The position numbers were made by a program, and so were the translations under genes. A stretch of 64,000 bases of DNA, taken from Desulfurobacterium pacificum. Its GTDB lineage: Bacteria; Aquificota; Aquificia; Desulfurobacteriales; Desulfurobacteriaceae. The stretch is from NCBI RefSeq assembly GCF_900182835.1, contig NZ_FXUB01000002.1, positions 1 through 64,000 on the forward strand, in the 5' to 3' direction. Shown piece by piece: positions 1-64,000 of the stretch (position 1 is its first letter; every line of letters begins with the position of its first letter). The notes beneath the pieces are model-generated. The model had not been told where the DNA came from, did no database searches, and saw only the letters and a program-made list of their open reading frames with translations.

Positions 1-122
1 ATTCCTTTGAGTGCTAAGCAGTGGGTGATGGCTGCTGTTAGTGTGGTCTTGCCGTGGTCTACGTGCCCTATGGTTCCCACGTTCTTGTGGGGCTTCGTCC
101 TCTCAAATTTCTGCTTCGCCAT
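1..122 (-). CDS. tuf: Elongation factor Tu, N-terminal fragment
   Basis: Only the first 40 or so codons are in the window; the gene continues beyond base 1. The translation begins [19 protein letters not shown] and continues into the GTPase P-loop GHVDHGKTT, which is diagnostic for EF-Tu, the GTPase that carries aminoacyl-tRNA to the ribosome. An AGGA-type ribosome site precedes the ATG. tRNA-Thr lies directly upstream on the same strand, the common bacterial tRNA-tuf arrangement, so the two are probably co-transcribed. Confidence 0.96.
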
Positions 123-215
123 GGTTTTCCTCCAAAAAAAACAATTATTTATTAGGGTTTGATTTTATTTTTGAACGCTGGAAATTTAACAACAGAAAAA
201 GAGAAATTCAAGAGG

Positions 216-292
216 TGGTGCCCACGGGCGGAGTTGAACCGCCGACCTCACCCTTACCAAGGGTGCGCTCTAACCTCCTGAGCCACGTGGGC
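216..292 (-). tRNA. tRNA-Thr (anticodon GGU)
   Basis: A complete cloverleaf can be folded on the minus strand: acceptor stem GCCCACG paired with CGTGGGC, anticodon loop TTGGTAA (anticodon GGT), T-arm with GTTCAACTC, and an encoded 3' CCA (216-218). It sits about 90 bases upstream of tuf on the same strand. Confidence 0.95.
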
Positions 293-305
293 AGTTGCTG
301 CGGAA

Positions 306-334
306 AATATAAGATAATCTCCAAAAGATTGCAA
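306..334 (-). promoter_or_regulatory. Sigma-70-type promoter for tRNA-Thr/tuf
   Basis: On the minus strand TTGCAA (329-334) is followed after exactly 17 bases by TATATT (306-311), placing a start a few bases before the tRNA 5' end at 292. Spacing and hexamers fit a strong housekeeping promoter; this is read from sequence only. Confidence 0.6.
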
Positions 335-463
335 CCGGTCTATAATAATTAAGCTAAAACTGAATTACTGAAATAACAGGGAATTTTGAATATAATTAGT
401 TGTAAGCAAGTAGAAATGCTTTGCAATATTGCAAAAACAATCAAATTAAGCAACAAGCGGGGC

Positions 464-493
464 TTGACATTCAAGAAAGAAAGCTGCTAAATT
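464..493 (+). promoter_or_regulatory. Predicted promoter of the porin gene
   Basis: A perfect -35 TTGACA (464-469) is followed after 18 bases by TAAATT (488-493). The porin ATG is at 549, preceded by a GGGGAGGT ribosome site (535-542). The remaining bases from 335 to 463 show nothing recognisable. Confidence 0.5.
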
Positions 494-548
494 ATGCAGT
501 GAAATTAAGAACTTTTCTGCAAAAAACTTTTAATGGGGAGGTCCCAAG

Positions 549-2003
549 ATGAGAAAAGCACTGAAAGTAGCGACCTTAATGGGTCTTGCAGCTGCTCTCA
601 TAGTTCCAGCTGCACCAAGCGCTAAAGCTGCTGACATGGACATGGGCAGCACAAAGGTAACAATCGGCGGACAGTTGAGAGAAAGACTTGAGTGGTACGC
701 AAGCGAAGCTGGAAGTGGAACAGGCGATAGGCTCGCAGGAACCTATAGGGCAAGGATTAAGATTAAAGCTCAACTTTCTGATGGTGTGACTGCTGTATTT
801 GTCCCGCAGTCTGTCGGTATTTGGGGAACAGCAAATAACGGAGAAGATGGTAAATACGGTGTGGGGCTTGACAACGACATGAGCGTAGGAATGCATGAAG
901 CTTACATGCTTCTTGCAAATCCATTTGGAATTAACAATGTAATCGTAAAAATTGGTCGTCAGGAAGTTAACCTTGGTAACCAAAGACTTGTAGGTTCTGT
1001 TGGCTGGTCTCAGGCTGGAAGAAGCCTTGATGGTATTTTAGTTGGTTACGTAGCTGGTGACTACGGACTTGCTGGATTCTTCTATGGAAAACTAAATGAT
1101 AATGGAAAGCAAGATGCATGGTTTAGGCCAGCTGCAGAAGATTTAGATGGAACTGATATTGACCTTTACGTAGCTACATGGCAAGGTAAATTTAAACCAT
1201 TTGGAATTGGTGGAACTTACGAGTTGACGGATATTTACGTTAACAAGAGAGGAGTTACATTTACTACTGGAGATGCTTCCGACGCTTTGGACTTTAGAAA
1301 CGTTAATACACTTTATGGTCGTATAACACCAGTATTCAACACTGATTTTGCTAAAGTCAAAGTTAATCTTGAAGGCGCCATTCAAGGTGGAGATGCTGGT
1401 GTAGATATTACAGGAAAAGATCGTGATTTCAGCGGTTACTTCTTCAGTGTAGGTGCTGGAGCTGACTTCGCAAATGTTAACTGGACACCAGGCGTATTCG
1501 TCGGATATGATTACTACTCTGGTGACAGCGATGACCAAGGCGATATTGATTCCTTCTGGTCCGTCCTCCCAACAGCTCACAAGTGGCTTGGTCATGCAGA
1601 CATTGTGTGGCTCGGAAATGTTTATAAGTTCAACGGAGCTATAGCATCTCGTTCTCCAGGTGTAAAAGACCTTTATCTTAAACTATCTGCTAAACCTCTT
1701 GCTAAAGTAGCTCTTGGACTTGACCTTCACTACTTCAAAACTGCAGAAGATTATGCAGTTGACTCAACTACTAATACCTACGGTGTAAAACCTGCAGGAT
1801 TCACTGGCAAAACATCCGATGATATTGGTTGGGAAGCCGACTTTAGCGTTAAATATAAATACAGCAAGAACCTCTGCCTCTCCCTCGGATGGGATCACTT
1901 TGACCCAGACAGCGACTTTGCAGCTGCTTACATTAACCCTGACCATTCCACGAAGTCTGACGCCGAAGACCACATCTGGGCTCAAGCTGACCTCAAGTTC
2001 TAA
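549..2003 (+). CDS. Outer-membrane porin-like beta-barrel protein
   Basis: The 484-residue product begins with a clear signal peptide (basic MRK, hydrophobic core, cleavage near AKA at residues 25-28). The remainder has alternating polar/aromatic strands with repeated Tyr, Trp, Gly and Asp, and ends in an aromatic residue (ADLKF), as expected for a C-terminal beta-signal inserted by the BAM machinery. Overall it resembles the porins or alginate-export-like barrels of thermophilic Gram-negative bacteria. The substrate cannot be inferred. Its codon use is richer in GC-ending codons than the neighbours, which suggests high expression, and it has its own promoter and a strong terminator, so it is probably a single-gene transcript. 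Confidence 0.8.
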   Translation: MRKALKVATLMGLAAALIVPAAPSAKAADMDMGSTKVTIGGQLRERLEWYASEAGSGTGDRLAGTYRARIKIKAQLSDGVTAVFVPQSVGIWGTANNGEDGKYGVGLDNDMSVGMHEAYMLLANPFGINNVIVKIGRQEVNLGNQRLVGSVGWSQAGRSLDGILVGYVAGDYGLAGFFYGKLNDNGKQDAWFRPAAEDLDGTDIDLYVATWQGKFKPFGIGGTYELTDIYVNKRGVTFTTGDASDALDFRNVNTLYGRITPVFNTDFAKVKVNLEGAIQGGDAGVDITGKDRDFSGYFFSVGAGADFANVNWTPGVFVGYDYYSGDSDDQGDIDSFWSVLPTAHKWLGHADIVWLGNVYKFNGAIASRSPGVKDLYLKLSAKPLAKVALGLDLHYFKTAEDYAVDSTTNTYGVKPAGFTGKTSDDIGWEADFSVKYKYSKNLCLSLGWDHFDPDSDFAAAYINPDHSTKSDAEDHIWAQADLKF

Positions 2004-2024
2004 TTCTGACTTAAACAACCAATC

Positions 2025-2051
2025 AAAGGGGGCTTTTCGCCCCCTTTTTTT
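2025..2051 (+). terminator. Rho-independent terminator after the porin
   Basis: An AAAGGGGGC arm pairs with GCCCCCTTT around a TTTTC loop and is followed by a run of T residues. It lies 22 bases after the porin stop codon. Confidence 0.9.
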
Positions 2052-2064
2052 ATTCCCTCATAAC

Positions 2065-2092
2065 TTGATTCTTTACGACAGCATCGTATAAA
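2065..2092 (+). promoter_or_regulatory. Possible promoter of nrdB
   Basis: TTGATT (2065-2070) is followed after 16 bases by TATAAA (2087-2092) in the gap between the porin terminator and nrdB. The spacing is slightly short, so this is a moderate call. Confidence 0.4.
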
Positions 2093-2166
2093 ATCAGCAA
2101 AATTTATTACACTACTATTGCATACTATTTTCATTTCAAAACTTAAAACTCCTCTGGAGGAACTTT

Positions 2167-3222
2167 ATGGACATTAAAAAAGAACTAATGAAACCACGTC
2201 CAATTTTTAACCCGGAAGGTAACGATGACCCCGCAAAAAGGGGAATCCTTAAAGGTGATACAACCAACATATTTAACCTTAACGTTATAAAGTACGAGTG
2301 GGCACCAAGGCTTTACAGAGTAATGATGGCTAACTTCTGGATACCAGAAACCGTTGACCTGACGCAGGACGTTCAGGATTACAAGGAACTTACAGAAGAC
2401 GAAAGGCAGGCTTACGATGAAATAATCTCCTTTTTAGTATTTTTAGACTCTATACAGACAAGTAACATCCCAAATATAGCAGCTTACGTAAAAGCACCAG
2501 AAATAACGATTGACCTCTCCATTCACGCCTACCAGGAAGCAATTCACTCTCAAAGTTATGGATACACAATAGAATCTGTAGTGCCACCTGAGAAAAGAGA
2601 ACAGGTTTACTACTGGTGGAAGAAAGACCCAATTCTTTTTGAAAGAAATAAATACATAGCAGACATTTATCAGAAATTCTTAGAAGAGCCAACAATGGAA
2701 AACTACGGAGAAGTCTTAATAGGCAACTACCTTCTTGAAGGACTTTATTTCTACAACGGTTTTATGTTCTTCTACAACTTAGCCTCAAGAAACCTCATGC
2801 AGGGAACAGCAGACATTATCAGATATATAAATAGAGATGAGTTAACTCACGTTATACTGTTTGAATACTTTATGAAAGACCTGACAGATGAAGGATTTAA
2901 AAAGTATTTAACGAAAGACAAAATTTACGAAATGTTTAGAATAGCCGTTGACCAGGAACAACGTTTCAGTAAAAAAGTAATAGGTAACAACATTTTAGGA
3001 ATGAACGAACAATCAATAGAAGATTACACCTATTACATAGCAAACAAAAGGTTAAAAGCCTTAGGGCTTGAGCCTATTTTCCCTGATAGACCCAACCCCT
3101 ATGAACACTTAGAAAGAATTGCCGATACGGGCGGAGAAGGCAACGTTAAAGCCAACTTCTTTGAAGCCACAGTAACAAGTTACAACCAGGCATCCGCAGT
3201 AGAAGGATGGGATGAGATATAG
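2167..3222 (+). CDS. nrdB: Ribonucleotide reductase class I, small (beta) subunit
   Basis: NrdB houses the diiron-tyrosyl radical cofactor that initiates reduction of ribonucleotides to deoxyribonucleotides by NrdA. In this 351-residue protein the metal ligands are visible: D94 (FLDSIQ), E124 and H127 (QEAIHSQSY), E191 (LLEGLYFY), and E225 and H228 (RDELTHVI). The radical tyrosine is present at Y131, spaced exactly as E. coli Y122 is from its ligands, so a classical tyrosyl-radical subunit is likely rather than a class Ic enzyme. A GGAGGAAC ribosome site precedes the ATG. The large subunit is not in the window. The last ten bases overlap the downstream MNT gene, implying a shared transcript. 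Confidence 0.95.
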   Translation: MDIKKELMKPRPIFNPEGNDDPAKRGILKGDTTNIFNLNVIKYEWAPRLYRVMMANFWIPETVDLTQDVQDYKELTEDERQAYDEIISFLVFLDSIQTSNIPNIAAYVKAPEITIDLSIHAYQEAIHSQSYGYTIESVVPPEKREQVYYWWKKDPILFERNKYIADIYQKFLEEPTMENYGEVLIGNYLLEGLYFYNGFMFFYNLASRNLMQGTADIIRYINRDELTHVILFEYFMKDLTDEGFKKYLTKDKIYEMFRIAVDQEQRFSKKVIGNNILGMNEQSIEDYTYYIANKRLKALGLEPIFPDRPNPYEHLERIADTGGEGNVKANFFEATVTSYNQASAVEGWDEI

Positions 3223-3505
3223 AATTCCTCATCAAGAAGAGATAATTTCTACAATAGTAAGTAGCTGCAATCCAGAGAAAATAGTTTTGTTCGGCTCAAG
3301 GGCAAAAGGAACGAATACTATACATTCTGACATTGACATAGCAATCTATGGAAGTAAGCTCTCGTTCAGAGAAAAAAGAAAACTTAAAGAGCAGGTCAAT
3401 GAAGTTTCAGGAATCTACACAGTTGACGTTGTGTTCATAGAAGATGTTGATGATATACTTAGGAAAATAATTGAACAACACGGAGTGGTTTTGTGGAAAA
3501 AGTAG
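3212..3505 (+). CDS. MNT-domain nucleotidyltransferase antitoxin (MntA-like)
   Basis: This 97-residue protein has the minimal nucleotidyltransferase signature GSx10DxD: G28-S29, then D40 and D42 (LFGSRAKG...SDIDIAI), plus a third acidic residue near D75 in VDVVF. Such proteins pair with HEPN toxins. In the characterised Shewanella pair the MNT antitoxin AMPylates a toxin tyrosine. The start lies inside the end of nrdB and the 3' end overlaps the HEPN gene by 13 bases, so translational coupling is likely. Family membership is clear; the antitoxin role is inferred from the pairing. Confidence 0.85.
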   Translation: MRYRIPHQEEIISTIVSSCNPEKIVLFGSRAKGTNTIHSDIDIAIYGSKLSFREKRKLKEQVNEVSGIYTVDVVFIEDVDDILRKIIEQHGVVLWKK

Positions 3506-3882
3506 AAGTTCTTTTATACGTAGAAAAACTTAAGAACGCCGTATCAAGACTGGAAGAAGCAATTAACAGAGTTAAAGATGACCTTGATAGAGACGGCGCT
3601 ATCCAACGTTTTGAATTCACCGTTGAACTTCTCTGGAAAACCCTTAGAAGAGTTTTGGAATACAACAAGTTAGAATGTTTTTCGCCAAGGGACTGTGTTA
3701 AAAAAGCTTTCCGACACGGGATAATTAAAGACGATGAAATAATTTTGGATATGTTAGAAGACAGGAACTTAAGTTCACACATATATAATGAAGAAAAGGC
3801 AAAAGAGATTTTTGAAAGAATATCTAAAATCTACATAAAATTTTTAAAGAAGATTCTCAAGGAGATTGAAAATAAGATATAA
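3493..3882 (+). CDS. HEPN-domain toxin (HepT-like, HI0074 family)
   Basis: The 129-residue all-helical protein starts at a GTG inside the preceding MNT gene. It carries the HEPN ribonuclease signature RX4HXY as R91-N-L-S-S-H96-I-Y98, in which the tyrosine is the residue AMPylated by the partner antitoxin in studied systems. The segment around 33-55 (RDGAIQRFEFTVELLWK) is typical of the 'nucleotidyltransferase substrate binding' family. Together with the upstream gene it forms a complete MNT-HEPN toxin-antitoxin module, expected to cleave or process RNA when uninhibited. All motif residues are intact, so it is probably functional. Confidence 0.85.
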   Translation: MEKVEVLLYVEKLKNAVSRLEEAINRVKDDLDRDGAIQRFEFTVELLWKTLRRVLEYNKLECFSPRDCVKKAFRHGIIKDDEIILDMLEDRNLSSHIYNEEKAKEIFERISKIYIKFLKKILKEIENKI

Positions 3883-3883
3883 A

Positions 3884-3901
3884 GTGCCCCCGAAGGGGCA
3901 C
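3884..3901 (-). terminator. Terminator between the HEPN gene and infB (convergent)
   Basis: GTGCCCC pairs with GGGGCAC around a four-base loop. Read on the minus strand it is followed by a T-rich stretch (TTTATATCTTATTTT), so it mainly serves infB. It lies two bases beyond the HEPN stop and may act in both directions. Confidence 0.75.
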
Positions 3902-3912
3902 CATCTAATAAG

Positions 3913-6528
3913 TTAGATTTCTTTTTGAACTTGCTCTATCGTATAACACTCAATAACGTCGCCGACCTTAATATCGTTGAAGTTTTCAAGACCTACACCG
4001 CATTCATAACCAGCTTGAACTTCTCTCACGTCATCCTTAAATCTCTTGAGAGAAGCTATCTTACCATCGTAAATAACAACACCGTCTCTTACTAACCTTA
4101 CATTCGCATTTCTCTTTATAACGCCATCTTTCACGTAACAACCAGCAACCGTTCCAACCTTCGGTACTTTAAACGTTGCTCTAACTTCAGCAGAGCCAAG
4201 ATAAACTTCCTTCTCTTCAGGTGTAAGAAGACCTTGCATGGCTTTTTTAACTTCATCAACTATATCGTAAATAACTCTGTAAGTTCTAACGTCAACTTTC
4301 TCCTTCTCTACCGCCTTCCTCGCCGCAGAATCAGGTCTAACGTTAAAACCAATAACAATAGCGTTAGAAGCAGCAGCAAGCATAACATCGTTTTCTGTTA
4401 TAGGACCTACACCAGCGTGAATTATGTTAACTTTCACCTCTTCGTTAGAAAGCTCTTCAAGAGATTTTCTGATAGCTTCTATAGAACCTTGAGCGTCTGC
4501 TTTTAGAACAATATTAAGCTCTTTAACCTCACCTGCCTGCATCTGAGCGAACAATTCCTCAAGAGAAACTCTCTTCTCTTTCTCAAGTGCAGATTCCCTT
4601 GCAAGCTCTTGTCTCTTTTCTGCAATCTTTCTTGCAGTTTTTTCATCTTTGACAACGTAGAACTTGTCTCCTGCAAGTGGAACCCCTTCAAGTCCTAAAA
4701 CCTCAACAGGCATTGAAGGACCGGCTTCTTTAACTGGCTTACCTTTATCATCAAACATTGCTCTTACTTTACCGGCATAAAGTCCAGCAACAATTGGGTC
4801 GCCCACTCTTAACGTTCCACTTTGAACAAGAAGCGTTGCAACAGGTCCTCTTTTCTTATCCAACTTAGCTTCAAGAACTACTCCTCTTGCAGGCTTATCA
4901 GGATTAGCCTTCAATTCCATTAACTCGGCTTGAAGAGCTATCATTTCAAGAAGCTCGTCTACACCTTCACCTGTCTTAGCAGAGACAGGAACCATAACAG
5001 TATCACCGCCCCAATCCTCAGGAATAAGACCGTGCTGAGTTAACTCTTGCTTAACCCTCTCAGGATTCGCACCTGGTTTATCAATTTTATTAATGGCAAC
5101 GATTATAGGAACACCTGCAGCTTTAGCGTGGTTAATTGCTTCAATTGTCTGTGGCATAACACCATCATCAGCCGCAACAACTAAAATAGCAATATCAGTA
5201 ACCTGAGCTCCCCTTGCTCTCATTGCTGTAAAAGCTTCATGACCCGGCGTATCCAAAAATACAAGCGTTTTCTTTCCTTCACTCGTATCTGCTTCAACAA
5301 CAGAAGCACCTATATGCTGAGTAATACCACCAGCTTCTCTCTCAGCTACCTTCGTATTCCTTATATAGTCAAGTAACGTAGTTTTTCCATGGTCAACGTG
5401 ACCCATAACAGTTACAATAGGCGGTCTTGGTTTAAGGTCTTCCTCTTTATCTGGAACTTCTTCCAGTTCTTTTTCAAGTAGCGCTTCCTCTTCTTCTGCC
5501 CCTTCTAACTTAACAACCTTCCCGTACTTCTCTGCAACTTTTGAAGCAGTTTCAAAATCTATAGGCTGATTTATCGCAACAAATTTTCCTAAAGCAATCA
5601 AATCTTGCAGGAGTTGATTGGCTTCAACACCAAGTCTTTCAGCAAACTCTCTAACAGAGATAACTTCCGGAATAACAACCGTTTTAGCTTTTTCCTCTTC
5701 TTCAATTAACCTCTGAAGCTGCTCTTCTTCCGAAAGTTCCTCAAAAGGTATTTCTTCTTTTACTTCTTCTTTTTTCTTCTTCTTTCTCTTTTTCTTTTTA
5801 GCTCTATTCTTCTCTTCTATCCTTCTCATTAACTCTTCAAATTTCTTCTGGTCTTCCAACTCTTTTTGTTCTTTTTTCTTTTGAGCAAGGATATCTTCAG
5901 CAGTTTTTGGTTTTTCCTTTTCCTTCTCTCTGTGCTCCTTTGTTGAAGCCACTAACTTCTCAAGTTGTTCTCTTGTAACTTCTTCTCTCCTTTCAGGTTT
6001 TCTTTCTCTTCTTTCCTCTTTTTCTGACTTTTTAAATTTACGAGGCTTCTTCTCTCCTCTCTCATCTTTCTTAAACGGCTTCCTTCTCCTTCTTCTCCTT
6101 CTTGCTAACTCTTCAGGAGAAAGCACCCTCACTTCAGAACGTCTCTTTTCTCTCTTCTCTTCTTTAGGCTTTATCTCTTCTTCCTTTGCTTTTTCTTCAT
6201 CAACAATTGTTTTCTCAGAAATCAAATCTTTCTTCTCTATCTTTCGTTCCTCAATTTCTTCAACCTTCTCTTTCTCCACAGTAACTTTCAATTCTTCTCG
6301 TTTCTTCTCTTCCTTTATTTTCTCTTCTTTTTCCGCTTTCACTTCTTCTTTTTTCTTAACGACATCAACAGGCTTAATAAACTCTTTAACCAACATAACT
6401 TGCTTTTCATCTAAAGATGAATGAACACTTTTTACCTGTATATCAAGTTCATCTCTCAACTTCTGAATCAGTTCTTTAGAAGACATACCAAGCTCTTTAG
6501 CAAGCTGGTGAACTCTTACCTTAGCCAA
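3913..6528 (-). CDS. infB: Translation initiation factor IF-2
   Basis: IF-2 is the GTPase that places formyl-Met-tRNA on the 30S subunit and promotes subunit joining. Domains in order are: an IF2_N helical domain (about residues 1-52); a long charged linker (about 55-285) with runs such as ARRRRRRRK and [12 protein letters not shown]; a second IF2_N-like segment (about 288-335); the G domain with GHVDHGKT (376-383), [14 protein letters not shown] (426-430) and NKID (480-483); then the C-terminal domains. The length (871) is normal. The start is TTG, chosen because GGAGG (6536-6540) lies seven bases upstream and no earlier start fits. Confidence 0.97.
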
Positions 6529-6634
6529 AACAAAACCTCCAAAAACGGTTAAAGGTTAACACAAAATATATATAGCGGGCGTATTATATCAACCTTGATA
6601 GAATTAACAGAAACTTTTAAAACAGGAGATAAAA

Positions 6635-7813
6635 ATGAAAAAAGGCATCGCTGAAGTACCGGGAGTAAAATGTGGAGTTGGATTTGGAGGAATAAAGAAA
6701 ACAATACATAAAATAAATAGACCAGACACTTTGTTAATAATTTTTGACCAACCATCTACCTTTGCAGCAGTATTCACTCAAAACGAAGTAAAAGCAGCTC
6801 CTATCAAAGTATCACAACAGATAAAGGGAAGGATTTCAGGAATAGTTGCCAACAGTGGAAATGCAAACGCATGCACAGGAAACAAAGGAATACAAGATGC
6901 CTCAACAATGATTCAATTAGCACAAAAGTATTCAAAAACAAAAGAACAATTCTTAGTAGCTTCAACAGGAGTAATAGGGGAACCTTTACCTATGGATAGA
7001 ATAGAAAAAGGAATAAAAGAAGCTGCTGAGAATTTAGGTAAAGCAAAAAGTACTTTGCCGGCAGAAGCAATTATGACAACAGACACATTTCCCAAAGTGG
7101 CATTTGAAGAAGGAAACGGTTATGTAATAGGAGGAATAGCTAAAGGCGCTGGAATGATAGACCCTTCAATGGCAACTATGTTATCGTTCGTCGCTACCGA
7201 TGTTCAAATATCTGAAAAGTTACTCAAAATAGCTCTACAAAAAGCAGTTGAAGTATCTTTTAACGCAATAACCGTTGATGGAGACATGAGCACAAACGAT
7301 TGTGTGTTTTTAGTTGCAACCGGAAAATCAAATGTTCTAATAGACGAAAACAACTTTAATGAATTTAAAGAAAAACTTACGAACCTACTGAGATCTTTGG
7401 CTTACCAAATAGTTAAAGATGGCGAAGGAGCAACGAAAGTTGCAAGAATAAAAGTCAAAAACGCTAACAGCAAAGAACAGGCTAGAAAGATTGCAAGAAA
7501 GATAGCCTTATCGCCACTTGTTAAAACGGCTCTTTTTGGATGTGACCCAAATTGGGGAAGAATAATTGCAGCAGCAGGAGCAGCTCAAGCCGGATTTATA
7601 GAGGAAAAGGCAGAACTTAAAATTGGACAATATCTACTTTTCAAAAATGGAAGTAAAACAAACTATAACGAAGAGGAAGTATGGAAATACATGAAAAATA
7701 ACGAAGAAATCACTATAGAACTCAATTTAAATCAGGGGACTAAAGAATTTGAATACCTTACGTGCGACTTTTCTTACGACTATATTAAAATTAACGCAGA
7801 GTACAGGACATGA
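6635..7813 (+). CDS. argJ: Glutamate N-acetyltransferase / ornithine acetyltransferase
   Basis: ArgJ makes N-acetylglutamate and recycles the acetyl group from N-acetylornithine in the cyclic arginine pathway. The protein (392 aa) is made as a precursor that cleaves itself before a threonine. The cleavage site is visible as PSMA180-T181-MLSF, preceded by the conserved KGAGMID. Oxyanion-hole Thr residues lie in VASTGVIG, and the C-terminal DPNWGRI motif is present. It has an AGGAGA ribosome site. Whether it is bifunctional or uses only acetylornithine cannot be told from sequence alone. It heads an operon-like run with the 89-aa protein and the ArsA-like gene. Confidence 0.95.
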   Translation: MKKGIAEVPGVKCGVGFGGIKKTIHKINRPDTLLIIFDQPSTFAAVFTQNEVKAAPIKVSQQIKGRISGIVANSGNANACTGNKGIQDASTMIQLAQKYSKTKEQFLVASTGVIGEPLPMDRIEKGIKEAAENLGKAKSTLPAEAIMTTDTFPKVAFEEGNGYVIGGIAKGAGMIDPSMATMLSFVATDVQISEKLLKIALQKAVEVSFNAITVDGDMSTNDCVFLVATGKSNVLIDENNFNEFKEKLTNLLRSLAYQIVKDGEGATKVARIKVKNANSKEQARKIARKIALSPLVKTALFGCDPNWGRIIAAAGAAQAGFIEEKAELKIGQYLLFKNGSKTNYNEEEVWKYMKNNEEITIELNLNQGTKEFEYLTCDFSYDYIKINAEYRT

Positions 7814-8079
7814 AAAAGTTCAAAGAATTCATAAGGTTATTTTTCAAAGGAGCTATAACCGATAACGCAACTGACAAAATAGATGCCGTTGCAAGAACCT
7901 ATAACGATACATTTTTAATGTTAGTGTTCAGCGACAAGATAGGTATACCCAACCCTCTTTATTATTACTACGTTGAATTACTTCCCTACCTTGCAAAAGA
8001 GATAAGAGGTTGGGAAGTGAGAATGGCTAATAGAAAAACTATCCTTGGAAGAGCAATTGAGGAAAGCGGAGAACCATAA
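7810..8079 (+). CDS. Conserved small protein of unknown function
   Basis: The 89-residue product begins at an ATG overlapping the argJ stop (ATGA), so it is translationally coupled to argJ. It has no signal peptide. The middle is aromatic-rich (NPLYYYYVELLPYLAKEI, about 51-68) and the C-terminus is charged. I do not recognise the family. Position between argJ and an ArsA-type ATPase is the only functional hint. Confidence 0.7.
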   Translation: MKKFKEFIRLFFKGAITDNATDKIDAVARTYNDTFLMLVFSDKIGIPNPLYYYYVELLPYLAKEIRGWEVRMANRKTILGRAIEESGEP

Positions 8080-8932
8080 AAATATTTACAAAAAACGTTT
8101 CTTCTTTCTATCCGGCAAAGGAGGCGTGGGAAAATCCACCCTCTCCTCCTCCCTCGCCCTCCTCTTTTCCCAAAAAGGCTTCAAAACATTAGTCGTTTCT
8201 TTAGACCCGGCCCACTCCCTTTCCATAGCTTTTGCCGATTCTCCACTTCCTCCCAACCTCTCCGTCCACGAAATAGACGTAGAAAAAGAGATGAAAAACT
8301 ACTTAAACAAGGTAAAAAAAGACGCAGAAAAAATCGTCAGCCCCGTAATATTAGAAGAGATAAAAAAACAGATAGAAATAGCCTACTATTCGCCCGGAGC
8401 TTTTGAGTTAGCAATAGCTGACGCAATCTACAAAATCTACAAAAACTACGGCAGCCAATACAACAAAATAATCTTTGACACTGCGCCGTCCGGATATACC
8501 GTTAGGCTCATGACCGTTCCAGACCTTTTAGAAAACTGGCTCAAACACATGATAAACCTGCGCAAAAAAGCCCTAAAATTAAAAGCAATGGCAGAACTAA
8601 AAGAAAGTAGCGAAGAAGACCCTCTCATATCAATCCTTGAAAGAAGACTTAAAGAAACACAAACGCTGTCCTACCTCTTTTCAGGCGAAGAAACCTCTTT
8701 CATGGTGGTAACAAATCCCGGCAAACTTCCAATAGAAATAGCGAAAAGAACCATAAAAGAATTAGAATCAGCAGGCATAACTGTAGAATATATCGTTCTA
8801 AACAAGTGGAAAGAAAAAATCCCCACCCCCTTCCCCCACAAAAAGACCATCTTTATAGAAGAACTACCTGAAGAACCGATAGGCGTGGAAAACCTCAAAA
8901 AAATCGCCGAAATGATAGAGAGGTCACTTTGA
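8057..8932 (+). CDS. ArsA/Get3-family P-loop ATPase (single domain)
   Basis: The protein carries the deviant Walker A of the SIMIBI class, GKGGVGKS (residues 20-27), the switch I stretch SLDPAHSLSIAF, and the ArsA/Get3 signature DTAPSGYTVRLM. At 291 residues it is a single-domain form. Family roles include arsenite-pump ATPase and membrane-protein targeting. No arsB, arsC or arsR lies nearby, so an arsenic role is unsupported. No Get3-type CxxC pair is visible. The start is uncertain: TTG at 8057 has a GGAAGAG site just upstream, and another in-frame TTG at 8045 does not. Its stop overlaps the mtaB start. Confidence 0.8.
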   Translation: MRKAENHKNIYKKRFFFLSGKGGVGKSTLSSSLALLFSQKGFKTLVVSLDPAHSLSIAFADSPLPPNLSVHEIDVEKEMKNYLNKVKKDAEKIVSPVILEEIKKQIEIAYYSPGAFELAIADAIYKIYKNYGSQYNKIIFDTAPSGYTVRLMTVPDLLENWLKHMINLRKKALKLKAMAELKESSEEDPLISILERRLKETQTLSYLFSGEETSFMVVTNPGKLPIEIAKRTIKELESAGITVEYIVLNKWKEKIPTPFPHKKTIFIEELPEEPIGVENLKKIAEMIERSL

Positions 8933-10227
8933 AAACAGTCGCCTTCTACACGTTAGGCTGCAAAATGAACTTTAACGAAACCGCCGTAATGGAAGAACTC
9001 TTCAAAAACGCTGGATACAATGTCGTTCCCTTTGAAGAAAAAGCTGACGTTTACGTAATAAACACCTGCACCGTAACCCACACAGCAGACGCAAAAAGCA
9101 GGAAAGCCATAAGAAAAGCCAAACACCGCAGTCCAGAAGCTTTAGTAGTAGTCACAGGTTGCTATTCAGAAGTCTATCCAGAAGAGTTGGAAAAAGTAAA
9201 AGAAGCAGACCTGATAACCGGAAACGTTGAAAAATACAATTTAGTTGAATTGGTAGAAAAACGCCTCAAAGGAGAAATACCTAAAACCGTCGTTACAGGC
9301 GCCTGGAAAGCGCGTAAATTCTTCCCTCTAAACGTTTCAGATTTCATAGGAAAAACGAGAGCTTTCGTAAAAATCCAGCAGGGATGCGAGAGCTTTTGTT
9401 CCTACTGCATAATCCCGAAAGCCCGCGGACCAATGCTCAGCGAATCACCACACCTTGTAATCACTCAGGTAAAAGAATTGGTAGAAAAAGGATTTAAAGA
9501 AATCGTCCTCACAGGAACTCACTTGGGCGCTTACAGGTGGCAGGACTGGAACTTAGCAAAGCTGCTAAAAGAACTGCTGAAAATAGAAAACCTCTACCGC
9601 ATACGCTTAAGCTCAATAGAACCGATGGAATTCACAGATGAACTTATTTCCGTAATAACAGAATCGCCCAAAATAGCCCCACACTTTCACATTCCCTTAC
9701 AAAGCGGCAGCAAAACGGTTCTTGAAAGAATGAACAGAAGATACACTCCGGAAGATTACATAAAAACGGTAGAAAAAATCCTCACCCACCTCCCCCACGC
9801 AGCCATCGGCACAGACATTATGGTCGGCTTTCCCGGCGAAACAGAAGAAGAATTTGAAGAAACAAAAAAACTGATAGAAGAAATCCCCTTTGCCTACCTT
9901 CACGTCTTCCCCTATTCAAAAAGGAAAGGCACAAAAGCTGCCCTTTTAAAAGACAGCGTCCCACCAGAAGTCAAAAAAGAGAGAGTAAAAACCTTAAGAG
10001 AAATAGGAAAAGAGAAAAACATTAAATACAGAAGCTCTTTTATCAACAAAACACTTGACGCCCTCGTCCTCTCAGAAACAGAAAACGAACACTCGGTAGC
10101 TCTCACAGACAACTACATAAGAGTAGTTTTAGACCGCAAACTTCCCCCCTCTACACCCATAAAAGTAAAACTAACAGAAGTCGGAGAAAAAAGAGAGGAA
10201 AACTACGGAATCGCAATACCTACTTAA
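8929..10227 (+). CDS. mtaB: tRNA t6A37 methylthiotransferase MtaB
   Basis: MtaB adds a methylthio group to t6A at position 37 of ANN-decoding tRNAs. The layout is classical for radical-SAM methylthiotransferases: an N-terminal UPF0004 domain with three cluster-binding cysteines (C11, C47, C78), a radical-SAM core with CxxxCxxC at C153-C157-C160 (QGCESFCSYCIIP), and a short C-terminal TRAM-like domain. MtaB is preferred over MiaB or RimO because of its YTLGCKMN start and NTCTVTHTAD stretch. The TTG start overlaps the preceding stop. Confidence 0.92.
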   Translation: MKTVAFYTLGCKMNFNETAVMEELFKNAGYNVVPFEEKADVYVINTCTVTHTADAKSRKAIRKAKHRSPEALVVVTGCYSEVYPEELEKVKEADLITGNVEKYNLVELVEKRLKGEIPKTVVTGAWKARKFFPLNVSDFIGKTRAFVKIQQGCESFCSYCIIPKARGPMLSESPHLVITQVKELVEKGFKEIVLTGTHLGAYRWQDWNLAKLLKELLKIENLYRIRLSSIEPMEFTDELISVITESPKIAPHFHIPLQSGSKTVLERMNRRYTPEDYIKTVEKILTHLPHAAIGTDIMVGFPGETEEEFEETKKLIEEIPFAYLHVFPYSKRKGTKAALLKDSVPPEVKKERVKTLREIGKEKNIKYRSSFINKTLDALVLSETENEHSVALTDNYIRVVLDRKLPPSTPIKVKLTEVGEKREENYGIAIPT

Positions 10228-10284
10228 CTTGTTAATTATAATCCTGATTAATAAATTAGAAATGAATACCACGCGGAGGCTCAA

Positions 10285-10527
10285 TTGAGGACTTACACAA
10301 TCAGATTAGATGACCACTTCTTTGAACTGTTAGAAAACCTATCCAGAAAGACTGGAAATCCTAAGAGTTTGATAGTCAAAAGAGCGCTCCTTCTCTACAA
10401 GAGAGAACTTGAAAAACAGGAAATGCTCAAAAACCTGATTGACTCTGCAAGGGAACTTGCCGAAGACCCGGAAAACCTAAAAGATTTAAAAGAACTTGAG
10501 GGAACAGTAGCAGATGGACTTGGTTAG
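10285..10527 (+). CDS. Ribbon-helix-helix antitoxin (MazE-like)
   Basis: The 80-residue protein begins with a beta strand and two helices typical of ribbon-helix-helix DNA-binding proteins (TYTIRLDDHFFELLENLSRKTG), followed by an acidic C-terminal tail suited to binding a toxin. The start is TTG, supported by GCGGAGG (10273-10279). It overlaps the MazF-type toxin gene by 14 bases, the usual antitoxin-first order. A TATAAT at 10237-10242 is a possible -10 element. Confidence 0.8.
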   Translation: MRTYTIRLDDHFFELLENLSRKTGNPKSLIVKRALLLYKRELEKQEMLKNLIDSARELAEDPENLKDLKELEGTVADGLG

Positions 10528-10855
10528 AGGCGGAATATACCTTGCAAAACTCAGCCCGACTAAAGGAGTAGAACCCGGTAAAACAAGACCGGTAGTAATC
10601 ATTCAAAGGCAGGAAATCCTAAACATCTATCCTACCGTTTTAGTAGCTCCAATAACTTCCAATCTAAAAGGCAAGTATCCAATGAGGCTTTTCATAAAAG
10701 CAAGAGAAAGGTTAGAAAAAGATTCAGCAGTCATGGTGGACCAGATAAGGGCAATTGACCTTTCAAGGTTGATTCCTAATAGGATAGCTTCTTTAACGAG
10801 CAAGGAAATGAAGAAGTTAGAGAAAGCTATCTGCTTCTTCATTGGCGCAGAGTAA
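10514..10855 (+). CDS. MazF/PemK-family endoribonuclease toxin
   Basis: The 113-residue product has the PemK/MazF fold signature: RGGIYLAKL at the start, EPGKTRPVVII (about 21-31) with the conserved arginine, TVLVAPITSN, and MVDQIRAIDLSRL (about 72-84). These toxins cut mRNA at short recognition sequences. All family landmarks are present, so it is probably intact. It forms a type II module with the upstream ribbon-helix-helix protein. The target sequence cannot be predicted. Confidence 0.88.
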   Translation: MDLVRGGIYLAKLSPTKGVEPGKTRPVVIIQRQEILNIYPTVLVAPITSNLKGKYPMRLFIKARERLEKDSAVMVDQIRAIDLSRLIPNRIASLTSKEMKKLEKAICFFIGAE

Positions 10856-10897
10856 AGCGTAGTATAATTCCTGAAGGGAACCACTTCTGGGGGAACA

Positions 10898-12232
10898 ATG
10901 AAGAAGAAAGTTTTCATACCCTTAGCCTTTATACTTTGCTTAATTCCCTTCGCCTTCAACATTCCGTTAGAAGTTAAAAAAGGACTATCCATTCTCATAT
11001 TTACTGCAGTTCTGTGGATAACAGAAGCTCTACCATTGCCCGTTACGTCACTATTAGTTCCGATATTAGCCTCCCTTTTAGGTGTTTTAAGCGTTAAAGC
11101 AGCGTTCTCCTCTTTTGCACACCCAATTATCTTCCTCTTCTTCGGTGGCTTTGCTCTAGCAACTGCCCTGAAAAAGTATGAAATGGACAAGTTCATAGCC
11201 TACAAAATCGTCAGCGCATCCAAAGGCTCTCTTTTCACAACCTCACTGCTCCTTTTTGCAGCAACAGCTTTCGTTTCAATGTGGATAAGCAACACCTCCA
11301 CCACGGCAATGATGCTGCCGTTAGCTTTAGGAATCATAGGTGCCGTTCAGGCAGACAGCAGACTTAAAACATTTATCCTTTTAGGAATTGCCTACTCTGC
11401 AAGCGTGGGCGGTATAGGCACTTTAGTGGGCAGTCCACCTAACGGCATAACTGCTGCAAACCTGAACATGAGCTTTACAGACTGGCTGACCTTTGGAATA
11501 CCAACGGTAATCGTTCTGTTCCCACTACTCTTCTTAATCCTTTACCTCTACTTTAAACCCAACCTAAAAGAAAAAGTAACTTTAGAAAAGTTTTCATTCT
11601 TAATGACGAAAGAAAGGTGGACCGTTTTAGGCATATTTATCCTAACCGCACTGCTCTGGCTGTTTGGCAAAAAGATATCGTCTTTATTCGGCATTCATCA
11701 CTACTTTGATGCTCTCGTAGCCGTCTTTGCCGTAGTTCTTTTATTCCTAACCAATTTAGTAAACTGGGAAGAAATCAACGAAGGAACGGACTGGGGAACT
11801 TTATACCTCTTTGGCGGTGGCATAGCACTTTCCCACGTTCTTAAAACAACAGGCGCAAGCAAGTTCATTGCCTCTTTACTGACAGAAAGCATAGGTAACC
11901 TACCTCATCTCTTAATAGTCCTCTGCGTTACCCTGTTCATGATTTTCATGACAGAACTAATGAGCAACACGGCAACAGCAGCAATATTCATCCCCATACT
12001 AATTACAGCAGCAACACAGATGGGACTACCTCCTCACGAATTAGCACTGCCGGCAGGTATTGCAGCTTCCTGTGCCTTTATGCTACCGGTAGCAACACCA
12101 CCTAACGCAATCGTCTATGGAACAGGAGCGATAAAGCAGAAAGATATGCTAAAAGTCGGCTTCATTCTAAACATTGCTTTCGCAATAGCCATAACCCTAC
12201 TTACCGTATTTATAATTAACAGAACAATCTAA
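10898..12232 (+). CDS. DASS/SLC13-family anion:sodium symporter
   Basis: This 444-residue inner-membrane protein has about 11-12 hydrophobic segments and two repeats of the family's signature SNT motif: SNTSTTAMM near residue 132 and SNTATAAIF near 356. Both are followed by the cation/substrate loops (GGIGTLVGSPPNGI and MLPVATPPNAIV). The family imports dicarboxylates, citrate or sulfate with sodium. A C4-dicarboxylate or related organic acid is the usual substrate, but it cannot be resolved here. A GGGGGAAC ribosome site precedes the ATG. Confidence 0.88.
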   Translation: MKKKVFIPLAFILCLIPFAFNIPLEVKKGLSILIFTAVLWITEALPLPVTSLLVPILASLLGVLSVKAAFSSFAHPIIFLFFGGFALATALKKYEMDKFIAYKIVSASKGSLFTTSLLLFAATAFVSMWISNTSTTAMMLPLALGIIGAVQADSRLKTFILLGIAYSASVGGIGTLVGSPPNGITAANLNMSFTDWLTFGIPTVIVLFPLLFLILYLYFKPNLKEKVTLEKFSFLMTKERWTVLGIFILTALLWLFGKKISSLFGIHHYFDALVAVFAVVLLFLTNLVNWEEINEGTDWGTLYLFGGGIALSHVLKTTGASKFIASLLTESIGNLPHLLIVLCVTLFMIFMTELMSNTATAAIFIPILITAATQMGLPPHELALPAGIAASCAFMLPVATPPNAIVYGTGAIKQKDMLKVGFILNIAFAIAITLLTVFIINRTI

Positions 12233-12256
12233 ACGCAGGAAAATCGGTGCAAAAAA

Positions 12257-12541
12257 TTGAAAGTAAGGTTAACCAAAGAAGAAATTGAAACGATTAAAAA
12301 ACTTTCCAGAGAGATTTTCGGCGATTGCGAAATATACCTGTTTGGCAGCAGGATAAGAGAGAAAAAAGGCGGAGACGTAGATATATTTATAATCCCCGAA
12401 AACAGAGAAAACCTCTTTGAAAAAAAGATAAAGCTTTCAGCAAAACTTGAACTTGCCCTTCAAAAGCCTGTTGACGTCGTTGTAAGCAGAAACCCCGAAA
12501 GAGAAATAGAAAAAGAAGCATTAAAAGGAGTGAAACTGTGA
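12257..12541 (+). CDS. Orphan MNT-type nucleotidyltransferase
   Basis: The 94-residue protein shows a minimal nucleotidyltransferase core: G30-S31, then D40 and D42 (LFGSRIREKKGGDVDIFI), with a further acidic site in PVDVVV. Unlike the pair at 3.2 kb, no HEPN gene follows: the next gene is bioA, which begins within its stop codon. It may be a solitary antitoxin-like enzyme or a remnant of a pair. The start is TTG and the ribosome site is weak, so the exact N-terminus is uncertain. Confidence 0.75.
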   Translation: MKVRLTKEEIETIKKLSREIFGDCEIYLFGSRIREKKGGDVDIFIIPENRENLFEKKIKLSAKLELALQKPVDVVVSRNPEREIEKEALKGVKL

Positions 12542-13893
12542 ATGTAGATAAAAACCTTTTAAAAGAGTGGGACAAAACCTACGTCTGGCACCCCTTTACA
12601 CAGATGGCTGAATACGTTCAAATGGAACCGATAATAATAGAAAGAGGAGAAGGTTGCTGGCTTGTAGACACAGAAGGCAACAAATATCTTGATGCCGTCG
12701 GTTCAATCTGGTGCAACGTTCACGGATACAACGTAAAAGAGCTAAACGAAGCTCTGTGTCAGCAGGCAGAAAAAATAGCCCACTCTACCCTTTTAGGGCT
12801 TTCAAACGTCCCAGCCACCATTTTAGCCAAAAAGTTAGTAGAAATAACGCCTGAAGGCTTAAACCACGTTTTTTACACCGACGACGGCTCAACAGCAATG
12901 GAATCCGCTTTAAAGATGGCTTACCAGTTCTGGCAGCTAAAGGGAAAGAAGAAAAAAACGAAGTTCGTAAAGTTAGACGAAGCCTATCACGGAGACACAA
13001 TAGGCTCTGTCAGCATAGGCGGAATAGACCTTTTCCATTCCATGTTTAAAGAACTCATGTTTGAAACCTACAAAATCCCCTCCCCCTACCCCTACCGTTT
13101 CAACGGCACAAAAGAAGAGTGCAGAGACTACGTTTTACAAAAATTAAAGGAACTGTTAGAAGAAAAGCACGAAGAGATAGCCGCAGTCGTTTTAGAACCG
13201 TTAGTTCAGGCAGCAGCAGGAATAATCGTCCATCCTGAAGGCTTTTTAAAAGGCGTTAGAGAACTCTGCAACGAATACGACGTCCTCCTCATTTTAGATG
13301 AAGTTGCAACTGGATTTGGAAAGACCGGGAAAATGTTTGCCTGCCAGTGGGAAAACGTAACACCAGACATAATGGCAATATCAAAAGGCTTAACGGCAGG
13401 ATACATGCCCCTTGCCGCAACAATGGCAACCGACAGAGTTTACGAAGCGTTCTGGGGCGGAGACTACGGAAGCGGCAAAACCTTCTTCCACGGTCACACC
13501 TTTACAGGCAACCAGTTAGGCTGTGCAGTAGCCCTTGCCAACATAAAGCTCTTTGAAGAAAAAGGCTACCCCGAATCTCTCGCCCCAAAAATAGAATACC
13601 TCTACAAGCGCCTCAACGAAGAACTATCAGAACTAAAACACGTAGGAGACATAAGAGGCAAAGGATTTATGGTCGGCATTGAATTAGTAAAAGACAAAAA
13701 GACGAAAGAAGGCTTCTCCTGGAAAGACAACGTAGGCAGAAGAGTTTCAAGAAGAATAGTAGAAAAAGGCGTATTTACAAGACCGTTAGGACCGGTTTTA
13801 GTAATTATGCCACCGCTGGCAATATCTGAAGATGAAATAGACTTCATGGTTAAAACCTACAAAGAAGCAATAGTTGAAGTTTTAGGAAATTAA
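12538..13893 (+). CDS. bioA: Adenosylmethionine-8-amino-7-oxononanoate aminotransferase
   Basis: BioA makes 7,8-diaminopelargonate in biotin synthesis using S-adenosylmethionine as amino donor and PLP as cofactor. The 451-residue protein starts [10 protein letters not shown], has [10 protein letters not shown] around residues 55-64, [25 protein letters not shown] (about 254-264), and the PLP lysine K283 in [14 protein letters not shown]. These features favour BioA over other class III aminotransferases, although lysine-using variants cannot be ruled out. GTG start, overlapping the MNT stop by four bases. No other biotin gene is nearby. Confidence 0.92.
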
Positions 13894-13934
13894 TTCGTAA
13901 AATCTCCACATCAAAACTGCTCAAGGAGAGAAAA

Positions 13935-15203
13935 ATGGGAATGACCATTACTCAAAAAATTTTAGCTGAACACGCAGGCAAAGAAGAAGTTTATCCTGGC
14001 GAATTAATAATGTGCAAAGTTGATATTGCTCTTGCAAACGACGTTACCGCTCCCATAGCCATTAAGCAGGTAAAAAGCATAGGTGCAAAGCAGGTATGGG
14101 ATAGAGAAAGAATTGCGTTGGTTCCAGACCACTTCGTTCCTGCCAAGGACATAAAGGCAGCAGAACAGGTCAAAATGATGAGAGAATTTGCCAAAGAATT
14201 TAACATCAAGCATTTTTGGCCTGAAGGCAGAGTGGGAATTGAACACGCACTTTTACCAGAACAAGGCGTAGTAGTGCCAGGAGACGTCGTAATTGGAGCA
14301 GACTCCCACACCTGCACTTACGGCGCTTTAGGTGCTTTCTCAACCGGTGTCGGCTCAACGGACATGGCTTACGCGTGGTTAACAGGAGAAGTATGGTTTA
14401 AAGTCCCTGAGCAAATGAAATTCATCTACTACGGCAAAAGGCAAAAGTGGGTAAGCGGCAAAGACCTAATTCTTTACGTAATCGGAATGATAGGCGTTGA
14501 TGGTGCCCTCTACAAAACGATGGAACACACCGGAGAAGCCATCAGAGAACTTCCCATGGACGACAGGTTTACAATCTGCAACATGGCAATAGAAGCAGGC
14601 GCCAAAAACGGCATAATAGAACCTGACGAAAAAACTCTTGAATACGTCAAAGGCAGAGCTAAAAGACCTTACAAACTTTACAAGTCCGACGAAGATGCAG
14701 AATACTCTGAAGTTTACGAAATAGACGTTTCAAAGATAGAACCTCAGGTTGCTTTTCCCTACCTTCCGTCAAACACAAAACCCGTAACAGAAGCAACCCA
14801 CGTAACAATAGACCAGGTTGTTATCGGTTCCTGCACAAACGGCAGAATAAGCGACTTGAGAATTGCAGCAGAAATACTGAAAGGCAAAAAGGTTAACCCT
14901 AATGTAAGGTGCATCGTTATCCCTGCAACGCAGGAAATTTACAGACAGGCACTCAAAGAAGGACTTATTGACATATTCCTTGAAGCTGAATGCGTAGTAT
15001 CAACGCCAACCTGCGGACCGTGTCTTGGCGGACACATGGGAATCTTGGCAAAAGGTGAAAGAGCAGTAGCTACAACAAACAGAAACTTCGTAGGAAGAAT
15101 GGGACATCCAGAAAGCGAAGTTTACCTTGCTTCTCCAGCAGTAGCAGCAGCTTCTGCAGTTTTAGGAAGAATTGCACACCCAGACGAAGTTGTAGGAAGC
15201 TAA
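13935..15203 (+). CDS. leuC: 3-Isopropylmalate dehydratase large subunit (aconitase family)
   Basis: LeuC with a separate small subunit isomerises 2- to 3-isopropylmalate in leucine synthesis. The three cysteines that hold the 4Fe-4S cluster are visible: [10 protein letters not shown] and [13 protein letters not shown]. The active-site stretch [13 protein letters not shown] is also present. At 422 residues it is the short 'LeuC2/homoaconitase-type' form found in archaea and Aquificota, so homoaconitase-like activity is possible. No leuD lies in the window. An AAGGAGAG ribosome site precedes the ATG. Confidence 0.88.
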
Positions 15204-15208
15204 TGTTC

Positions 15209-15229
15209 GGGGGAGATTCTCCCCCTTCT
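15209..15229 (+). terminator. Terminator after leuC
   Basis: GGGGGAG pairs with CTCCCCC around ATT, followed by a short T-rich stretch, six bases after the stop codon. Confidence 0.75.
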
Positions 15230-15254
15230 AATAATACGATTAAAGAGCATCTAA

Positions 15255-16346
15255 ATGGAAATTCAAGCTGTAATAGAAAATATTAAGTATGAAAAATGTA
15301 TTAGGAACCCTTTGAAGAAGTTTTCTTTTCCAAGTTTTGAAATTGACATTAACGAACTACCTCCTACTTGTCTGATTAACATCAAGAATTTTTCCTTTGC
15401 CATAAGCAAATGGGTATCTCCAAAAAGAACAAGAAGTTATCCTTACGCCCGTGTTTACGATACTCTACAAACACCTGCCAGTAAAGTTGTAGCCATAATT
15501 CCCATAATAAAAGATGAAGGAAGAAACGGAGATAGAGATTTTCTTCAATGGGATACAGTTTCATTAATGAGCCTCCTTAATGTTTACGTTATACCTGCTT
15601 ATTATTCCCATGCATCCAGAAAAGTAACTAAAAGTGGAAAAATCAAAATTTCCAATCAACAGTTTGACGGAAATTACATCACGAGAAAATTAAAAGAACT
15701 TTCTGTATATCATGCATCCGCCCTCCATTGGAATCTTAAAGAGTTATCCCCTGAAAACCTTACAAAAGTAATAAATAAAGCTTTACTTTCCTACAAGAAA
15801 ATATCTGAAATTACAGGTGTACCAATTCACTCAGTTTCAGGAATAGAAAAATTTCAAAGAACTTTATCAATAGGAATAAAAGCATTTAAAGACTTTTCCA
15901 GATTTAAGGCACAAAGAGCTCAAAAAAGGGAAAAACAAACAATACAACCAAAAGAGAAAATTCAAAGCGGAAAGAAAGGAACCATAACTATAAAAAACTA
16001 TCTCGGAGGATACTACTTTTTCACGGTAGACGAAGTAGCAATAAAATCAGATGCTCTACATTTAATAGAAGCCAAACATTCTTCTTCCAAACTTCTACCC
16101 TCAAAAGAAGATATAAAAGATGGTTTACTGAAGATGATAATTTACACCAATCTTTCAGAAGCATTTATTGGAAAAGAAAAAGTTAAAAAAGTAGTACCTG
16201 TCCTTAAATTAACATCAAAACTCATAAGGGGTAAATACATCAGCAGCGATATCCTAAAAGTAAAGTCAGATTCTTTCCTAAAAGCTCTAATAGAAGAAAG
16301 TAATAAAAACAGCTTTGAAATATGGTTAGAGGGAATCCATGATTAA
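15255..16346 (+). CDS. Putative type II restriction endonuclease (partner of Dam-type methylase)
   Basis: I do not recognise this 363-residue family directly. Position argues for a restriction enzyme: it overlaps the start of an adenine methyltransferase by eight bases. A candidate PD-(D/E)xK nuclease core is visible late in the protein: D259 in FFTVDEVAI, then E272-A-K274 in LHLIEAKHS, 13 residues apart as usual for this fold. The middle (about 205-245) is a lysine-rich linker. The region is AT-richer than its neighbours, consistent with horizontal gain. The function is inferred, not shown. Confidence 0.6.
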   Translation: MEIQAVIENIKYEKCIRNPLKKFSFPSFEIDINELPPTCLINIKNFSFAISKWVSPKRTRSYPYARVYDTLQTPASKVVAIIPIIKDEGRNGDRDFLQWDTVSLMSLLNVYVIPAYYSHASRKVTKSGKIKISNQQFDGNYITRKLKELSVYHASALHWNLKELSPENLTKVINKALLSYKKISEITGVPIHSVSGIEKFQRTLSIGIKAFKDFSRFKAQRAQKREKQTIQPKEKIQSGKKGTITIKNYLGGYYFFTVDEVAIKSDALHLIEAKHSSSKLLPSKEDIKDGLLKMIIYTNLSEAFIGKEKVKKVVPVLKLTSKLIRGKYISSDILKVKSDSFLKALIEESNKNSFEIWLEGIHD

Positions 16347-17181
16347 AAGTCCTCTAAGATATCCAGGTGGTAAGTCAAAAGCTGTTAAGTTTCTCGCCTC
16401 TTTTTTTCCTCAAGAATTTAAAGAATTAAGAGAACCAATGTTCGGTGGAGGTTCAATAACTTTCTACTGGGTTCAGAAAAAACCAAGATGCAGATTCTTA
16501 GCTGGAGAAATCAATTACGATTTATACTGCTTTTGGAAAGAATTGAAATATAACAAAGATAACTTAATACGAGAAATAAAGAAAATCAAATCTTCCTATT
16601 CTGATGGAAGAAAACTCTTTAACGAGATAATAGAAAGAAGAGAAAAGATAGACGATTTCCAAAGAGCTGTTGACTTTTTCATTCTCAATAGAATAACGTT
16701 CTCTGGTACAGTTGATAGTGGGGGTTATTCAGAACAAGCGTTTCACAAACGTTTTACCTGGAGTTCAATAGAAAGACTTGAGGAAGCACACAAAATAATA
16801 AAAGAAGTAGAACTCTTTTACGGAGACTACGAACATTTACTCTTTTTACCAGGTAAAGATGTAATAATTTTCCTTGACCCTCCATACTATTCAGCTCAAA
16901 AATCCCGCCTATACGGCAAACGAGGAAATATCCATACAGAATTTGACCACATCCGTTTTTTTAAGGCTATATCTCGTTGCCCTCACAAAATACTAATCAC
17001 TTATGACAATTCCCCTTTTATTAAAGAACTTTACAAAGATTATTATATAATAGAATGGGAGTTAAGCTACGGTATGACCAATTATAAAAAGAAAAAAACA
17101 AAAAAAGGAAAAGAATTACTAATAGCTAATTTCCCTCTTAAAAGAAGAACTCAACTCCTTATAAATTTTGCAAAAACCTAG
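16339..17181 (+). CDS. DNA adenine N6-methyltransferase, Dam/D12 class
   Basis: The 280-residue enzyme has the D12-class order of motifs: an AdoMet-binding motif near the N-terminus (SPLRYPGGKSKA, residues 4-15), EPMFGGGSITFYW (32-44), and the catalytic DPPYY at D180-Y184. It should methylate adenine in a short recognition site. The site cannot be read from sequence, although GATC and GATATC are known for relatives. It overlaps the putative endonuclease, forming a compact restriction-modification operon of about 1.9 kb, AT-rich compared with its flanks. Confidence 0.9.
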   Translation: MIKSPLRYPGGKSKAVKFLASFFPQEFKELREPMFGGGSITFYWVQKKPRCRFLAGEINYDLYCFWKELKYNKDNLIREIKKIKSSYSDGRKLFNEIIERREKIDDFQRAVDFFILNRITFSGTVDSGGYSEQAFHKRFTWSSIERLEEAHKIIKEVELFYGDYEHLLFLPGKDVIIFLDPPYYSAQKSRLYGKRGNIHTEFDHIRFFKAISRCPHKILITYDNSPFIKELYKDYYIIEWELSYGMTNYKKKKTKKGKELLIANFPLKRRTQLLINFAKT

Positions 17182-17195
17182 TCTAAGAGGTAAAT

Positions 17196-17825
17196 GTGGA
17201 CTTCTTTGAAATAAGGAATTGGTTTGCACATAGATTTTGTGACTACCTGAGAGAAGGTAAAAAAGAAGAGCTAACAATAGTCAAAGCTGTAGCAGAAATC
17301 ATTTCAAATGAAAGTCCCCCCACCCTTCCACCTTCCATAAAAAAAGAAATCCTCTCAACATTTCCGCTCATAAAAGAAGAAAACGGCAAACTCAAACTTT
17401 CCGAAGACATTGACCCCATAACGAAAGAATACGTCAAAGAAAAAAGCGAAAGATACCTGAAATTCTTAAAAGAAAACGAAATCACACCAGCAGGCGAAAA
17501 CGTAGAACAAAACGTCAAATTGGCGATAAAACTCTTCAACTACGAACTCTTCTTTGAAGTTCACGAACTCATAGAAGAAATCTGGATGGGAAACTTTGGA
17601 AAAGACAGAGACTTTCTGCAGGCATTAATTCAGATAGGCGTTGCCTTTTATCACAGAGAAAATTTTAACGAAAGAGGCTATAAATTGCTTTTAGAAAACG
17701 CCCTTGAACTTTTAAAAGAATACAACGGAACTATCTACACCATTAACGTTGACGAATTAAAAGAAAAAATATCTCAAGCCATAAAAAATCCGGAATACCC
17801 CCACAAAAACCTATTTACGCCTTAA
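17196..17825 (+). CDS. DUF309-domain protein
   Basis: The 209-residue protein ends in a DUF309 domain, recognisable from FNYELFFEVHELIEEIWMG followed by RDFLQALIQIGVAFYHRENFN (about 114-155). The conserved His and Glu residues of that helical domain are retained. The N-terminal 100 residues are charged and helical and not recognised. The function of DUF309 proteins is unknown. GTG start with an AAGAGG site upstream. It sits between the restriction-modification pair and a YedF-like gene. Confidence 0.78.
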   Translation: MDFFEIRNWFAHRFCDYLREGKKEELTIVKAVAEIISNESPPTLPPSIKKEILSTFPLIKEENGKLKLSEDIDPITKEYVKEKSERYLKFLKENEITPAGENVEQNVKLAIKLFNYELFFEVHELIEEIWMGNFGKDRDFLQALIQIGVAFYHRENFNERGYKLLLENALELLKEYNGTIYTINVDELKEKISQAIKNPEYPHKNLFTP

Positions 17826-17911
17826 ATTTTCAGAACTAATTCCATAGAAATTTTCTATACCGCTGAAAGCCATCTATTATTTCAGACAAAACTCTTGCAG
17901 GGAGAAGCAAA

Positions 17912-18511
17912 ATGGCAGAGAAAGTTGTCGACTGCAGAGGCAAAGCCTGCCCCATACCGGTTTTAGAAACAAAAAAAACGTTAGAAGAGATAGAAGCAGG
18001 AACAATCACCGTTTTAGTTGATAATAAAGCTTCAAGAGAAAACGTTAAAAGATTTGCCGAAAAAGCTGGCTGCACCGTTGAAATAGAAGAAGATAACGGC
18101 ATCTTCAAATTAAAAATCACAAAAGGAACAGCAGAAAGCGTTCAGGAAGAAAAAGCAGAAAGCAAAAAAACAGGCAACTATACGGTTTTAATAGCTTCCA
18201 CTTACGTAGGCGAAGATAAAGAGTTAGGGAAAATCCTCACCAAAGGCTTCATCAAAACCTTCATAAACGCAGACCCACTACCTGCAAGAATTATCCTCAT
18301 AAACACGGCAGTAAAATTAGCGTGTAAGGGGGCAGACCCAGAAATATTGGACGCCCTCAAAACGCTAAAAGAAAAAGGCGTAGAAATTATCTGCTGCGGC
18401 ACGTGCCTTGACTACTTTAACCTGTTAGACAACCTTGAAGTAGGAACGCCATCAAACGCCTACGATGTAGTTCAGGCGTTAGCCAACTCCGATTCGGTAA
18501 CAAGGCTATAG
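17912..18511 (+). CDS. yedF: YedF-like protein: TusA-like plus DsrE-like domains
   Basis: Two domains are fused in 199 residues. Residues 1-72 form a TusA/SirA-like sulfur-carrier fold with the CPxP signature (CRGKACPIPV, cysteines 8 and 12). Residues about 88-199 form a DsrE-like domain with the characteristic ICCGTCLDYF. This architecture matches the 'selenium metabolism protein YedF' family, which is associated with selenium or sulfur trafficking, although its biochemistry is not established. A selenium role would need selD/selA elsewhere in the genome. Its 3' end overlaps the convergent membrane-protein gene by 40 bases. Confidence 0.85.
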   Translation: MAEKVVDCRGKACPIPVLETKKTLEEIEAGTITVLVDNKASRENVKRFAEKAGCTVEIEEDNGIFKLKITKGTAESVQEEKAESKKTGNYTVLIASTYVGEDKELGKILTKGFIKTFINADPLPARIILINTAVKLACKGADPEILDALKTLKEKGVEIICCGTCLDYFNLLDNLEVGTPSNAYDVVQALANSDSVTRL

Positions 18512-19230
18512 CAGGCTACGCACATACCGCCGTAGTAAACGTTAAAAGCGTAAACAAACGCAAAAGCAATCGGCGAGAAAACAATAGTTATAAACAGAAT
18601 ACCGGTAACAATCACAAATACAATTAGCAGAAGTGAAGATAGGAAAAGCAACTTAAAGTAATCTCCGTTTATCGTTTTGAACTGTTCTTTTGATATGAAA
18701 GGCTTTAAGAAAGACAGGAAAGCATCAGAAAAACTATCAGCAACAATAGCTTTTCCGTTAGCGTAAGGTATAACGTAGAGATACCAGCTCCACACAATGG
18801 CATTTACTAAAAAGAAAACAAACGCCTTAGTTATATACTCATAAGTTTGTCCTTCACCCTGCGGAAGGTGAAACATTCCGAAAATGAAAGCAGTTAAAAC
18901 AGTAAACAGAACAACTGGAACCATCAAAACAAATGAAGCCAGGACTATTCCCGCCGCTATATTCCAATTACTGAATAAAATATCTGTTGCTCCTGTTTCA
19001 GGAGAAAGCACATTCACAACGCTTTCTCTCAACTCGTAAAGTTTCTTTCCGTAAAAAACAACAACCGAAGTTACCATCAACGTTGAAAGGATATCACCTA
19101 TAATCCCTAAGAAAGGAATAAGCCCAACCAAGACAAAAAGTATCTGAAGAACTACAAAAAGAAGCACTGCCTTCCAGTGAAGCCTAACAGCCTTAGCCGC
19201 ATAGTTAACTAAGAACGATACTGAAACCAT
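18472..19230 (-). CDS. Integral membrane protein of unknown function
   Basis: This 252-residue protein has about five or six hydrophobic segments (roughly residues 20-42, 47-60, 92-118, 133-153, 193-213 and 216-236). There is a soluble loop around 160-192. It ends with MCVACYSLVTESELANA. I do not recognise the family; it has the look of DUF4013/glycerophosphodiester-type membrane anchors but no motif settles this. An AGGAGG site precedes the ATG. Convergent overlap with the YedF-like gene is unusual but both frames look real. Confidence 0.65.
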   Translation of the reverse strand: MVSVSFLVNYAAKAVRLHWKAVLLFVVLQILFVLVGLIPFLGIIGDILSTLMVTSVVVFYGKKLYELRESVVNVLSPETGATDILFSNWNIAAGIVLASFVLMVPVVLFTVLTAFIFGMFHLPQGEGQTYEYITKAFVFFLVNAIVWSWYLYVIPYANGKAIVADSFSDAFLSFLKPFISKEQFKTINGDYFKLLFLSSLLLIVFVIVTGILFITIVFSPIAFAFVYAFNVYYGGMCVACYSLVTESELANA

Positions 19231-19253
19231 AAACCTCCTCCCTGCACAGAACT

Positions 19254-20055
19254 TTAACGGCTTTCTTTCTTAAGAACTTCCTTCACGAACTCTTCTTGAA
19301 CTTTAAGAACCTTCGCAATTTTTTCGGGAGGAAGATTAAGCTCCCGATAAAGGTTAATTATGTCTTCTTTTTTTGCCTCTAACTTTCCTTTCTGGAAAAA
19401 TGGGTCTTGTTTCATCATTTCCTCAGTAATGGTAAGCGGCATTTTCCTATCCTCCAATAAACGTTTAAGCACCACTTTTAATTTAGGTCTGTAATGAACA
19501 GCTGTTAACAGTTTCCTAATGTAATCTGCCCTCTCCTTCTCTGGCAGACTTAAAAGTTCCCGGATTAATTGTTCAAAATAACGTTCAGGGGTTTCCACGT
19601 TACATAAAACTGCAAGAATTTTATCTTCCAACCGAGGACTTTTCATTAACTCTTCACAGCTTAGTTCCTTAATATCTTTTAGTTCATATTTAAACGACAA
19701 ACCTTGCTGGTCTATAGAATTTTCCATTTTTAGGAGTTCCTTCTCCTACGTATAAAACCATTTGATAAATTTCTTTGCCAGGATATTTCTGCATAAGAAG
19801 GACACGGTATTCCAGCATCCTCAGGGGCATGTTCTTATCGGGGTTGGTTTGAAGTTCCAGGTGAAAGATAGAACCGTCCTCAAGCTCTGCAACAAAATCA
19901 GCTTTTCTTTCTTTTATAGTTGGGAAGGAATTATCAAGTATTTTTATACCTCTCTTCCCCGTAAGAAGGTACACAAATTTTTCAGGTATCTTTTGAAGAA
20001 TATCCCTCAGTAAAACGTCCATTCTCTGTCTTTCCAAAGCATCTCCATTAAACAA
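19254..20055 (-). pseudogene. Rpn-family (YhgA-like) recombination-promoting nuclease, frameshifted
   Basis: Two consecutive minus-strand frames together make one Rpn-type protein. The first (20055 to 19690) has the PD-(D/E)xK-like core ERKADFVAELEDGSIFHLELQ, residues 48-68. The second (19727 to 19254) continues with family-typical MENSID...FKYELKDIKELSCEELMKS...DKILAVLC and a C-terminal helix-turn-helix-like tail (PPEKIAKVLKVQEEFVKEVL). The switch falls in a run of five A residues (CCTAAAAATGG, minus strand). Four A residues would restore one frame of about 268 codons. The cause may be mutation, sequencing error, or slippage; the second part could also restart at its own ATG. Confidence 0.75.
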
Positions 20056-20761
20056 AAGAATACCACTGCTTCATTATACCTGTTTTAAAACTTTCCTTTC
20101 TGTAAGTTTCAAGAAAAGAAGAAGCACCGACAAAAGCTTTTTCAAGTACTTCTCCAAGACACATTAAAGAAAGCAAAGCTGAAGAAAACGCACAGCCCGT
20201 TCCCCTAACCTCTTTATCATCTCTAACGTGGACAATCTCCTTTAAAATCTCCCCCCCCATCATTAATAAATCCTTCACTCTTTCACCTTCCACAACACCT
20301 TTAACAATTACACCACCTTTAAAATCCTCAAGATAAGGCTTCAAAACTCTATACTCGCTAAAGTTAGGAGTAATCACATCGGCAACCGAAAGCAAAGGTC
20401 TTATTACTTCTAAATTGCTCAAAAATTCTTTCCCAAAAGTTGGAGAAACAACGGGGTCAAAAACAATGGGTTTAAAATCTCCCAATAACTTAGCCATCTC
20501 ACTATTAATCTCAGCAGAGCTGTGAGGAATACCAATCTTGACGCCAAAAGGCTTGATTTCTTCTAAAACTGCCTTTAAGTGTTCAATTAAAAATCCCCCC
20601 TCCACAAACTCAACCCTTCTCACGCCCCCGGTGTTCTGAACCGTATTGGCAGTTATTGCAGCAGCGCCTAAAAATCCAAACCGCCTGAAAATAGCCAAAT
20701 CTCTCAAAATTCCGGCACCGCCAGTTGGGTCAAAACCTGCAACAGTTAAAAGAAACTTCAA
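20048..20761 (-). CDS. thiD: Hydroxymethylpyrimidine/phosphomethylpyrimidine kinase
   Basis: ThiD phosphorylates HMP and HMP-phosphate for thiamine synthesis. The 237-residue ribokinase-fold protein has the N-terminal substrate loop [14 protein letters not shown] (residues 8-21), the [11 protein letters not shown] loop, [10 protein letters not shown], and the catalytic [11 protein letters not shown] near the C-terminus. It is slightly shorter than the usual 260 residues. Start is TTG with GGGGGTG upstream. The 3' end overlaps the Rpn-type gene by eight bases. A copy of the AAAATCCCCCC motif lies inside it. No thiamine riboswitch was seen upstream. Confidence 0.88.
20590..20600 (+). repeat. 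AAAATCCCCCC motif, copy 1 (in thiD)
   Basis: Exact 11-mer on the + strand, antisense to thiD. Followed by TCCACAAACT. Confidence 0.85.
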
Positions 20762-20793
20762 AACGCACCCCCACTCAGTTAAGAAAGAAATTA

Positions 20794-20799
20794 TATAAT
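20794..20799 (+). promoter_or_regulatory. Possible -10 element of the rpiB-glyA operon
   Basis: A consensus TATAAT lies 31 bases upstream of the rpiB start. The -35 region 17 bases away (CACTCA-like) matches poorly, so only the -10 is called. Confidence 0.35.
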
Positions 20800-20829
20800 C
20801 ACGCCAACCAACAGCAGGAGGAAAAGCAA

Positions 20830-21285
20830 ATGAAAATTGCCCTCGCCTGCGACCACGGTGGTTACAAATTAAAGGAGTGCATTAAATCCTACCTACAGGA
20901 ATTAGGCGTTGAATACATAGACTTCGGAACGTATTCCGAAGAATCTGTAGATTACCCGGATTTTGCATACAAGGCAGCAAAGGCGATAGTAAACGGCGAA
21001 GCAGACAGGGGTATCTTCATCTGCGGAACGGGCATAGGCATCTCTATGGCTGCAAACAAAGTAAGAGGTATCAGAGCAGCCCTCTGCTACAACATTTTCG
21101 CTGCAGAAATGAGCAGAAGGCACAACAACGCAAACGTTTTATGCTTAGGTGGAAGAGTTTTAGGTGAAGAGTTAGCAAAAGCTATTGTAAAGGTGTGGCT
21201 TGAAACGCCTTTTGAAGGTGGCAGGCACGAAAGGAGAATCAACAAAATCGCTGAGATTGAAAAAACAGAATACGGAGGAAAATAG
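20830..21285 (+). CDS. rpiB: Ribose-5-phosphate isomerase B
   Basis: RpiB interconverts ribose 5-phosphate and ribulose 5-phosphate. The 151-residue protein starts [16 protein letters not shown] and has DYPDFA, and the active-site C65 in [12 protein letters not shown]. The ATG at 20830 is chosen over an earlier in-frame start because GGAGGAAAAG lies immediately before it and the product then matches the family's length and N-terminus. The glyA ATG begins directly after its stop, so the two form an operon. Confidence 0.95.
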
Positions 21286-22542
21286 ATGAAACACGTTAGA
21301 AACGTTGACCCGGATGTTTTTGAAGCCCTGAAGTGCGAGTATAAAAGGCAGAATGAACACCTTGAGCTAATCGCATCGGAAAACTTCACATCACCTGCTG
21401 TGATGGAAGCTCAAGGTTCTGTCCTGACAAACAAATACGCGGAAGGCTACCCTGGCAAGAGATACTACGGTGGGTGCGAATGCGTTGATATCGTGGAAAG
21501 AATAGCAATAGAAAGATGCAAACAGCTTTTTGGAGCAGAACACGTAAACGTTCAACCGCACTCTGGCTCTCAGGCCAACCAGGCAGTTTATCTCGCCATG
21601 CTAAAACCAGGTGACACAATTCTTTCCATGAACCTTTCTCACGGCGGGCATCTTTCTCACGGTTCCCCTGTTAACATGACAGGTAAATACTACAACGTGG
21701 TCCAATACGGCGTTCGTAAAGACACAGAAACGATAGACTTTGACCAGGTTTACGCTTTAGCAAAAGAACACAAACCTAAACTAATTATCTGCGGTGCTTC
21801 TGCATATCCAAGAATAATAGACTTTGACAAGTTCAGAGAGATTGCAGATGAAGTAGGCGCGCTCCTTTTAGCAGACATTGCGCACATTGCAGGGCTTGTA
21901 GTTACAGGGCTTCACCCATCACCAATTGAAGCGTGCCATTTCGTAACGACTACAACTCACAAAACGCTTAGAGGTCCCCGCGGCGGCGTAACGATGTGTA
22001 AAGAGGAATTTGCAAAAGAAATAGATAAAGCAGTATTCCCGGGGCTTCAGGGTGGTCCTCTCATGCACGTAATAGCCGCAAAAGCCGTCGCATTCAAAGA
22101 AGCTCAAACGGAAGAGTTTAAAAAGTATCAGGAACAGGTCGTCAAGAACGCAAAAGTTATGGCAGAAGAGCTTCAAAGAGAAGGGTTCAGGCTCGTTTCC
22201 GGCGGAACGGACAACCACCTTATGCTCGTTGACCTTACAGATAAAGGAATAACAGGTAAGGAAGCTGAAGCAGCTTTAGGAAGGGCAAACATCACCGTTA
22301 ATAAGAACACAATTCCTTTTGATACGAGAAGTCCGTTTGTAACCAGCGGAATAAGAATCGGAACGCCTGCAATAACAACAAGGGGCATCAAAGAAGACGG
22401 CGCAAAGAGAATTGCACAGCTTATTGCAACAGTTTTAAAGAACATCAACGACGAATCTGTCATAGAAAAAGTAAAAGCAGAAGTTATTGAAATCTGCGGT
22501 AAACACCCGCTATACAAAGAGCTTGAAGAAGACTACACGTAA
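21286..22542 (+). CDS. glyA: Serine hydroxymethyltransferase
   Basis: GlyA converts serine and tetrahydrofolate to glycine and methylene-tetrahydrofolate. The 418-residue protein shows [12 protein letters not shown] at the start, [17 protein letters not shown], the Asp that holds the PLP ring nitrogen in [11 protein letters not shown], and the PLP lysine K226 in [14 protein letters not shown]. It is complete and typical. It follows rpiB without a gap and is closed by a strong terminator. Confidence 0.97.
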
Positions 22543-22546
22543 TTAA

Positions 22547-22569
22547 GGGGAGGAAATTCCTCCCCTTTT
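22547..22569 (+). terminator. Terminator after glyA
   Basis: GGGGAGG pairs with CCTCCCC around AAATT and is followed by TTTT, a few bases after the glyA stop. Confidence 0.88.
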
Positions 22570-22619
22570 GAAAAATATCAATGCTTGCCACAATAAAATA
22601 GATTACATTAATTAAAACT

Positions 22620-23672
22620 ATGAATTTGAAGGTAAGCGTGAGAGAATGGTTATTAGGGTGCTTTAAATCACCGGCAATAAACTACGATATTCCCGAAGAT
22701 TGTTATAAAAAACTCTTAGTTATAGCAATCTTCTTAGCTGCAGTAGTTAAATTCTACGTGGCTCTGAGAGATTACTTCCTTAACTTTTCCTGCCTGTTCC
22801 CAAACGATTTTCTGTTTTTCTTACTTTTAGGAATTTCTTACATCTTCGTTAAGAAAGATAAATTAGAAACAGCAGTTAATATATTTGTCTTAGCTGTCCT
22901 ATTCACGCTCACCTATTGTCTATTAGCAGGACACTACTCCTCCCTTTTCTGGTTTCCTCTAATACCTCTTATGGCTGGAATATTCTTTAACTTCAGGAAA
23001 CTCCTTATCTACGCCTATATTCCCATAGTTACAAACACCCTCATTTTCCTTTTGAAATTCCCCCACCTTCCAGAAATAAAGACTTTAACATCAAACAGCC
23101 CCATAGTTTTAGGTTTTGAAGCCTTTGTAGCTTACATAACTTTCGTTATAGCCATAACGATATACCGAATGTTTATTGATGCTTACAGAAACGGTCTAAA
23201 AAAGCTCTTAGAAGTTGACGTACTGACAACCGCTCTAACGAGAAGAGCTTTATTTTCTCAGTTAGATAAGATTAAAGAAAGGGGAATCCCCTACTCACTT
23301 ATAATGTTTGATATAGACCATTTCAAAAGCGTAAACGATACGTTCGGACATCAAACGGGAGATAGAATTCTGAAAGAAGTAAGCGTTTTAGTAAGAAAAA
23401 ATCTTCGCAAAGGAGATATCATAGGAAGGTACGGCGGCGAAGAGTTTTTAATTGCCCTACCGGGAGCGAAAAAGAGTGAAGCCACCATCGTAGCAGAGAA
23501 AATCAGACGTCTGATAGAGCAAAACGATTTCTCTATTCCAAAGAAGATAACCGTAAGTTTAGGAGTTGCAGACAGCGTTGAAGCTGAAGACGTAGAAAAG
23601 CTGATAAAGTTAGTTGATGACCGTCTCTACACTGCGAAGAAAATGGGGAGAAACAGAGTAATCAATATGTGA
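22620..23672 (+). CDS. Membrane-bound GGDEF diguanylate cyclase
   Basis: The 350-residue protein has about five or six transmembrane helices in residues 30-185 and a cytoplasmic GGDEF domain from about 198 on. The active-site signature is intact as GGEEF (residues 272-276, within RYGGEEF). DIDHFKSVNDTFGH, the metal/substrate loop, is also present, so it should make cyclic di-GMP. An RxxD inhibitory site upstream of GGEEF (RKGD, about 10 residues before) may be present. The membrane sensor region is not a recognised input domain. Confidence 0.9.
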   Translation: MNLKVSVREWLLGCFKSPAINYDIPEDCYKKLLVIAIFLAAVVKFYVALRDYFLNFSCLFPNDFLFFLLLGISYIFVKKDKLETAVNIFVLAVLFTLTYCLLAGHYSSLFWFPLIPLMAGIFFNFRKLLIYAYIPIVTNTLIFLLKFPHLPEIKTLTSNSPIVLGFEAFVAYITFVIAITIYRMFIDAYRNGLKKLLEVDVLTTALTRRALFSQLDKIKERGIPYSLIMFDIDHFKSVNDTFGHQTGDRILKEVSVLVRKNLRKGDIIGRYGGEEFLIALPGAKKSEATIVAEKIRRLIEQNDFSIPKKITVSLGVADSVEAEDVEKLIKLVDDRLYTAKKMGRNRVINM

Positions 23673-23687
23673 TACAATAATTAAACA

Positions 23688-25319
23688 ATGAGAGGGATAA
23701 TTTTAAGAATTTTTGGAATTTTGTTTCTTTCCTTTGTTTCTCTATCAAGTCAGGCAGAAACGCTCAAAGCTAAAAGATTCATCGGTTATCTCCAAAAAGG
23801 AAATTTCTGTTCAACCGAATTCCTTAAAGAGTTTAACGGGACAATCTTTTCTACGTTATCAAAAGAGTTGTACGTTTTAAACTGCCCCGTAGAGAATGAA
23901 AACTTAGAAGTTAAAAACCCTTACGTAAAGTTCATATACGCTAAAAAGCTAAAAAAGCAAGGAAAAACGGAAGAAGCAAAAAAACTCTTTAAAGAGATAT
24001 TCTCAAGCACCAACAGGTTAGACCCGGAAATAATAACGGCAAATGCAGGTGATACTAAATATCTGTTCACACCTGAAGTTTTGAGAAAAAAGGTCTGGAT
24101 AGCAATAAAAGATAGAGAGTTCGCAGAAGCTGAGGTGTACCTATCGTTTTTAAAAACCGACCCTTTCTATAACTACTTTAAAGGAATAATCCAGCTTAAA
24201 AGAGGGAACTATAGGAAAGCCAAAGAGTACCTTGAAAGCAGCAACATACCTTTAAGATATTTCTTCTTGATTTACGTTTCAAAAGAGCCAGCGGAAAAGT
24301 TTTTCTATTTCAGGAAATTATTAACAGAAAACGTTCCTGCTTACTACAAGAAGGCAGCCTCTGTTTATCTGCTTGACAGGTTTTTGGTGGGAGAGGGGGG
24401 ATTTTACAGGAAAATGCTTGACAGCATAAAAACCCTCTTTCCAAAAGTTTACAGAACTTACAGAATTAAATATGAAGTAATTAACTACAACTACGAGAAA
24501 GCTATAAACCTAATTGCAACTCCTCAAAACGAAAAAGAGAAGGTATGGAGAGAAACGCTAAAAGCCAAATTGGGTTTCAAAAGCGATTACTCTTTCTTGA
24601 TTGGTAAGAAAGATTTTTACGCTCTACTCCTTTCTAAACCTAAAAAAGTTGTTAAAGAAGGCAACGTTGAAATTTCAAACCCCGATATCAAATATCTGCT
24701 ATCAAACAACTACTGCCCAGTAATTTCACTGCTTGACCTAAAATCAAAAGATATTCCTTTAGCCCTCTACAAATGCGGATACTATTCGGCAGCTCTCAAA
24801 GCAGCCGTAAAACTTAAAGTAAAGAAACCTTTACAGATACTATACCCAAAACCGAAAATATTCGGAGACGACTTTATATCTTTAGCCATTGCAAGACAGG
24901 AAAGTCTCTTTAACCACCTTGCACTTTCACGCTCCGGAGCGATAGGACTGATGCAGATAATGCCTCTTACAGGCAGGTACTTAGCTAAGAAATTAGGAGA
25001 TACGGACTTCTTCAAGGAAAAACTTTTTATACCCGAAGTAAATTACCGATTTGGCTCGTTCTACATCCACAGCCTTCTTAAAAAGTTCAAATCCTTTCCT
25101 TTAGCTGCAGCTGCCTACAACTGCGGACCTGGAAATTTAAAAAAAGCGCTTAAAAATTATGGAAAGATAAAAACTAAAGAAGACCTTATAATTTTCGTAG
25201 ATTTTTATCTGCCGTTTAAGGAAACGAGAGATTACGTTAAAAAGGTAAGCAGAAATCTCTATTTTTACTCCAACCTATACGGAACAGGGCAAGAATGGAA
25301 AAGTTTCTTAAAGCCTTGA
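23688..25319 (+). CDS. Soluble lytic murein transglycosylase (Slt-like)
   Basis: The product (543 aa) has a signal peptide (MRGIILRIFGILFLSFVSLSSQA), a long helical repeat region with TPR-like segments, and a C-terminal SLT goose-type lysozyme domain. The catalytic glutamate is E405 in ARQESLFNHLA, followed by SGAIGLMQIMP and AAYNCGPGN. It should cleave peptidoglycan strands in the periplasm, forming anhydro-muramyl ends. It starts 15 bases after the GGDEF gene and overlaps the next gene by 25 bases. A copy of the AAAATCCCCCC motif lies in the reverse sense near residue 236. Confidence 0.9.
   Translation: MRGIILRIFGILFLSFVSLSSQAETLKAKRFIGYLQKGNFCSTEFLKEFNGTIFSTLSKELYVLNCPVENENLEVKNPYVKFIYAKKLKKQGKTEEAKKLFKEIFSSTNRLDPEIITANAGDTKYLFTPEVLRKKVWIAIKDREFAEAEVYLSFLKTDPFYNYFKGIIQLKRGNYRKAKEYLESSNIPLRYFFLIYVSKEPAEKFFYFRKLLTENVPAYYKKAASVYLLDRFLVGEGGFYRKMLDSIKTLFPKVYRTYRIKYEVINYNYEKAINLIATPQNEKEKVWRETLKAKLGFKSDYSFLIGKKDFYALLLSKPKKVVKEGNVEISNPDIKYLLSNNYCPVISLLDLKSKDIPLALYKCGYYSAALKAAVKLKVKKPLQILYPKPKIFGDDFISLAIARQESLFNHLALSRSGAIGLMQIMPLTGRYLAKKLGDTDFFKEKLFIPEVNYRFGSFYIHSLLKKFKSFPLAAAAYNCGPGNLKKALKNYGKIKTKEDLIIFVDFYLPFKETRDYVKKVSRNLYFYSNLYGTGQEWKSFLKP
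24395..24405 (-). repeat. AAAATCCCCCC motif, copy 2 (in slt)
   Basis: Reads GGGGGGATTTT on the + strand within slt. Motif strand is minus, antisense to the gene. Confidence 0.85.
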
Positions 25320-26092
25320 GAGAAGAAGGATATACACACAACACGCTTAAAACTTATGAGCGCGTTCTAAAGTACTTCCACAAATTCTTGGATTTCTACA
25401 ACTACGATTTCAGGAACTTTGATGAAGAGAAACTTTACAGTTTTATCTCTGTAAGGTACAGAACAGAAAAAAGCTTCAGAACAGCAATGTCGGCAATACA
25501 ACAGTACTTAAAGTTTAATAAAGTAAAAAGAAAACTGAAATTTCAACCCCCCGATACCGGAGAGTTTAAAGAATTCAGACCAATCAAAGAAGAGGAAATA
25601 GAAAAGTTAGAAAGTTTAATTGAAAGGCTGCGTTCTTCTGAGCTTCAAACAGCAATGCTTATGGTAATTCATTTAGGTCTCGCCCCAGCTGAAATTTCAA
25701 AACTAAAGTGTACTTCCTATGGCGTGTTTTTAAACGTACCTGTAATTCAAGAGGGGAAGATAAAGCGCTTTGTGATTAATGAAGAAATCAACGAGCGGTT
25801 GCAGAAATTAAAAGAAGAAAAACTTCCTGTAGCTAAACTCATATCTTCTTCAACAGCTACAATGAAGGTAACGTTTCATAATTTGATGAAAAAAGCCAAG
25901 TTAGATTTAACAGTTGCAGACTTTAAGGATAACTACGTAGCAAAGCTCTTAAAGTTAGGGTTTCCTGTTGATATAGTAGTTGAATATTCAGGAAGGAATT
26001 TGGAAAGGGTTTCTTACATTAACAGGTACGTGAATTTAAAGAGCAAGGCGGATATAATAGAAAACGTCCTTAAGAAACGTAATCAGCCATAA
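25295..26092 (+). CDS. Tyrosine-recombinase-fold protein lacking catalytic residues
   Basis: The 265-residue protein has the two-domain plan of XerC/D-like integrases: an N-terminal SAM-like core-binding domain (EEGYTHNTLKTYERVLKYFHKFL) and a C-terminal domain ending in box II-like helices. The catalytic set is not preserved. Box I reads GLAPAEISKL where GLRxxEL is expected, so the arginine is missing. Box II reads ADFKDNYVAKLL in place of HxLRHxFAxxLL. The second histidine is arginine (SGRNL), and the nucleophile position appears to be Asn, with tyrosines displaced by two residues. DNA binding without recombination is a reasonable inference. It overlaps slt upstream and scpA downstream (convergent). 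Confidence 0.7.
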   Translation: MEKFLKALREEGYTHNTLKTYERVLKYFHKFLDFYNYDFRNFDEEKLYSFISVRYRTEKSFRTAMSAIQQYLKFNKVKRKLKFQPPDTGEFKEFRPIKEEEIEKLESLIERLRSSELQTAMLMVIHLGLAPAEISKLKCTSYGVFLNVPVIQEGKIKRFVINEEINERLQKLKEEKLPVAKLISSSTATMKVTFHNLMKKAKLDLTVADFKDNYVAKLLKLGFPVDIVVEYSGRNLERVSYINRYVNLKSKADIIENVLKKRNQP

Positions 26093-26816
26093 CAGGAATT
26101 ATCTTTCTCTCCTGTTTAAACGGAGGAAAGAGCTTAGTTACAAAAATCTCTTCTCCATCTGTAAAAGTTGCCACTTCACCTAACTTGGAAAGTTCAAGGA
26201 GAGCAAGGAAGTAGGTTATCGCTTCTAACTTACAGGAACTTCTTTTTACAAACTCTAAAAAGGGGAATAGGTAGTGTTCTGAGAGGATTTTTCTAATTTC
26301 CTCCATCTTTTGTGGAATTTTAAAGCTTTCAGCAGAAATCCTGATACCTATTTTAAGCGGTTTTTCCTCTTTCCTTAAAAGAACTTCTTCATACGCGGTT
26401 TTCAAATCTTCTTTAGTATTGGCAATTTTAATTTTGTCCTGGAATTGAAAAATTAAATCGGAAGGGTCGTTTGTAAAGAACTTTGCTGCTTCTTCCTCTA
26501 ATTTCTCAAGAACTTCCGCAGCTTTTTTTGAATGAAGGTACTTTTCTATTATCTGAACCAATTCTTTTCTTGGGTCTTCAGAATCTTCTCTTGGAATTAA
26601 ATACTCAGACTTAATACGCGCCAAGACGGCAGCCATGAAAATAAACTCAGAAGCCAACGGAATATTGAGTTCCTGCATCGTATAGATGTAGTTGAGAAAC
26701 TCTTCGGTAATTTCAGCAATAGGAATATCGTATATGCTTACTTCCCTCTTCTTTATAAGGTAAATCAGCAGGTCTAAAGGTCCTTCAAATACTTCAGTTT
26801 CAACCTTTATATCCAT
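26070..26816 (-). CDS. scpA: Segregation and condensation protein A
   Basis: ScpA is the kleisin that bridges the SMC dimer and recruits ScpB in bacterial condensin. The N-terminal kleisin segment is clear: FEGPLDLLIYLIKKREVSIYDIPIAEIT (residues 9-36) followed by YLEFAxxxA-like ASEFIFMAAVLARIKSEYLIP. A C-terminal winged-helix end is visible. At 248 residues it is of normal length. Its ATG directly follows the stop of the upstream CBS gene, so the two are co-transcribed. scpB is not adjacent. Confidence 0.9.
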   Translation of the reverse strand: MDIKVETEVFEGPLDLLIYLIKKREVSIYDIPIAEITEEFLNYIYTMQELNIPLASEFIFMAAVLARIKSEYLIPREDSEDPRKELVQIIEKYLHSKKAAEVLEKLEEEAAKFFTNDPSDLIFQFQDKIKIANTKEDLKTAYEEVLLRKEEKPLKIGIRISAESFKIPQKMEEIRKILSEHYLFPFLEFVKRSSCKLEAITYFLALLELSKLGEVATFTDGEEIFVTKLFPPFKQERKIIPVMADYVS

Positions 26817-27221
26817 CTAACCTCTAATTGCTGTAATGAGATTGGCAAATTCCGCTGCAAGAAGTTCAAACACATCATCAATGGAAATTAACCCTACTAA
26901 TTTACCTTCTTTGTCAACAACTATCAACCTTCTAACAGATGCTTCTCTAAAAGTTCTGGTTAATTCAAAGAAAGAAGCGTCCTCTCTTATAGTTACAGGA
27001 GATTTAGTCATCACCTCTTTAACAGGAGTATCCGGGGATTTCCCTGCTCCTACAACTCTTATGGCTATATCTCTATCGGTAATTATGCCTGCAGGTTTGT
27101 CCCCATCTAAAACGACGAGGCTTCCAACCATCTTATCTTTCATCCTTTGGGCAGCAAGCATTACAGTGTCGTCAGGTTCAACGGTCACAACCTTTCTCTG
27201 GATTAAGTCTCTTACCGGCAT
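26817..27221 (-). CDS. Two-CBS-domain protein
   Basis: The 134-residue protein consists of two CBS domains: about 1-62 (MPVRDLIQRKVVTVEPDDTV...GIITDRDIAIRVV) and about 70-130 (VKEVMTKSPVTIREDASFFEL...LVGLISIDDVFELLA). Such stand-alone pairs bind adenine nucleotides and act as energy sensors, but partners are unknown. The start is the ATG at 27221, with GGGAGGG just upstream, rather than an in-frame extension of 27 residues that would lie across the hairpin region. Confidence 0.88.
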   Translation of the reverse strand: MPVRDLIQRKVVTVEPDDTVMLAAQRMKDKMVGSLVVLDGDKPAGIITDRDIAIRVVGAGKSPDTPVKEVMTKSPVTIREDASFFELTRTFREASVRRLIVVDKEGKLVGLISIDDVFELLAAEFANLITAIRG

Positions 27222-27289
27222 AACACCCTCCCTTCTCAAGTAATTCTTATTTAAGATTAATGCTTGTAAGAGACTTATGCAAGAAATAA

Positions 27290-27300
27290 AAAATCCCCCC
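27290..27300 (+). repeat. AAAATCCCCCC motif, copy 3 (intergenic, arm of hairpin)
   Basis: First arm of the inverted pair with copy 4; followed by ACTCACTTCC. Confidence 0.9.
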
Positions 27301-27343
27301 ACTCACTTCCTTCCATTCCAACGCAGGGAAAAGAGCAGGGGGT

Positions 27344-27354
27344 GGGGGGATTTT
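27344..27354 (-). repeat. AAAATCCCCCC motif, copy 4 (intergenic, arm of hairpin)
   Basis: Second arm of the inverted pair, 43 bases after copy 3, opposite direction. Confidence 0.9.
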
Positions 27355-27368
27355 TTTCAGAAAGAAAT

Positions 27369-27983
27369 TTAACTCTTTGAAATATCCTTCAAGATAATCA
27401 TATACTCAGGGTCATTAATGTTATACATTTTCGGAAACATCTTATAGATAGGACCAGCGTAAACGGTCTTTCCATCTTTCTTAACAACCACCAAAATAGC
27501 AGGGTTACGAGGTTCGTTAGAAGCAGAAGTGTACTTATCTCCTACAACAAGCTGAGGCACAATATAAAGAACCTTAATTTCCATACCCTTGAAAGAAATC
27601 ACATCGCCCTTCTTAACCTTAACTTCTTTTACAGGCTTTCCTGTCTTCTTATCAACAATATCAACAGTAGCGAACTTCCAGGTTTTTTCTACCTCAGCAG
27701 GAATCTCCACAGGCTTATCAATCTTCGTCAACACTTTCTTCGTATGGAACATCTCAACTTCTTTCTGAGCATTCATCTGAGGATGTCCAGGAGGCATATT
27801 GTTAACCGGAGGATGACCTGCCGGCATCTTTCCATTTTGAGGCTCAAGTTCAGATAGGGGTTTCGGCGCCTTAGTTTCCTGCTGTGTAGTTTGAGTTTTC
27901 GCTTTCTCTTCCTTCTTTCCACAAGAACTAAAAGTAATAGAAGCTGCTGCTAAAACAGCTGCAAGAACAAGCGTCTTTCTCAT
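27369..27983 (-). CDS. Lipoprotein with DUF2155-like C-terminal domain
   Basis: The 204-residue product has a lipoprotein signal peptide with lipobox FSSC (cysteine at residue 21), then a low-complexity linker rich in Gln, Lys and Pro. A short His-Pro-Met stretch follows (MPAGHPP..MPPGHPQMN, about 53-71) which might bind metal. The C-terminal part (about 103-200: TWKFATVDIVDKKTGK... to KMFPKMYNINDPEY) resembles DUF2155 proteins of unknown function. Location is probably the outer or inner membrane, facing the periplasm. Confidence 0.72.
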   Translation of the reverse strand: MRKTLVLAAVLAAASITFSSCGKKEEKAKTQTTQQETKAPKPLSELEPQNGKMPAGHPPVNNMPPGHPQMNAQKEVEMFHTKKVLTKIDKPVEIPAEVEKTWKFATVDIVDKKTGKPVKEVKVKKGDVISFKGMEIKVLYIVPQLVVGDKYTSASNEPRNPAILVVVKKDGKTVYAGPIYKMFPKMYNINDPEYMIILKDISKS

Positions 27984-28023
27984 CGCACTCTCCTTAATTG
28001 GGAATTATTTGCATGCTATTCTA

Positions 28024-29142
28024 TCACAGCAAAACCTTCAAGATTACAGCAGAAGAAAAAGAAATAAACGAGTAAACAAGAAGAACGAAAAATCCCCCCA
28101 CCTCCCACATCCCACCCAAAACAACGTTACCCAAAAGCACAAACAACCCCGTCAAGAAATGGAAAACGCCGTAAGCACTCGCCCTATACTCCTCTTTAGA
28201 AAACTCCCCTACAACCGCCCTCTGAGTCCCATCAATCAAAGCCATCGCAGCACCGTAAAAAACAAAAGATAGAACAAGAAACATAAACCCGTTGGAAAAT
28301 GCCAAAAACAGAAGGGAGAGAGCAGAAATTCCATAACCTATAGACAAAACTGTCAGCCTGCCAACCTTATCCCCCAAAACGCCAGCAGGAACAGAAAGAA
28401 AAGCGTAAAACAGATTAAAAACGGCATACAAAACAATAGGAACAACCTTTGAATGCGTAATTTCTTCCGCCCTAAGCATAAAGAACATATAGCTAACAGA
28501 AGAAAAGGCGAAAAGAGCAGCTACAAATAAAAATTTTTTAAACCTTCCATCCAAAAAGCTAAAAGAAAAGGAAATCTTTCTATTAACTCTACTAACTTTC
28601 GGCTCTTCCACAAACAAAAGGGGAAGCAGAGAAACAAAAGAGATAATGGCAGCAAAAAGGATAACTTTTCGGTAAGAAGCGTGCCAGTAAGCCACCATCA
28701 AAAGCGCTAAAAGCGTTCCTATTAAAGCTCCCAAAGTATCAAACGCCCTGTGAAGACCAAACCCTTTTCCTTGAGAGGAAGCAGAAAGAGAAATAATCGC
28801 ATCTCTCGGAGCAGTCCTCACCCCTTTACCTATTCTCTCAAAAACGGTAGCAATCAAAACCTGAAAAGGAGTTTTGGCAAAGCCTATAAAGAACTTGAAG
28901 AAAGCAGAAATCCCGTAGCCGGCAATAACAAAAGGTTTCTTTGAACGAAACTTATCAGACAAAACTCCCGAAATCACCTTAACGAAATTGGAAACGAAAT
29001 CTCTGAAACCACCTATTAAACCTATGGAAAAGCCGCCACCCCCCAGAGACGTTATAAAGAGGGGCAGCACAGAAAGGATTATTTCACTTGAGATATCGTT
29101 AAGTAAACTGACAACGCTTAAAAGGTAAACGTTTTTCTTCAT
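28024..29142 (-). CDS. MFS transporter
   Basis: The 372-residue protein has about 11-12 transmembrane segments and major-facilitator features: DISSEIILSVLPLF in helix 1, the loop 2-3 motif GVLSDKFRSKKPF, and ERIGKGVRTAPRDA after helix 4. A second loop motif, GVLGDKVGRLTV, follows in the C-terminal half. It resembles the multidrug or unknown-substrate MFS group and is a little short. Its ATG overlaps the stop of the aldehyde dehydrogenase by one base, so the two are coupled. One AAAATCCCCCC copy falls near its 3' end. Confidence 0.85.
   Translation of the reverse strand: MKKNVYLLSVVSLLNDISSEIILSVLPLFITSLGGGGFSIGLIGGFRDFVSNFVKVISGVLSDKFRSKKPFVIAGYGISAFFKFFIGFAKTPFQVLIATVFERIGKGVRTAPRDAIISLSASSQGKGFGLHRAFDTLGALIGTLLALLMVAYWHASYRKVILFAAIISFVSLLPLLFVEEPKVSRVNRKISFSFSFLDGRFKKFLFVAALFAFSSVSYMFFMLRAEEITHSKVVPIVLYAVFNLFYAFLSVPAGVLGDKVGRLTVLSIGYGISALSLLFLAFSNGFMFLVLSFVFYGAAMALIDGTQRAVVGEFSKEEYRASAYGVFHFLTGLFVLLGNVVLGGMWEVGGFFVLLVYSFISFSSAVILKVLL
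28089..28099 (+). repeat. AAAATCCCCCC motif, copy 5 (in MFS gene)
   Basis: Exact 11-mer, antisense to the MFS gene, followed by ACCTCCCACATC. Confidence 0.85.
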
Positions 29143-30578
29143 CAGTTAAGGTCAAAACATATAGTCTTTATCTCCGTCATCTCCTCAATCGCAAAGTGGG
29201 GTCCTTCCCTTCCTATTCCGCTCTCCTTCACGCCGCCGTAAGGCATCTGGTCAACCCTGAACGTAGGAATTTCATTAACCATTATGCCGCCGCATTCAAC
29301 CTCATCTACAAACTTAAACGCAGCCTTCAAATTATCAGTAAATATACCTGCCTGCAATCCGTAAGGAGAGTTGTTTACCTCTTCTATCCCCTCTTCTAAA
29401 GAAGAAACCCTGTTCACGGCTATCACCGGTCCAAAAACTTCGCCTTTAAACAACCTGACGCTTTCTGGAACGTTGACGACAATCGTCGGCTCTATCAGCG
29501 TAGGAGACAATCTTTTACCGCCGATAACAACTTCCGCTCCGGCGTTAACAGCCTCTTCTATCCATTCCATTATTCTATCTGCAGCCTGTCTGTCTATAAC
29601 AGGACCAACGTCCGTTTCAGGGAGTCTCGGGTCACCAACCTTTAAAGTAGCGGTAAACTCTTTTATCTTTTCAACAAAATCGTCAAACAGAGATTCGTGA
29701 ACAAACACCCTCTGAACAGAAATACACACCTGACCTGCCAGGGCAAAACCACCCCTTGCAATTCTTTCTGCTATCTCTTTTAGTCTGTAAGACTGGTCTT
29801 TATCCACGTAAACGCCGGCATTAGAACCAAGCTCCATTGCATACTTCTTTAACCCGCCTCTGCTCATTATTATCTTTCCAGTTTGGACGCTTCCGGTAAA
29901 AGTAATCATTCTAACTTTCTCATTCCTCACCAGAGCATCACCAACTTCTTCGCCAAATCCGGTTACAACGTTAACAGCCTCAGGTGGAAAACCTGCTTCA
30001 ATAAGAACCTCTGCAAGCTTTATAACGGTTAAAGAAGTGTTCTCCGAAGGTTTTATTACAACGCTATTCCCGGCAGCTAAGGCAGGCGCTACTTTGTGAC
30101 AGGTAAGGTTCAAAGGAAAGTTAAACGGCGTAATGCAGCCAATTACTCCAAGCGGTACCCTTCTGTAAAAACCAACTTTCCCTTTAATACCGGGAGCCGC
30201 ATCAAACGGTACTTCCTCACCCAAAACCCTTTTCGCCTCTTCAGCAGAGAGGGTAATCGTATTCACAGCTCTGCCAACTTCCCCCATAGATTCCTTGATA
30301 GTTTTCCCTACTTCTAAGGTGAGAGTTTCCGCAAACTCTTTTGAACGGTTTGAAAGAATCCTTGCTGCCTTTTGAAGACACTGGTAGCGCTCGTAAGCGG
30401 TCATCTTCTTCATCTTTTCAAAACCTATTAAGGCAGACTCAACGGCAAGCTGAACGTCCCTCTCATCGCCTCTCGGTATCGTTCCTACAACCTCTTCCGT
30501 ATAAGGAAAGGTAATCTCAATCTCTTCTTGCTTGAAAACCTTCTTTCCACCGATAACCATGTATCCCTTCATCTTCAC
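29142..30578 (-). CDS. NAD(P)-dependent aldehyde dehydrogenase
   Basis: The 478-residue enzyme belongs to the aldehyde dehydrogenase superfamily. It has the cofactor-binding TPFNFPLN and KPSENTSLT, the motif FTGSVQTGK, the general base in MELGSNAGV (about E250), and the catalytic cysteine in GQVCISVQR (about C283). The tail EIPTFRVDQMPYGGVKESGIGREG resembles archaeal and Aquificota lactaldehyde or non-phosphorylating glyceraldehyde-3-phosphate dehydrogenases. The natural substrate cannot be decided. It overlaps the upstream phosphoesterase gene by four bases. Confidence 0.85.
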   Translation of the reverse strand: MKMKGYMVIGGKKVFKQEEIEITFPYTEEVVGTIPRGDERDVQLAVESALIGFEKMKKMTAYERYQCLQKAARILSNRSKEFAETLTLEVGKTIKESMGEVGRAVNTITLSAEEAKRVLGEEVPFDAAPGIKGKVGFYRRVPLGVIGCITPFNFPLNLTCHKVAPALAAGNSVVIKPSENTSLTVIKLAEVLIEAGFPPEAVNVVTGFGEEVGDALVRNEKVRMITFTGSVQTGKIIMSRGGLKKYAMELGSNAGVYVDKDQSYRLKEIAERIARGGFALAGQVCISVQRVFVHESLFDDFVEKIKEFTATLKVGDPRLPETDVGPVIDRQAADRIMEWIEEAVNAGAEVVIGGKRLSPTLIEPTIVVNVPESVRLFKGEVFGPVIAVNRVSSLEEGIEEVNNSPYGLQAGIFTDNLKAAFKFVDEVECGGIMVNEIPTFRVDQMPYGGVKESGIGREGPHFAIEEMTEIKTICFDLN

Positions 30579-31291
30579 ACCCCTAATATTAATCTTGCAG
30601 CTAAAAAGTCAGGTAATCCTGCTTTTAAAATGGCTTTTGCAGCTGCTTTCGCATCGTACTCCACTTTTAGATAACGAACGTAACCATCTTCATACACTAT
30701 AAAAGAAGAACGCGGGTCTCTGTTTCTCGGTTGACCCACGCTACCTGGATTTATAAGCATCCTTCCATCAACGGTAAAAGAGGAAGAAACGTCAATTTCA
30801 ACAACGTCTCCGCCGGCAAGAGAGTAAGCAGCCGGAATATGGGTATGGGCAAAAAAACAAACGTCCCTCTGCTGTTTTATAAGCGCTCGGTAAGCCTGAG
30901 CTTTACTCAGGATGTATTCCATACTGCCCGGCGATTCAGGGGTATCGTGAACCAGCTGAAACTCGTCTGTAAGGTCTTGGATTCTCGTTTGAAGGAGAAA
31001 CTCGCGAAAATCCTCCCTCAAAACCTCCCTTGTCCACTCTATAGCTACCCGTGCGTAATCGTTCAAAAGTGAAAGGTCAACAAACCCCAAAGCTGCAAGT
31101 TCGTGGTTTCCTACAACAAAACGCCTGACGTTACCCTTTACCCACTCAAGACACTCGTTAGGAAACGCACCGTAACCGATGGTATCTCCTAAACACCATA
31201 CTTCCTCAACGTTTTCCCTTATAAGCGCAGACTCTACCGCCTTCAAAGCGTGAATATTACCGTGAATATCCGCAATTATCCCTACTTTCAT
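30575..31291 (-). CDS. Calcineurin-like metallophosphoesterase
   Basis: The 238-residue protein shows the metal-binding set of this superfamily: D8 and H10 (IADIHGN), CLGDTIGYG, VVGNHELA, QLVHDTPES and FFAHTHIPA. It belongs to the YfcE/MJ0936-like group of small phosphodiesterases. The substrate is unknown. It starts a likely three-gene operon with the aldehyde dehydrogenase and MFS transporter, with each gene overlapping the next. Confidence 0.88.
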   Translation of the reverse strand: MKVGIIADIHGNIHALKAVESALIRENVEEVWCLGDTIGYGAFPNECLEWVKGNVRRFVVGNHELAALGFVDLSLLNDYARVAIEWTREVLREDFREFLLQTRIQDLTDEFQLVHDTPESPGSMEYILSKAQAYRALIKQQRDVCFFAHTHIPAAYSLAGGDVVEIDVSSSFTVDGRMLINPGSVGQPRNRDPRSSFIVYEDGYVRYLKVEYDAKAAAKAILKAGLPDFLAARLILGV

Positions 31292-31344
31292 GGTAGTTTG
31301 ATTATAGTAAAAAAGGATTGATATAATCCTTAAAGGGGTGGGAA

Positions 31345-32637
31345 ATGGAAATCTTAGATAAACTTTTCAAACTTAAAGAACACAACACAGACGTTCCAAC
31401 AGAAGTAAGAGCTGGATTTACAACTTTTTTAGCGATGATGTACATCGTTCCCGTCAATGCGGCAATAATGAAGTTAGCAGGAATGCCCTTTGACGCCTTA
31501 ATAACGGCAACAGCCCTCGTAACCATTATTTCAACCGTTTTAAACGGTTTATGGTCAAATACTCCCGTTGCCATGAGCGTTGGAATGGGTCTCAACGCTT
31601 ACTTCACTTTTGGTCTCGTTAAAGGAATGGGGATTCCCTGGCAAACAGCCTTAGGAATAGTAATGATAAGCGGTCTAATCTTTTTAGGGTTATCTCTAAC
31701 GCGTTTTAGAGCCTGGGTTTTTGAATCTGTTCCAGAAGATTTAAGAAGGGCAATCAGCGCAGGAATAGGTGCTTTTATAGCATTTATAGGACTAAAGGGT
31801 ATCGGGATTATTTCCTCTGACCCGAACACTTTTGTAACATTGGGGAAAATCCACTCCCCTTCAGTGCTGTTAGGAGTTTTGGGATTTTTCCTCTGCGCAA
31901 TTCTATACTCATACAGAGTTAAAGGTGCTTTTATCCTCTCTGTAATTCTAACTTCCATTGTTGCATGGATAATAGGATTATCAACTCCTCCCCACAGCTT
32001 TATCTCAAAGCCGGCAAGCATCGCTCCGATAGCATTTCATTTTGACATAATAAGCGCTTTAAAACTCTCCTTTGTTCCAGTAATCGCAACGTTCTTAGTT
32101 ACAGACCTCTTTGATACTATAGGAACGTTAGCAGGAATAGGTATGAGAGCAGGTCTGTTCAGAGAACCCGAACAGTTAGAAAGAACCTTACAAGCCGACG
32201 CAGCAGCAACGGTTATTGGCGCATCATTAGGAACTTCAACTACAACGTCCTTTATTGAAAGCGCTGCCGGGGTTGAAGAAGGTGGAAGAACCGGCTTAAC
32301 AGCAGTAGTTACAGGTTTACTTTTCATAACAACGTTGTTTTTCCTTCCCGTTTACAGAGCAATCCCCGACAGCGCAATATACCCTATACTTGTTATGGTA
32401 GGCGTTTTAATGTTCAGTGAACTCAAAAATATCAACTTTAGTGATACAACAACAGCAGTAAGCGCTTTCCTAACCGTTATGTTAATGCCGTTAACCTATT
32501 CCATAACCATAGGATTAAGCGCCGGCTTCGTCACTTATTTCTTTTTAGCTTTACTCAAAGGTGAAAAAGAGAAAATCACACCTGGAACTGCTGCAATAGC
32601 TTTAATAGGACTGCTGATGTTCTTAATTCACAAATAA
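31345..32637 (+). CDS. Purine permease, AzgA/NCS2 family
   Basis: The 430-residue protein has about 13-14 hydrophobic segments and the AzgA-type signatures EVRAGFTTFLAMMYIVPVN (residues 20-38), VAMSVGMGLNAYFTF (about 75-89), FLVTDLFDTIGTLAG and GTSTTTSFIESAAGV. Relatives transport adenine, guanine or hypoxanthine with protons. The exact substrate is not resolvable. A GGGGTGGG site precedes the ATG. Confidence 0.9.
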   Translation: MEILDKLFKLKEHNTDVPTEVRAGFTTFLAMMYIVPVNAAIMKLAGMPFDALITATALVTIISTVLNGLWSNTPVAMSVGMGLNAYFTFGLVKGMGIPWQTALGIVMISGLIFLGLSLTRFRAWVFESVPEDLRRAISAGIGAFIAFIGLKGIGIISSDPNTFVTLGKIHSPSVLLGVLGFFLCAILYSYRVKGAFILSVILTSIVAWIIGLSTPPHSFISKPASIAPIAFHFDIISALKLSFVPVIATFLVTDLFDTIGTLAGIGMRAGLFREPEQLERTLQADAAATVIGASLGTSTTTSFIESAAGVEEGGRTGLTAVVTGLLFITTLFFLPVYRAIPDSAIYPILVMVGVLMFSELKNINFSDTTTAVSAFLTVMLMPLTYSITIGLSAGFVTYFFLALLKGEKEKITPGTAAIALIGLLMFLIHK

Positions 32638-32651
32638 AACAGCGTTTTAAG

Positions 32652-32680
32652 TTGACAGAAAAGTTGTTAGCGGATATATT
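32652..32680 (+). promoter_or_regulatory. Strong promoter for tRNA-Phe and tRNA-Leu
   Basis: A perfect TTGACA (32652-32657) is followed after exactly 17 bases by TATATT (32675-32680), placing transcription start a few bases before the tRNA-Phe 5' end at 32692. Confidence 0.8.
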
Positions 32681-32691
32681 ATCACCTGCAC

Positions 32692-32767
<76 letters not shown>

Positions 32768-32801
32768 TTTTTTTATTTCCGCAACAAAATCCCTCCCTCA
32801 C

Positions 32802-32888
32802 GCCCGGGTGGCGGAATTGGCAGACGCACGGGACTTAAAATCCCGGGGCCGTAAGGCCGTGCGGGTTCGATTCCCGCCCCGGGCACCA
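32802..32888 (+). tRNA. tRNA-Leu (anticodon UAA)
   Basis: An 87-base class II tRNA with acceptor GCCCGGG/CCCGGGC, anticodon loop CTTAAAA (TAA), a long variable arm (GGGGCCGTAAGGCCGT region), T-loop TTCGATT, and encoded CCA. It is 34 bases downstream of tRNA-Phe, probably on the same transcript. Confidence 0.97.
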
Positions 32889-32891
32889 TGG

Positions 32892-33671
32892 TTAATAATG
32901 CTTATCTCCAACTAAAAACACAGGTCCCGCCTCTGTTTCAAGAACTTTTACCCTAACTTCATAGATAGAAGATAGCAATTCTTCGTCTAACAGCTTTTCT
33001 TTATCTCCAACGAAAAACTTTCTGTATCCCAACAGAATTACCTTATCTATGTACTCCCAAACAGAAGTAATGTCATGGGTAACCATACAAATACCGAAGT
33101 TCTTTTCTTTATGTAGAGAATTAATTAAAGAAAGGATTTTTCGTGAACTTTTAAGGTCAACGCCGGTTGTAGGTTCATCCAAAAACAAGTAGTGAGGGTC
33201 AGAAATAAGCGCCCTCGCTATAAGGGTTTTCTTTTGCTGACCGCCAGAAAGCTTTGAAAATGGATAATCTTTCACGTGGTAAAGGTCAAATTCCTCCAGC
33301 CAGTTTTCAGCTATTTTGAAGACTTTATCTGGTACAGGCTCAAACTTGCGCAACCTCGGATAATAGCCAGAAACTATAACTTCTATAGTCGTTGCAGGAA
33401 AATCTTTAGAATAATTTTCCATCTGTGGAACGTAACTCAAATAACGCCGTTCATCGCAAGAAAACGTGCAGTCAATGCCGTGAATGTAGATTCTTCCAGA
33501 AACAGGAGGAATAATTCCCAAAAGCGTTTTTATTAATGTAGTTTTGCCAACGCCGTTAGGACCTGCAACAAGCCAGAATTCTTCTTCCATCATAGAAAAG
33601 GAAAGACCGGAAACTACGGTCTTTCCTCTATAACCGATAGATAGGTTTTCTACCCTAATTCCTTCTGTCAT
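32892..33671 (-). CDS. ABC transporter ATP-binding protein, metal-uptake type
   Basis: The 259-residue ATPase has Walker A GPNGVGKTT (about 38-46), the Q-loop YVPQ, the signature LSGGQQKK, Walker B YLFLDEPTTGVD, and H-loop VTHD. It resembles ZnuC/MntB-type ATPases of zinc/manganese importers. No permease or binding-protein gene is next to it, so it must pair with components elsewhere. It overlaps the upstream Dsb-like lipoprotein gene by four bases, suggesting a shared role in metal or thiol handling, which is inference. Confidence 0.85.
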   Translation of the reverse strand: MTEGIRVENLSIGYRGKTVVSGLSFSMMEEEFWLVAGPNGVGKTTLIKTLLGIIPPVSGRIYIHGIDCTFSCDERRYLSYVPQMENYSKDFPATTIEVIVSGYYPRLRKFEPVPDKVFKIAENWLEEFDLYHVKDYPFSKLSGGQQKKTLIARALISDPHYLFLDEPTTGVDLKSSRKILSLINSLHKEKNFGICMVTHDITSVWEYIDKVILLGYRKFFVGDKEKLLDEELLSSIYEVRVKVLETEAGPVFLVGDKHY

Positions 33672-34597
33672 TTCATCTTCACAACTTCATTAAGAGGCTT
33701 ATAACCTAAAATTTTGTAACCCATGTTATTCTTTTCATTAGGAGGAATGTAAATAATCGTTGGAGTTCCTCTTACTTTTCCTTTTATAAGTTCTTTTTTC
33801 AAGTTCTCCACAAACTGCTCTTCCTTTTTCCTTTCCTTTTCGCTTAAGCCTTTCACGTAAGCGTTACTTTCTTTTTCAAACTCCTTAACGTAATCTCTAA
33901 AATTACCATTACCTAAGGTAGTTATGTATTTAAGAGCACCTTCAGCACCTTTCTCTTTAGATAACTTGATGAAATACATAGTACCGGTAATGGACGCCTT
34001 TCCATGAACAGGAAATGGAATCATGTGAAGCTCAATACCTTCTTTGGCAAGCTTTTCTGATGAAAGTCTCTTTATATGTTCATAACAGAAAGGACAATAA
34101 ACATCCCAAATAACGTAAACCTTTTTCTCTCCTTTCCCTATAACGTGCGGAATTCCTTCTTTGGTAAGCTGTTCATCTATTTTTTTAATCCAAGACAAAT
34201 CCTCTTTTTTAGGAGGAAGTTGTTTAATCCTTTTTTGAGGAGCAAGCGGTCTAATCAGCACTTTGTCTTTTTCTCTTTTAATGGAAAACATATCTAAAAC
34301 CAAATACTTACCATCTCTTGAAATCCAAATATACTTGTTGATTTCTACGTTTCTCCCTTTATCAAGCAGAGTTACCTCAAAGGTAAAAAAGCCTGGAACA
34401 TCAAGGTTAACTTTCTTAACCTGCTTAACAACAACGTTTTTTCTTGAAAGTGGCTTTAAAACCGCTTTTATTAGATTTTCATCTTTAAGAATATCGGAAG
34501 AAACTTGATTTTTAACAGAGGTCTCCTTCGTTTTTTCCGCCTGTGAGCAAGAAGCGAGCAGGAAAGTTAAAATAGCAACAGAAAGTAAAATTCTCAT
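33668..34597 (-). CDS. Periplasmic thiol-disulfide (DsbC/G-like) lipoprotein
   Basis: The 309-residue product has a lipoprotein signal (lipobox LLASC). It then has an N-terminal DsbC-like dimerisation-type region and a thioredoxin-fold domain with active-site CPFC in VIWDVYCPFCYEH and a cis-proline loop GTPT. It should act as a disulfide isomerase or reductase in the periplasm. The ATG at 34597 is chosen because GGAGG lies eight bases upstream, rather than an in-frame TTG five codons earlier that overlaps that site. Its gene is coupled to an ABC ATPase. Confidence 0.82.
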   Translation of the reverse strand: MRILLSVAILTFLLASCSQAEKTKETSVKNQVSSDILKDENLIKAVLKPLSRKNVVVKQVKKVNLDVPGFFTFEVTLLDKGRNVEINKYIWISRDGKYLVLDMFSIKREKDKVLIRPLAPQKRIKQLPPKKEDLSWIKKIDEQLTKEGIPHVIGKGEKKVYVIWDVYCPFCYEHIKRLSSEKLAKEGIELHMIPFPVHGKASITGTMYFIKLSKEKGAEGALKYITTLGNGNFRDYVKEFEKESNAYVKGLSEKERKKEEQFVENLKKELIKGKVRGTPTIIYIPPNEKNNMGYKILGYKPLNEVVKMK

Positions 34598-34639
34598 ATT
34601 CTCAACCTCCAAGTATGTTCAAAGGCTATTATAAACAAA

Positions 34640-34664
34640 AAAGGGGGGCAGCAGCCCCCCCTTT
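34640..34664 (-). terminator. Terminator after ppdK
   Basis: On the minus strand GGGGGGC and GCCCCCC pair around TGCT, followed by a run of seven T residues, just past the ppdK stop at 34688. Confidence 0.9.
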
Positions 34665-34687
34665 ACAAAGTCATTAAGAAGTAATTT

Positions 34688-37375
34688 TTAAAGCTCTCCC
34701 CTCATCTGTCTAATCCTTGCTTGAGCAGCTGCAAGCCTTGCAATAGGTACTCTGAACGGAGATGGGCTAACGTATTTAACACCTACTTTTTGGAAGAAGT
34801 TGATGGAGCGTGGGTCTCCACCATGCTCACCGCAAATTCCCGTCTTCATATTAGGTCTTACAGCATTACCTTTTTCAACGGCAAGTTCTATTAACCTTCC
34901 AACACCGTTAACGTCTATATGCATAAATGGGTCACCTTTTAAGATGCCGAGTTCAACGTATTTACCGATAAACTTACCGGCATCGTCCCTTGACAGACCA
35001 AAAGTCATCTGTGTAAGGTCGTTCGTTCCAAAGGAGAAGTATTCAGCGTACCTTGCAAGCTGGTCTGCAATGAGAGCAGCCCTTGGAACTTCTACCATTG
35101 TTCCTACTTGATACGGCACCTCAATTCCTGTCTCAGTGAAGACCTCTGCCGCTACTCTATCTATGAGTTTCTTAAGCTCGTACAGTTCTCTGTCATCTGC
35201 AATAAGAGGAAGCATTATTTCAGGTAGAACTTCTATACCGTTTTTCTTGCAATGGCATGCAGCTTCAAGAATAGCTCTTACCTGCATTTCGTAAATTTCG
35301 GGATAGGCGATTCCAAGCCTTGAACCTCTTAAACCTAACATTGGGTTAACTTCGTGAAGGTCTTCAGCCCTCTGTTTGATTTCTTCAACAGGGAGTCCCA
35401 TCTCTTTGGCTGTTCTTTCAAACTCTTCTTCTGTTTTTGGAAGGAATTCGTGGAGAGGAGGGTCTAAAAGCCTTATGTTAACAGGTAATCCGTTCATAAC
35501 TTCAAATATCGCTATAAAATCACCTCTCTGCATTGGAAGGAGTTTTTGAAGTGCCTTTTCTCTCTCTTCCCTTGTTTTAGCAAGTATCATTTCACGAACA
35601 ACCGGAATTCTATCTTCCTTAAAGAACATGTGTTCTGTTCTACATAGACCGATACCTTCCGCACCAAAATCTCTTCCCTGTTTTGCGTCTTCTGGCGTGT
35701 CAGCGTTTACTCTCACCTGAAGCGTCCTTATTTCATCTGCCCATTTCATAAGTTCTTCAAACTCTCCGGAAATCTGAGCAGGTATCGTTTTTATCTCTCC
35801 ATGGAATATTTCACCGGAAGAACCATCTATGGTAATAACGTCTCCCTCCTTAACTACAACGTCGCCAACTCTAAATTCCTTTTTATCGTAATCAACGTGG
35901 ATAGACTCGGCACCAACGATACAGGTTTTACCCATACCCCTTGCAACAACTGCAGCGTGAGAGGTCATTCCACCTCTGGCAGTTAGAATACCCTGAGCAG
36001 CGTGCATTCCGTGAATATCTTCAGGAGAAGTTTCATGTCTTACTAAAATTACCTTCTCTCCCTTCTCCGCTAATTCAACGGCATCGTCGGCAGTGAATAC
36101 CACCTTACCGGAAACGGCACCCGGAGCTGCTGGAAGACCCTTAGCAATCAATCTGCCTTCTGCTATCGCCTTCTTGCGGTCTTCTTCATCTATCATAGGA
36201 TGAAGCAACTGGTTTATGAGAAATGGGTCAACTCTGAGAATTGCTTCTTCTTTGGTTATTAGCCCTTCTTTAACCATGTCAACGGCAATCTTAACGGCAG
36301 CCCTCGCTGTTCTTTTACCAGCCCTCGTTTGAAGCATCCAGAGCCTGCCGTTTTCAATGGTGAATTCAATGTCCTGCATATCTTTGTAGTGCTTCTCCAA
36401 AATATCCCTTATTTTGAGTAGCTGTTCGTAAACTTCAGGGAACTCTTCTTCAAGTGAAGTCTGCTCATCTGACGTTTTTTGAGCTTTCGTGAGAGGTTGA
36501 GGAGTTCTAATACCGGCAACGACGTCTTCACCTTGAGCGTTTTTAAGGTATTCTCCGTAGAAGACATTCTCTCCGGTAGATGGGTTTCTCGTAAAGGCAA
36601 CGCCAGTTCCGGAAGTGTCGCCCATGTTTCCGAATACCATGGCTACGATGTTAACGGCTGTTCCGTAGTCTTCCGGTATCTTGTTGATTTCTCTGTATTT
36701 AATAGCCCTCGGGTTGTTCCAAGAGTCAAAAACGGCTTTTATAGCCATCTTTAATTGCTCGTAAGGGTCTTGAGGGAACTCTTTACCTGTCTCCTTTTTA
36801 ACCAACTCTTTGTAACGCTTAACAACATCTTTTAGGTCTTCTGCAGTCAGGTCAACGTCCTGCTTGGCTCCTACTTCTTTTTTCTTTTCTTCTAATACGT
36901 GCTCAAACTTTTCGTGCGGAATTCCCATAACGACGTTGCCGAACATCTGGATAAATCTGCGGTAAGAGTCCCAAGCAAAACGTTCGTTCCCTGTTGATTC
37001 AGCAAGCCCTTCAACAGTTTCATCGTTAAGACCAAGGTTGAGAATAGTGTCCATCATACCGGGCATGGAGACTGGAGCACCGGAACGGACGGAGACTAAG
37101 AGGGGATTTTTCTTGTCGCCGAACTTTTTACCCATTTCAGCTTCTATCTTTTTAAGCCCCTCTATAACCTGTTCCCACATACCCTCAGGAAACTGCTGTC
37201 CTAACTGGTAATACTCCTTACACACTTCTGTTGTTATCGTTATTCCTGGAGGAACGGGAAGACCCAAATTGGTCATCTCAGCTAAGTTTGCTCCTTTACC
37301 ACCAAGGAGCATTTTCATATCTGCTCTACCCTCGGCTTTACCGCCACCAAAGTAGTAAACCATCTTTTTAGACAT
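34688..37375 (-). CDS. ppdK: Pyruvate, phosphate dikinase
   Basis: PpdK reversibly converts pyruvate, ATP and phosphate to phosphoenolpyruvate, AMP and pyrophosphate, a gluconeogenic step in organisms fixing carbon through the reductive TCA cycle. The 895-residue enzyme has an N-terminal ATP-grasp domain ([27 protein letters not shown]), the phosphohistidine H473 in [16 protein letters not shown], and a C-terminal PEP-binding barrel with [10 protein letters not shown] and ICGEHGGDP. Length and motifs match PpdK rather than PEP synthase. A short gap separates it from glyS upstream on the same strand. Confidence 0.96.
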
Positions 37376-37387
37376 TGCTGCTGCCCC

Positions 37388-39454
37388 CTATATAGCTATT
37401 TTGGAGAAATCCATAATTTTCAAAAGTTCATCTGCTATTGTTTTCAAAAGGCTCAAACGCCTATTTTTAACATTTTCATCCTTATCCATCACCATAACGT
37501 TATCAAAGAAAGCATCAACGTAAGGCTTTAAAGTTTTCACGGTTAAAAGGGCTTCTTTATAATCTTTTCTTTGAAGCAGCTCTGCCAACTTCTCTCTAAC
37601 GGAAAGGAATTCGTTAAAAAGTTCCTCCTCATATCTACCTTCTGGAGTAAACTCCACAGGTTCAAAGTCTTTCGGAATAATGTTTACAACACGTCTCATT
37701 GTTATCAGGACTTCTTCAAACTCCGGACTTTCTCTTAAAACATCAATAGCTTTAGCCCTCAAGAAGATATCGTAAACGTCGTCAGTAACCGGTAGAACGG
37801 CTTCAACTGTGTCGGGTTTAAATCCGTTCTCTCTTAAAACGCCTTTTAGTCTATCCTTAATAAAGGAAATAGTTTCTTCTACCGCATTTTGGTTTAATTC
37901 TACGTTCTGTTCTTTATAAAGGTCATAGGCGTAAGATAACAGAGGCAACAGGCTGAGGGAAACTTCTCTCTGAATAAGCGTCTGTATCAAGCCTAAAGCG
38001 TTTCTTCTTAAAGCAAATGGGTCGGCAGAACCGGTAGGCTTAAATCCAGCACCGATAAAACCGATTAAGTTGTCTATTTTCTCAGCTATTGACAGGGAAA
38101 TTCCTATTTTCGTTTCAGCCACTCTATCACCAGAAAACCTTGGCAGGTAGTGTTCTTCTATTGCAGAAGCGACCTCTTCATCTTCTCCGTCTAAAAGGGC
38201 GTAGTATTTGCCCATAGTTCCCTGAAGTTCTGTAAATTCGTTTACCATCTCGGTTAAAAGGTCTGCCTTGCAGATGTGCGCAGCCCTTTCTGCTTTTTTC
38301 CTATCGCCTGAGATTCTTTCTGCAACGGCAGGCGCTAAACGCTCAAGCCTTTTCGTTTTATCAAGCATCGTTCCTAACTTTTCGTGGAAGACTATGCCTT
38401 TAAGGTCTGGAACTCTCTCTTCTAATTTTCTCTTTCTGTCTTCGTTGAAAAAGAACAGGGCATCAGAAAGCCTCGCCCTTAAAACCTTTTCGTAGCCGAT
38501 TCTGATAATTACTTCATCAACAGGTTTTATGTTTGCAACGCCGATAAAGTAGTTTTTGAGTTTTCCTTCTTCGTCAACTACTGAAAAGAATTTCTGGTGG
38601 TCCTTCATAACAACTGTCGGCACTTCTGGAGGCAGGGAAAGGAACTCTTCTTCAAAAGAACCCAAAATGGGGTATGGATATTCAACAAGGTTAGTGACTT
38701 CGTCTAACAGGTCTTCGTCTTTTAGCACTTTGCCGCCGACGGAAGCAGCAAGCGTGCGTATTCCATCAAATATGATGGATTTCCTTTTCTCTATATCGGC
38801 AACGACAAATCTATCTTCAAGCTGAGTGATAAACTCAGCAGGTTCACCGACTTCAAACGGCTCGGGTGAAAGGAATCTGTGCCCGTAAGAAACGTTTGAA
38901 GATTTAATGCCGTCTATTTCAAATGAAACTGTTTGGTTTCCTAAAACAGCGGTTATCCACCTTATAGGTCTTGCAAATCTGAGCTTTTTAGTCCCCCAGC
39001 GCATACTTTTTTTAAAAGGAATGGAAGTGATAATCTCGGGAAGGATTTTTGAAAGGATTTCTGCTGCCGGTTTTCCTTTTACAAGTCTTTTAATGGCAAC
39101 GTATTCGCCGGTTTTGCCGGGGGGATTTTCTACTCTTATTAGCTCTTCAACAGAAGCACCTTTTGACCTTGCAAAACCAAGGGCAGCTTTTGTCGGATTT
39201 CCTTCTTCGTCAAATGCCGCTTTAACAGAAGGTCCAACTAAAAGTTCTTCTCTGTCTGGTTGAACTTCTGGAACGTCGTAAGCGATAACGATAAGCCTTT
39301 TAGGCGTTCCTGCAGTTTCTATTGAAGAAGGGGAAAGATAGTTCTCTTCTAATTTTTTGTATAAAGATTCTTTTAAGAATTGAAGGGCAGGCTCAATAAA
39401 AGATGCCGGTAACTCTTCCGTTCCTATTTCAAGAAGCAGGTTTAACGCTTTCAC
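37388..39454 (-). CDS. glyS: Glycyl-tRNA synthetase beta subunit
   Basis: GlyS is the large subunit of the alpha2-beta2 glycyl-tRNA synthetase and provides tRNA binding. The 688-residue protein starts [14 protein letters not shown] and includes [11 protein letters not shown], an HD-like segment near [11 protein letters not shown], the [15 protein letters not shown] signature, and an anticodon-binding domain in the C-terminal third. GTG start inside the end of glyQ (26-base overlap). One AAAATCCCCCC copy lies in it, in the sense direction. Confidence 0.95.
39119..39129 (-). repeat. AAAATCCCCCC motif, copy 6 (in glyS)
   Basis: Motif on the minus strand, sense in glyS where it encodes part of ENPPGK. 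Confidence 0.85.
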
Positions 39455-40301
39455 CTTTACCCTCTTTTAGTTCAAGATACTTTTTAGCACACTTAGAAGC
39501 TAATCTTCTCACTCTACCTATAAAAGCAGTCCTTTCTGCAACGGATATAGCGCCCCGTGCATCTAAAATGTTAAAGACGTGAGAACACTTTAAGCAGTAA
39601 TCGTAAGCAGGAAGAACTAAATCCTTTTCAACGAGCCTTTCAGACTCTTTTTCGTAAAGGTTAAAAAGCTCAAAGAGCATCTTCGTATCGGCTTCTTCAA
39701 AGTTATACTTTGACCACTGGTATTCATTCTCTTTGTATAGGTCGCCGTATTTGACGCCATCTGTCCAGACTATATCGTAAACGCTGTCAACGCCCTGTAT
39801 ATACATTGCAATTCTTTCAAGACCGTAGGTGATTTCAACGGAAACGGGGTCAAGCGTTATACCGCCAGCTTGCTGGAAGTAGGTAAACTGAGTAATTTCC
39901 ATCCCGTCCAGCCACACTTCCCAGCCGAGTCCCCACGCGCCAAGCGTTGGAGATTCCCAGTCATCTTCTACGAAACGAACATCATGCTCTTTCAGGTTAA
40001 ATCCTAAAGCTTCAAGGCTTCCTAGATAAAGCTCCTGGGAGTTTTCTGGAGAAGGTTTAAGAATTACCTGAAATTGGAAGTAGTGCTGGAGGCGGTTGGG
40101 ATTTTCGCCATATCTACCGTCGGCAGGGCGGCGACAGGGTTGAACGTAAGCAACCTTGAAAGGTTCCTTTCCCAAAACCTTAAGGAAAGTAAAAGGGTGC
40201 ATCGTGCCGGCACCCTGTTCAACATCGTAACTTGAAGCTATAACGCAACCTTGAGAAGCCCAGTATTTTTCAAGGGTAAATATCAGCTCTTGAAAGGTCA
40301 A
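39429..40301 (-). CDS. glyQ: Glycyl-tRNA synthetase alpha subunit
   Basis: GlyQ carries the class II catalytic core. Visible signatures are [49 protein letters not shown] and [21 protein letters not shown]. Two starts are possible. TTG at 40301 is chosen because GGAGAG lies six bases before it and the product then aligns with known GlyQ starts ([10 protein letters not shown]). An earlier in-frame TTG at 40331 has no ribosome site and would add ten residues. It is followed directly by glyS. Confidence 0.94.
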
Positions 40302-40412
40302 CTTTTTCTCTCCGTCGCCTTTATTTTGCAAGCGTAATTTTATTTTGCAGGTTTAATTAAGTCAAATTCCAACCTTTAGGTTACAATTCCTTAAAAAGAC
40401 AGGAGAAGAACG

Positions 40413-41261
40413 ATGAAAATTACAGGTAAAACTTCCGTTTACGGGATTTTCGGCTTTCCTGTTAAACATTCTCTCTCTCCGCTTATGCAAACAGCCGCAT
40501 TCCAGCACTGTGGCATAGATGCAGTTTACGTTCCGTTTGAGGTTTCGCCAGAAGCACTAAAAGATGGAATTAAAGGAATAAAGGCTTTAAACGTTAAGGG
40601 GATAAACGTTACAGTTCCTCATAAGGAAAAAGTATGTGAGCTGGTGGATTACTTAAGTGAAGACGCTGAGTTTTTAGGTGCTACTAACACGGTAAAGAAC
40701 GAAAACGGGGTTTTGACAGGCTACAACACCGATGCAGAAGGTTTTTTGCGTTCTCTATTAGAGGAAGGAACAAACGTTGAAGGGAAGAAAGTTGTAATGT
40801 TTGGTGCTGGGGGAGCAGCAAGGGCAGTTGGCTACGCTCTACTGAAAGGCGGCGCAAAAGTGCTTCATCTGATTAATAGAAACTTTCAGCGGGCAAAAGA
40901 AGTGGGAGAGCTTTTGAGCAAGAGAGGAAACGTTTTAGTTTATCCGCTGAAAGAGAATACTGCTGAGTCTTTAGTTGAAGATGCAGACATTGTAGTTAAC
41001 ACGACATCTGTGGGTATGAAGGAAGGTGACCCGAAGCTTTTTGATTATTCTGTGATAAAAGGGGAAACGGTTGTGGTTGACATTATTTACAATCCGCCGT
41101 TAACGCCGCTGCTTAAAGCCGCAAAGGAAAAAGGTTGCAAGGTGGTTAACGGACTTGGAATGCTCGTTCATCAGGGTGCAATTGCCTTTGAGATATGGAC
41201 GGGAAAGAAAGCGCCGGTTGACGTTATGAGAAAGGTTTTAGAAGAGGCTCTTTATGGTTGA
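40413..41261 (+). CDS. aroE: Shikimate 5-dehydrogenase
   Basis: AroE reduces 3-dehydroshikimate with NADPH in the shikimate pathway. The 282-residue protein has the substrate-binding KHSLSPLMQ, the catalytic lysine K71 in NVTVPHKEKV, TGYNTDAEG, the nucleotide-binding GAGGAARAVGYAL, and the C-terminal GLGMLVHQGAIAFEIWTG. It is complete. Its end overlaps the start of the MgtC-like gene by eight bases. Confidence 0.96.
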   Translation: MKITGKTSVYGIFGFPVKHSLSPLMQTAAFQHCGIDAVYVPFEVSPEALKDGIKGIKALNVKGINVTVPHKEKVCELVDYLSEDAEFLGATNTVKNENGVLTGYNTDAEGFLRSLLEEGTNVEGKKVVMFGAGGAARAVGYALLKGGAKVLHLINRNFQRAKEVGELLSKRGNVLVYPLKENTAESLVEDADIVVNTTSVGMKEGDPKLFDYSVIKGETVVVDIIYNPPLTPLLKAAKEKGCKVVNGLGMLVHQGAIAFEIWTGKKAPVDVMRKVLEEALYG

Positions 41262-42495
41262 AAGCGCCGTTTGGAAGGCATACGAGCCTTATCTGGTTTC
41301 TCTTATAATAGGCGGGCTGATAGGCGTTGAAAGGGAATATAAAAAGCAGAAGGAAGGTGTTCCCTCTTTTGGCGGCGTCAGGACGTTTATGCTCATTTCC
41401 TTGCTCGGGACTTTGTGCGCTCACCTGTCAAAGCAGTATGAGTTCTTTCTATATCTGGGGTTTTTCGTAACTGCAGTTTTGTTAATGGGCGCACAGTTGG
41501 TTGAAAAATCCCCCCGCCTCACCTCCTCCTTCTCCGCCCTCATAACTTTTCTTTTAGGCGCCATGTGCTCTGAAGGACAGCTCCAGGTTGCAGCGGCAAT
41601 TGCAGTTTCCGTTCTCTTCGTTCTTTCCTTCAAAGAGCAGATGCACGACTTCGTAAGACACCTGACGATGGAAGACCTCTTTGCCTTTTTGAAGTTCGCC
41701 GTCGTTACCGTGATTATCTACCCGCTCCTGCCCGATAAAAACTTTTACGGCGTCAATCCGAAAGAAGTGTGGACCATGGTGGCGGTAATCTCAACGATAG
41801 ATTTCATCGGATACGTTTTGACGAAGGTGGCGGGGGAAAAGGGCGTTTTGCTGACAGGACTAATCGGCGGGCTCGTTTCAAGCACTGCGGTAACGGTTAC
41901 ATTCTCGCCTTTAGCTAAAACGAACCCGCTGTTTATAAACGAATACGCTGCCGGAATTGTTGGCGCTTCGGCAATTATGTTCCCTAGAATGACCTTTTTA
42001 GCCGGCGTGGTAAGTCCACACTTTGCAATGTATCTGCTGATTCCTTCGTTGGTGGCGTTTGTGGGGGGGATTTTTTGGGCTTACAAAATCTCTACTTCTA
42101 AAAATACGGGAAGAACGAACATTGAAGTTAAAAACCCCTACGAACTCTCCACCGCCATAAAGTTTGGCATCTTTTACGCCTTTATTCTCTTCGTGTCAAG
42201 AAATGCCCTCAAATATTTTGGAGACTTCGGACTTTACGTCGTAGCAGCCATTTCAGGACTTTCAGACGTTGATGCCATAACCTTATCAACAGCAAAACTT
42301 TTCTCTTCTAAAGACGTTACACTATTAGCAGGAATAGTAGCTGTTTTAATAGCAGCAACAGTTAACACAGTTTTCAAGTGGTTTTTAACGCTTTCTATGG
42401 GGAACAGAGAGCTGTTTAGGAAGGTAACTCCCGGATTCATGGCTCTGATAATCGGAGAAATAATAGGAATTGCACTACTGTTCTTCATAAAATAA
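41254..42495 (+). CDS. MgtC/SapB-DUF4010 membrane protein
   Basis: The 413-residue membrane protein combines an N-terminal MgtC-like region (LIIGGLIGVEREY, GGVRTFMLISLLG, about residues 16-52) and a C-terminal DUF4010 region with several helices. It carries GLIGGLVSSTAVTVTFSPLAK and SGLSDVDAITLSTAKL. About 11-12 transmembrane segments are present. Function is unknown; MgtC relatives are linked to magnesium or membrane homeostasis. Two copies of the AAAATCCCCCC motif, in opposite directions and 560 bases apart, lie within it. Confidence 0.85.
   Translation: MVESAVWKAYEPYLVSLIIGGLIGVEREYKKQKEGVPSFGGVRTFMLISLLGTLCAHLSKQYEFFLYLGFFVTAVLLMGAQLVEKSPRLTSSFSALITFLLGAMCSEGQLQVAAAIAVSVLFVLSFKEQMHDFVRHLTMEDLFAFLKFAVVTVIIYPLLPDKNFYGVNPKEVWTMVAVISTIDFIGYVLTKVAGEKGVLLTGLIGGLVSSTAVTVTFSPLAKTNPLFINEYAAGIVGASAIMFPRMTFLAGVVSPHFAMYLLIPSLVAFVGGIFWAYKISTSKNTGRTNIEVKNPYELSTAIKFGIFYAFILFVSRNALKYFGDFGLYVVAAISGLSDVDAITLSTAKLFSSKDVTLLAGIVAVLIAATVNTVFKWFLTLSMGNRELFRKVTPGFMALIIGEIIGIALLFFIK
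41505..41515 (+). repeat. AAAATCCCCCC motif, copy 7 (in MgtC-like gene)
   Basis: Sense strand, encoding part of EKSPR; followed by GCCTCACCTCC. Confidence 0.85.
42064..42074 (-). repeat. AAAATCCCCCC motif, copy 8 (in MgtC-like gene)
   Basis: Reads G7 then ATTTTTT on the + strand; antisense to the gene; the C tract is seven long. Confidence 0.8.
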
Positions 42496-42501
42496 AGTAA
42501 A

Positions 42502-42516
42502 GGGGCAGCAGCCCCC
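42502..42516. terminator. Convergent terminator between the MgtC-like gene and rpmA
   Basis: GGGGC pairs with GCCCC around AGCA. The T-rich tail is on the minus strand (TTTACTTTATTTT), so it mainly serves rpmA, but it may stop both convergent transcripts. Confidence 0.7.
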
Positions 42517-42523
42517 GAAAAGC

Positions 42524-42778
42524 TTACTGAACAGGGTAAACGCTTACAAACTTCTTGTTTCTTCTTGTCTCAAACTTAACAACGCCATCAATTAAAGCAA
42601 AGAGAGTGTAGTCGCTTCCCATTCCAACGTTCTGACCTGGATGTATGGAAGTTCCCCTCTGCCTTACTATGATGTTTCCAGCCTTAACAATTTGTCCGTC
42701 ATGTCTCTTAACGCCAAGTCTTTTACCTATTGAATCCCTTCCGTTTTTGGTTGAACCCATACCTTTCTTATGTGCCAT
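42524..42778 (-). CDS. rpmA: Ribosomal protein bL27
   Basis: The 84-residue protein reads [22 protein letters not shown] and contains [31 protein letters not shown]. This is bL27 near the peptidyl-transferase centre. The N-terminus begins directly at AHKKG with no Firmicutes-type cleavable extension. It follows rplU by 13 bases, the standard rplU-rpmA order. Confidence 0.97.
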
Positions 42779-42791
42779 GACAAACCTCCAA

Positions 42792-43097
42792 TTAGCTTAC
42801 AACTTCGTTGATTTGAATCTCTGTAAAGTGCTGACGATGACCGTACTTTCTCTGATAGTGCTTCTTTTTCTTGTACTTGAAAACGATAATCTTCTTGCCC
42901 TTACCGTGTCTTACAACGGTAGCTTTAACTTTAGCACCCTTAACTTCATCACCTACTTTAACGCCGTTTTCATCCCTTACCATCAAAGCATCAAACTCCA
43001 CTTCGGAACCTTCAGGTAGGTTGATTTTCTCAACCTTTAAAACCTGACCAGGCTCCACAACGTACTGCTTTCCGCCAGTTTTAATTACAGCGTACAT
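42792..43097 (-). CDS. rplU: Ribosomal protein bL21
   Basis: The 101-residue protein [18 protein letters not shown]... with [26 protein letters not shown] is bL21. It is complete and heads the rplU-rpmA operon, with a GGGAGGTAAGG ribosome site and its own promoter. Confidence 0.97.
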
Positions 43098-43136
43098 TCC
43101 TTACCTCCCGGATTGCCTTAAAAAGTGAGACATTAA

Positions 43137-43164
43137 TTTATAACAGCACAACCGCAATGGTCAA
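43137..43164 (-). promoter_or_regulatory. Promoter of rplU-rpmA
   Basis: On the minus strand TTGACC (43159-43164) is followed after 16 bases by TATAAA (43137-43142), about 40 bases before the rplU ATG. It overlaps the stop of the upstream ligase gene. Confidence 0.6.
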
Positions 43165-44219
43165 GTTTTATTAGAATTCTTCTTCAGATACTCGTAAAAC
43201 TTCTGCCCTAAAAACTTTTCGTAGTCCTTTCCTTTCTTCCTTAATTTATAAGCCTGAACCAAAACCTCAACAGGAAATTCATCACTACCTCTTATTTCCT
43301 CCTCACTCTTAGCGCTCTCAACCACTTTCAAAGCTCTTTCATAAGCACTTATAAGTTCTTCAAGTTCCCTAAGCCTTCGTTCCTTTAGTTTTTCGTTGGT
43401 TACTTTACTGAAAAAGTCGTCCCACTTGCCCTGAAGGTAAAGCAAAAACAACTTATGAGCCGGAATATTGTGAAGGTAGGTAAAAGCGTAATGCCTGTCG
43501 TAATACCACGGCGACTTCAATTTAACAAAAAGCGGAAAAGGCTCTTCTCTATCAAAGTTTTTCAATACAAACCCTTCTATAAATTCCCTGTTTTCTAACA
43601 TTCTTTCAAAATCCTTTAGCGTCCCTTTCCCCACTTTCCCTGCCACATCAACGTCAATCTGGTGCTCATACCGCTCTAAAAGATACTTTCCAGTCCTGTT
43701 ATCCCTTATCTCAGTTAGAATTAACCGCTCCTTATCGTAAGGAATTACTATCTGATATTCAGGGCTGACAAACTCAAAAATCGGCGTGCAACCTTTTGAA
43801 AGAACGCTCTTTATAAAGGAAGAAAGGTTGTTATTCCTTTTTACTATCTCTCTTACCCTTTCAAGCTGCGGTGCATCAAAAGACTTCTGCGTCGCAACGG
43901 CAATTTTTTCACCGTCAAGGAAGAAGTGAACCATCGTTCCGTCAAACTTTTCGCGGGCAACAAATTCCTTATTGGACAACTTCTCTCTTTGCGTTTCTTC
44001 GTGTTCGTTAACGTTAAAAAACTTGTGAAAGGGGCGAGAAACAACCTCTTTAGTGGATTTTCTAAAGGTTATCCCCCGTAATTCCCTCTTTAAAGGCGAA
44101 TCAAAAACTTTAGGGACGTTATACCTGTAAGAAACCTTTACAAAATCCCCCCTCTCCACAACCTTAAAATACCGATTCCCTTCAATCTCTTTGAGAACAG
44201 AGTTTAAATCAACTTCCAT
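43161..44219 (-). CDS. T4 Rnl1-family RNA ligase
   Basis: The 352-residue protein has the nucleotidyltransferase motifs of T4 RNA ligase 1. Motif I is K91-F-D-G in REKFDGTMV (the lysine that takes AMP), preceded by ELRGITFRK and SRPFHKFFNVNE. The motif III/IIIa region is PIFEFVSPEYQIVIPYDKERLILTEIRDN, motif IV is EGFVLKN, and motif V is FVKLKSPWY. Such enzymes seal 5'-phosphate and 3'-hydroxyl RNA ends. It follows hisA with a one-base overlap, so it may be expressed with the His/Lys operon. No kinase/phosphatase partner is adjacent. One AAAATCCCCCC copy falls near its 5' end. Confidence 0.85.
   Translation of the reverse strand: MEVDLNSVLKEIEGNRYFKVVERGDFVKVSYRYNVPKVFDSPLKRELRGITFRKSTKEVVSRPFHKFFNVNEHEETQREKLSNKEFVAREKFDGTMVHFFLDGEKIAVATQKSFDAPQLERVREIVKRNNNLSSFIKSVLSKGCTPIFEFVSPEYQIVIPYDKERLILTEIRDNRTGKYLLERYEHQIDVDVAGKVGKGTLKDFERMLENREFIEGFVLKNFDREEPFPLFVKLKSPWYYDRHYAFTYLHNIPAHKLFLLYLQGKWDDFFSKVTNEKLKERRLRELEELISAYERALKVVESAKSEEEIRGSDEFPVEVLVQAYKLRKKGKDYEKFLGQKFYEYLKKNSNKT
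44142..44152 (+). repeat. AAAATCCCCCC motif, copy 9 (in RNA ligase gene)
   Basis: Motif on the + strand, antisense to the ligase gene; followed by TCTCCACAACC. Confidence 0.85.
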
Positions 44220-44938
44220 CAGCCAACTTTCTGAAGAACAGAAGCAAGGTCTACCTTTCCTTCGTAAAGCGCCTTTCCGACAATTGCTCCTACAACGTTC
44301 TCTATTTTAGAAAGTTTCAGTATATCCTCCTCCGAAGAAACACCTCCAGAAGCTATAACAGGACGGTTAACGGCAGAAGCAAATTTCTCCACTTCCTCAA
44401 AGTTAGGACTCGTCAGCGTCCCGTCCCTTGAAATGTCCGTATAAACGAATCCCCATATGTCCATGGCGTCGTAGTCGGAAGCTAAAGAAACGGCAGGGAT
44501 TTCTGTAACCTCCACCCATCCTTTAGTTGTAACCATTCCGTTTTTCGCATCTATACCCAAAACGATTTTGCCCGGGTATCTGTCAACCATCTCTTCAAAC
44601 AGCCTCGGATTTTCAACGGCAACAGTTCCCACGATAACTCTGTCAACGCCTATTGAAAACAGCCTGTCAAGGGCTTCTATCGTTCTAACTCCGCCCCCAA
44701 ACTGAATGGGGACAGAAACAGACTTAACGATTTCCTCAACTATTGCAATGTTTTTAGGAATTCCCTCAAAAGCACCATCAAGGTCAACAACGTGAATCCT
44801 TTTAGCGCCTAAAGACTCCCATTTCTTAGCAACTTCTACCAGATTTTCAAAGTAAACTTTCTCTTTATCTGCCCTACCCTGATAGAGCCTTACACACTTT
44901 CCACCTTTTATATCAACTGCCGGAATGACTTCAAACAT
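44219..44938 (-). CDS. hisA: ProFAR isomerase (histidine synthesis)
   Basis: HisA isomerises ProFAR to PRFAR in histidine synthesis. The 239-residue TIM barrel has the catalytic aspartates in PAVDIKGGKCVRL and in FVYTDISRDGTL, plus the phosphate loops FGGGVRT and ASGGVSS. The ATG at 44938 is preferred to an in-frame GTG five codons upstream because the latter overlaps the AAGGAGGAG ribosome site. Confidence 0.95.
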   Translation of the reverse strand: MFEVIPAVDIKGGKCVRLYQGRADKEKVYFENLVEVAKKWESLGAKRIHVVDLDGAFEGIPKNIAIVEEIVKSVSVPIQFGGGVRTIEALDRLFSIGVDRVIVGTVAVENPRLFEEMVDRYPGKIVLGIDAKNGMVTTKGWVEVTEIPAVSLASDYDAMDIWGFVYTDISRDGTLTSPNFEEVEKFASAVNRPVIASGGVSSEEDILKLSKIENVVGAIVGKALYEGKVDLASVLQKVG

Positions 44939-44952
44939 AAACTCCTCCTTCA

Positions 44953-45045
44953 CTATCTTTCAACAAGAGGGTCAGTTCTATAAGCATAAAGAAGCGCCAA
45001 AATGAAAGGTAAAATGAGCAACAGGAGAAAAATAATTTCTTTCAC
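44953..45045 (-). CDS. 30-residue single-span membrane microprotein
   Basis: A short frame starts at a GTG that overlaps the preceding stop (TAGTG) and encodes about 30 residues: [19 protein letters not shown] then YAYRTDPLVER. It is a hydrophobic helix with a basic/acidic tail, resembling the tiny membrane subunits found with transport or respiratory complexes. It ends just before hisA. Translational coupling and the clean hydrophobic composition support expression; no homology is claimed. Confidence 0.5.
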   Translation of the reverse strand: MKEIIFLLLLILPFILALLYAYRTDPLVER

Positions 45046-45275
45046 TACTCAATCTCCTTTAACTGATTTAAAAACTTGTTGATTTGCTTCCAGACTAAAA
45101 TGTATATCCCCAACAAAAGATAGGCTAACAAAACACCTGCAATAACCCATGCATCAACAACCCCTACTTTTACAGCTCTTGCAGTAGTTCCGGTTATATC
45201 AATAACAAACAGATAGATGACCGCCTTTAAATTCTCCTTCCAAACGCCAATCTCTTCCTTCAGCGCCTCTTTCAT
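45045..45275 (-). CDS. Small two-helix membrane protein
   Basis: The 76-residue product has two hydrophobic segments (about 17-35 and 43-62), with charged ends (MKEALKEEIGVWKENLK and KQINKFLNQLKEIE). The family is not recognised. Its ATG overlaps the dapB stop (TGATG), so it is coupled to dapB. It precedes the 30-residue membrane frame and hisA. Confidence 0.7.
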   Translation of the reverse strand: MKEALKEEIGVWKENLKAVIYLFVIDITGTTARAVKVGVVDAWVIAGVLLAYLLLGIYILVWKQINKFLNQLKEIE

Positions 45276-46057
45276 CAAATCCCCAGAACGTCAAACATCG
45301 TGTAAAGCCCGGGCTTTCTACCAGCCACCCACTTTGCAGCAACTACCGCACCTCTTGCAAACGTTTCTCTGCTCGTTGCCCTGTGGGTAAGCTCAAGCCT
45401 TTCACCTAAAGTGGCAAAGAAAACCGTATGGTCTCCTACGACGTCCCCCATTCTTGCAGAAAGAACGCCTAACTCATCAGGTTTTCTCTCTCCTACTATT
45501 CCCTTTCTGCCGTAAACGGCAATGTCGTCAAGGTTTTTACCTAACTTTTCTGCAATTATCTCGGCAAGCTTTACGGCAGTCCCAGAAGGAGCATCTTTCT
45601 TAAACCTGTGGTGTATTTCAAAAATTTCTATATCGTATCCCTTGTCTTTCAGAACTTCCGTAACTTCGGCAACTAACTTAAAAAGCAGGTTAACACCTAA
45701 ACTCATGTTGGGGGAGAAGACGACGGGGATTTTCTCAGAAACTTCTTCTATTCTTTTCCTTTCCTCGTCAGAAAACCCGGTAGTTCCCACAACTAAAGCT
45801 ATCCTCAAATCCTCAGCATCCTTCAACAAGCCTAAAGTTGCCTGAGGAACGGTAAAGTCAATTACAACATCAGGTTTTTCAGGAAAATCCCTTATAGAAG
45901 AGTAAAACTTAACCCCTTCCGCAAACTCCGTTCCAATAAAAGAAGAATCCTTCTTTTCTGTTACGCCTACGAGCTTTAAATCCTTATCTTCAAGCACCAA
46001 TTTGGCTATTAAATTTCCCATTCTACCGGCTGCACCAGTAACGCCAACCTTAATCAT
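45275..46057 (-). CDS. dapB: 4-Hydroxy-tetrahydrodipicolinate reductase
   Basis: DapB carries out the NAD(P)H-dependent step of lysine/diaminopimelate synthesis. The protein has the Rossmann motif GVTGAAGRMGN, the DFTVPQATL strand, VVGTTGFS, the catalytic EIHHRFKKDAPSGTA, and RETFARGAVVAAKW. The ATG at 46057 has GGGG six bases before it; a GTG one codon earlier is the alternative. It lies in one operon with dapA, separated by the protoglobin-PsiE gene. Confidence 0.95.
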   Translation of the reverse strand: MIKVGVTGAAGRMGNLIAKLVLEDKDLKLVGVTEKKDSSFIGTEFAEGVKFYSSIRDFPEKPDVVIDFTVPQATLGLLKDAEDLRIALVVGTTGFSDEERKRIEEVSEKIPVVFSPNMSLGVNLLFKLVAEVTEVLKDKGYDIEIFEIHHRFKKDAPSGTAVKLAEIIAEKLGKNLDDIAVYGRKGIVGERKPDELGVLSARMGDVVGDHTVFFATLGERLELTHRATSRETFARGAVVAAKWVAGRKPGLYTMFDVLGI

Positions 46058-46060
46058 CAC

Positions 46061-47083
46061 TTACCCCTTTCTCTGTCTCTTTATCTCAAACCATTTCACA
46101 ATTCCAAATACGATACCCAGTATGAAAATCAAAGCGCCTATACCCAGCTTAAACTCTATAGGCTTATTATGTTCAAGCGAAACAACAAGCGCTTCCCTTA
46201 TCGTAGCAGCAAGAGCAACGCTCACGAAGGCACTAACAGCTAATTCACCACCCAACATAAACTTAATTTCGCTGTTTAGCAGCTCAAGAACAGTCCACAG
46301 AATCAGCAAATCACCGAGCGCAGCAATAAGCCCGTGGGCAAGGTCTCCGTGGAAGAAGTGAGATATATCCATACCAAACAACGCGATAACGAAAACGGCA
46401 AGGAACATAAGCCCAACAAGAATCGCTATATCCATAAATACTGCAAACTTCTTACTGAAATTAATTATGAACCTTTCTAGTCTCCCTGCTTCAAGGAAGG
46501 TTCTGAGTTCTGAATCCACATAGTAAGAAACCAAAACGTCTTCATTTAAAGCCAACAACTTCCTGAGAGAACGGTTTAAGTCTTCCATTCTCTCAAAAAC
46601 TTCTTCAAGAACAAACCCCTCAAGAATTTCCGTTTTTGTAGGGTCACACTCCCTTTCCTGTTCCTTTTTTATCTGTTCAAAGAAAATCTGCGCCTTATCA
46701 GAGAAAAACTTGGCAACCCTCCTCGTGCAAAATCTACCAACGAAGTTCATCGCAACAATGATATAGTGAGGAGGAATGCCCTCTTCAACGTGCACTTTGG
46801 CAATTCTTAACAGGTACAAGAGATATTCAGAATCATACTTACCGGAAAATAGCTTTCTGTACCACTCTCTAATAGTTTTTTTTAACTTTTGGAGCTTGGC
46901 TTCAGGAATATACTCTTTTATATCTTCAAACTTCATTAAATTGTCGTAGAACGCATCTGCAAACTCTTCCTCATACGGAAGCAGGATATTTCCCAAAAAC
47001 TGCATATTTTTGATGTCCTTATCTCTAATCTCAAAATAGTAAAAGAGCTTCTCCAAATCCCTGTAGTTTAAGGATAAACCCAT
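46061..47083 (-). CDS. Protoglobin-like sensor domain fused to a PsiE-like membrane domain
   Basis: The first 170 or so residues of this 340-aa protein look like the sensor-globin (protoglobin) fold. It has helices rich in aromatic residues, WYRKLFSGKYDSEYLLYLLRIAKVHVEEGIPPHYII, with H98 in the place of the haem-ligating proximal histidine, preceding the GIPPHY turn. After a helical linker there are four membrane segments (about 213-237, 251-267, 280-300, 313-331). The LLILWTVLELLNSEIKFMLGGE...ATIREALVV segment matches PsiE (phosphate-starvation-inducible) proteins. An oxygen or redox sensor that alters a membrane module is inferred. It sits between dapA and dapB with one- and three-base spacing. 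Confidence 0.72.
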   Translation of the reverse strand: MGLSLNYRDLEKLFYYFEIRDKDIKNMQFLGNILLPYEEEFADAFYDNLMKFEDIKEYIPEAKLQKLKKTIREWYRKLFSGKYDSEYLLYLLRIAKVHVEEGIPPHYIIVAMNFVGRFCTRRVAKFFSDKAQIFFEQIKKEQERECDPTKTEILEGFVLEEVFERMEDLNRSLRKLLALNEDVLVSYYVDSELRTFLEAGRLERFIINFSKKFAVFMDIAILVGLMFLAVFVIALFGMDISHFFHGDLAHGLIAALGDLLILWTVLELLNSEIKFMLGGELAVSAFVSVALAATIREALVVSLEHNKPIEFKLGIGALIFILGIVFGIVKWFEIKRQRKG

Positions 47084-47955
47084 TACAGAACTCCTGCTTC
47101 TTTTAAGGTTTCTCTAAGTTTTTCCTCCTTCTCAGGAAACATAGGACACAGAGGTAATCTAAACTCTTTTTCCATTCTTCCCATAAAGTAAAGGGCTGTT
47201 TTAACAGGAATAGGATTCGTATCTATAAACATGGCTTTGGAAACAGGGTAGAGTTCAAGGTGCAGCTTCATAGCCTTTGAAATATCCCCACTTACAAAGC
47301 TCTCATACATTTCAACCATCTTAGCCGGCAGAACGTTAGCAGTAACAGAAATAACGCCTTTAGCTCCGACAGAAAGTAAAGGGTAAAACGTTAAGTCATC
47401 ACCCGATAAAATTTCTATCTTTTCTCCACACAATCTAACTATTTCAGTAGCTACGTTTGTGCTTCCTGTAGCCTCTTTAATCGCAACTATGTTGTCTATA
47501 TCCGATAACCTTGCAACTGTCTCAGGGAGCATATTAACGCCAGTTCTACCGGGAACGTTGTAAAGAACTATCGGAATACTCACAGCTTCCGCAACTGCCT
47601 TAAAGTGAAGATATAAACCTTCCTGGTTAGGTTTGTTGTAGTATGGCGTTATGAGAAGCGCTCCGTCAGCTTTTACTTCTTCTGCAAACTTGGTAAGTCT
47701 GATAGCCTCCGCTGTAGAGTTTGAACCTGTTCCAGCTATTACTTTTACTCTACCTCTACACTGTTCAATCGTAAGGGCTATTACCCTCTCATGCTCTTCG
47801 TAAGAAAGAGTTGCACTTTCTCCCGTAGTTCCGCAAGGAACAATTCCGCTAACGCCGTTTTCAATTAAAAACTCTATGTGATTTTTTAACGCTTCTTCAT
47901 CAACCTTACCGTTTTTAAACGGGGTAGGAATCGCAACGTATATACCCTCAAACAT
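47083..47955 (-). CDS. dapA: 4-Hydroxy-tetrahydrodipicolinate synthase
   Basis: DapA condenses pyruvate and aspartate semialdehyde in lysine synthesis. The 290-residue barrel has the Schiff-base K160 ([10 protein letters not shown]), Y132 ([10 protein letters not shown]), and the [10 protein letters not shown] phosphate loop around residue 42. It begins the dapA/globin-PsiE/dapB/small membrane proteins/hisA/RNA-ligase run, which is read as one transcript because all junctions are overlaps or a few bases. Confidence 0.95.
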
Positions 47956-48019
47956 CTTTCCTCCACAAAAAGAATATAATTCTCTAACCGTATTTTATCC
48001 GTTTTCTGGAGGTTTTTTA

Positions 48020-49081
48020 ATGAAAAGGTGGAGAGGAATAATAGAGGAATTTAGAGAATACCTTCCCGTTTCAGATTCAACTCCCGTAATCACCCTTTTG
48101 GAAGGTAATACCCCACTTATAGAAGCAAACAACTTGGCAGAAGCTATAAAACCGGGGATAAAGCTTTACCTAAAATTTGAAGGACTCAACCCTACCGGCT
48201 CTTTCAAAGACCGCGGTATGACTATGGCTGTCTCAAAAGCGGTAGAGGAAGGGGCAAAAGCTGTTATCTGCGCATCAACCGGTAACACCTCTGCATCAGC
48301 TGCAGCTTACGCAGCAAAAGCAGGATTGAAAGCGGTAGTTTTAATACCTGAAGGAAAAATCGCCTTAGGTAAGCTATCCCAAGCAGTAATGTATGGAGCA
48401 GAAGTAGTTCAGATAAAAGGTAACTTTGACCAGGCACTTGAAATAGTGAGAGAGGTAGGAGCAGAATACCCAATCACTATCGTCAACTCAATAAACCCTT
48501 ACAGACTTCAGGGACAGAAAACAGCAGCATTTGAAATATGTGAGCAGTTAGGCAGAGCTCCCGATTACCACTTTATCCCTGTAGGAAACGCCGGAAATAT
48601 TACAGCTTACTGGATGGGATACAAGGAATACTTCGCTGCCGGAAAGGTAGATTCAAAGCCTAAAATGTGCGGATGGCAGGCAGCAGGTGCTGCACCAATA
48701 GTCTTAGGGCATCCTGTTAAAAATCCGGAAACGATAGCAACCGCCATAAGAATAGGAAATCCGGCAAGCTGGGAAGGAGCCGTTAACGCTGCTAAAGAAT
48801 CGGGCGGATTTATAGATATGGTAACAGATGAAGAGATACTTGAAGCTTACAGGTTAGTAGCGAGAACTGAAGGTATTTTCTGTGAACCAGCTTCTGCAGC
48901 GTCAATAGCCGGCGTAATAAAGTCCGTAAGGGAAAAGGGAATGTTTGAGAAAGGCGATGTAATAGTTTGCACTCTTACAGGTCACGGACTTAAAGACCCA
49001 GATACCGCCATATCTATGGGTGTTAAACCTGTAACGCTTCCGGCAGACAAAAAGGAAATAATCAAGCATTTAGGGTTCTAA
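48020..49081 (+). CDS. thrC: Threonine synthase
   Basis: ThrC turns O-phosphohomoserine into threonine with PLP. The 353-residue protein has the PLP lysine K63 in [30 protein letters not shown], the [14 protein letters not shown] phosphate-binding loop, and a C-terminal [11 protein letters not shown]. It is the short (class II fold) type. A GGAGG site lies seven bases before the ATG. hisZ follows with a one-base gap. Confidence 0.95.
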
Positions 49082-49082
49082 A

Positions 49083-50342
49083 ATGGCTATAACAGAAATT
49101 CCAAAAGGTTTTAAAACGTTATTACCGGATGAGGCAAATAAGAGAGAAAAAATCCTCACCTCCATGGAACGCGTAATAAAACTCTGGGGATACAATCCCC
49201 TCTTTCCTCCAACAGTAGAATTTCTTTCCACCTTCAAAGCTGTTGACGAAAAGTTTGAAGAGATAGCCTTCAAAGTTGTTGACAGAGAAACCGGAAAACT
49301 GATGGCAGTTCGCCCCGACTTCACCCCGCAGGTTGCCAGAATTGTAGCGTCATCTTTCAAAGATGAAGCTCCTCCCTTTCGCTTTTACTACAAAGGCAAA
49401 GTATTCAGAGACGTTGAAGGGGAAAGAGAAACCTACCAGATAGGATTTGAACTCATAGGCGTTAACGAACCGGAAGCCGATGCAGAAATCGTTTCTGTCG
49501 TCGTAAATATCTTAGAAAATTTAGGTTTAAAATCGTTTCAGATTGATATAGGAAACTCTGAATTCATAGACGGCGTTATAGAGGAGCTTCAAATCCCCTC
49601 TCCCACCACTTTCATAAAACTTCTCTCCTCAAAAGATATCTCAGGTATTGAACTCTTCATGGAAGAACACCACATATCGGGCGAAAGGAGAGAAAAAATC
49701 CTCACCCTCCTTGACCTCTACGGCAGAGAAGAAACCCTTGACAAAGCAGCCCAAATCTTCCAGAACGAACAATCCCTATCAGCAGTAAAAAGGTTAAAAG
49801 AGATACTTGAAATTCTCAAAAGCTACGGTTTTGAAAGCAAAGTGATTTTTGACCTATCAGAAAGGAAAGGAATGAAATACCACACAGGCATTACCTACGA
49901 AGTCTTCCACCCCCTATTAGGTTGCTCTTTAGCTTCAGGTGGAAGGTACGACCAACTACTTAAAAAGTTCGGCAGAGACCTACCTGCAACAGGTATAGCC
50001 GTAAACGTTGACTCACTTCAGCTACTTCTTGAAAGAAAGGGAATATTCAAAGAAGAAAAGAAAGACTTTTACATCATAGACCTCAAAAAAGAAAGAAAGT
50101 TAGCCTACGAAATAGCAAAAGCCTTAAGAGAGAAAGGATTCTCTGTTGCAAGAGACATAATCAAAAGAAGCATAGAAGAATCTGTTAAAACAGCGTTCGG
50201 CAAAGGATACAGATACGTTATCGTCCTGAATAGAGAACTCAAAACCCCTCACCACATCTACCTAAGCTCTGAGAAACACTTCCCCCTTGACGATAAAAAC
50301 TTAATTGAATCAATACTAACAGCCGTAAAAGAGGAAAAATGA
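49083..50342 (+). CDS. hisZ: ATP phosphoribosyltransferase regulatory subunit
   Basis: HisZ is a catalytically inactive histidyl-tRNA-synthetase-like protein that supports short-form HisG in the first histidine step. The 419-residue protein has class II motif regions (RPDFTPQVARIVA; FRFYYKGKVFRD) and MKYHTGITYEVFH...LASGGRYDQLL, lacking the HisRS motif LVRGLDYY. A C-terminal anticodon-binding-like domain (about 330-400) makes it longer than some HisZ proteins, so a true HisS is less likely but not excluded. Its last bases overlap the NapH-like gene (ATGA). Confidence 0.88.
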   Translation: MAITEIPKGFKTLLPDEANKREKILTSMERVIKLWGYNPLFPPTVEFLSTFKAVDEKFEEIAFKVVDRETGKLMAVRPDFTPQVARIVASSFKDEAPPFRFYYKGKVFRDVEGERETYQIGFELIGVNEPEADAEIVSVVVNILENLGLKSFQIDIGNSEFIDGVIEELQIPSPTTFIKLLSSKDISGIELFMEEHHISGERREKILTLLDLYGREETLDKAAQIFQNEQSLSAVKRLKEILEILKSYGFESKVIFDLSERKGMKYHTGITYEVFHPLLGCSLASGGRYDQLLKKFGRDLPATGIAVNVDSLQLLLERKGIFKEEKKDFYIIDLKKERKLAYEIAKALREKGFSVARDIIKRSIEESVKTAFGKGYRYVIVLNRELKTPHHIYLSSEKHFPLDDKNLIESILTAVKEEK

Positions 50343-51346
50343 ACCATACAAAATTAAGGTCAGTCATCCAGCTCTTCTTCCTGCTATTAACCGGTTGGAT
50401 AATCTACAGATATTACGAATTCGTATTCAAGGGAACGCCCCGCCCCGACGCCATAGACGTTTTTTGCCCCATAGCAGGAGTGTTTGACGTAATAATGAAG
50501 ATAAAAACGGGCATCACAGACCCTTACCACCCGGCGGCAATGGTATTCATCTTAGCATCAATAATCACAACCCTCCTCATAGGAAAGGTATTCTGTTCGT
50601 ATATATGCATAGTAGGAACGATTACCGACTACGCCGTAGCTGTAAGGAAAAAACTTCTGCCCCTGAAAACGCTTTCAGAGTTAGGAGAAAAACTGAAAAA
50701 CTGGCGCTTCTATCCATTGTTAGATTTCATACTCAGAACGCCCAAGTTCCTGATTTTAGGCTGGTTTATATACACGATGGCTTCCTTTCCCGCTCAGGCA
50801 ATGATTATGATAGCCCAAACGTCAAACGCTGCAGCCGACATATCCCTTTTTAAGTGGTGGATTGACCTCTTTAAAGGAGAACACCCGATAGCTGCTGCAA
50901 TAATCGTTACTCTGTTTGTTCTATCCATCGTAGTACCAAGGTTTTGGTGCAGATATCTCTGCCCGTTAGGAGCGCTCTACGGAATTTTCAACCTGTTTTC
51001 TCTGACACGAATAAGAAGAGAAGAGTGCAGCTGTCAACAGTGCAGAAAGTGTGACGTTTGCTCGGTAGGATTAACCCCTTCAAAGATGAAAGAGTTCAAC
51101 AACACAGAATGTATGGCTTGTCTTGATTGTAAATCAAACTGCACTACAGATTCAATAAAAATAACGGTTTTGGGTAGAAATCTACCACCGCTTGTTCACG
51201 CAGTTTTAGTCGTTGTAGTGTTTTTAGGAACGATAGAACTGTTTAAAGCGTTCGGAGTATGGCATACACATATGACAAGAGAGATGGAAGCCCTCCTGAT
51301 TTTAAAAAGCGGAATTACTCCCGATTGGGTTAAGAGTTTATTCTAA
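50339..51346 (+). CDS. NapH-like membrane 4Fe-4S ferredoxin protein
   Basis: The 335-residue protein has about five membrane spans and several cysteine motifs: CSYIC (C86, C90) and FWCRYLCP, typical of NapH/NosR/CcoG-type membrane proteins. There are also cysteine-dense ferredoxin-like stretches CSCQQCRKCDVC and CMACLDCKSNC. It is expected to hand electrons between the quinone pool and a periplasmic or cytoplasmic acceptor. The nearby HAO-like cytochrome suggests a nitrogen-oxide respiratory chain, but no nap genes are present here. It overlaps the hisZ end by four bases. Confidence 0.8.
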   Translation: MNHTKLRSVIQLFFLLLTGWIIYRYYEFVFKGTPRPDAIDVFCPIAGVFDVIMKIKTGITDPYHPAAMVFILASIITTLLIGKVFCSYICIVGTITDYAVAVRKKLLPLKTLSELGEKLKNWRFYPLLDFILRTPKFLILGWFIYTMASFPAQAMIMIAQTSNAAADISLFKWWIDLFKGEHPIAAAIIVTLFVLSIVVPRFWCRYLCPLGALYGIFNLFSLTRIRREECSCQQCRKCDVCSVGLTPSKMKEFNNTECMACLDCKSNCTTDSIKITVLGRNLPPLVHAVLVVVVFLGTIELFKAFGVWHTHMTREMEALLILKSGITPDWVKSLF

Positions 51347-51573
51347 TCTTCAACTTCTATCTCTTCTATAAAGGAGTAGGAACTCTGCGGAATTATTAAC
51401 GTTTTCTTGGCAGCGTTCTCTTTCTTCAGCCTTAAATACTCCTTTACATCGTCGTTGAAAACGAAGTAACCAGAAACTTTAACGTGTGCATCGTTAATAA
51501 ACTCAAGGGTTTCGGCAAACATGTAAGTTCCTGCGGAACAATCGGGAGAAAACACTATAAGGTAAACTTTCAT
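51343..51573 (-). CDS. Small protein of unknown function
   Basis: The 76-residue protein (MKVYLIVFSPDCSAGTYMFAETLEF... ending EEIEVED) shows an alpha/beta pattern with no membrane segment and a single Cys. I do not recognise the family. An AGAGGTGG site precedes the ATG, and the 3' end overlaps the convergent NapH-like gene by four bases. It lies next to the respiratory cytochrome genes, which is the only clue to a role. Confidence 0.6.
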   Translation of the reverse strand: MKVYLIVFSPDCSAGTYMFAETLEFINDAHVKVSGYFVFNDDVKEYLRLKKENAAKKTLIIPQSSYSFIEEIEVED

Positions 51574-51656
51574 TTTCCACCTCTTTTAATTTGAAATGTG
51601 GAATTTTAATATATTCTATCACACATCTACATTTCAACTACTTTACACAAAATAAA

Positions 51657-51682
51657 AAAGGGGAGGCATCTGCCTCCCCTTT
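51657..51682 (-). terminator. Terminator after the HAO-like cytochrome gene
   Basis: AAAGGGGAGGC pairs with GCCTCCCCTTT around a four-base loop (AGAT on the minus strand), followed by a T run in that direction, 24 bases beyond the stop. Confidence 0.9.
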
Positions 51683-51705
51683 AAGCGCTTTAAAAGGCGC
51701 GATAA

Positions 51706-53235
51706 TTAGTCTTCAATGTGGTGTCTTCTGCGGTATCTCTTAACCTTCTCTTCGTAGCTCTTAATCCAGCTTACGTACTTGCTTGCGTAGTCAACGCCGA
51801 GTCTTGGAGCTACGCTGGTTTCAAGCCACTCAACGAACTCAAATGCAACCTTGTAAATTCCATCCCACCAGATGTAACCTGGAGCGTAGTGGAACATAGC
51901 AATCTCTGTAGGTCTAACAGCCATAGCACCGATGTCTCTAACAATCTTTCTGTCAAGCGGTGTATGGAGACCAGCTTTCTCAAGGTCTCTTTCAACCTGG
52001 AATGCCATCTTTCTGATGTAGTCAAGAACGCCCATAGTTAAGTCGCCACCAATCAAGCAGTTAGCAGCCCACTGCTTGGTGTGACACTGTGTACACATAG
52101 CGAACGCTCTTTCTCTGTTCTTGATACCGTCTGTTGGGTACTTAACGCTTGGAAGAGCTGGGTGAGGCTTACCTGCCTTTCTAACGAAGATGAGCTTCCA
52201 CATACCAAGCTTCCACTTACAGATAGCAGCTGGGTTGTGTGTTGGAGCGTAAATCATCTTGTCGCCTTTATAAACAGCACCCATGTGACATGTAGCACAA
52301 GTTGGTGCAAAGTAGTCAACGCCAGCCTTTATAGCAGGAGCGTCCATGTTCCACTCGTTACATTGGGAGAGGAACGCAGCACCGTGCATGGACTTTCCAA
52401 ACATTTCGTAGTTTGGATGGTCTTCAGACTCGTGACATCTACCGCAAGCACCTCTACCAACTCTAACAATCTTGAGTCTGAAGCTGTGGAATGGGTGACA
52501 TGCAGCACAGTTTCCAAGAGAACCGTCTGGGTTGATAGTTCCAGCACCTGTCATTGGCCATGTTCTTAAGTCAAATACAACCTTGTCAGGAAGCTTCTTA
52601 ACGATGCTAACCTTTGTTCCGTGACAGGAGTAACATCCCCAGTTAGCAAATATCTTGATAACTGCTGCAGCAGTTGGTCTTGGTGTTCTTAAGTTTGCAG
52701 GAACACCAGCGTATGGCCAGCATGGGTCGTTTACGATGTCCTGCCATGTGGATTGACCATAGCTGTTCTGATGAGGAATTATCTTGTTCTTGCTCCATCC
52801 TAACATCTTAAGAACGATAACAGAGAAGTTACCGCCTGCCTTAGCCTCAGCTTCTTGAGAGATAAGACCGGAGTGTGCGTGGATAGAATCCATGTACTCC
52901 TTAGCAACTTTTGGGTGACAAGTAGAACACTGTTTAGGTGTTACGAGCGTAGAAATTGTGAATCCGTAGTGCTCGTAAGCAGCAGGGTTTGTAGCGTCAG
53001 ACTTGTGACACTCGTAACATCCAACGCCGTTGTAGAAGTGCTTAGACCTCTTCCAGTCGTTCACTACAAAAGGTGTAGCCTTCTGGTGACACTGAAGACA
53101 CTGAACTGTCTGAGAAGAGAGTCCAGAACCAGAGTAGTTTGTGAACTCGTACTTAGCAGCTGCATTGGTAGTATAAAGGCTAAGTGATAACATACCAGCA
53201 GCTGCCACTGTTGCGAGCTTCATCAGCTTGCGCAT
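51706..53235 (-). CDS. hao: Octahaem hydroxylamine-oxidoreductase-like cytochrome c
   Basis: The 509-residue secreted protein has a signal peptide (ending near TTNAAA) and eight CxxCH haem-binding motifs: CLQCH (46), CYECH (73), CSTCH (103), CYSCH, CAACH, CGRCH, CATCH and CTQCH. It ends in a helical region with HYAPGYIWWDGIYKVAFEF. This fits the hydroxylamine oxidoreductase (HAO)/octahaem family. In Campylobacterota and some Aquificota, HAO-like enzymes are proposed to work in reverse, reducing nitrite or hydroxylamine to ammonium. Whether this one carries the Tyr-haem crosslink that marks oxidative HAO cannot be judged. Residue use suggests high expression. Confidence 0.88.
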   Translation of the reverse strand: MRKLMKLATVAAAGMLSLSLYTTNAAAKYEFTNYSGSGLSSQTVQCLQCHQKATPFVVNDWKRSKHFYNGVGCYECHKSDATNPAAYEHYGFTISTLVTPKQCSTCHPKVAKEYMDSIHAHSGLISQEAEAKAGGNFSVIVLKMLGWSKNKIIPHQNSYGQSTWQDIVNDPCWPYAGVPANLRTPRPTAAAVIKIFANWGCYSCHGTKVSIVKKLPDKVVFDLRTWPMTGAGTINPDGSLGNCAACHPFHSFRLKIVRVGRGACGRCHESEDHPNYEMFGKSMHGAAFLSQCNEWNMDAPAIKAGVDYFAPTCATCHMGAVYKGDKMIYAPTHNPAAICKWKLGMWKLIFVRKAGKPHPALPSVKYPTDGIKNRERAFAMCTQCHTKQWAANCLIGGDLTMGVLDYIRKMAFQVERDLEKAGLHTPLDRKIVRDIGAMAVRPTEIAMFHYAPGYIWWDGIYKVAFEFVEWLETSVAPRLGVDYASKYVSWIKSYEEKVKRYRRRHHIED

Positions 53236-53275
53236 GTCCTCCTCCTTTAATGATTTTCAAGTTTTTCCATTGAAA

Positions 53276-53305
53276 AGTATATATTTCTTAATTAATCAAA
53301 GTCAA
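53276..53305 (-). promoter_or_regulatory. Predicted promoter of the HAO-like gene
   Basis: On the minus strand TTGACT (53300-53305) is followed after 18 bases by TATACT (53276-53281), about 40 bases before the ATG. The remainder of the gap to 53420 is AT-rich and holds no other feature I can support. Confidence 0.5.
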
Positions 53306-53420
53306 TATGACTAATTATAAGTTTGCGTAATAGTCTGGTTTGTTAACTTTATACCCAAACGTTATCTTAATTCGCAATATCAAATGAATTTTGAACATTT
53401 ACAAATGACTAAATAAAAAA

Positions 53421-53440
53421 GCCCCCTTTATAAAGGGGGC
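53421..53440 (-). terminator. Terminator after the YeiH-family gene
   Basis: A perfect 20-base palindrome, GCCCCCTTTA/TAAAGGGGGC, is followed on the minus strand by TTTTTTATTT. It lies 22 bases beyond the stop of the YeiH-family gene. Confidence 0.85.
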
Positions 53441-53462
53441 AAAAGTGCTATTTAAATCCTAC

Positions 53463-54497
53463 TTATAAAACGCTACCTACATAGAGAGCAAGTTTCGTAA
53501 TCGCATAACCACCAAAGAGCAACCAGATGAACAAACAGAACGCAAGGTAGATAGGCTTCATTCCAACGCCTTTAAATTTATCAACGCTCGTTTCCATTCC
53601 TAACGCGGTCATAGCCATAGTAAGCATAAACGTATCAACGTTGTTGATGTACCTCACCAAAGTTTCTGGTAAAAGGTGGAAAGAGTTGAAAATAGCAACT
53701 CCTATAAACGCTACGGCGAACCAAGGAATAGTTATTTTAGAAGCTCCACCCTTTCCTCTGAACTTAGAGAGGAAGAAGCTGAGAATGATGAGGAACGGAG
53801 CGATAAGCATAACCCTTATCATCTTTACAATTACCGCATATTTGGCAGTTTCAGGTCCAACTGCATTACCTGCTGCAACAACGTGAGCAACCTCGTGAAC
53901 TGTTGCGCCTATGTAAACGCCCATCTGCTCAGGTGTAAAGTGAAGAATTCCTGTTTTATAGATTACAGGATAGAGAAACATAGCTATCGTTCCGAAAAGA
54001 ACAACAGTAGCAACAGCTATAGCGCTTTTGTAAGGTTCAGCTTTTATAACAGGCTCTGTTGCCAAAACAGCAGCAGCGCCGCAGATTGAACTACCTGTTG
54101 CAGTCAGTATTGATGTGTCAGAGTCAAGCTTAAAAACTCTCGTTCCAAGAAAATAACCGATTAAAAACGTAGTAGCAACAACCAACGTACTTGCAACTAT
54201 TCCGGCTATACCAACCTGCTCAATAGCCTGAAACGTTATACGGAAACCGTAAAGGATAATCGCCGCCCTCAGAAGCGTTTTAGTACAGAAAACGATACCT
54301 GGTACCCATGGTTCCGGCAGGTTATTTCTTAAAGTATTGGCGTAGAACATACCCAAAACGATACCGATAATTAAAGGGCTGATACCAAGGTGCTTAAAGA
54401 TGGGACATTGAGAAATGTAAAGTGCCGCTGTCGCAAAGAGCGCCACGAACAGGATTCCGTGAATCGTGTGAGGTCTGTTTTCAGGTGAAAAAGGCAT
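53463..54497 (-). CDS. YeiH/UPF0324 family membrane protein
   Basis: The 344-residue protein has about ten membrane segments and family signatures SPLIIGIVLGMFYANTL, LLRAAIILYGFRI, TGSSICGAAAVLATEPVI and GATVHEVAHVVAAG. Members are annotated as putative sulfate exporters but few have been tested. The start at 54497 is chosen because AGGAGG lies nine bases upstream; the in-frame extension before it is proline-rich and overlaps the ribosome site. It lies on the same strand as the upstream spoT gene. Confidence 0.88.
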   Translation of the reverse strand: MPFSPENRPHTIHGILFVALFATAALYISQCPIFKHLGISPLIIGIVLGMFYANTLRNNLPEPWVPGIVFCTKTLLRAAIILYGFRITFQAIEQVGIAGIVASTLVVATTFLIGYFLGTRVFKLDSDTSILTATGSSICGAAAVLATEPVIKAEPYKSAIAVATVVLFGTIAMFLYPVIYKTGILHFTPEQMGVYIGATVHEVAHVVAAGNAVGPETAKYAVIVKMIRVMLIAPFLIILSFFLSKFRGKGGASKITIPWFAVAFIGVAIFNSFHLLPETLVRYINNVDTFMLTMAMTALGMETSVDKFKGVGMKPIYLAFCLFIWLLFGGYAITKLALYVGSVL

Positions 54498-54613
54498 CTG
54501 TTCTACCTCCTGACAGGTTTTTGATGGTAGGGGGAAATCTGGAGGAGAAAAGGGAAAAGGCAAGAAATTTTGGATAAAGAAGAGTTATCGTTAAAAAATT
54601 TTGGATTATAAAA

Positions 54614-56782
54614 TTAATTCCTAACCGTCACCGGTTTTTCTCTATATATCCTCTTCACAGAAATTACGCCCTTTACCTGTTTTATAGCCCTTATAATTTC
54701 TTGAAGTTCGTCTCTACTCTTAACCTGAACGATGAAATCCAGAACTCCTCTACCTGAAATTGACCTGCTCATAGAAGATACGATATTTATTTTCAACTTC
54801 GCTATAACAGAAGAAACGCTTGCAAGCATACCCGGTTTATCTTCCACAGAAACCCTCAGTTTTGCATTGTAGGTTCTATCACCGGGCAGGAATTCAACTT
54901 GAACGATTTTCCCGGGAGAGCTTTCCATTATCTGCCTTACAACAACGCAGTTTTTGGTGTGAATAACTATCCCCTTACCTGAACTGACAACTCCCACAAC
55001 TTTGTCTCCCGGCAACGGATGACAGCAGGACGCCAGTGTAACCATCACGTTGTCTATGCCGTCAACCTTTATACCTTTTACCTTTTCTCTACTGCGGGAT
55101 TTTTTCTTTTTCTTTTCAGTTTCTACAGGAAGCTTTAAGAGACGCCTCGCAACCTTTTCTGGATTAAGTTTAAAGTAACCTACATCTATAAGCAGCGATT
55201 CTACGGTTGAATGACCCAAAGAAGAGATAATCTCTTTTAGCTCTCCGCTTTTTTCTAACTCTTCAAGGAGGGAGGAGAGGGATTTTTCAGAAAGCTTCCT
55301 GATATTTTTATCAAGGAGGGTTTCTCCCAACTTTTTAGCTCTTTCATTTTCCTGCTTCCTTAAAAAGTTCTTAATGGCGTTCTTAGCCTTTGATGTCTTT
55401 ACAAATTCAAGCCAGTCTCTACTGGGCTTTTCCTCGTTTCCAGTAATAATCTCAACCCTATCACCGCTTTCAAGAACGTAGTTGAGAGGAACCAACTTAC
55501 CGTTAACCTTTGCCGCTTTACAGCGATGACCTATAGATGTATGTATGGCGTAGGCGAAATCTACCGGCGTAGAACCTACAGGCAGCGTTTTTAAGTCACC
55601 TTTGGGAGTAAAAACGTACACTTCCTCTGAGTAGAGGTCTTTGCGGACGGAGTCAAGGAAGTCGTGGGGATTTTTTTCCTCTTTAACCCACTCTAACAGG
55701 TTCCTAAGCCATATAAACCTTTCTTTTTCTGCTTCTGTTAAAGTGCCTCCTCCCTCTTTATACTTCCAGTGGGCAGCAATACCCATTTCGGCAACCTGAT
55801 GCATCTCCCACGTTCTTATCTGAAACTCTATAAACTGCCCTTTAGGACCTACAACCGTAGTGTGAAGGGACTGATACATGTTTGGTTTGGGAGTAGCTAT
55901 GTAATCCTTAAATCTTCCGGGAACAGGTTTCCAAAGGCTGTGAACTATTCCCAAAACCTGATAGCAATTACCTACAGTGTCCGTTATTATCCTTATACCT
56001 GCAACGTCATAAACCTCTTCAAAAGGAATGTTTTTAATAATCATCTTTCTATAAATGCCGTAGATGTGCTTAAACCGCCACTGGATATCGCAAGAAATAC
56101 CACTCTCCTCAAGCTTTCTCTTGACTGTGTTAATAACATCTTCAAAGTAGGGCAGTAACTTCTTCTTTTTATCTTTAACCTTTTTTTCAATATCTCTATA
56201 AGCATCAGGGTCAAGATACTTAAGGGATAAATCCTCAAGTTCGTTCTTTAGCCTGTACATACCCAATCTATTTGCTAAAGGAGCGTAAATGGTTAACGTT
56301 TCCCTCGCATTCCTTACCTGACTTTCTCTCGGCATAGTATCCATAGTTCTCATATTGTGAAGCCTATCGGCTAATTTAACAATGAGAACTCTAATATCCT
56401 CAGCCAAAGATATTAACAGGTTCCTAAAAGCCTCCGCATCTTTCTCTTCTTTACTCTGAAAGCTATAATCCTCCAACTTCGTTACGCCTTTTACGATAAA
56501 GGCAACCTCTTTGCCAAACTCCCTTTCTATTTCCTCTATTGTTGCATCTGTATCCTCAACCGTATCGTGTAGAAGCCCGGCTACAATGGTAGGGATATCC
56601 ATTTTAAGTTCAGCCAATATGTAAGCCACTTCCGCTGGATGCGAAAAGTAAGGCTCTCCAGACTTTCTAAATTGCCCCTCATGTTTCTTTTTGGCAAACT
56701 CGTAAGCTTTCCTGACCTGTTCCTCTTCAAAGTTTGTTCGGTATTCTTTAATCTTTCCTATAATTTCTTCGCAAGTTCTCAT
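54614..56782 (-). CDS. spoT: Bifunctional (p)ppGpp synthetase/hydrolase
   Basis: The protein makes and degrades the stringent-response alarmone. The 722 residues hold an HD hydrolase domain with HDTVEDT near residue 68 (metal and catalytic residues intact), a synthetase domain with YQSLHTTVVGPKG (about 305), a TGS domain (VYVFTPKGDLKTLPVGSTPVDFAYAIHTSIGH, about 392-420), a conserved-cysteine segment (MVTLASCCHPLPGD), and a C-terminal ACT domain. Both activities are therefore likely. It is the single Rel-type protein in the window. Confidence 0.94.
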   Translation of the reverse strand: MRTCEEIIGKIKEYRTNFEEEQVRKAYEFAKKKHEGQFRKSGEPYFSHPAEVAYILAELKMDIPTIVAGLLHDTVEDTDATIEEIEREFGKEVAFIVKGVTKLEDYSFQSKEEKDAEAFRNLLISLAEDIRVLIVKLADRLHNMRTMDTMPRESQVRNARETLTIYAPLANRLGMYRLKNELEDLSLKYLDPDAYRDIEKKVKDKKKKLLPYFEDVINTVKRKLEESGISCDIQWRFKHIYGIYRKMIIKNIPFEEVYDVAGIRIITDTVGNCYQVLGIVHSLWKPVPGRFKDYIATPKPNMYQSLHTTVVGPKGQFIEFQIRTWEMHQVAEMGIAAHWKYKEGGGTLTEAEKERFIWLRNLLEWVKEEKNPHDFLDSVRKDLYSEEVYVFTPKGDLKTLPVGSTPVDFAYAIHTSIGHRCKAAKVNGKLVPLNYVLESGDRVEIITGNEEKPSRDWLEFVKTSKAKNAIKNFLRKQENERAKKLGETLLDKNIRKLSEKSLSSLLEELEKSGELKEIISSLGHSTVESLLIDVGYFKLNPEKVARRLLKLPVETEKKKKKSRSREKVKGIKVDGIDNVMVTLASCCHPLPGDKVVGVVSSGKGIVIHTKNCVVVRQIMESSPGKIVQVEFLPGDRTYNAKLRVSVEDKPGMLASVSSVIAKLKINIVSSMSRSISGRGVLDFIVQVKSRDELQEIIRAIKQVKGVISVKRIYREKPVTVRN

Positions 56783-56854
56783 AGAACGTTCCTTTTAAAA
56801 ATTAAAAATTGCTAAACTTCCCTTTAATTTAAGGCAAACTGCAAAGGAGTTGCA

Positions 56855-57649
56855 ATGCCAGAAAAACCTATAGGCATTTTTGACTCTGGAGTTGGAGGAT
56901 TAACCGTCCTAAAAGCAATCAAAAAAATCCTCCCCCACGAAAACCTCATCTACTTCGGAGATACCGCCAGAGTCCCCTACGGCAACAGGTCTCCAAACAC
57001 CATAATCAGATACAGCGTTGAGAACGCAAGACTCCTCCAAAAGTTCAACATAAAAGCATTAGTCGTCGCCTGCAACACTTCATCGTCCTATGCCTTAGAA
57101 ATACTCAAAAGAGAATTCCCCTTTCCCGTTATAGGAGTGGTTAAACCCGGAGCAAAAGCAGCCGTTAACAAATCAAAAAGCAAAAGAATAGGGATAATAG
57201 GAACGGAAGCAACTATAAAAAGCGGCGCATATAGAAAAGCTATCCTCTCTTTAGACCCGTTTGCAACAGTATTTGAAAAAGCGTGCCCGCTCTTTGTCCC
57301 CCTCATAGAAGAAGGATGGTTATCGGGCAAAGTTACAGAATTAGTAGCAGAAAAATACCTGCAGGACCTAATGGACAAGGACATAGACACCCTGGTATTA
57401 GGATGTACCCACTACCCACTAATTAAAGACACAATAAAAAAATTAGTAAAAGACAAAGTAACCTTAATAGACTCCGCCATGGCAGTAGCAGAAGAGGTAG
57501 AGAAGAAACTACCTCACAGAAGAAAGTCAGAAAACGAAGGAGTTGTTAGAATTTTAGTAAGCGACAAAACCGAGAGGTTTGAAAGAATAGCCAAAATGAT
57601 TATGGGAGAAGATACTCTCATAGAGGAGGTTTCTATTGACTCGGAATGA
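56855..57649 (+). CDS. murI: Glutamate racemase
   Basis: MurI supplies D-glutamate for peptidoglycan. The 264-residue enzyme has [17 protein letters not shown] at its start, the first catalytic cysteine in [11 protein letters not shown], the second in [11 protein letters not shown], and [13 protein letters not shown]. Both cysteines are intact. A GGAG site precedes the ATG. It starts an operon with rph and rdgB, overlapping rph by 14 bases. Confidence 0.95.
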
Positions 57650-58346
57650 CGGCAGAAAACCTGATGAACTGAGAAAAGTAACTATAACCCTTGATTACAT
57701 CAAACACGCAGAAGGTTCATGTCTCATAGAGTTCGGTGATACAAAGGTCATATGCACGGCTTCGGTTGAAGAAAAAGTGCCTCCCTTTCTAAAAGGAACA
57801 GGGCAGGGCTGGATAACAGCTGAATATTCAATGCTTCCCAGAGCAACTGCCCAAAGAACGGTAAGAGAAGCAGCAAAGGGTAAACTAACAGGAAGAACTC
57901 AGGAAATTCAGAGATTGATAGGAAGGTCTTTAAGATGTGCCGTTGACCTGACAGCGTTAGGAGAGATAACCATCTGGATAGACTGCGACGTAATACAGGC
58001 AGACGGGGGAACGAGAACAGCTTCTATAACAGGTGCTTTTGTTGCTCTTTACAGAGCTTTAGAAAAAATTGAAAAGTTATCCGCCGTTAAAAACTTTGTA
58101 GCCGCAGTAAGCGTTGGAGTGGTTAACGGACAGGTTCTCCTTGACCTAAACTACGAAGAAGACTCCTTAGCAGAAGTGGATATGAACATAGTCATGACCG
58201 ATAAAGGAGAGTTCGCAGAGATTCAGGGAACGGCAGAAGGAGAAACGTTTTCAAGAGACATCCTCAATACGATGCTGAATTTGGGAGAAAAAGGCATAAA
58301 AGAGCTGATAGAGATACAAAAATCCGTTTTGGGAGTAAAATCTTGA
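57636..58346 (+). CDS. rph: Ribonuclease PH
   Basis: RNase PH trims tRNA 3' ends by phosphorolysis. The 236-residue protein starts at a TTG (GAGGAGG upstream, inside the end of murI) and contains [50 protein letters not shown], and [19 protein letters not shown]. The phosphate- and metal-binding residues are present. It is coupled to murI and rdgB. Confidence 0.95.
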
Positions 58347-58936
58347 AGGTCGTTTTCGCCACAGGCAATCAGGGTAAAGTTAGAGAAGTGAGAGAAAAGC
58401 TTAAAAGCCTTAACGTTGAAGTAATCTCCCTAAAAGATTTAAACGTTAGCTTAGAACCGCCAGAAGAAACTGGAGAAACTTTCTTGGAAAACGCATATCA
58501 AAAAGCAACTTACTACGCCAAACGCTTAAACTTGCCAGTAATTGCCGAAGATTCCGGACTCGTTGTTGAGAAGTTGGGAGGACTTCCCGGAGTAAGGTCT
58601 GCACGATTTGCAGGTGAAAACGCCACAGATGAGGAGAACAACGCCCTACTGATAAAAAAGCTGAAAGAGTTGGGCTTAACAGAATCTCCTGCAAAGTACG
58701 TTTCTTTCTTCGTTTTTTCCTACCCAGAAACCTTTGGATTTTGGAGCGAAGGAGAAGTAAAGGGAAAGGTAATCACTGAACCAAGGGGCAGCGGAGGCTT
58801 TGGCTACGACCCTCTATTTATCCCCGAAGGATACAGCAAAACGATGGCTGAGCTAACCATAGAAGAAAAGAACAGGATAAGTCACAGAGGTAAAGCACTT
58901 GAAAAGTTTGTCAGGTTGTTAAAAGATGTTTTATAA
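58343..58936 (+). CDS. rdgB: XTP/dITP diphosphatase (HAM1 family)
   Basis: RdgB removes non-canonical purine triphosphates. The 197-residue protein has [14 protein letters not shown] at the start (TTG start overlapping the rph stop), [43 protein letters not shown], and [15 protein letters not shown]. The catalytic aspartate in EDSGL is present. rph-rdgB adjacency is common. Confidence 0.94.
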
Positions 58937-58972
58937 TGGATTGGCGCACACAATTAACTCACGGGGAAAGAG

Positions 58973-59509
58973 ATGGTAAATAAAAAGATATCTATTAAAC
59001 CTGCCGATATAAGAACAAAAGAGTTCAGCAAAAAACTTTTCGGATACGACCCAGATGAAGTGGAAGCGTTCCTTAATGACGTTGCAAACGCTTATCAAAA
59101 CCTTTTAAACGAAATAGAAAACTTGAAGAAAAAAACTCCAGAATACAAAACTGAGATGCTGATTGAAAAGGCAAAAAGAGAGATAGAAAAAATCGTCCAG
59201 AAGAAAACGGAAGAAAAGGAACAGCTTGAAAGAAAGAAGAAGGAATTGGAAATTGAAATAGAAAAGCTAAAATTAGCTCAAAAGAAGGTCTACGACAGAC
59301 TTAAATTAGCAATTTTAGATATGACGCGAATCTTGGAGGAGTTAAAACCAAATGCTAAAAGCGAAAAAGAAGGAAAACGGACTGATAATAGAAGTAAAAG
59401 TCCAGCCGAAAGCGTCAAGAAACAAGATAGAGAAAGTGGAAGAGGGAAGACTGAAGATGAAAGTAACAGTTCCGCCGGAAGGGGGAAAGGCGAACAAAGC
59501 GGTAGTTGA
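58973..59509 (+). CDS. divIVA: DivIVA-domain protein
   Basis: The first 60 residues carry a DivIVA-type domain (ISIKPADIRTKEFSKKLFGYDPDEVEAFLNDVA), followed by a coiled coil to about residue 120. DivIVA-like proteins bind curved membranes and organise division and growth. The last 53 residues are a low-complexity polar tail (SEKEGKRTDNRSKS...) that lies fully within the next gene in another frame. That part is either a genuine overlap or a tail acquired after loss of an earlier stop. The ATG is preceded by GGGGAAAG. Confidence 0.8.
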   Translation: MVNKKISIKPADIRTKEFSKKLFGYDPDEVEAFLNDVANAYQNLLNEIENLKKKTPEYKTEMLIEKAKREIEKIVQKKTEEKEQLERKKKELEIEIEKLKLAQKKVYDRLKLAILDMTRILEELKPNAKSEKEGKRTDNRSKSPAESVKKQDRESGRGKTEDESNSSAGRGKGEQSGS

Positions 59510-59657
59510 ACTGCTGTCAAAGGCTTTGAAAGTCCCTAAATCAAGAATAGAGATAATAAAAGGTGAAACCTCAAGAATAAAAACGCTTTTTATAGAGGGG
59601 ATATCGCCAGAAACAGTTGAGGCAAAATTGGGAATTAAAGTTGCTGTAACCTCTTGA
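59352..59657 (+). CDS. DUF167 (YggU) family protein
   Basis: This 101-residue protein matches the DUF167/YggU family: EVKVQPKASRNKIEK, LKMKVTVPPEGGKANKAVVELLSKAL and KSRIEIIKGETSRIKTLFIEG. Function is unknown; the fold is a small alpha/beta domain. Its ATG has GGAGGAG ten bases upstream. It overlaps the divIVA-like gene for 158 bases in another frame, and its own sequence is the more constrained of the two. Confidence 0.85.
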   Translation: MLKAKKKENGLIIEVKVQPKASRNKIEKVEEGRLKMKVTVPPEGGKANKAVVELLSKALKVPKSRIEIIKGETSRIKTLFIEGISPETVEAKLGIKVAVTS

Positions 59658-59682
59658 CATTTAAAATTTAAAATAGTATTTT
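59654..59682 (+). promoter_or_regulatory. Promoter of the HU gene
   Basis: A perfect TTGACA (59654-59659) is followed after 17 bases by TATTTT (59677-59682). It overlaps the end of the DUF167 gene and precedes the HU ATG by about 50 bases. Confidence 0.65.
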
Positions 59683-59734
59683 CACTTTAAGCCTTATGGC
59701 ACTTTAACTTAAACCAACTTTAGGAGGGAGCGGC

Positions 59735-60031
59735 ATGACAAAGAGTGATTTGGTAGCAGCAATCGCCGAGAAGGCAGGAATAAGAAAGAAGGACGCAGAA
59801 GCAGCTCTCAACGCATTCCTTGAAGTAGTAACAGAAGCTTTGGCTAAGGGCGACAAGGTAGAAATCAGAGGCTTCGGTACGTTCCTCATGAAGGAAAGAG
59901 CTCCAAGAGTAGCAAGAAACCCAAGAACAGGAGAAAAGGTAGAAGTACCTGCAAAACTCACTCCTGCCTTCAAGCCTGGTAAAGACCTCAAAGAAGCTAC
60001 TGAAAAAGAACTCAAGAAAAAGAGAAAGTAA
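59735..60031 (+). CDS. hup: DNA-binding protein HU
   Basis: HU bends and compacts DNA. The 98-residue protein has MTKSDLVAAIAEKAGIRKKDAE, GDKVEIRGFGTF, and the DNA-binding arm RAPRVARNPRTGEKVEVPAK, with an extra basic tail KEATEKELKKKRK that could strengthen DNA binding at high temperature. AGGAGGG site, its own promoter and a strong terminator suggest high expression. Confidence 0.95.
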   Translation: MTKSDLVAAIAEKAGIRKKDAEAALNAFLEVVTEALAKGDKVEIRGFGTFLMKERAPRVARNPRTGEKVEVPAKLTPAFKPGKDLKEATEKELKKKRK

Positions 60032-60037
60032 CTTAAA

Positions 60038-60060
60038 GGGGGAGGTTTAATCCTCCCCTT
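60038..60060. terminator. Bidirectional terminator between hup and lepB
   Basis: GGGGAGG pairs with CCTCCCC around TTTAAT. T-rich runs on both sides serve the convergent hup and lepB genes; the last bases overlap the lepB stop. Confidence 0.8.
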
Positions 60061-60703
60061 AATTTACTAACTTAAACATTCTGTTAAATCGTGGTAGATG
60101 TTTGTTCCCATCCCAAGAGAAAAAGATAATTCTTGCTATTCCAACAATCTCCTTTCTCTTTACAAATCCCCAGAATCTGCTGTCATAACTGTTGTTTCTG
60201 TTATCTCCCATCATCATATACTCGCCTTTGGGGATAACGAAAACTTGAGTATTGTCTCCTCTCGTTCCCGTTTTAAGTATTAAGTGCTTCTTTACCCCTC
60301 CCTCTTTTCTCGGAAGGAACTCGTAGTAAAGCTTTCCAGTCACCTTCTCGCCGTTCTCAACGTAGGAGTATTCCCCTGCAGGTTGATACTTACAAGGTTT
60401 TCCGTTTATGTAAACCTTTCCATCTATAACTTGTACCTTATCTCCGGGAAGTCCTACAATCCTTTTTATATAGTAAACGTCTTCATTTAACGGAAAGTGG
60501 AAAACGACAACATCGCCCCTGTCTGGATTCCTGAAGTGATAAGTAACTTTATCAACCAATATAAAGTCGCCGACCAAAAGCGTTGGTATCATAGAACCCG
60601 AAGGAATGTGGAAAGATTGAACGATAAAGGTTCTTATGATGAGAGCTAAAACAAGGGCTATTGCAAAAGATTTAAGGTTTTCTATCAGCTTTTCTCTATC
60701 CAC
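60059..60703 (-). CDS. lepB: Signal peptidase I
   Basis: LepB cleaves signal peptides of secreted proteins. The 214-residue protein has one N-terminal membrane span (about 11-29), the catalytic serine S37 in IPSGSMIPTL, the general-base lysine K80 in YYIKRIVGLPGD, and the C-terminal GDNRNNSYDSRFWG box. The membrane topology is the short, single-span type. Confidence 0.95.
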   Translation of the reverse strand: MDREKLIENLKSFAIALVLALIIRTFIVQSFHIPSGSMIPTLLVGDFILVDKVTYHFRNPDRGDVVVFHFPLNEDVYYIKRIVGLPGDKVQVIDGKVYINGKPCKYQPAGEYSYVENGEKVTGKLYYEFLPRKEGGVKKHLILKTGTRGDNTQVFVIPKGEYMMMGDNRNNSYDSRFWGFVKRKEIVGIARIIFFSWDGNKHLPRFNRMFKLVN

Positions 60704-60764
60704 AGCATCTCTCCGACAATTCTTTATATATTTGTAGCAAGCAAATTATACACGGGAGGGCAGA

Positions 60765-61472
60765 TTGAAAAGCAGATTCCTTCTAATCGTTATTTTCAGT
60801 CTTTTCCCTGCACTATGCTACGGAGGAAACGATAACTCAGTATCCCTTTCCTACTCTGAAACTTCCGGAAATACTAACACAAAGGCTTTTTCTGCAGGAT
60901 ATCAGATAACAAAAGATATAGGAAAGTGGAATCTTTACTCTGAAGGAAACTACCTCTATAAAGAGGACAATGGAAAAGAAAGTGCCAACAGAGTGTCTAT
61001 GGAAAACAGGGGTGAAAGAAGCATATCGGAAAAGCTGTCCTTCTTCGTGAAGAATTTTATTTTCTCCGACAGGTTTTCCGGTTACGATTTTAGAGTAGGA
61101 ATTGGTCCCGGTATTGCGTGGTATCCTTTTAAAACCGAAAAACAGCAACTAAGGATAGGAACAACCGTCAGTTACGTTTACAATAACTACGCAGATGGAA
61201 CTACAGACAGCTACGGTCAGTCTGAAATCTCTGTAGACTATACAAGACAGCTTAAAGAGAACGTTCAGCTTGAGCAAGGAATTGATTACCAAATATCTCT
61301 AAAAAACGGCAATGACTACTTCATTCACAGCAAAACCAATTTAAAAGTAGGATTAACTGAAAACCTTTCACTTGAGATTTCCTACACGGTTGACTACCAG
61401 AACTTGTTACCTGAAGGAACGGAATACCACACGGATAAAACGTTTTTTACGGGAGTTGTGTATAGCTTCTGA
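60765..61472 (+). CDS. DUF481-family outer-membrane protein (YdiY-like)
   Basis: The 235-residue product has a signal peptide (KSRFLLIVIFSLFPALCYG), then beta-barrel-like alternating strands (VSLSYSETSGNTNTKAFSAGYQ...), with a closing aromatic residue (GVVYSF). This matches DUF481, an outer-membrane barrel family of unknown function. TTG start with GGGAGGG upstream. Its stop overlaps the next ATG. Confidence 0.82.
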   Translation: MKSRFLLIVIFSLFPALCYGGNDNSVSLSYSETSGNTNTKAFSAGYQITKDIGKWNLYSEGNYLYKEDNGKESANRVSMENRGERSISEKLSFFVKNFIFSDRFSGYDFRVGIGPGIAWYPFKTEKQQLRIGTTVSYVYNNYADGTTDSYGQSEISVDYTRQLKENVQLEQGIDYQISLKNGNDYFIHSKTNLKVGLTENLSLEISYTVDYQNLLPEGTEYHTDKTFFTGVVYSF

Positions 61473-61813
61473 TGGTTGAATGGATATTGTGGGAAATTTT
61501 GTTTGAAGCTGGAAAGAGAAGGGAGACGTTTTACTACAGCGAAGTGGTGAAAGAATTGCAAAAGAGGAAAATATCTATAGGTAAAGGGAGACTCGCTTAT
61601 AGAAAGCTGGTTGGCTACTTGCACAGGGTTTGCTTCTACACGTACAACAACTGGAAAATCCTCCCCGGCTCCATCATCGTCACCAAAAAGGATAAAATCC
61701 CCTCCATCGGCTACTTTAAATTTCTAAATCAATTAGGCGTTTGCAAAGGCACAGACCTTTCAGCATGGGAAAGAGAAAAGAGGAGATTCTATGAGTTCTG
61801 TCGTAACTTTTGA
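61472..61813 (+). CDS. Small basic protein of unknown function
   Basis: The 113-residue protein is rich in basic and aromatic residues (about EWILWEILFEAGKRRETFYYSEVVKELQKRKISIGKG) with a possible winged-helix-like order of helices. I do not recognise it. It overlaps the DUF481 gene at its start and the radical-SAM gene at its end, so it is expressed with them. Codon use is like its neighbours. Confidence 0.65.
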   Translation: MVEWILWEILFEAGKRRETFYYSEVVKELQKRKISIGKGRLAYRKLVGYLHRVCFYTYNNWKILPGSIIVTKKDKIPSIGYFKFLNQLGVCKGTDLSAWEREKRRFYEFCRNF

Positions 61814-64000
61814 CGAAGAAACGCTCCAGGCACTTTACGGCGTTAAAAAACCTGCAAGCTACCTTTCTTTAGAGTTAAATCTAAAATACCACCGCTTTGA
61901 AGAAAGAGAAGTCAGGTTCGTTCTAACCTATCCAGACCTTTACGAAATCGGGACTTCCCATATAGGCGGAAAAATCCTCCTCCACACCATCAACAACCTG
62001 ACAGACTTTGCCCTCATGCACAGAGCTTACCTGCCCCGACCCGACATGCAGGAATTTATGAAAAAGCGGGGAATTCCCCTTTTCACGATAGAAGAGAAGA
62101 GACCGGTGAGGGAGTATGAGTTGTGGGGATTTTCCCTGTCATCAGAACTCACCTACACCAACCTTCTTAAATGCCTTGAGCTTGCCGGTATTCCTCTACT
62201 TAGCGAAGAAAGAAAAGGCTTCCCGATAGTATTTGCAGGAGGTCCCTGCGTTTACAACCCCGTTCCGCTATCACCTTTCGTTGACTTCTTCTCAATCGGT
62301 GACGGCGAAGAAACTCTAATAGAGGTGGCAAAAACATTAAGAGAGGTTAAAAAGCAGGGAGGCAGCAGAGAAGACTTCCTTCACGCAATAAAAAACATTA
62401 AAGGAGTTTGGGTTCCGAAATTCGGCAGATATCCGGTCAAAAAAGCCATCTTTCATTCCTTTTCACCCACTTATTTCCACACCAACTTTCCCGTTCCAAC
62501 GGTTGAAACATCTCAGGACAGAATAGCCATTGAAGCGTCCCGCGGATGTTTAAGGGGCTGCAGGTTCTGTCAGGCAGGCTACGTTTACAGACCTTACAGA
62601 GAAAAAGATGAAAATACAATTCTCAAAATCCTTGACGAAACGTTTAAAAACACAGGATACGAAGAAGCCTCTCTTTCTTCTCTTTCAATATCTGACCACA
62701 GCAGATTCAACCAATTAGTTCCGTTGATAATGGAATACTGCTACAAAAACACGATATCTCTTTCCCTTCCATCAATGAGAGTTAAAGGCTTCAATCCTGA
62801 CTTAGCATCCCAACTGATGCAAGTTAAAAAAACAGGTTTTACGCTGGCACCTGAAGTAGGCTCAGACAGGCTGAGAAGTTGTATAAACAAAGACCTAACC
62901 AACGAAGACCTATACAGAGCAGTAGAAGGGCTGTTTGAAAGAGGCTGGAACAGGCTAAAGCTATACTTCATGATAGGACTACCCTTTGAAACGGAAGAAG
63001 ACATAGATGCTCTCATAGAAATGCTCTGGCAGGTTCACAAAATCGGAAAACGATTTAAAGGCAGAAAACACTTAGCAGCAGGTATTTCCATATTCGTTCC
63101 CAAACCTTTTACTCCGTTTCAGTGGGAAGCCTTCAGCAGCAGAGAAGAAGCAGAAGAGAAAATCCAGAAAATCAAGAAAAAATCCCCCCGCACCTTCACC
63201 TTACGCTTCCACGACTACCGCCAATCTCTCATTGAAGCCATTCTAACGCGAGGCGATGAGGACACGGCAAAACTTCTACTTTCTGCCCACAAACACGGCT
63301 GCCAGCTTGACGAGTGGAACGAATACTTAAACTGGGAAGGCTGGCTGAAAGCCTTTGAAGAAACGGCATTTCCAGTTGAAAAGGCAATCGCCAAAAGAGA
63401 TATAAATGAAGAACTACCCTGGGACTTTATAAAAGGCGTTGTAACGAAAAAGTTTCTGTTAAGAGAACTTGAAAAAGCAAAAAACGCCATCAGAACGCCA
63501 GACTGCAGAATAGCCGGATGCCACGGCTGCGGCGCCTGCACAAAAGAAGAAATAGAGAAGCTCAAAGAACACCCGATACCGGAAAAGATAGAATTCACCG
63601 TCCCGCCGCGCCCCAAAAAAGAATTTCCTCTAAAGAAGAAGTTAGCAGTCGTATTTGAAAAAGTGAAAGAAGCAAAATTCCTATCTCTTTTAGACTTGAC
63701 GAGAGCCTTCACCCGGGCGTTCAGAAAATTCCAGATACCCTTAAGATATTCTCAAGGCTTTAACCCCCACCCCAAACTAAACATACTCTTAGGCTTACCC
63801 GTAGGCGTTGAAGGATTGGGCGAAATCGTCGAAGTAGAACTAACTGAAGACTTTACCTTTTCTAAAGAATTAATAAAAGAAATCAACAACTTCCTGCCCA
63901 ACGGACTCAGGCTCAAGTCAGCCTTTGAAATAGACAAAAAAAGCAGCCTCATAAACAAAATCACAGAAGTAACCTACCACATAAAACCCCTAAAAGAAGC
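61791..64000 (+). CDS. B12-binding-like/radical-SAM protein with DUF2344 domain (partial)
   Basis: The frame runs off the window at 64000. It starts at an ATG with AGGAGA upstream. Residues 1-230 or so are the N-terminal domain of the TIGR03960 family. A radical-SAM domain follows with RGCLRGCRFCQAG, where three cysteines bind 4Fe-4S. Later comes a cysteine-rich stretch (IAGCHGCGAC) and then a TIGR03936/DUF2344 domain with LDLTRAFTRAFRKFQIPLRYSQGFNPHPKL. Function is not established; the fusion is widespread in bacteria and often lies near rne/rng. A copy of the AAAATCCCCCC motif lies at residues 463-467 (sense). Confidence 0.9.
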   Translation, partial: MSSVVTFDEETLQALYGVKKPASYLSLELNLKYHRFEEREVRFVLTYPDLYEIGTSHIGGKILLHTINNLTDFALMHRAYLPRPDMQEFMKKRGIPLFTIEEKRPVREYELWGFSLSSELTYTNLLKCLELAGIPLLSEERKGFPIVFAGGPCVYNPVPLSPFVDFFSIGDGEETLIEVAKTLREVKKQGGSREDFLHAIKNIKGVWVPKFGRYPVKKAIFHSFSPTYFHTNFPVPTVETSQDRIAIEASRGCLRGCRFCQAGYVYRPYREKDENTILKILDETFKNTGYEEASLSSLSISDHSRFNQLVPLIMEYCYKNTISLSLPSMRVKGFNPDLASQLMQVKKTGFTLAPEVGSDRLRSCINKDLTNEDLYRAVEGLFERGWNRLKLYFMIGLPFETEEDIDALIEMLWQVHKIGKRFKGRKHLAAGISIFVPKPFTPFQWEAFSSREEAEEKIQKIKKKSPRTFTLRFHDYRQSLIEAILTRGDEDTAKLLLSAHKHGCQLDEWNEYLNWEGWLKAFEETAFPVEKAIAKRDINEELPWDFIKGVVTKKFLLRELEKAKNAIRTPDCRIAGCHGCGACTKEEIEKLKEHPIPEKIEFTVPPRPKKEFPLKKKLAVVFEKVKEAKFLSLLDLTRAFTRAFRKFQIPLRYSQGFNPHPKLNILLGLPVGVEGLGEIVEVELTEDFTFSKELIKEINNFLPNGLRLKSAFEIDKKSSLINKITEVTYHIKPLKE
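63179..63189 (+). repeat. AAAATCCCCCC motif, copy 10 (in radical-SAM gene)
   Basis: Sense strand, encoding part of KKSPR; followed by GCACCTTCACC. Confidence 0.85.

Follow-up and report, generated by a model that had tools for sequence, protein, structure and literature searches.

The recurrent word found throughout this genome, and not the hairpin which two of its copies form in the window (the whole stretch of 64,000 nucleotides analysed), is the real finding; the hairpin itself is of minor interest, having arisen locally by accident. Judging from its aligned copies, the word belongs to an element which consists of AAAATCC(C/T)C and a C-rich, G-poor tail of approximately 20 nt. The best-supported function of this element is tentatively DNA-uptake recognition, and the 69-bp hairpin is, from its sequence and position, most likely the intrinsic terminator of a predicted lipoprotein gene.

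Whole-genome counts come from searches, and the other statistics were obtained from 864 kb of stretches in the 1.59-Mb genome. In these 864 kb, AAAATCCCC is the top over-represented 9-mer, with 226 copies observed and 12.1 expected under a third-order model, which extrapolates to approximately 400 exact copies per genome. AAAATCCCCC shows 196 copies genome-wide against five of its reversed control, and AAATCCCCCCA shows 29 copies against one. The counts of AAAATCCCC and AAAATCCCCC represent the strong chromosome-wide over-representation characteristic of USS/DUS. The alignment of all AAAATCC occurrences shows an A (or G), the core, C or T, and then C, and this is followed by a tail which is C-rich and G-poor from +9 to approximately +26. 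With degenerate copies included there are perhaps 800-1,000, an uncertain estimate based on the PWM excess over the reversed control. A low-threshold iterated PWM drifted to general C-rich sequence, and therefore the counts rest on exact core words. Other words over-represented in the 864-kb sample are GACCCGGA (48 vs 5.9) and GGACTTGA/CAAGTCC (66 vs 14.5); CAAGTCC is mostly antisense in one frame and is perhaps codon-driven.

The placement of AAAATCCCC is sense in 50 cases, antisense in 56 and intergenic in 11, all reading frames being represented, and 10% of the AAAATCC(C/T)C copies are intergenic, compared with 8.4% of the background; this gene context derives from crude longest-ORF calls, made without a trained gene finder. 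Even spacing and clustering of the copies were both rejected, since their placement along the genome is random. A rut-like Rho signal was also rejected, because sense and antisense counts are equal. Orientation follows the A+C-rich strand in 0.655-0.686 of copies, compared with 0.74-0.80 for words of the same composition, and correlates with strand skew (rho -0.75), replication strands having been assigned by skew. Since words of the same composition are more strand-biased than the element, no replication polarity appears to be selected. As in USS/DUS, placement is independent of gene strand, reading frame and replication polarity. A long-range strand asymmetry (C/A gradient) downstream of the word, an idea that came from a patch in the sister species, was rejected because the enrichment is gone by approximately +30. 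In alignments, the species carrying a one-species-only site shows an A+C gain over +-1 kb, on the element's strand; this gain is present on both sides of the site and is therefore regional and not motif-centred. The motif-poorest 20-kb stretch sampled (C1:660001-680000) contains one copy against a mean of 8.4 (uncorrected P = 0.002). USS/DUS are depleted in recently acquired DNA, for which this stretch gives weak evidence here once the 43 segments are corrected for. It is a restriction-modification/helicase island containing a type III-like methylase and restriction subunit, a UvrD-like helicase, a PLD-HerA-like protein and RmuC. The next motif-poorest stretch (C1:695001-715000) is a ribosomal protein cluster.

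Only two of the 118 Aquificota genomes searched are rich in the word, and both belong to one genus: they contain 128 and 82 copies of AAAATCCCCCC, respectively, and each of the 116 other genomes contains 11 or fewer. The relatives found with ScpA are labelled Desulfurobacteriaceae, Desulfurobacterium and Thermovibrio, and the nearest of them (L051) is apparently a contig of the sister genome (G016), since the same 620 bases match the same place. In the two-species alignment (133 kb, 82.5% identity), 66% of core sites are conserved exactly, whereas permuted words reach 19-21% (Fisher p 4e-13). Where both species carry the site, the divergence of the 25-nt tail is 0.11, compared with 0.17-0.19 in the flanks, and no tail-like divergence dip is present at shared control words in the same alignment. 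By this comparison, it is the whole element that is maintained and not the core alone. A word common to close relatives and kept at orthologous sites is also what USS/DUS show. The enriched words of sister genera differ from that of this genus. One genome (G007) shows GGAGCTCC, a GAGCTC-centred palindrome, at 70 per 100 kb, and Thermovibrio shows 25 in 41 kb; two genomes of other Desulfurobacteriaceae genera (G011 and G019) are enriched in AGAGCTCT, also centred on GAGCTC. These palindromes recall the cyanobacterial HIP1 palindrome, and they are nearly absent from this genus and from G014.

Table 1. Positions of the hairpin, the element copies and the neighbouring genes in the window
Feature	Position	Strand	Evidence or remarks
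CBS-domain pair protein gene, downstream of the lipoprotein gene, same strand	26817..27221	-	PF00571, E 5e-28
Hairpin (most likely intrinsic terminator)	27288..27356	-	15-bp stem, two tails in the loop; U6 at the 3' side on the gene strand
Element copy 3, AAAATCCCCCC core and C-rich, G-poor tail (ACTCACTTCCTTCCATTCCA)	27290..27320	+	Sequence
Element copy 4, facing copy 3, AAAATCCCCCC core and C-rich tail (ACCCCCTGCTCTTTTCCCTG)	27324..27354	-	Sequence
Predicted lipoprotein gene, signal peptide with lipobox-like SSC	27369..27983	-	ORF; no Pfam match for the product
Unpaired element copy AAAATCCCCCCACCTCCCACATCCCACCC, antisense in MFS transporter-like gene	28089..28120	+	
Single element copy AAAATCCCCCCTCCACAAACTC	20590..20621	+	
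Single element copy AAAATCCCCCCTCTCCCACC	24375..24405	-	

The copies located downstream of the lipoprotein gene (Table 1) are arranged as the preliminary description had it: two copies of the 11-mer AAAATCCCCCC face each other 43 nt apart, at 27290-27300 (+) and 27344-27354 (-), and the stem of about 15 pairs that it reported is a perfect contiguous one of 15 bp (27288-27302 / 27342-27356, AAAAAATCCCCCCAC/GTGGGGGGATTTTTT), with T runs on both strands. A repeat search lengthens this stem to 20-nt arms with 90% identity. Its location just past the lipoprotein stop is likewise confirmed, as the ORF ends at 27369 (-) and the stem starts approximately 11 nt past the stop. The RNA of the gene (-) strand folds with -32.3 kcal/mol (z -3.5) and that of the + strand with -35.6 kcal/mol (z -4.5), and none of 200 dinucleotide shuffles reaches the folding energy of the hairpin on either strand. 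Like intrinsic (Rho-independent) terminators, the hairpin shows a stable G+C-rich stem, then a U run, immediately 3' of a gene, and the earlier view of it as terminator-like is upheld by the stem, the folding energies, the U6 and the position after the stop. The loop, already noted as unusually long, measures 39 nt if counted from the perfect 15-bp arms, where it holds both tails, or 29 nt if counted from the imperfect 20-nt arms, whereas that of intrinsic terminators usually has a few nt; a loop of approximately 40 nt is long for such a terminator. The hairpin also differs from intrinsic terminators in that its stem is formed by two copies of a genome-wide word and contains A/T tracts. The 43-nt interval is long because it is filled by both tails, of approximately 20 nt each. 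Thus, the hairpin comprises two complete elements that face each other, and the long loop follows from this. The tail score of copy 3 ranks among the highest 24% of copies in the genome, a level found at 0.24% of random positions, and that of copy 4 among the highest 22%. The copy in the MFS transporter-like gene, being unpaired, is typical of most element copies, and from this copy onwards (28089-28300, +) the 3' part of the gene is strikingly A+C-rich. On the other side of the hairpin, the terminator would insulate the CBS gene from the lipoprotein gene. An inverted repeat at 27197-27284 pairs the leader of the CBS gene with the gene start, and in all other genera examined a different inverted repeat 5' of the CBS gene, CTCCCTCC...GGAGGGAG, links a promoter-like region to the Shine-Dalgarno.

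Facing pairs show no enrichment over density in the genome. The pair at the lipoprotein gene is the only convergent AAAATCCCC pair with 20-50 nt spacing, with approximately 0.8 expected from density, and there are three short-loop AATCCCC pairs with 1.4 expected. The genome search for convergent pairs near gene ends, proposed in the preliminary description, gave a divided result: the four strong inverted pairs of the genome are all located at gene 3' ends (by the crude ORF calls), but their number is that of chance. Facing pairs as genome-wide terminators were rejected for this reason, and the frequent inverted pairs near gene ends, a common although not defining feature of USS/DUS, are present here only in chance number. 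The commoner terminator stems use AAGGGGG...CCCCCTT (eight pairs vs 0.16 expected). Identity over 15 bp, as shared by the two copies at the lipoprotein gene, is found in 1% of random copy pairs, and this rarity together with the gene-end location suggests that the pair was probably tuned as a terminator. At the same locus of the sister species, the + strand copy is degenerate (GGTGGGGGTGGGGGATTCC on the gene strand) and the other arm is lost, and a weaker hairpin with a different left arm can be folded; the hairpin pair is, by this comparison, not conserved. The pair had also been offered as independent support for an uptake sequence, which it does not give: one pair is found against 0.8 expected, and the sister species is without one arm.

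Two unrelated families, Neisseriaceae and Pasteurellaceae, are the only bacteria for which DNA uptake is documented to be biased by a genomic tag (PMC12616744). Competence machinery, as USS/DUS presuppose, is present here: ComEC is found in 17 of the 17 good-quality genomes of the order (C1:163957-164697 in this genome) and this genome shows 12 prepilin-type proteins, but relatives without the word have ComEC too. Haemophilus influenzae USS (AAGTGCGGT, with an AT-rich 3' extension) likewise has a short core that begins with an A run, followed by a long, degenerate 3' extension uniform in composition, and is likewise found in hundreds of copies, mostly intragenic and in both orientations. Facing pairs of Haemophilus USS form terminators with ready-made A and T tails (PMC1852404), and according to Kingsford et al. 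the long 3' extension disfavours tight hairpins and favours wide spacing (PMC1852404). The long loop of the hairpin described here shows the same conflict between tail and hairpin. In contrast to the H. influenzae USS, the core is unrelated, the extension is C-rich instead of AT-rich, there are approximately 400 exact AAAATCCCC copies against 1,471 USS, the pairs are unenriched and the host belongs to Aquificota. Neisseria DUS (GCCGTCTGAA and dialects) are similarly clade-specific, over-represented across the clade and absent outside it, and show inverted pairs at gene ends. However, N. meningitidis contains approximately 230 hairpins built from DUS (PMC1852404 Table 4) compared with four pairs here, and DUS have no long tail. 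Classical USS/DUS genomes, in general, contain more copies than the number of exact AAAATCCCC found here. The DNA-uptake reading is supported by density, strand and frame neutrality, clade restriction, the conserved extended footprint and the competence genes; it is weakened by the moderate copy number, by the unenriched pairs and because ComEC and pilins are present family-wide but the word in one genus.

Several other origins of the word were weighed against DNA uptake. It might be abundant as the terminator stem sequence of the genus, the hairpin being an ordinary intrinsic terminator, as the stem with its U run and the inverted pairs at gene ends (4/4) would suggest. This is very unlikely and the terminator-stem origin is largely refuted, since about 90% of core copies fall within ORFs, in either orientation without preference, since almost none is paired, and since the common stems are AAGGGGG/CCCCCTT instead, pairs of the word being at chance frequency. 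An orientation-dependent signal such as Chi (RecBCD/AddAB) or KOPS (FtsK), read on the G-rich strand GGGGATTTT, is quite unlikely: these sites are likewise frequent G-rich oligomers with hundreds of copies per genome, and the correlation of orientation with strand skew agrees with them, but the strand bias of the element does not exceed that of same-composition words. Chi and KOPS were rejected because the polarity is no greater than composition gives; they also differ in the long degenerate tail, and one of 20 nt is untypical of Chi. Genome-wide placement, polarity and conservation therefore disfavour Chi, KOPS and rut, and an uptake-type element fits these data.

The conservation data bear on two further explanations. 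A genus-specific mutational bias could make AAAATCCCC and C-rich tails without selection; it would account for a word confined to one genus and for the T>C and G>A patches near some copies in alignments, and directional recurrent mutation could mimic part of the shared-site conservation. We consider it highly improbable, as there is no long-range skew around the word, conservation of shared sites is threefold that of controls and the tails have diverged less than the sequence around them. A site for an abundant DNA-binding protein particular to the genus (nucleoid organiser, repair or defence-related) and unlinked to uptake is unlikely, although an orientation-neutral, conserved element with an extended footprint of approximately 30 nt would suit it; against it, copies are randomly placed and show no clustering.

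On balance, we lean towards an explanation in which the hairpin of facing elements is a terminator and something other than transcription, most probably DNA-uptake recognition, was the main cause of the element's spread along the chromosome. Chance placement of two copies would have created a G+C-rich inverted repeat, the leading A run of the element would have supplied the closing A/T tracts of the hairpin, and this species would use the facing pair as the intrinsic terminator of the lipoprotein gene. We infer that transcription stops at the hairpin and that the element functions in DNA uptake. The hairpin would then be an example of facing tags turned into a terminator, rare in this genome. 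With some reserve, AAAATCC(C/T)C and its C-rich tail may be proposed as a third, independently evolved uptake-sequence system, in one Desulfurobacteriaceae genus (Aquificota), which would have arisen after the genus split and whose facing copies would occasionally become terminators. If this is true, the tag would come from a single genus of deep-branching thermophiles whose tagless sister genera share the competence gene, and the origin of tag systems would be open to study: one could look for the pilin that changed and ask whether selection or biased uptake made the tag spread.
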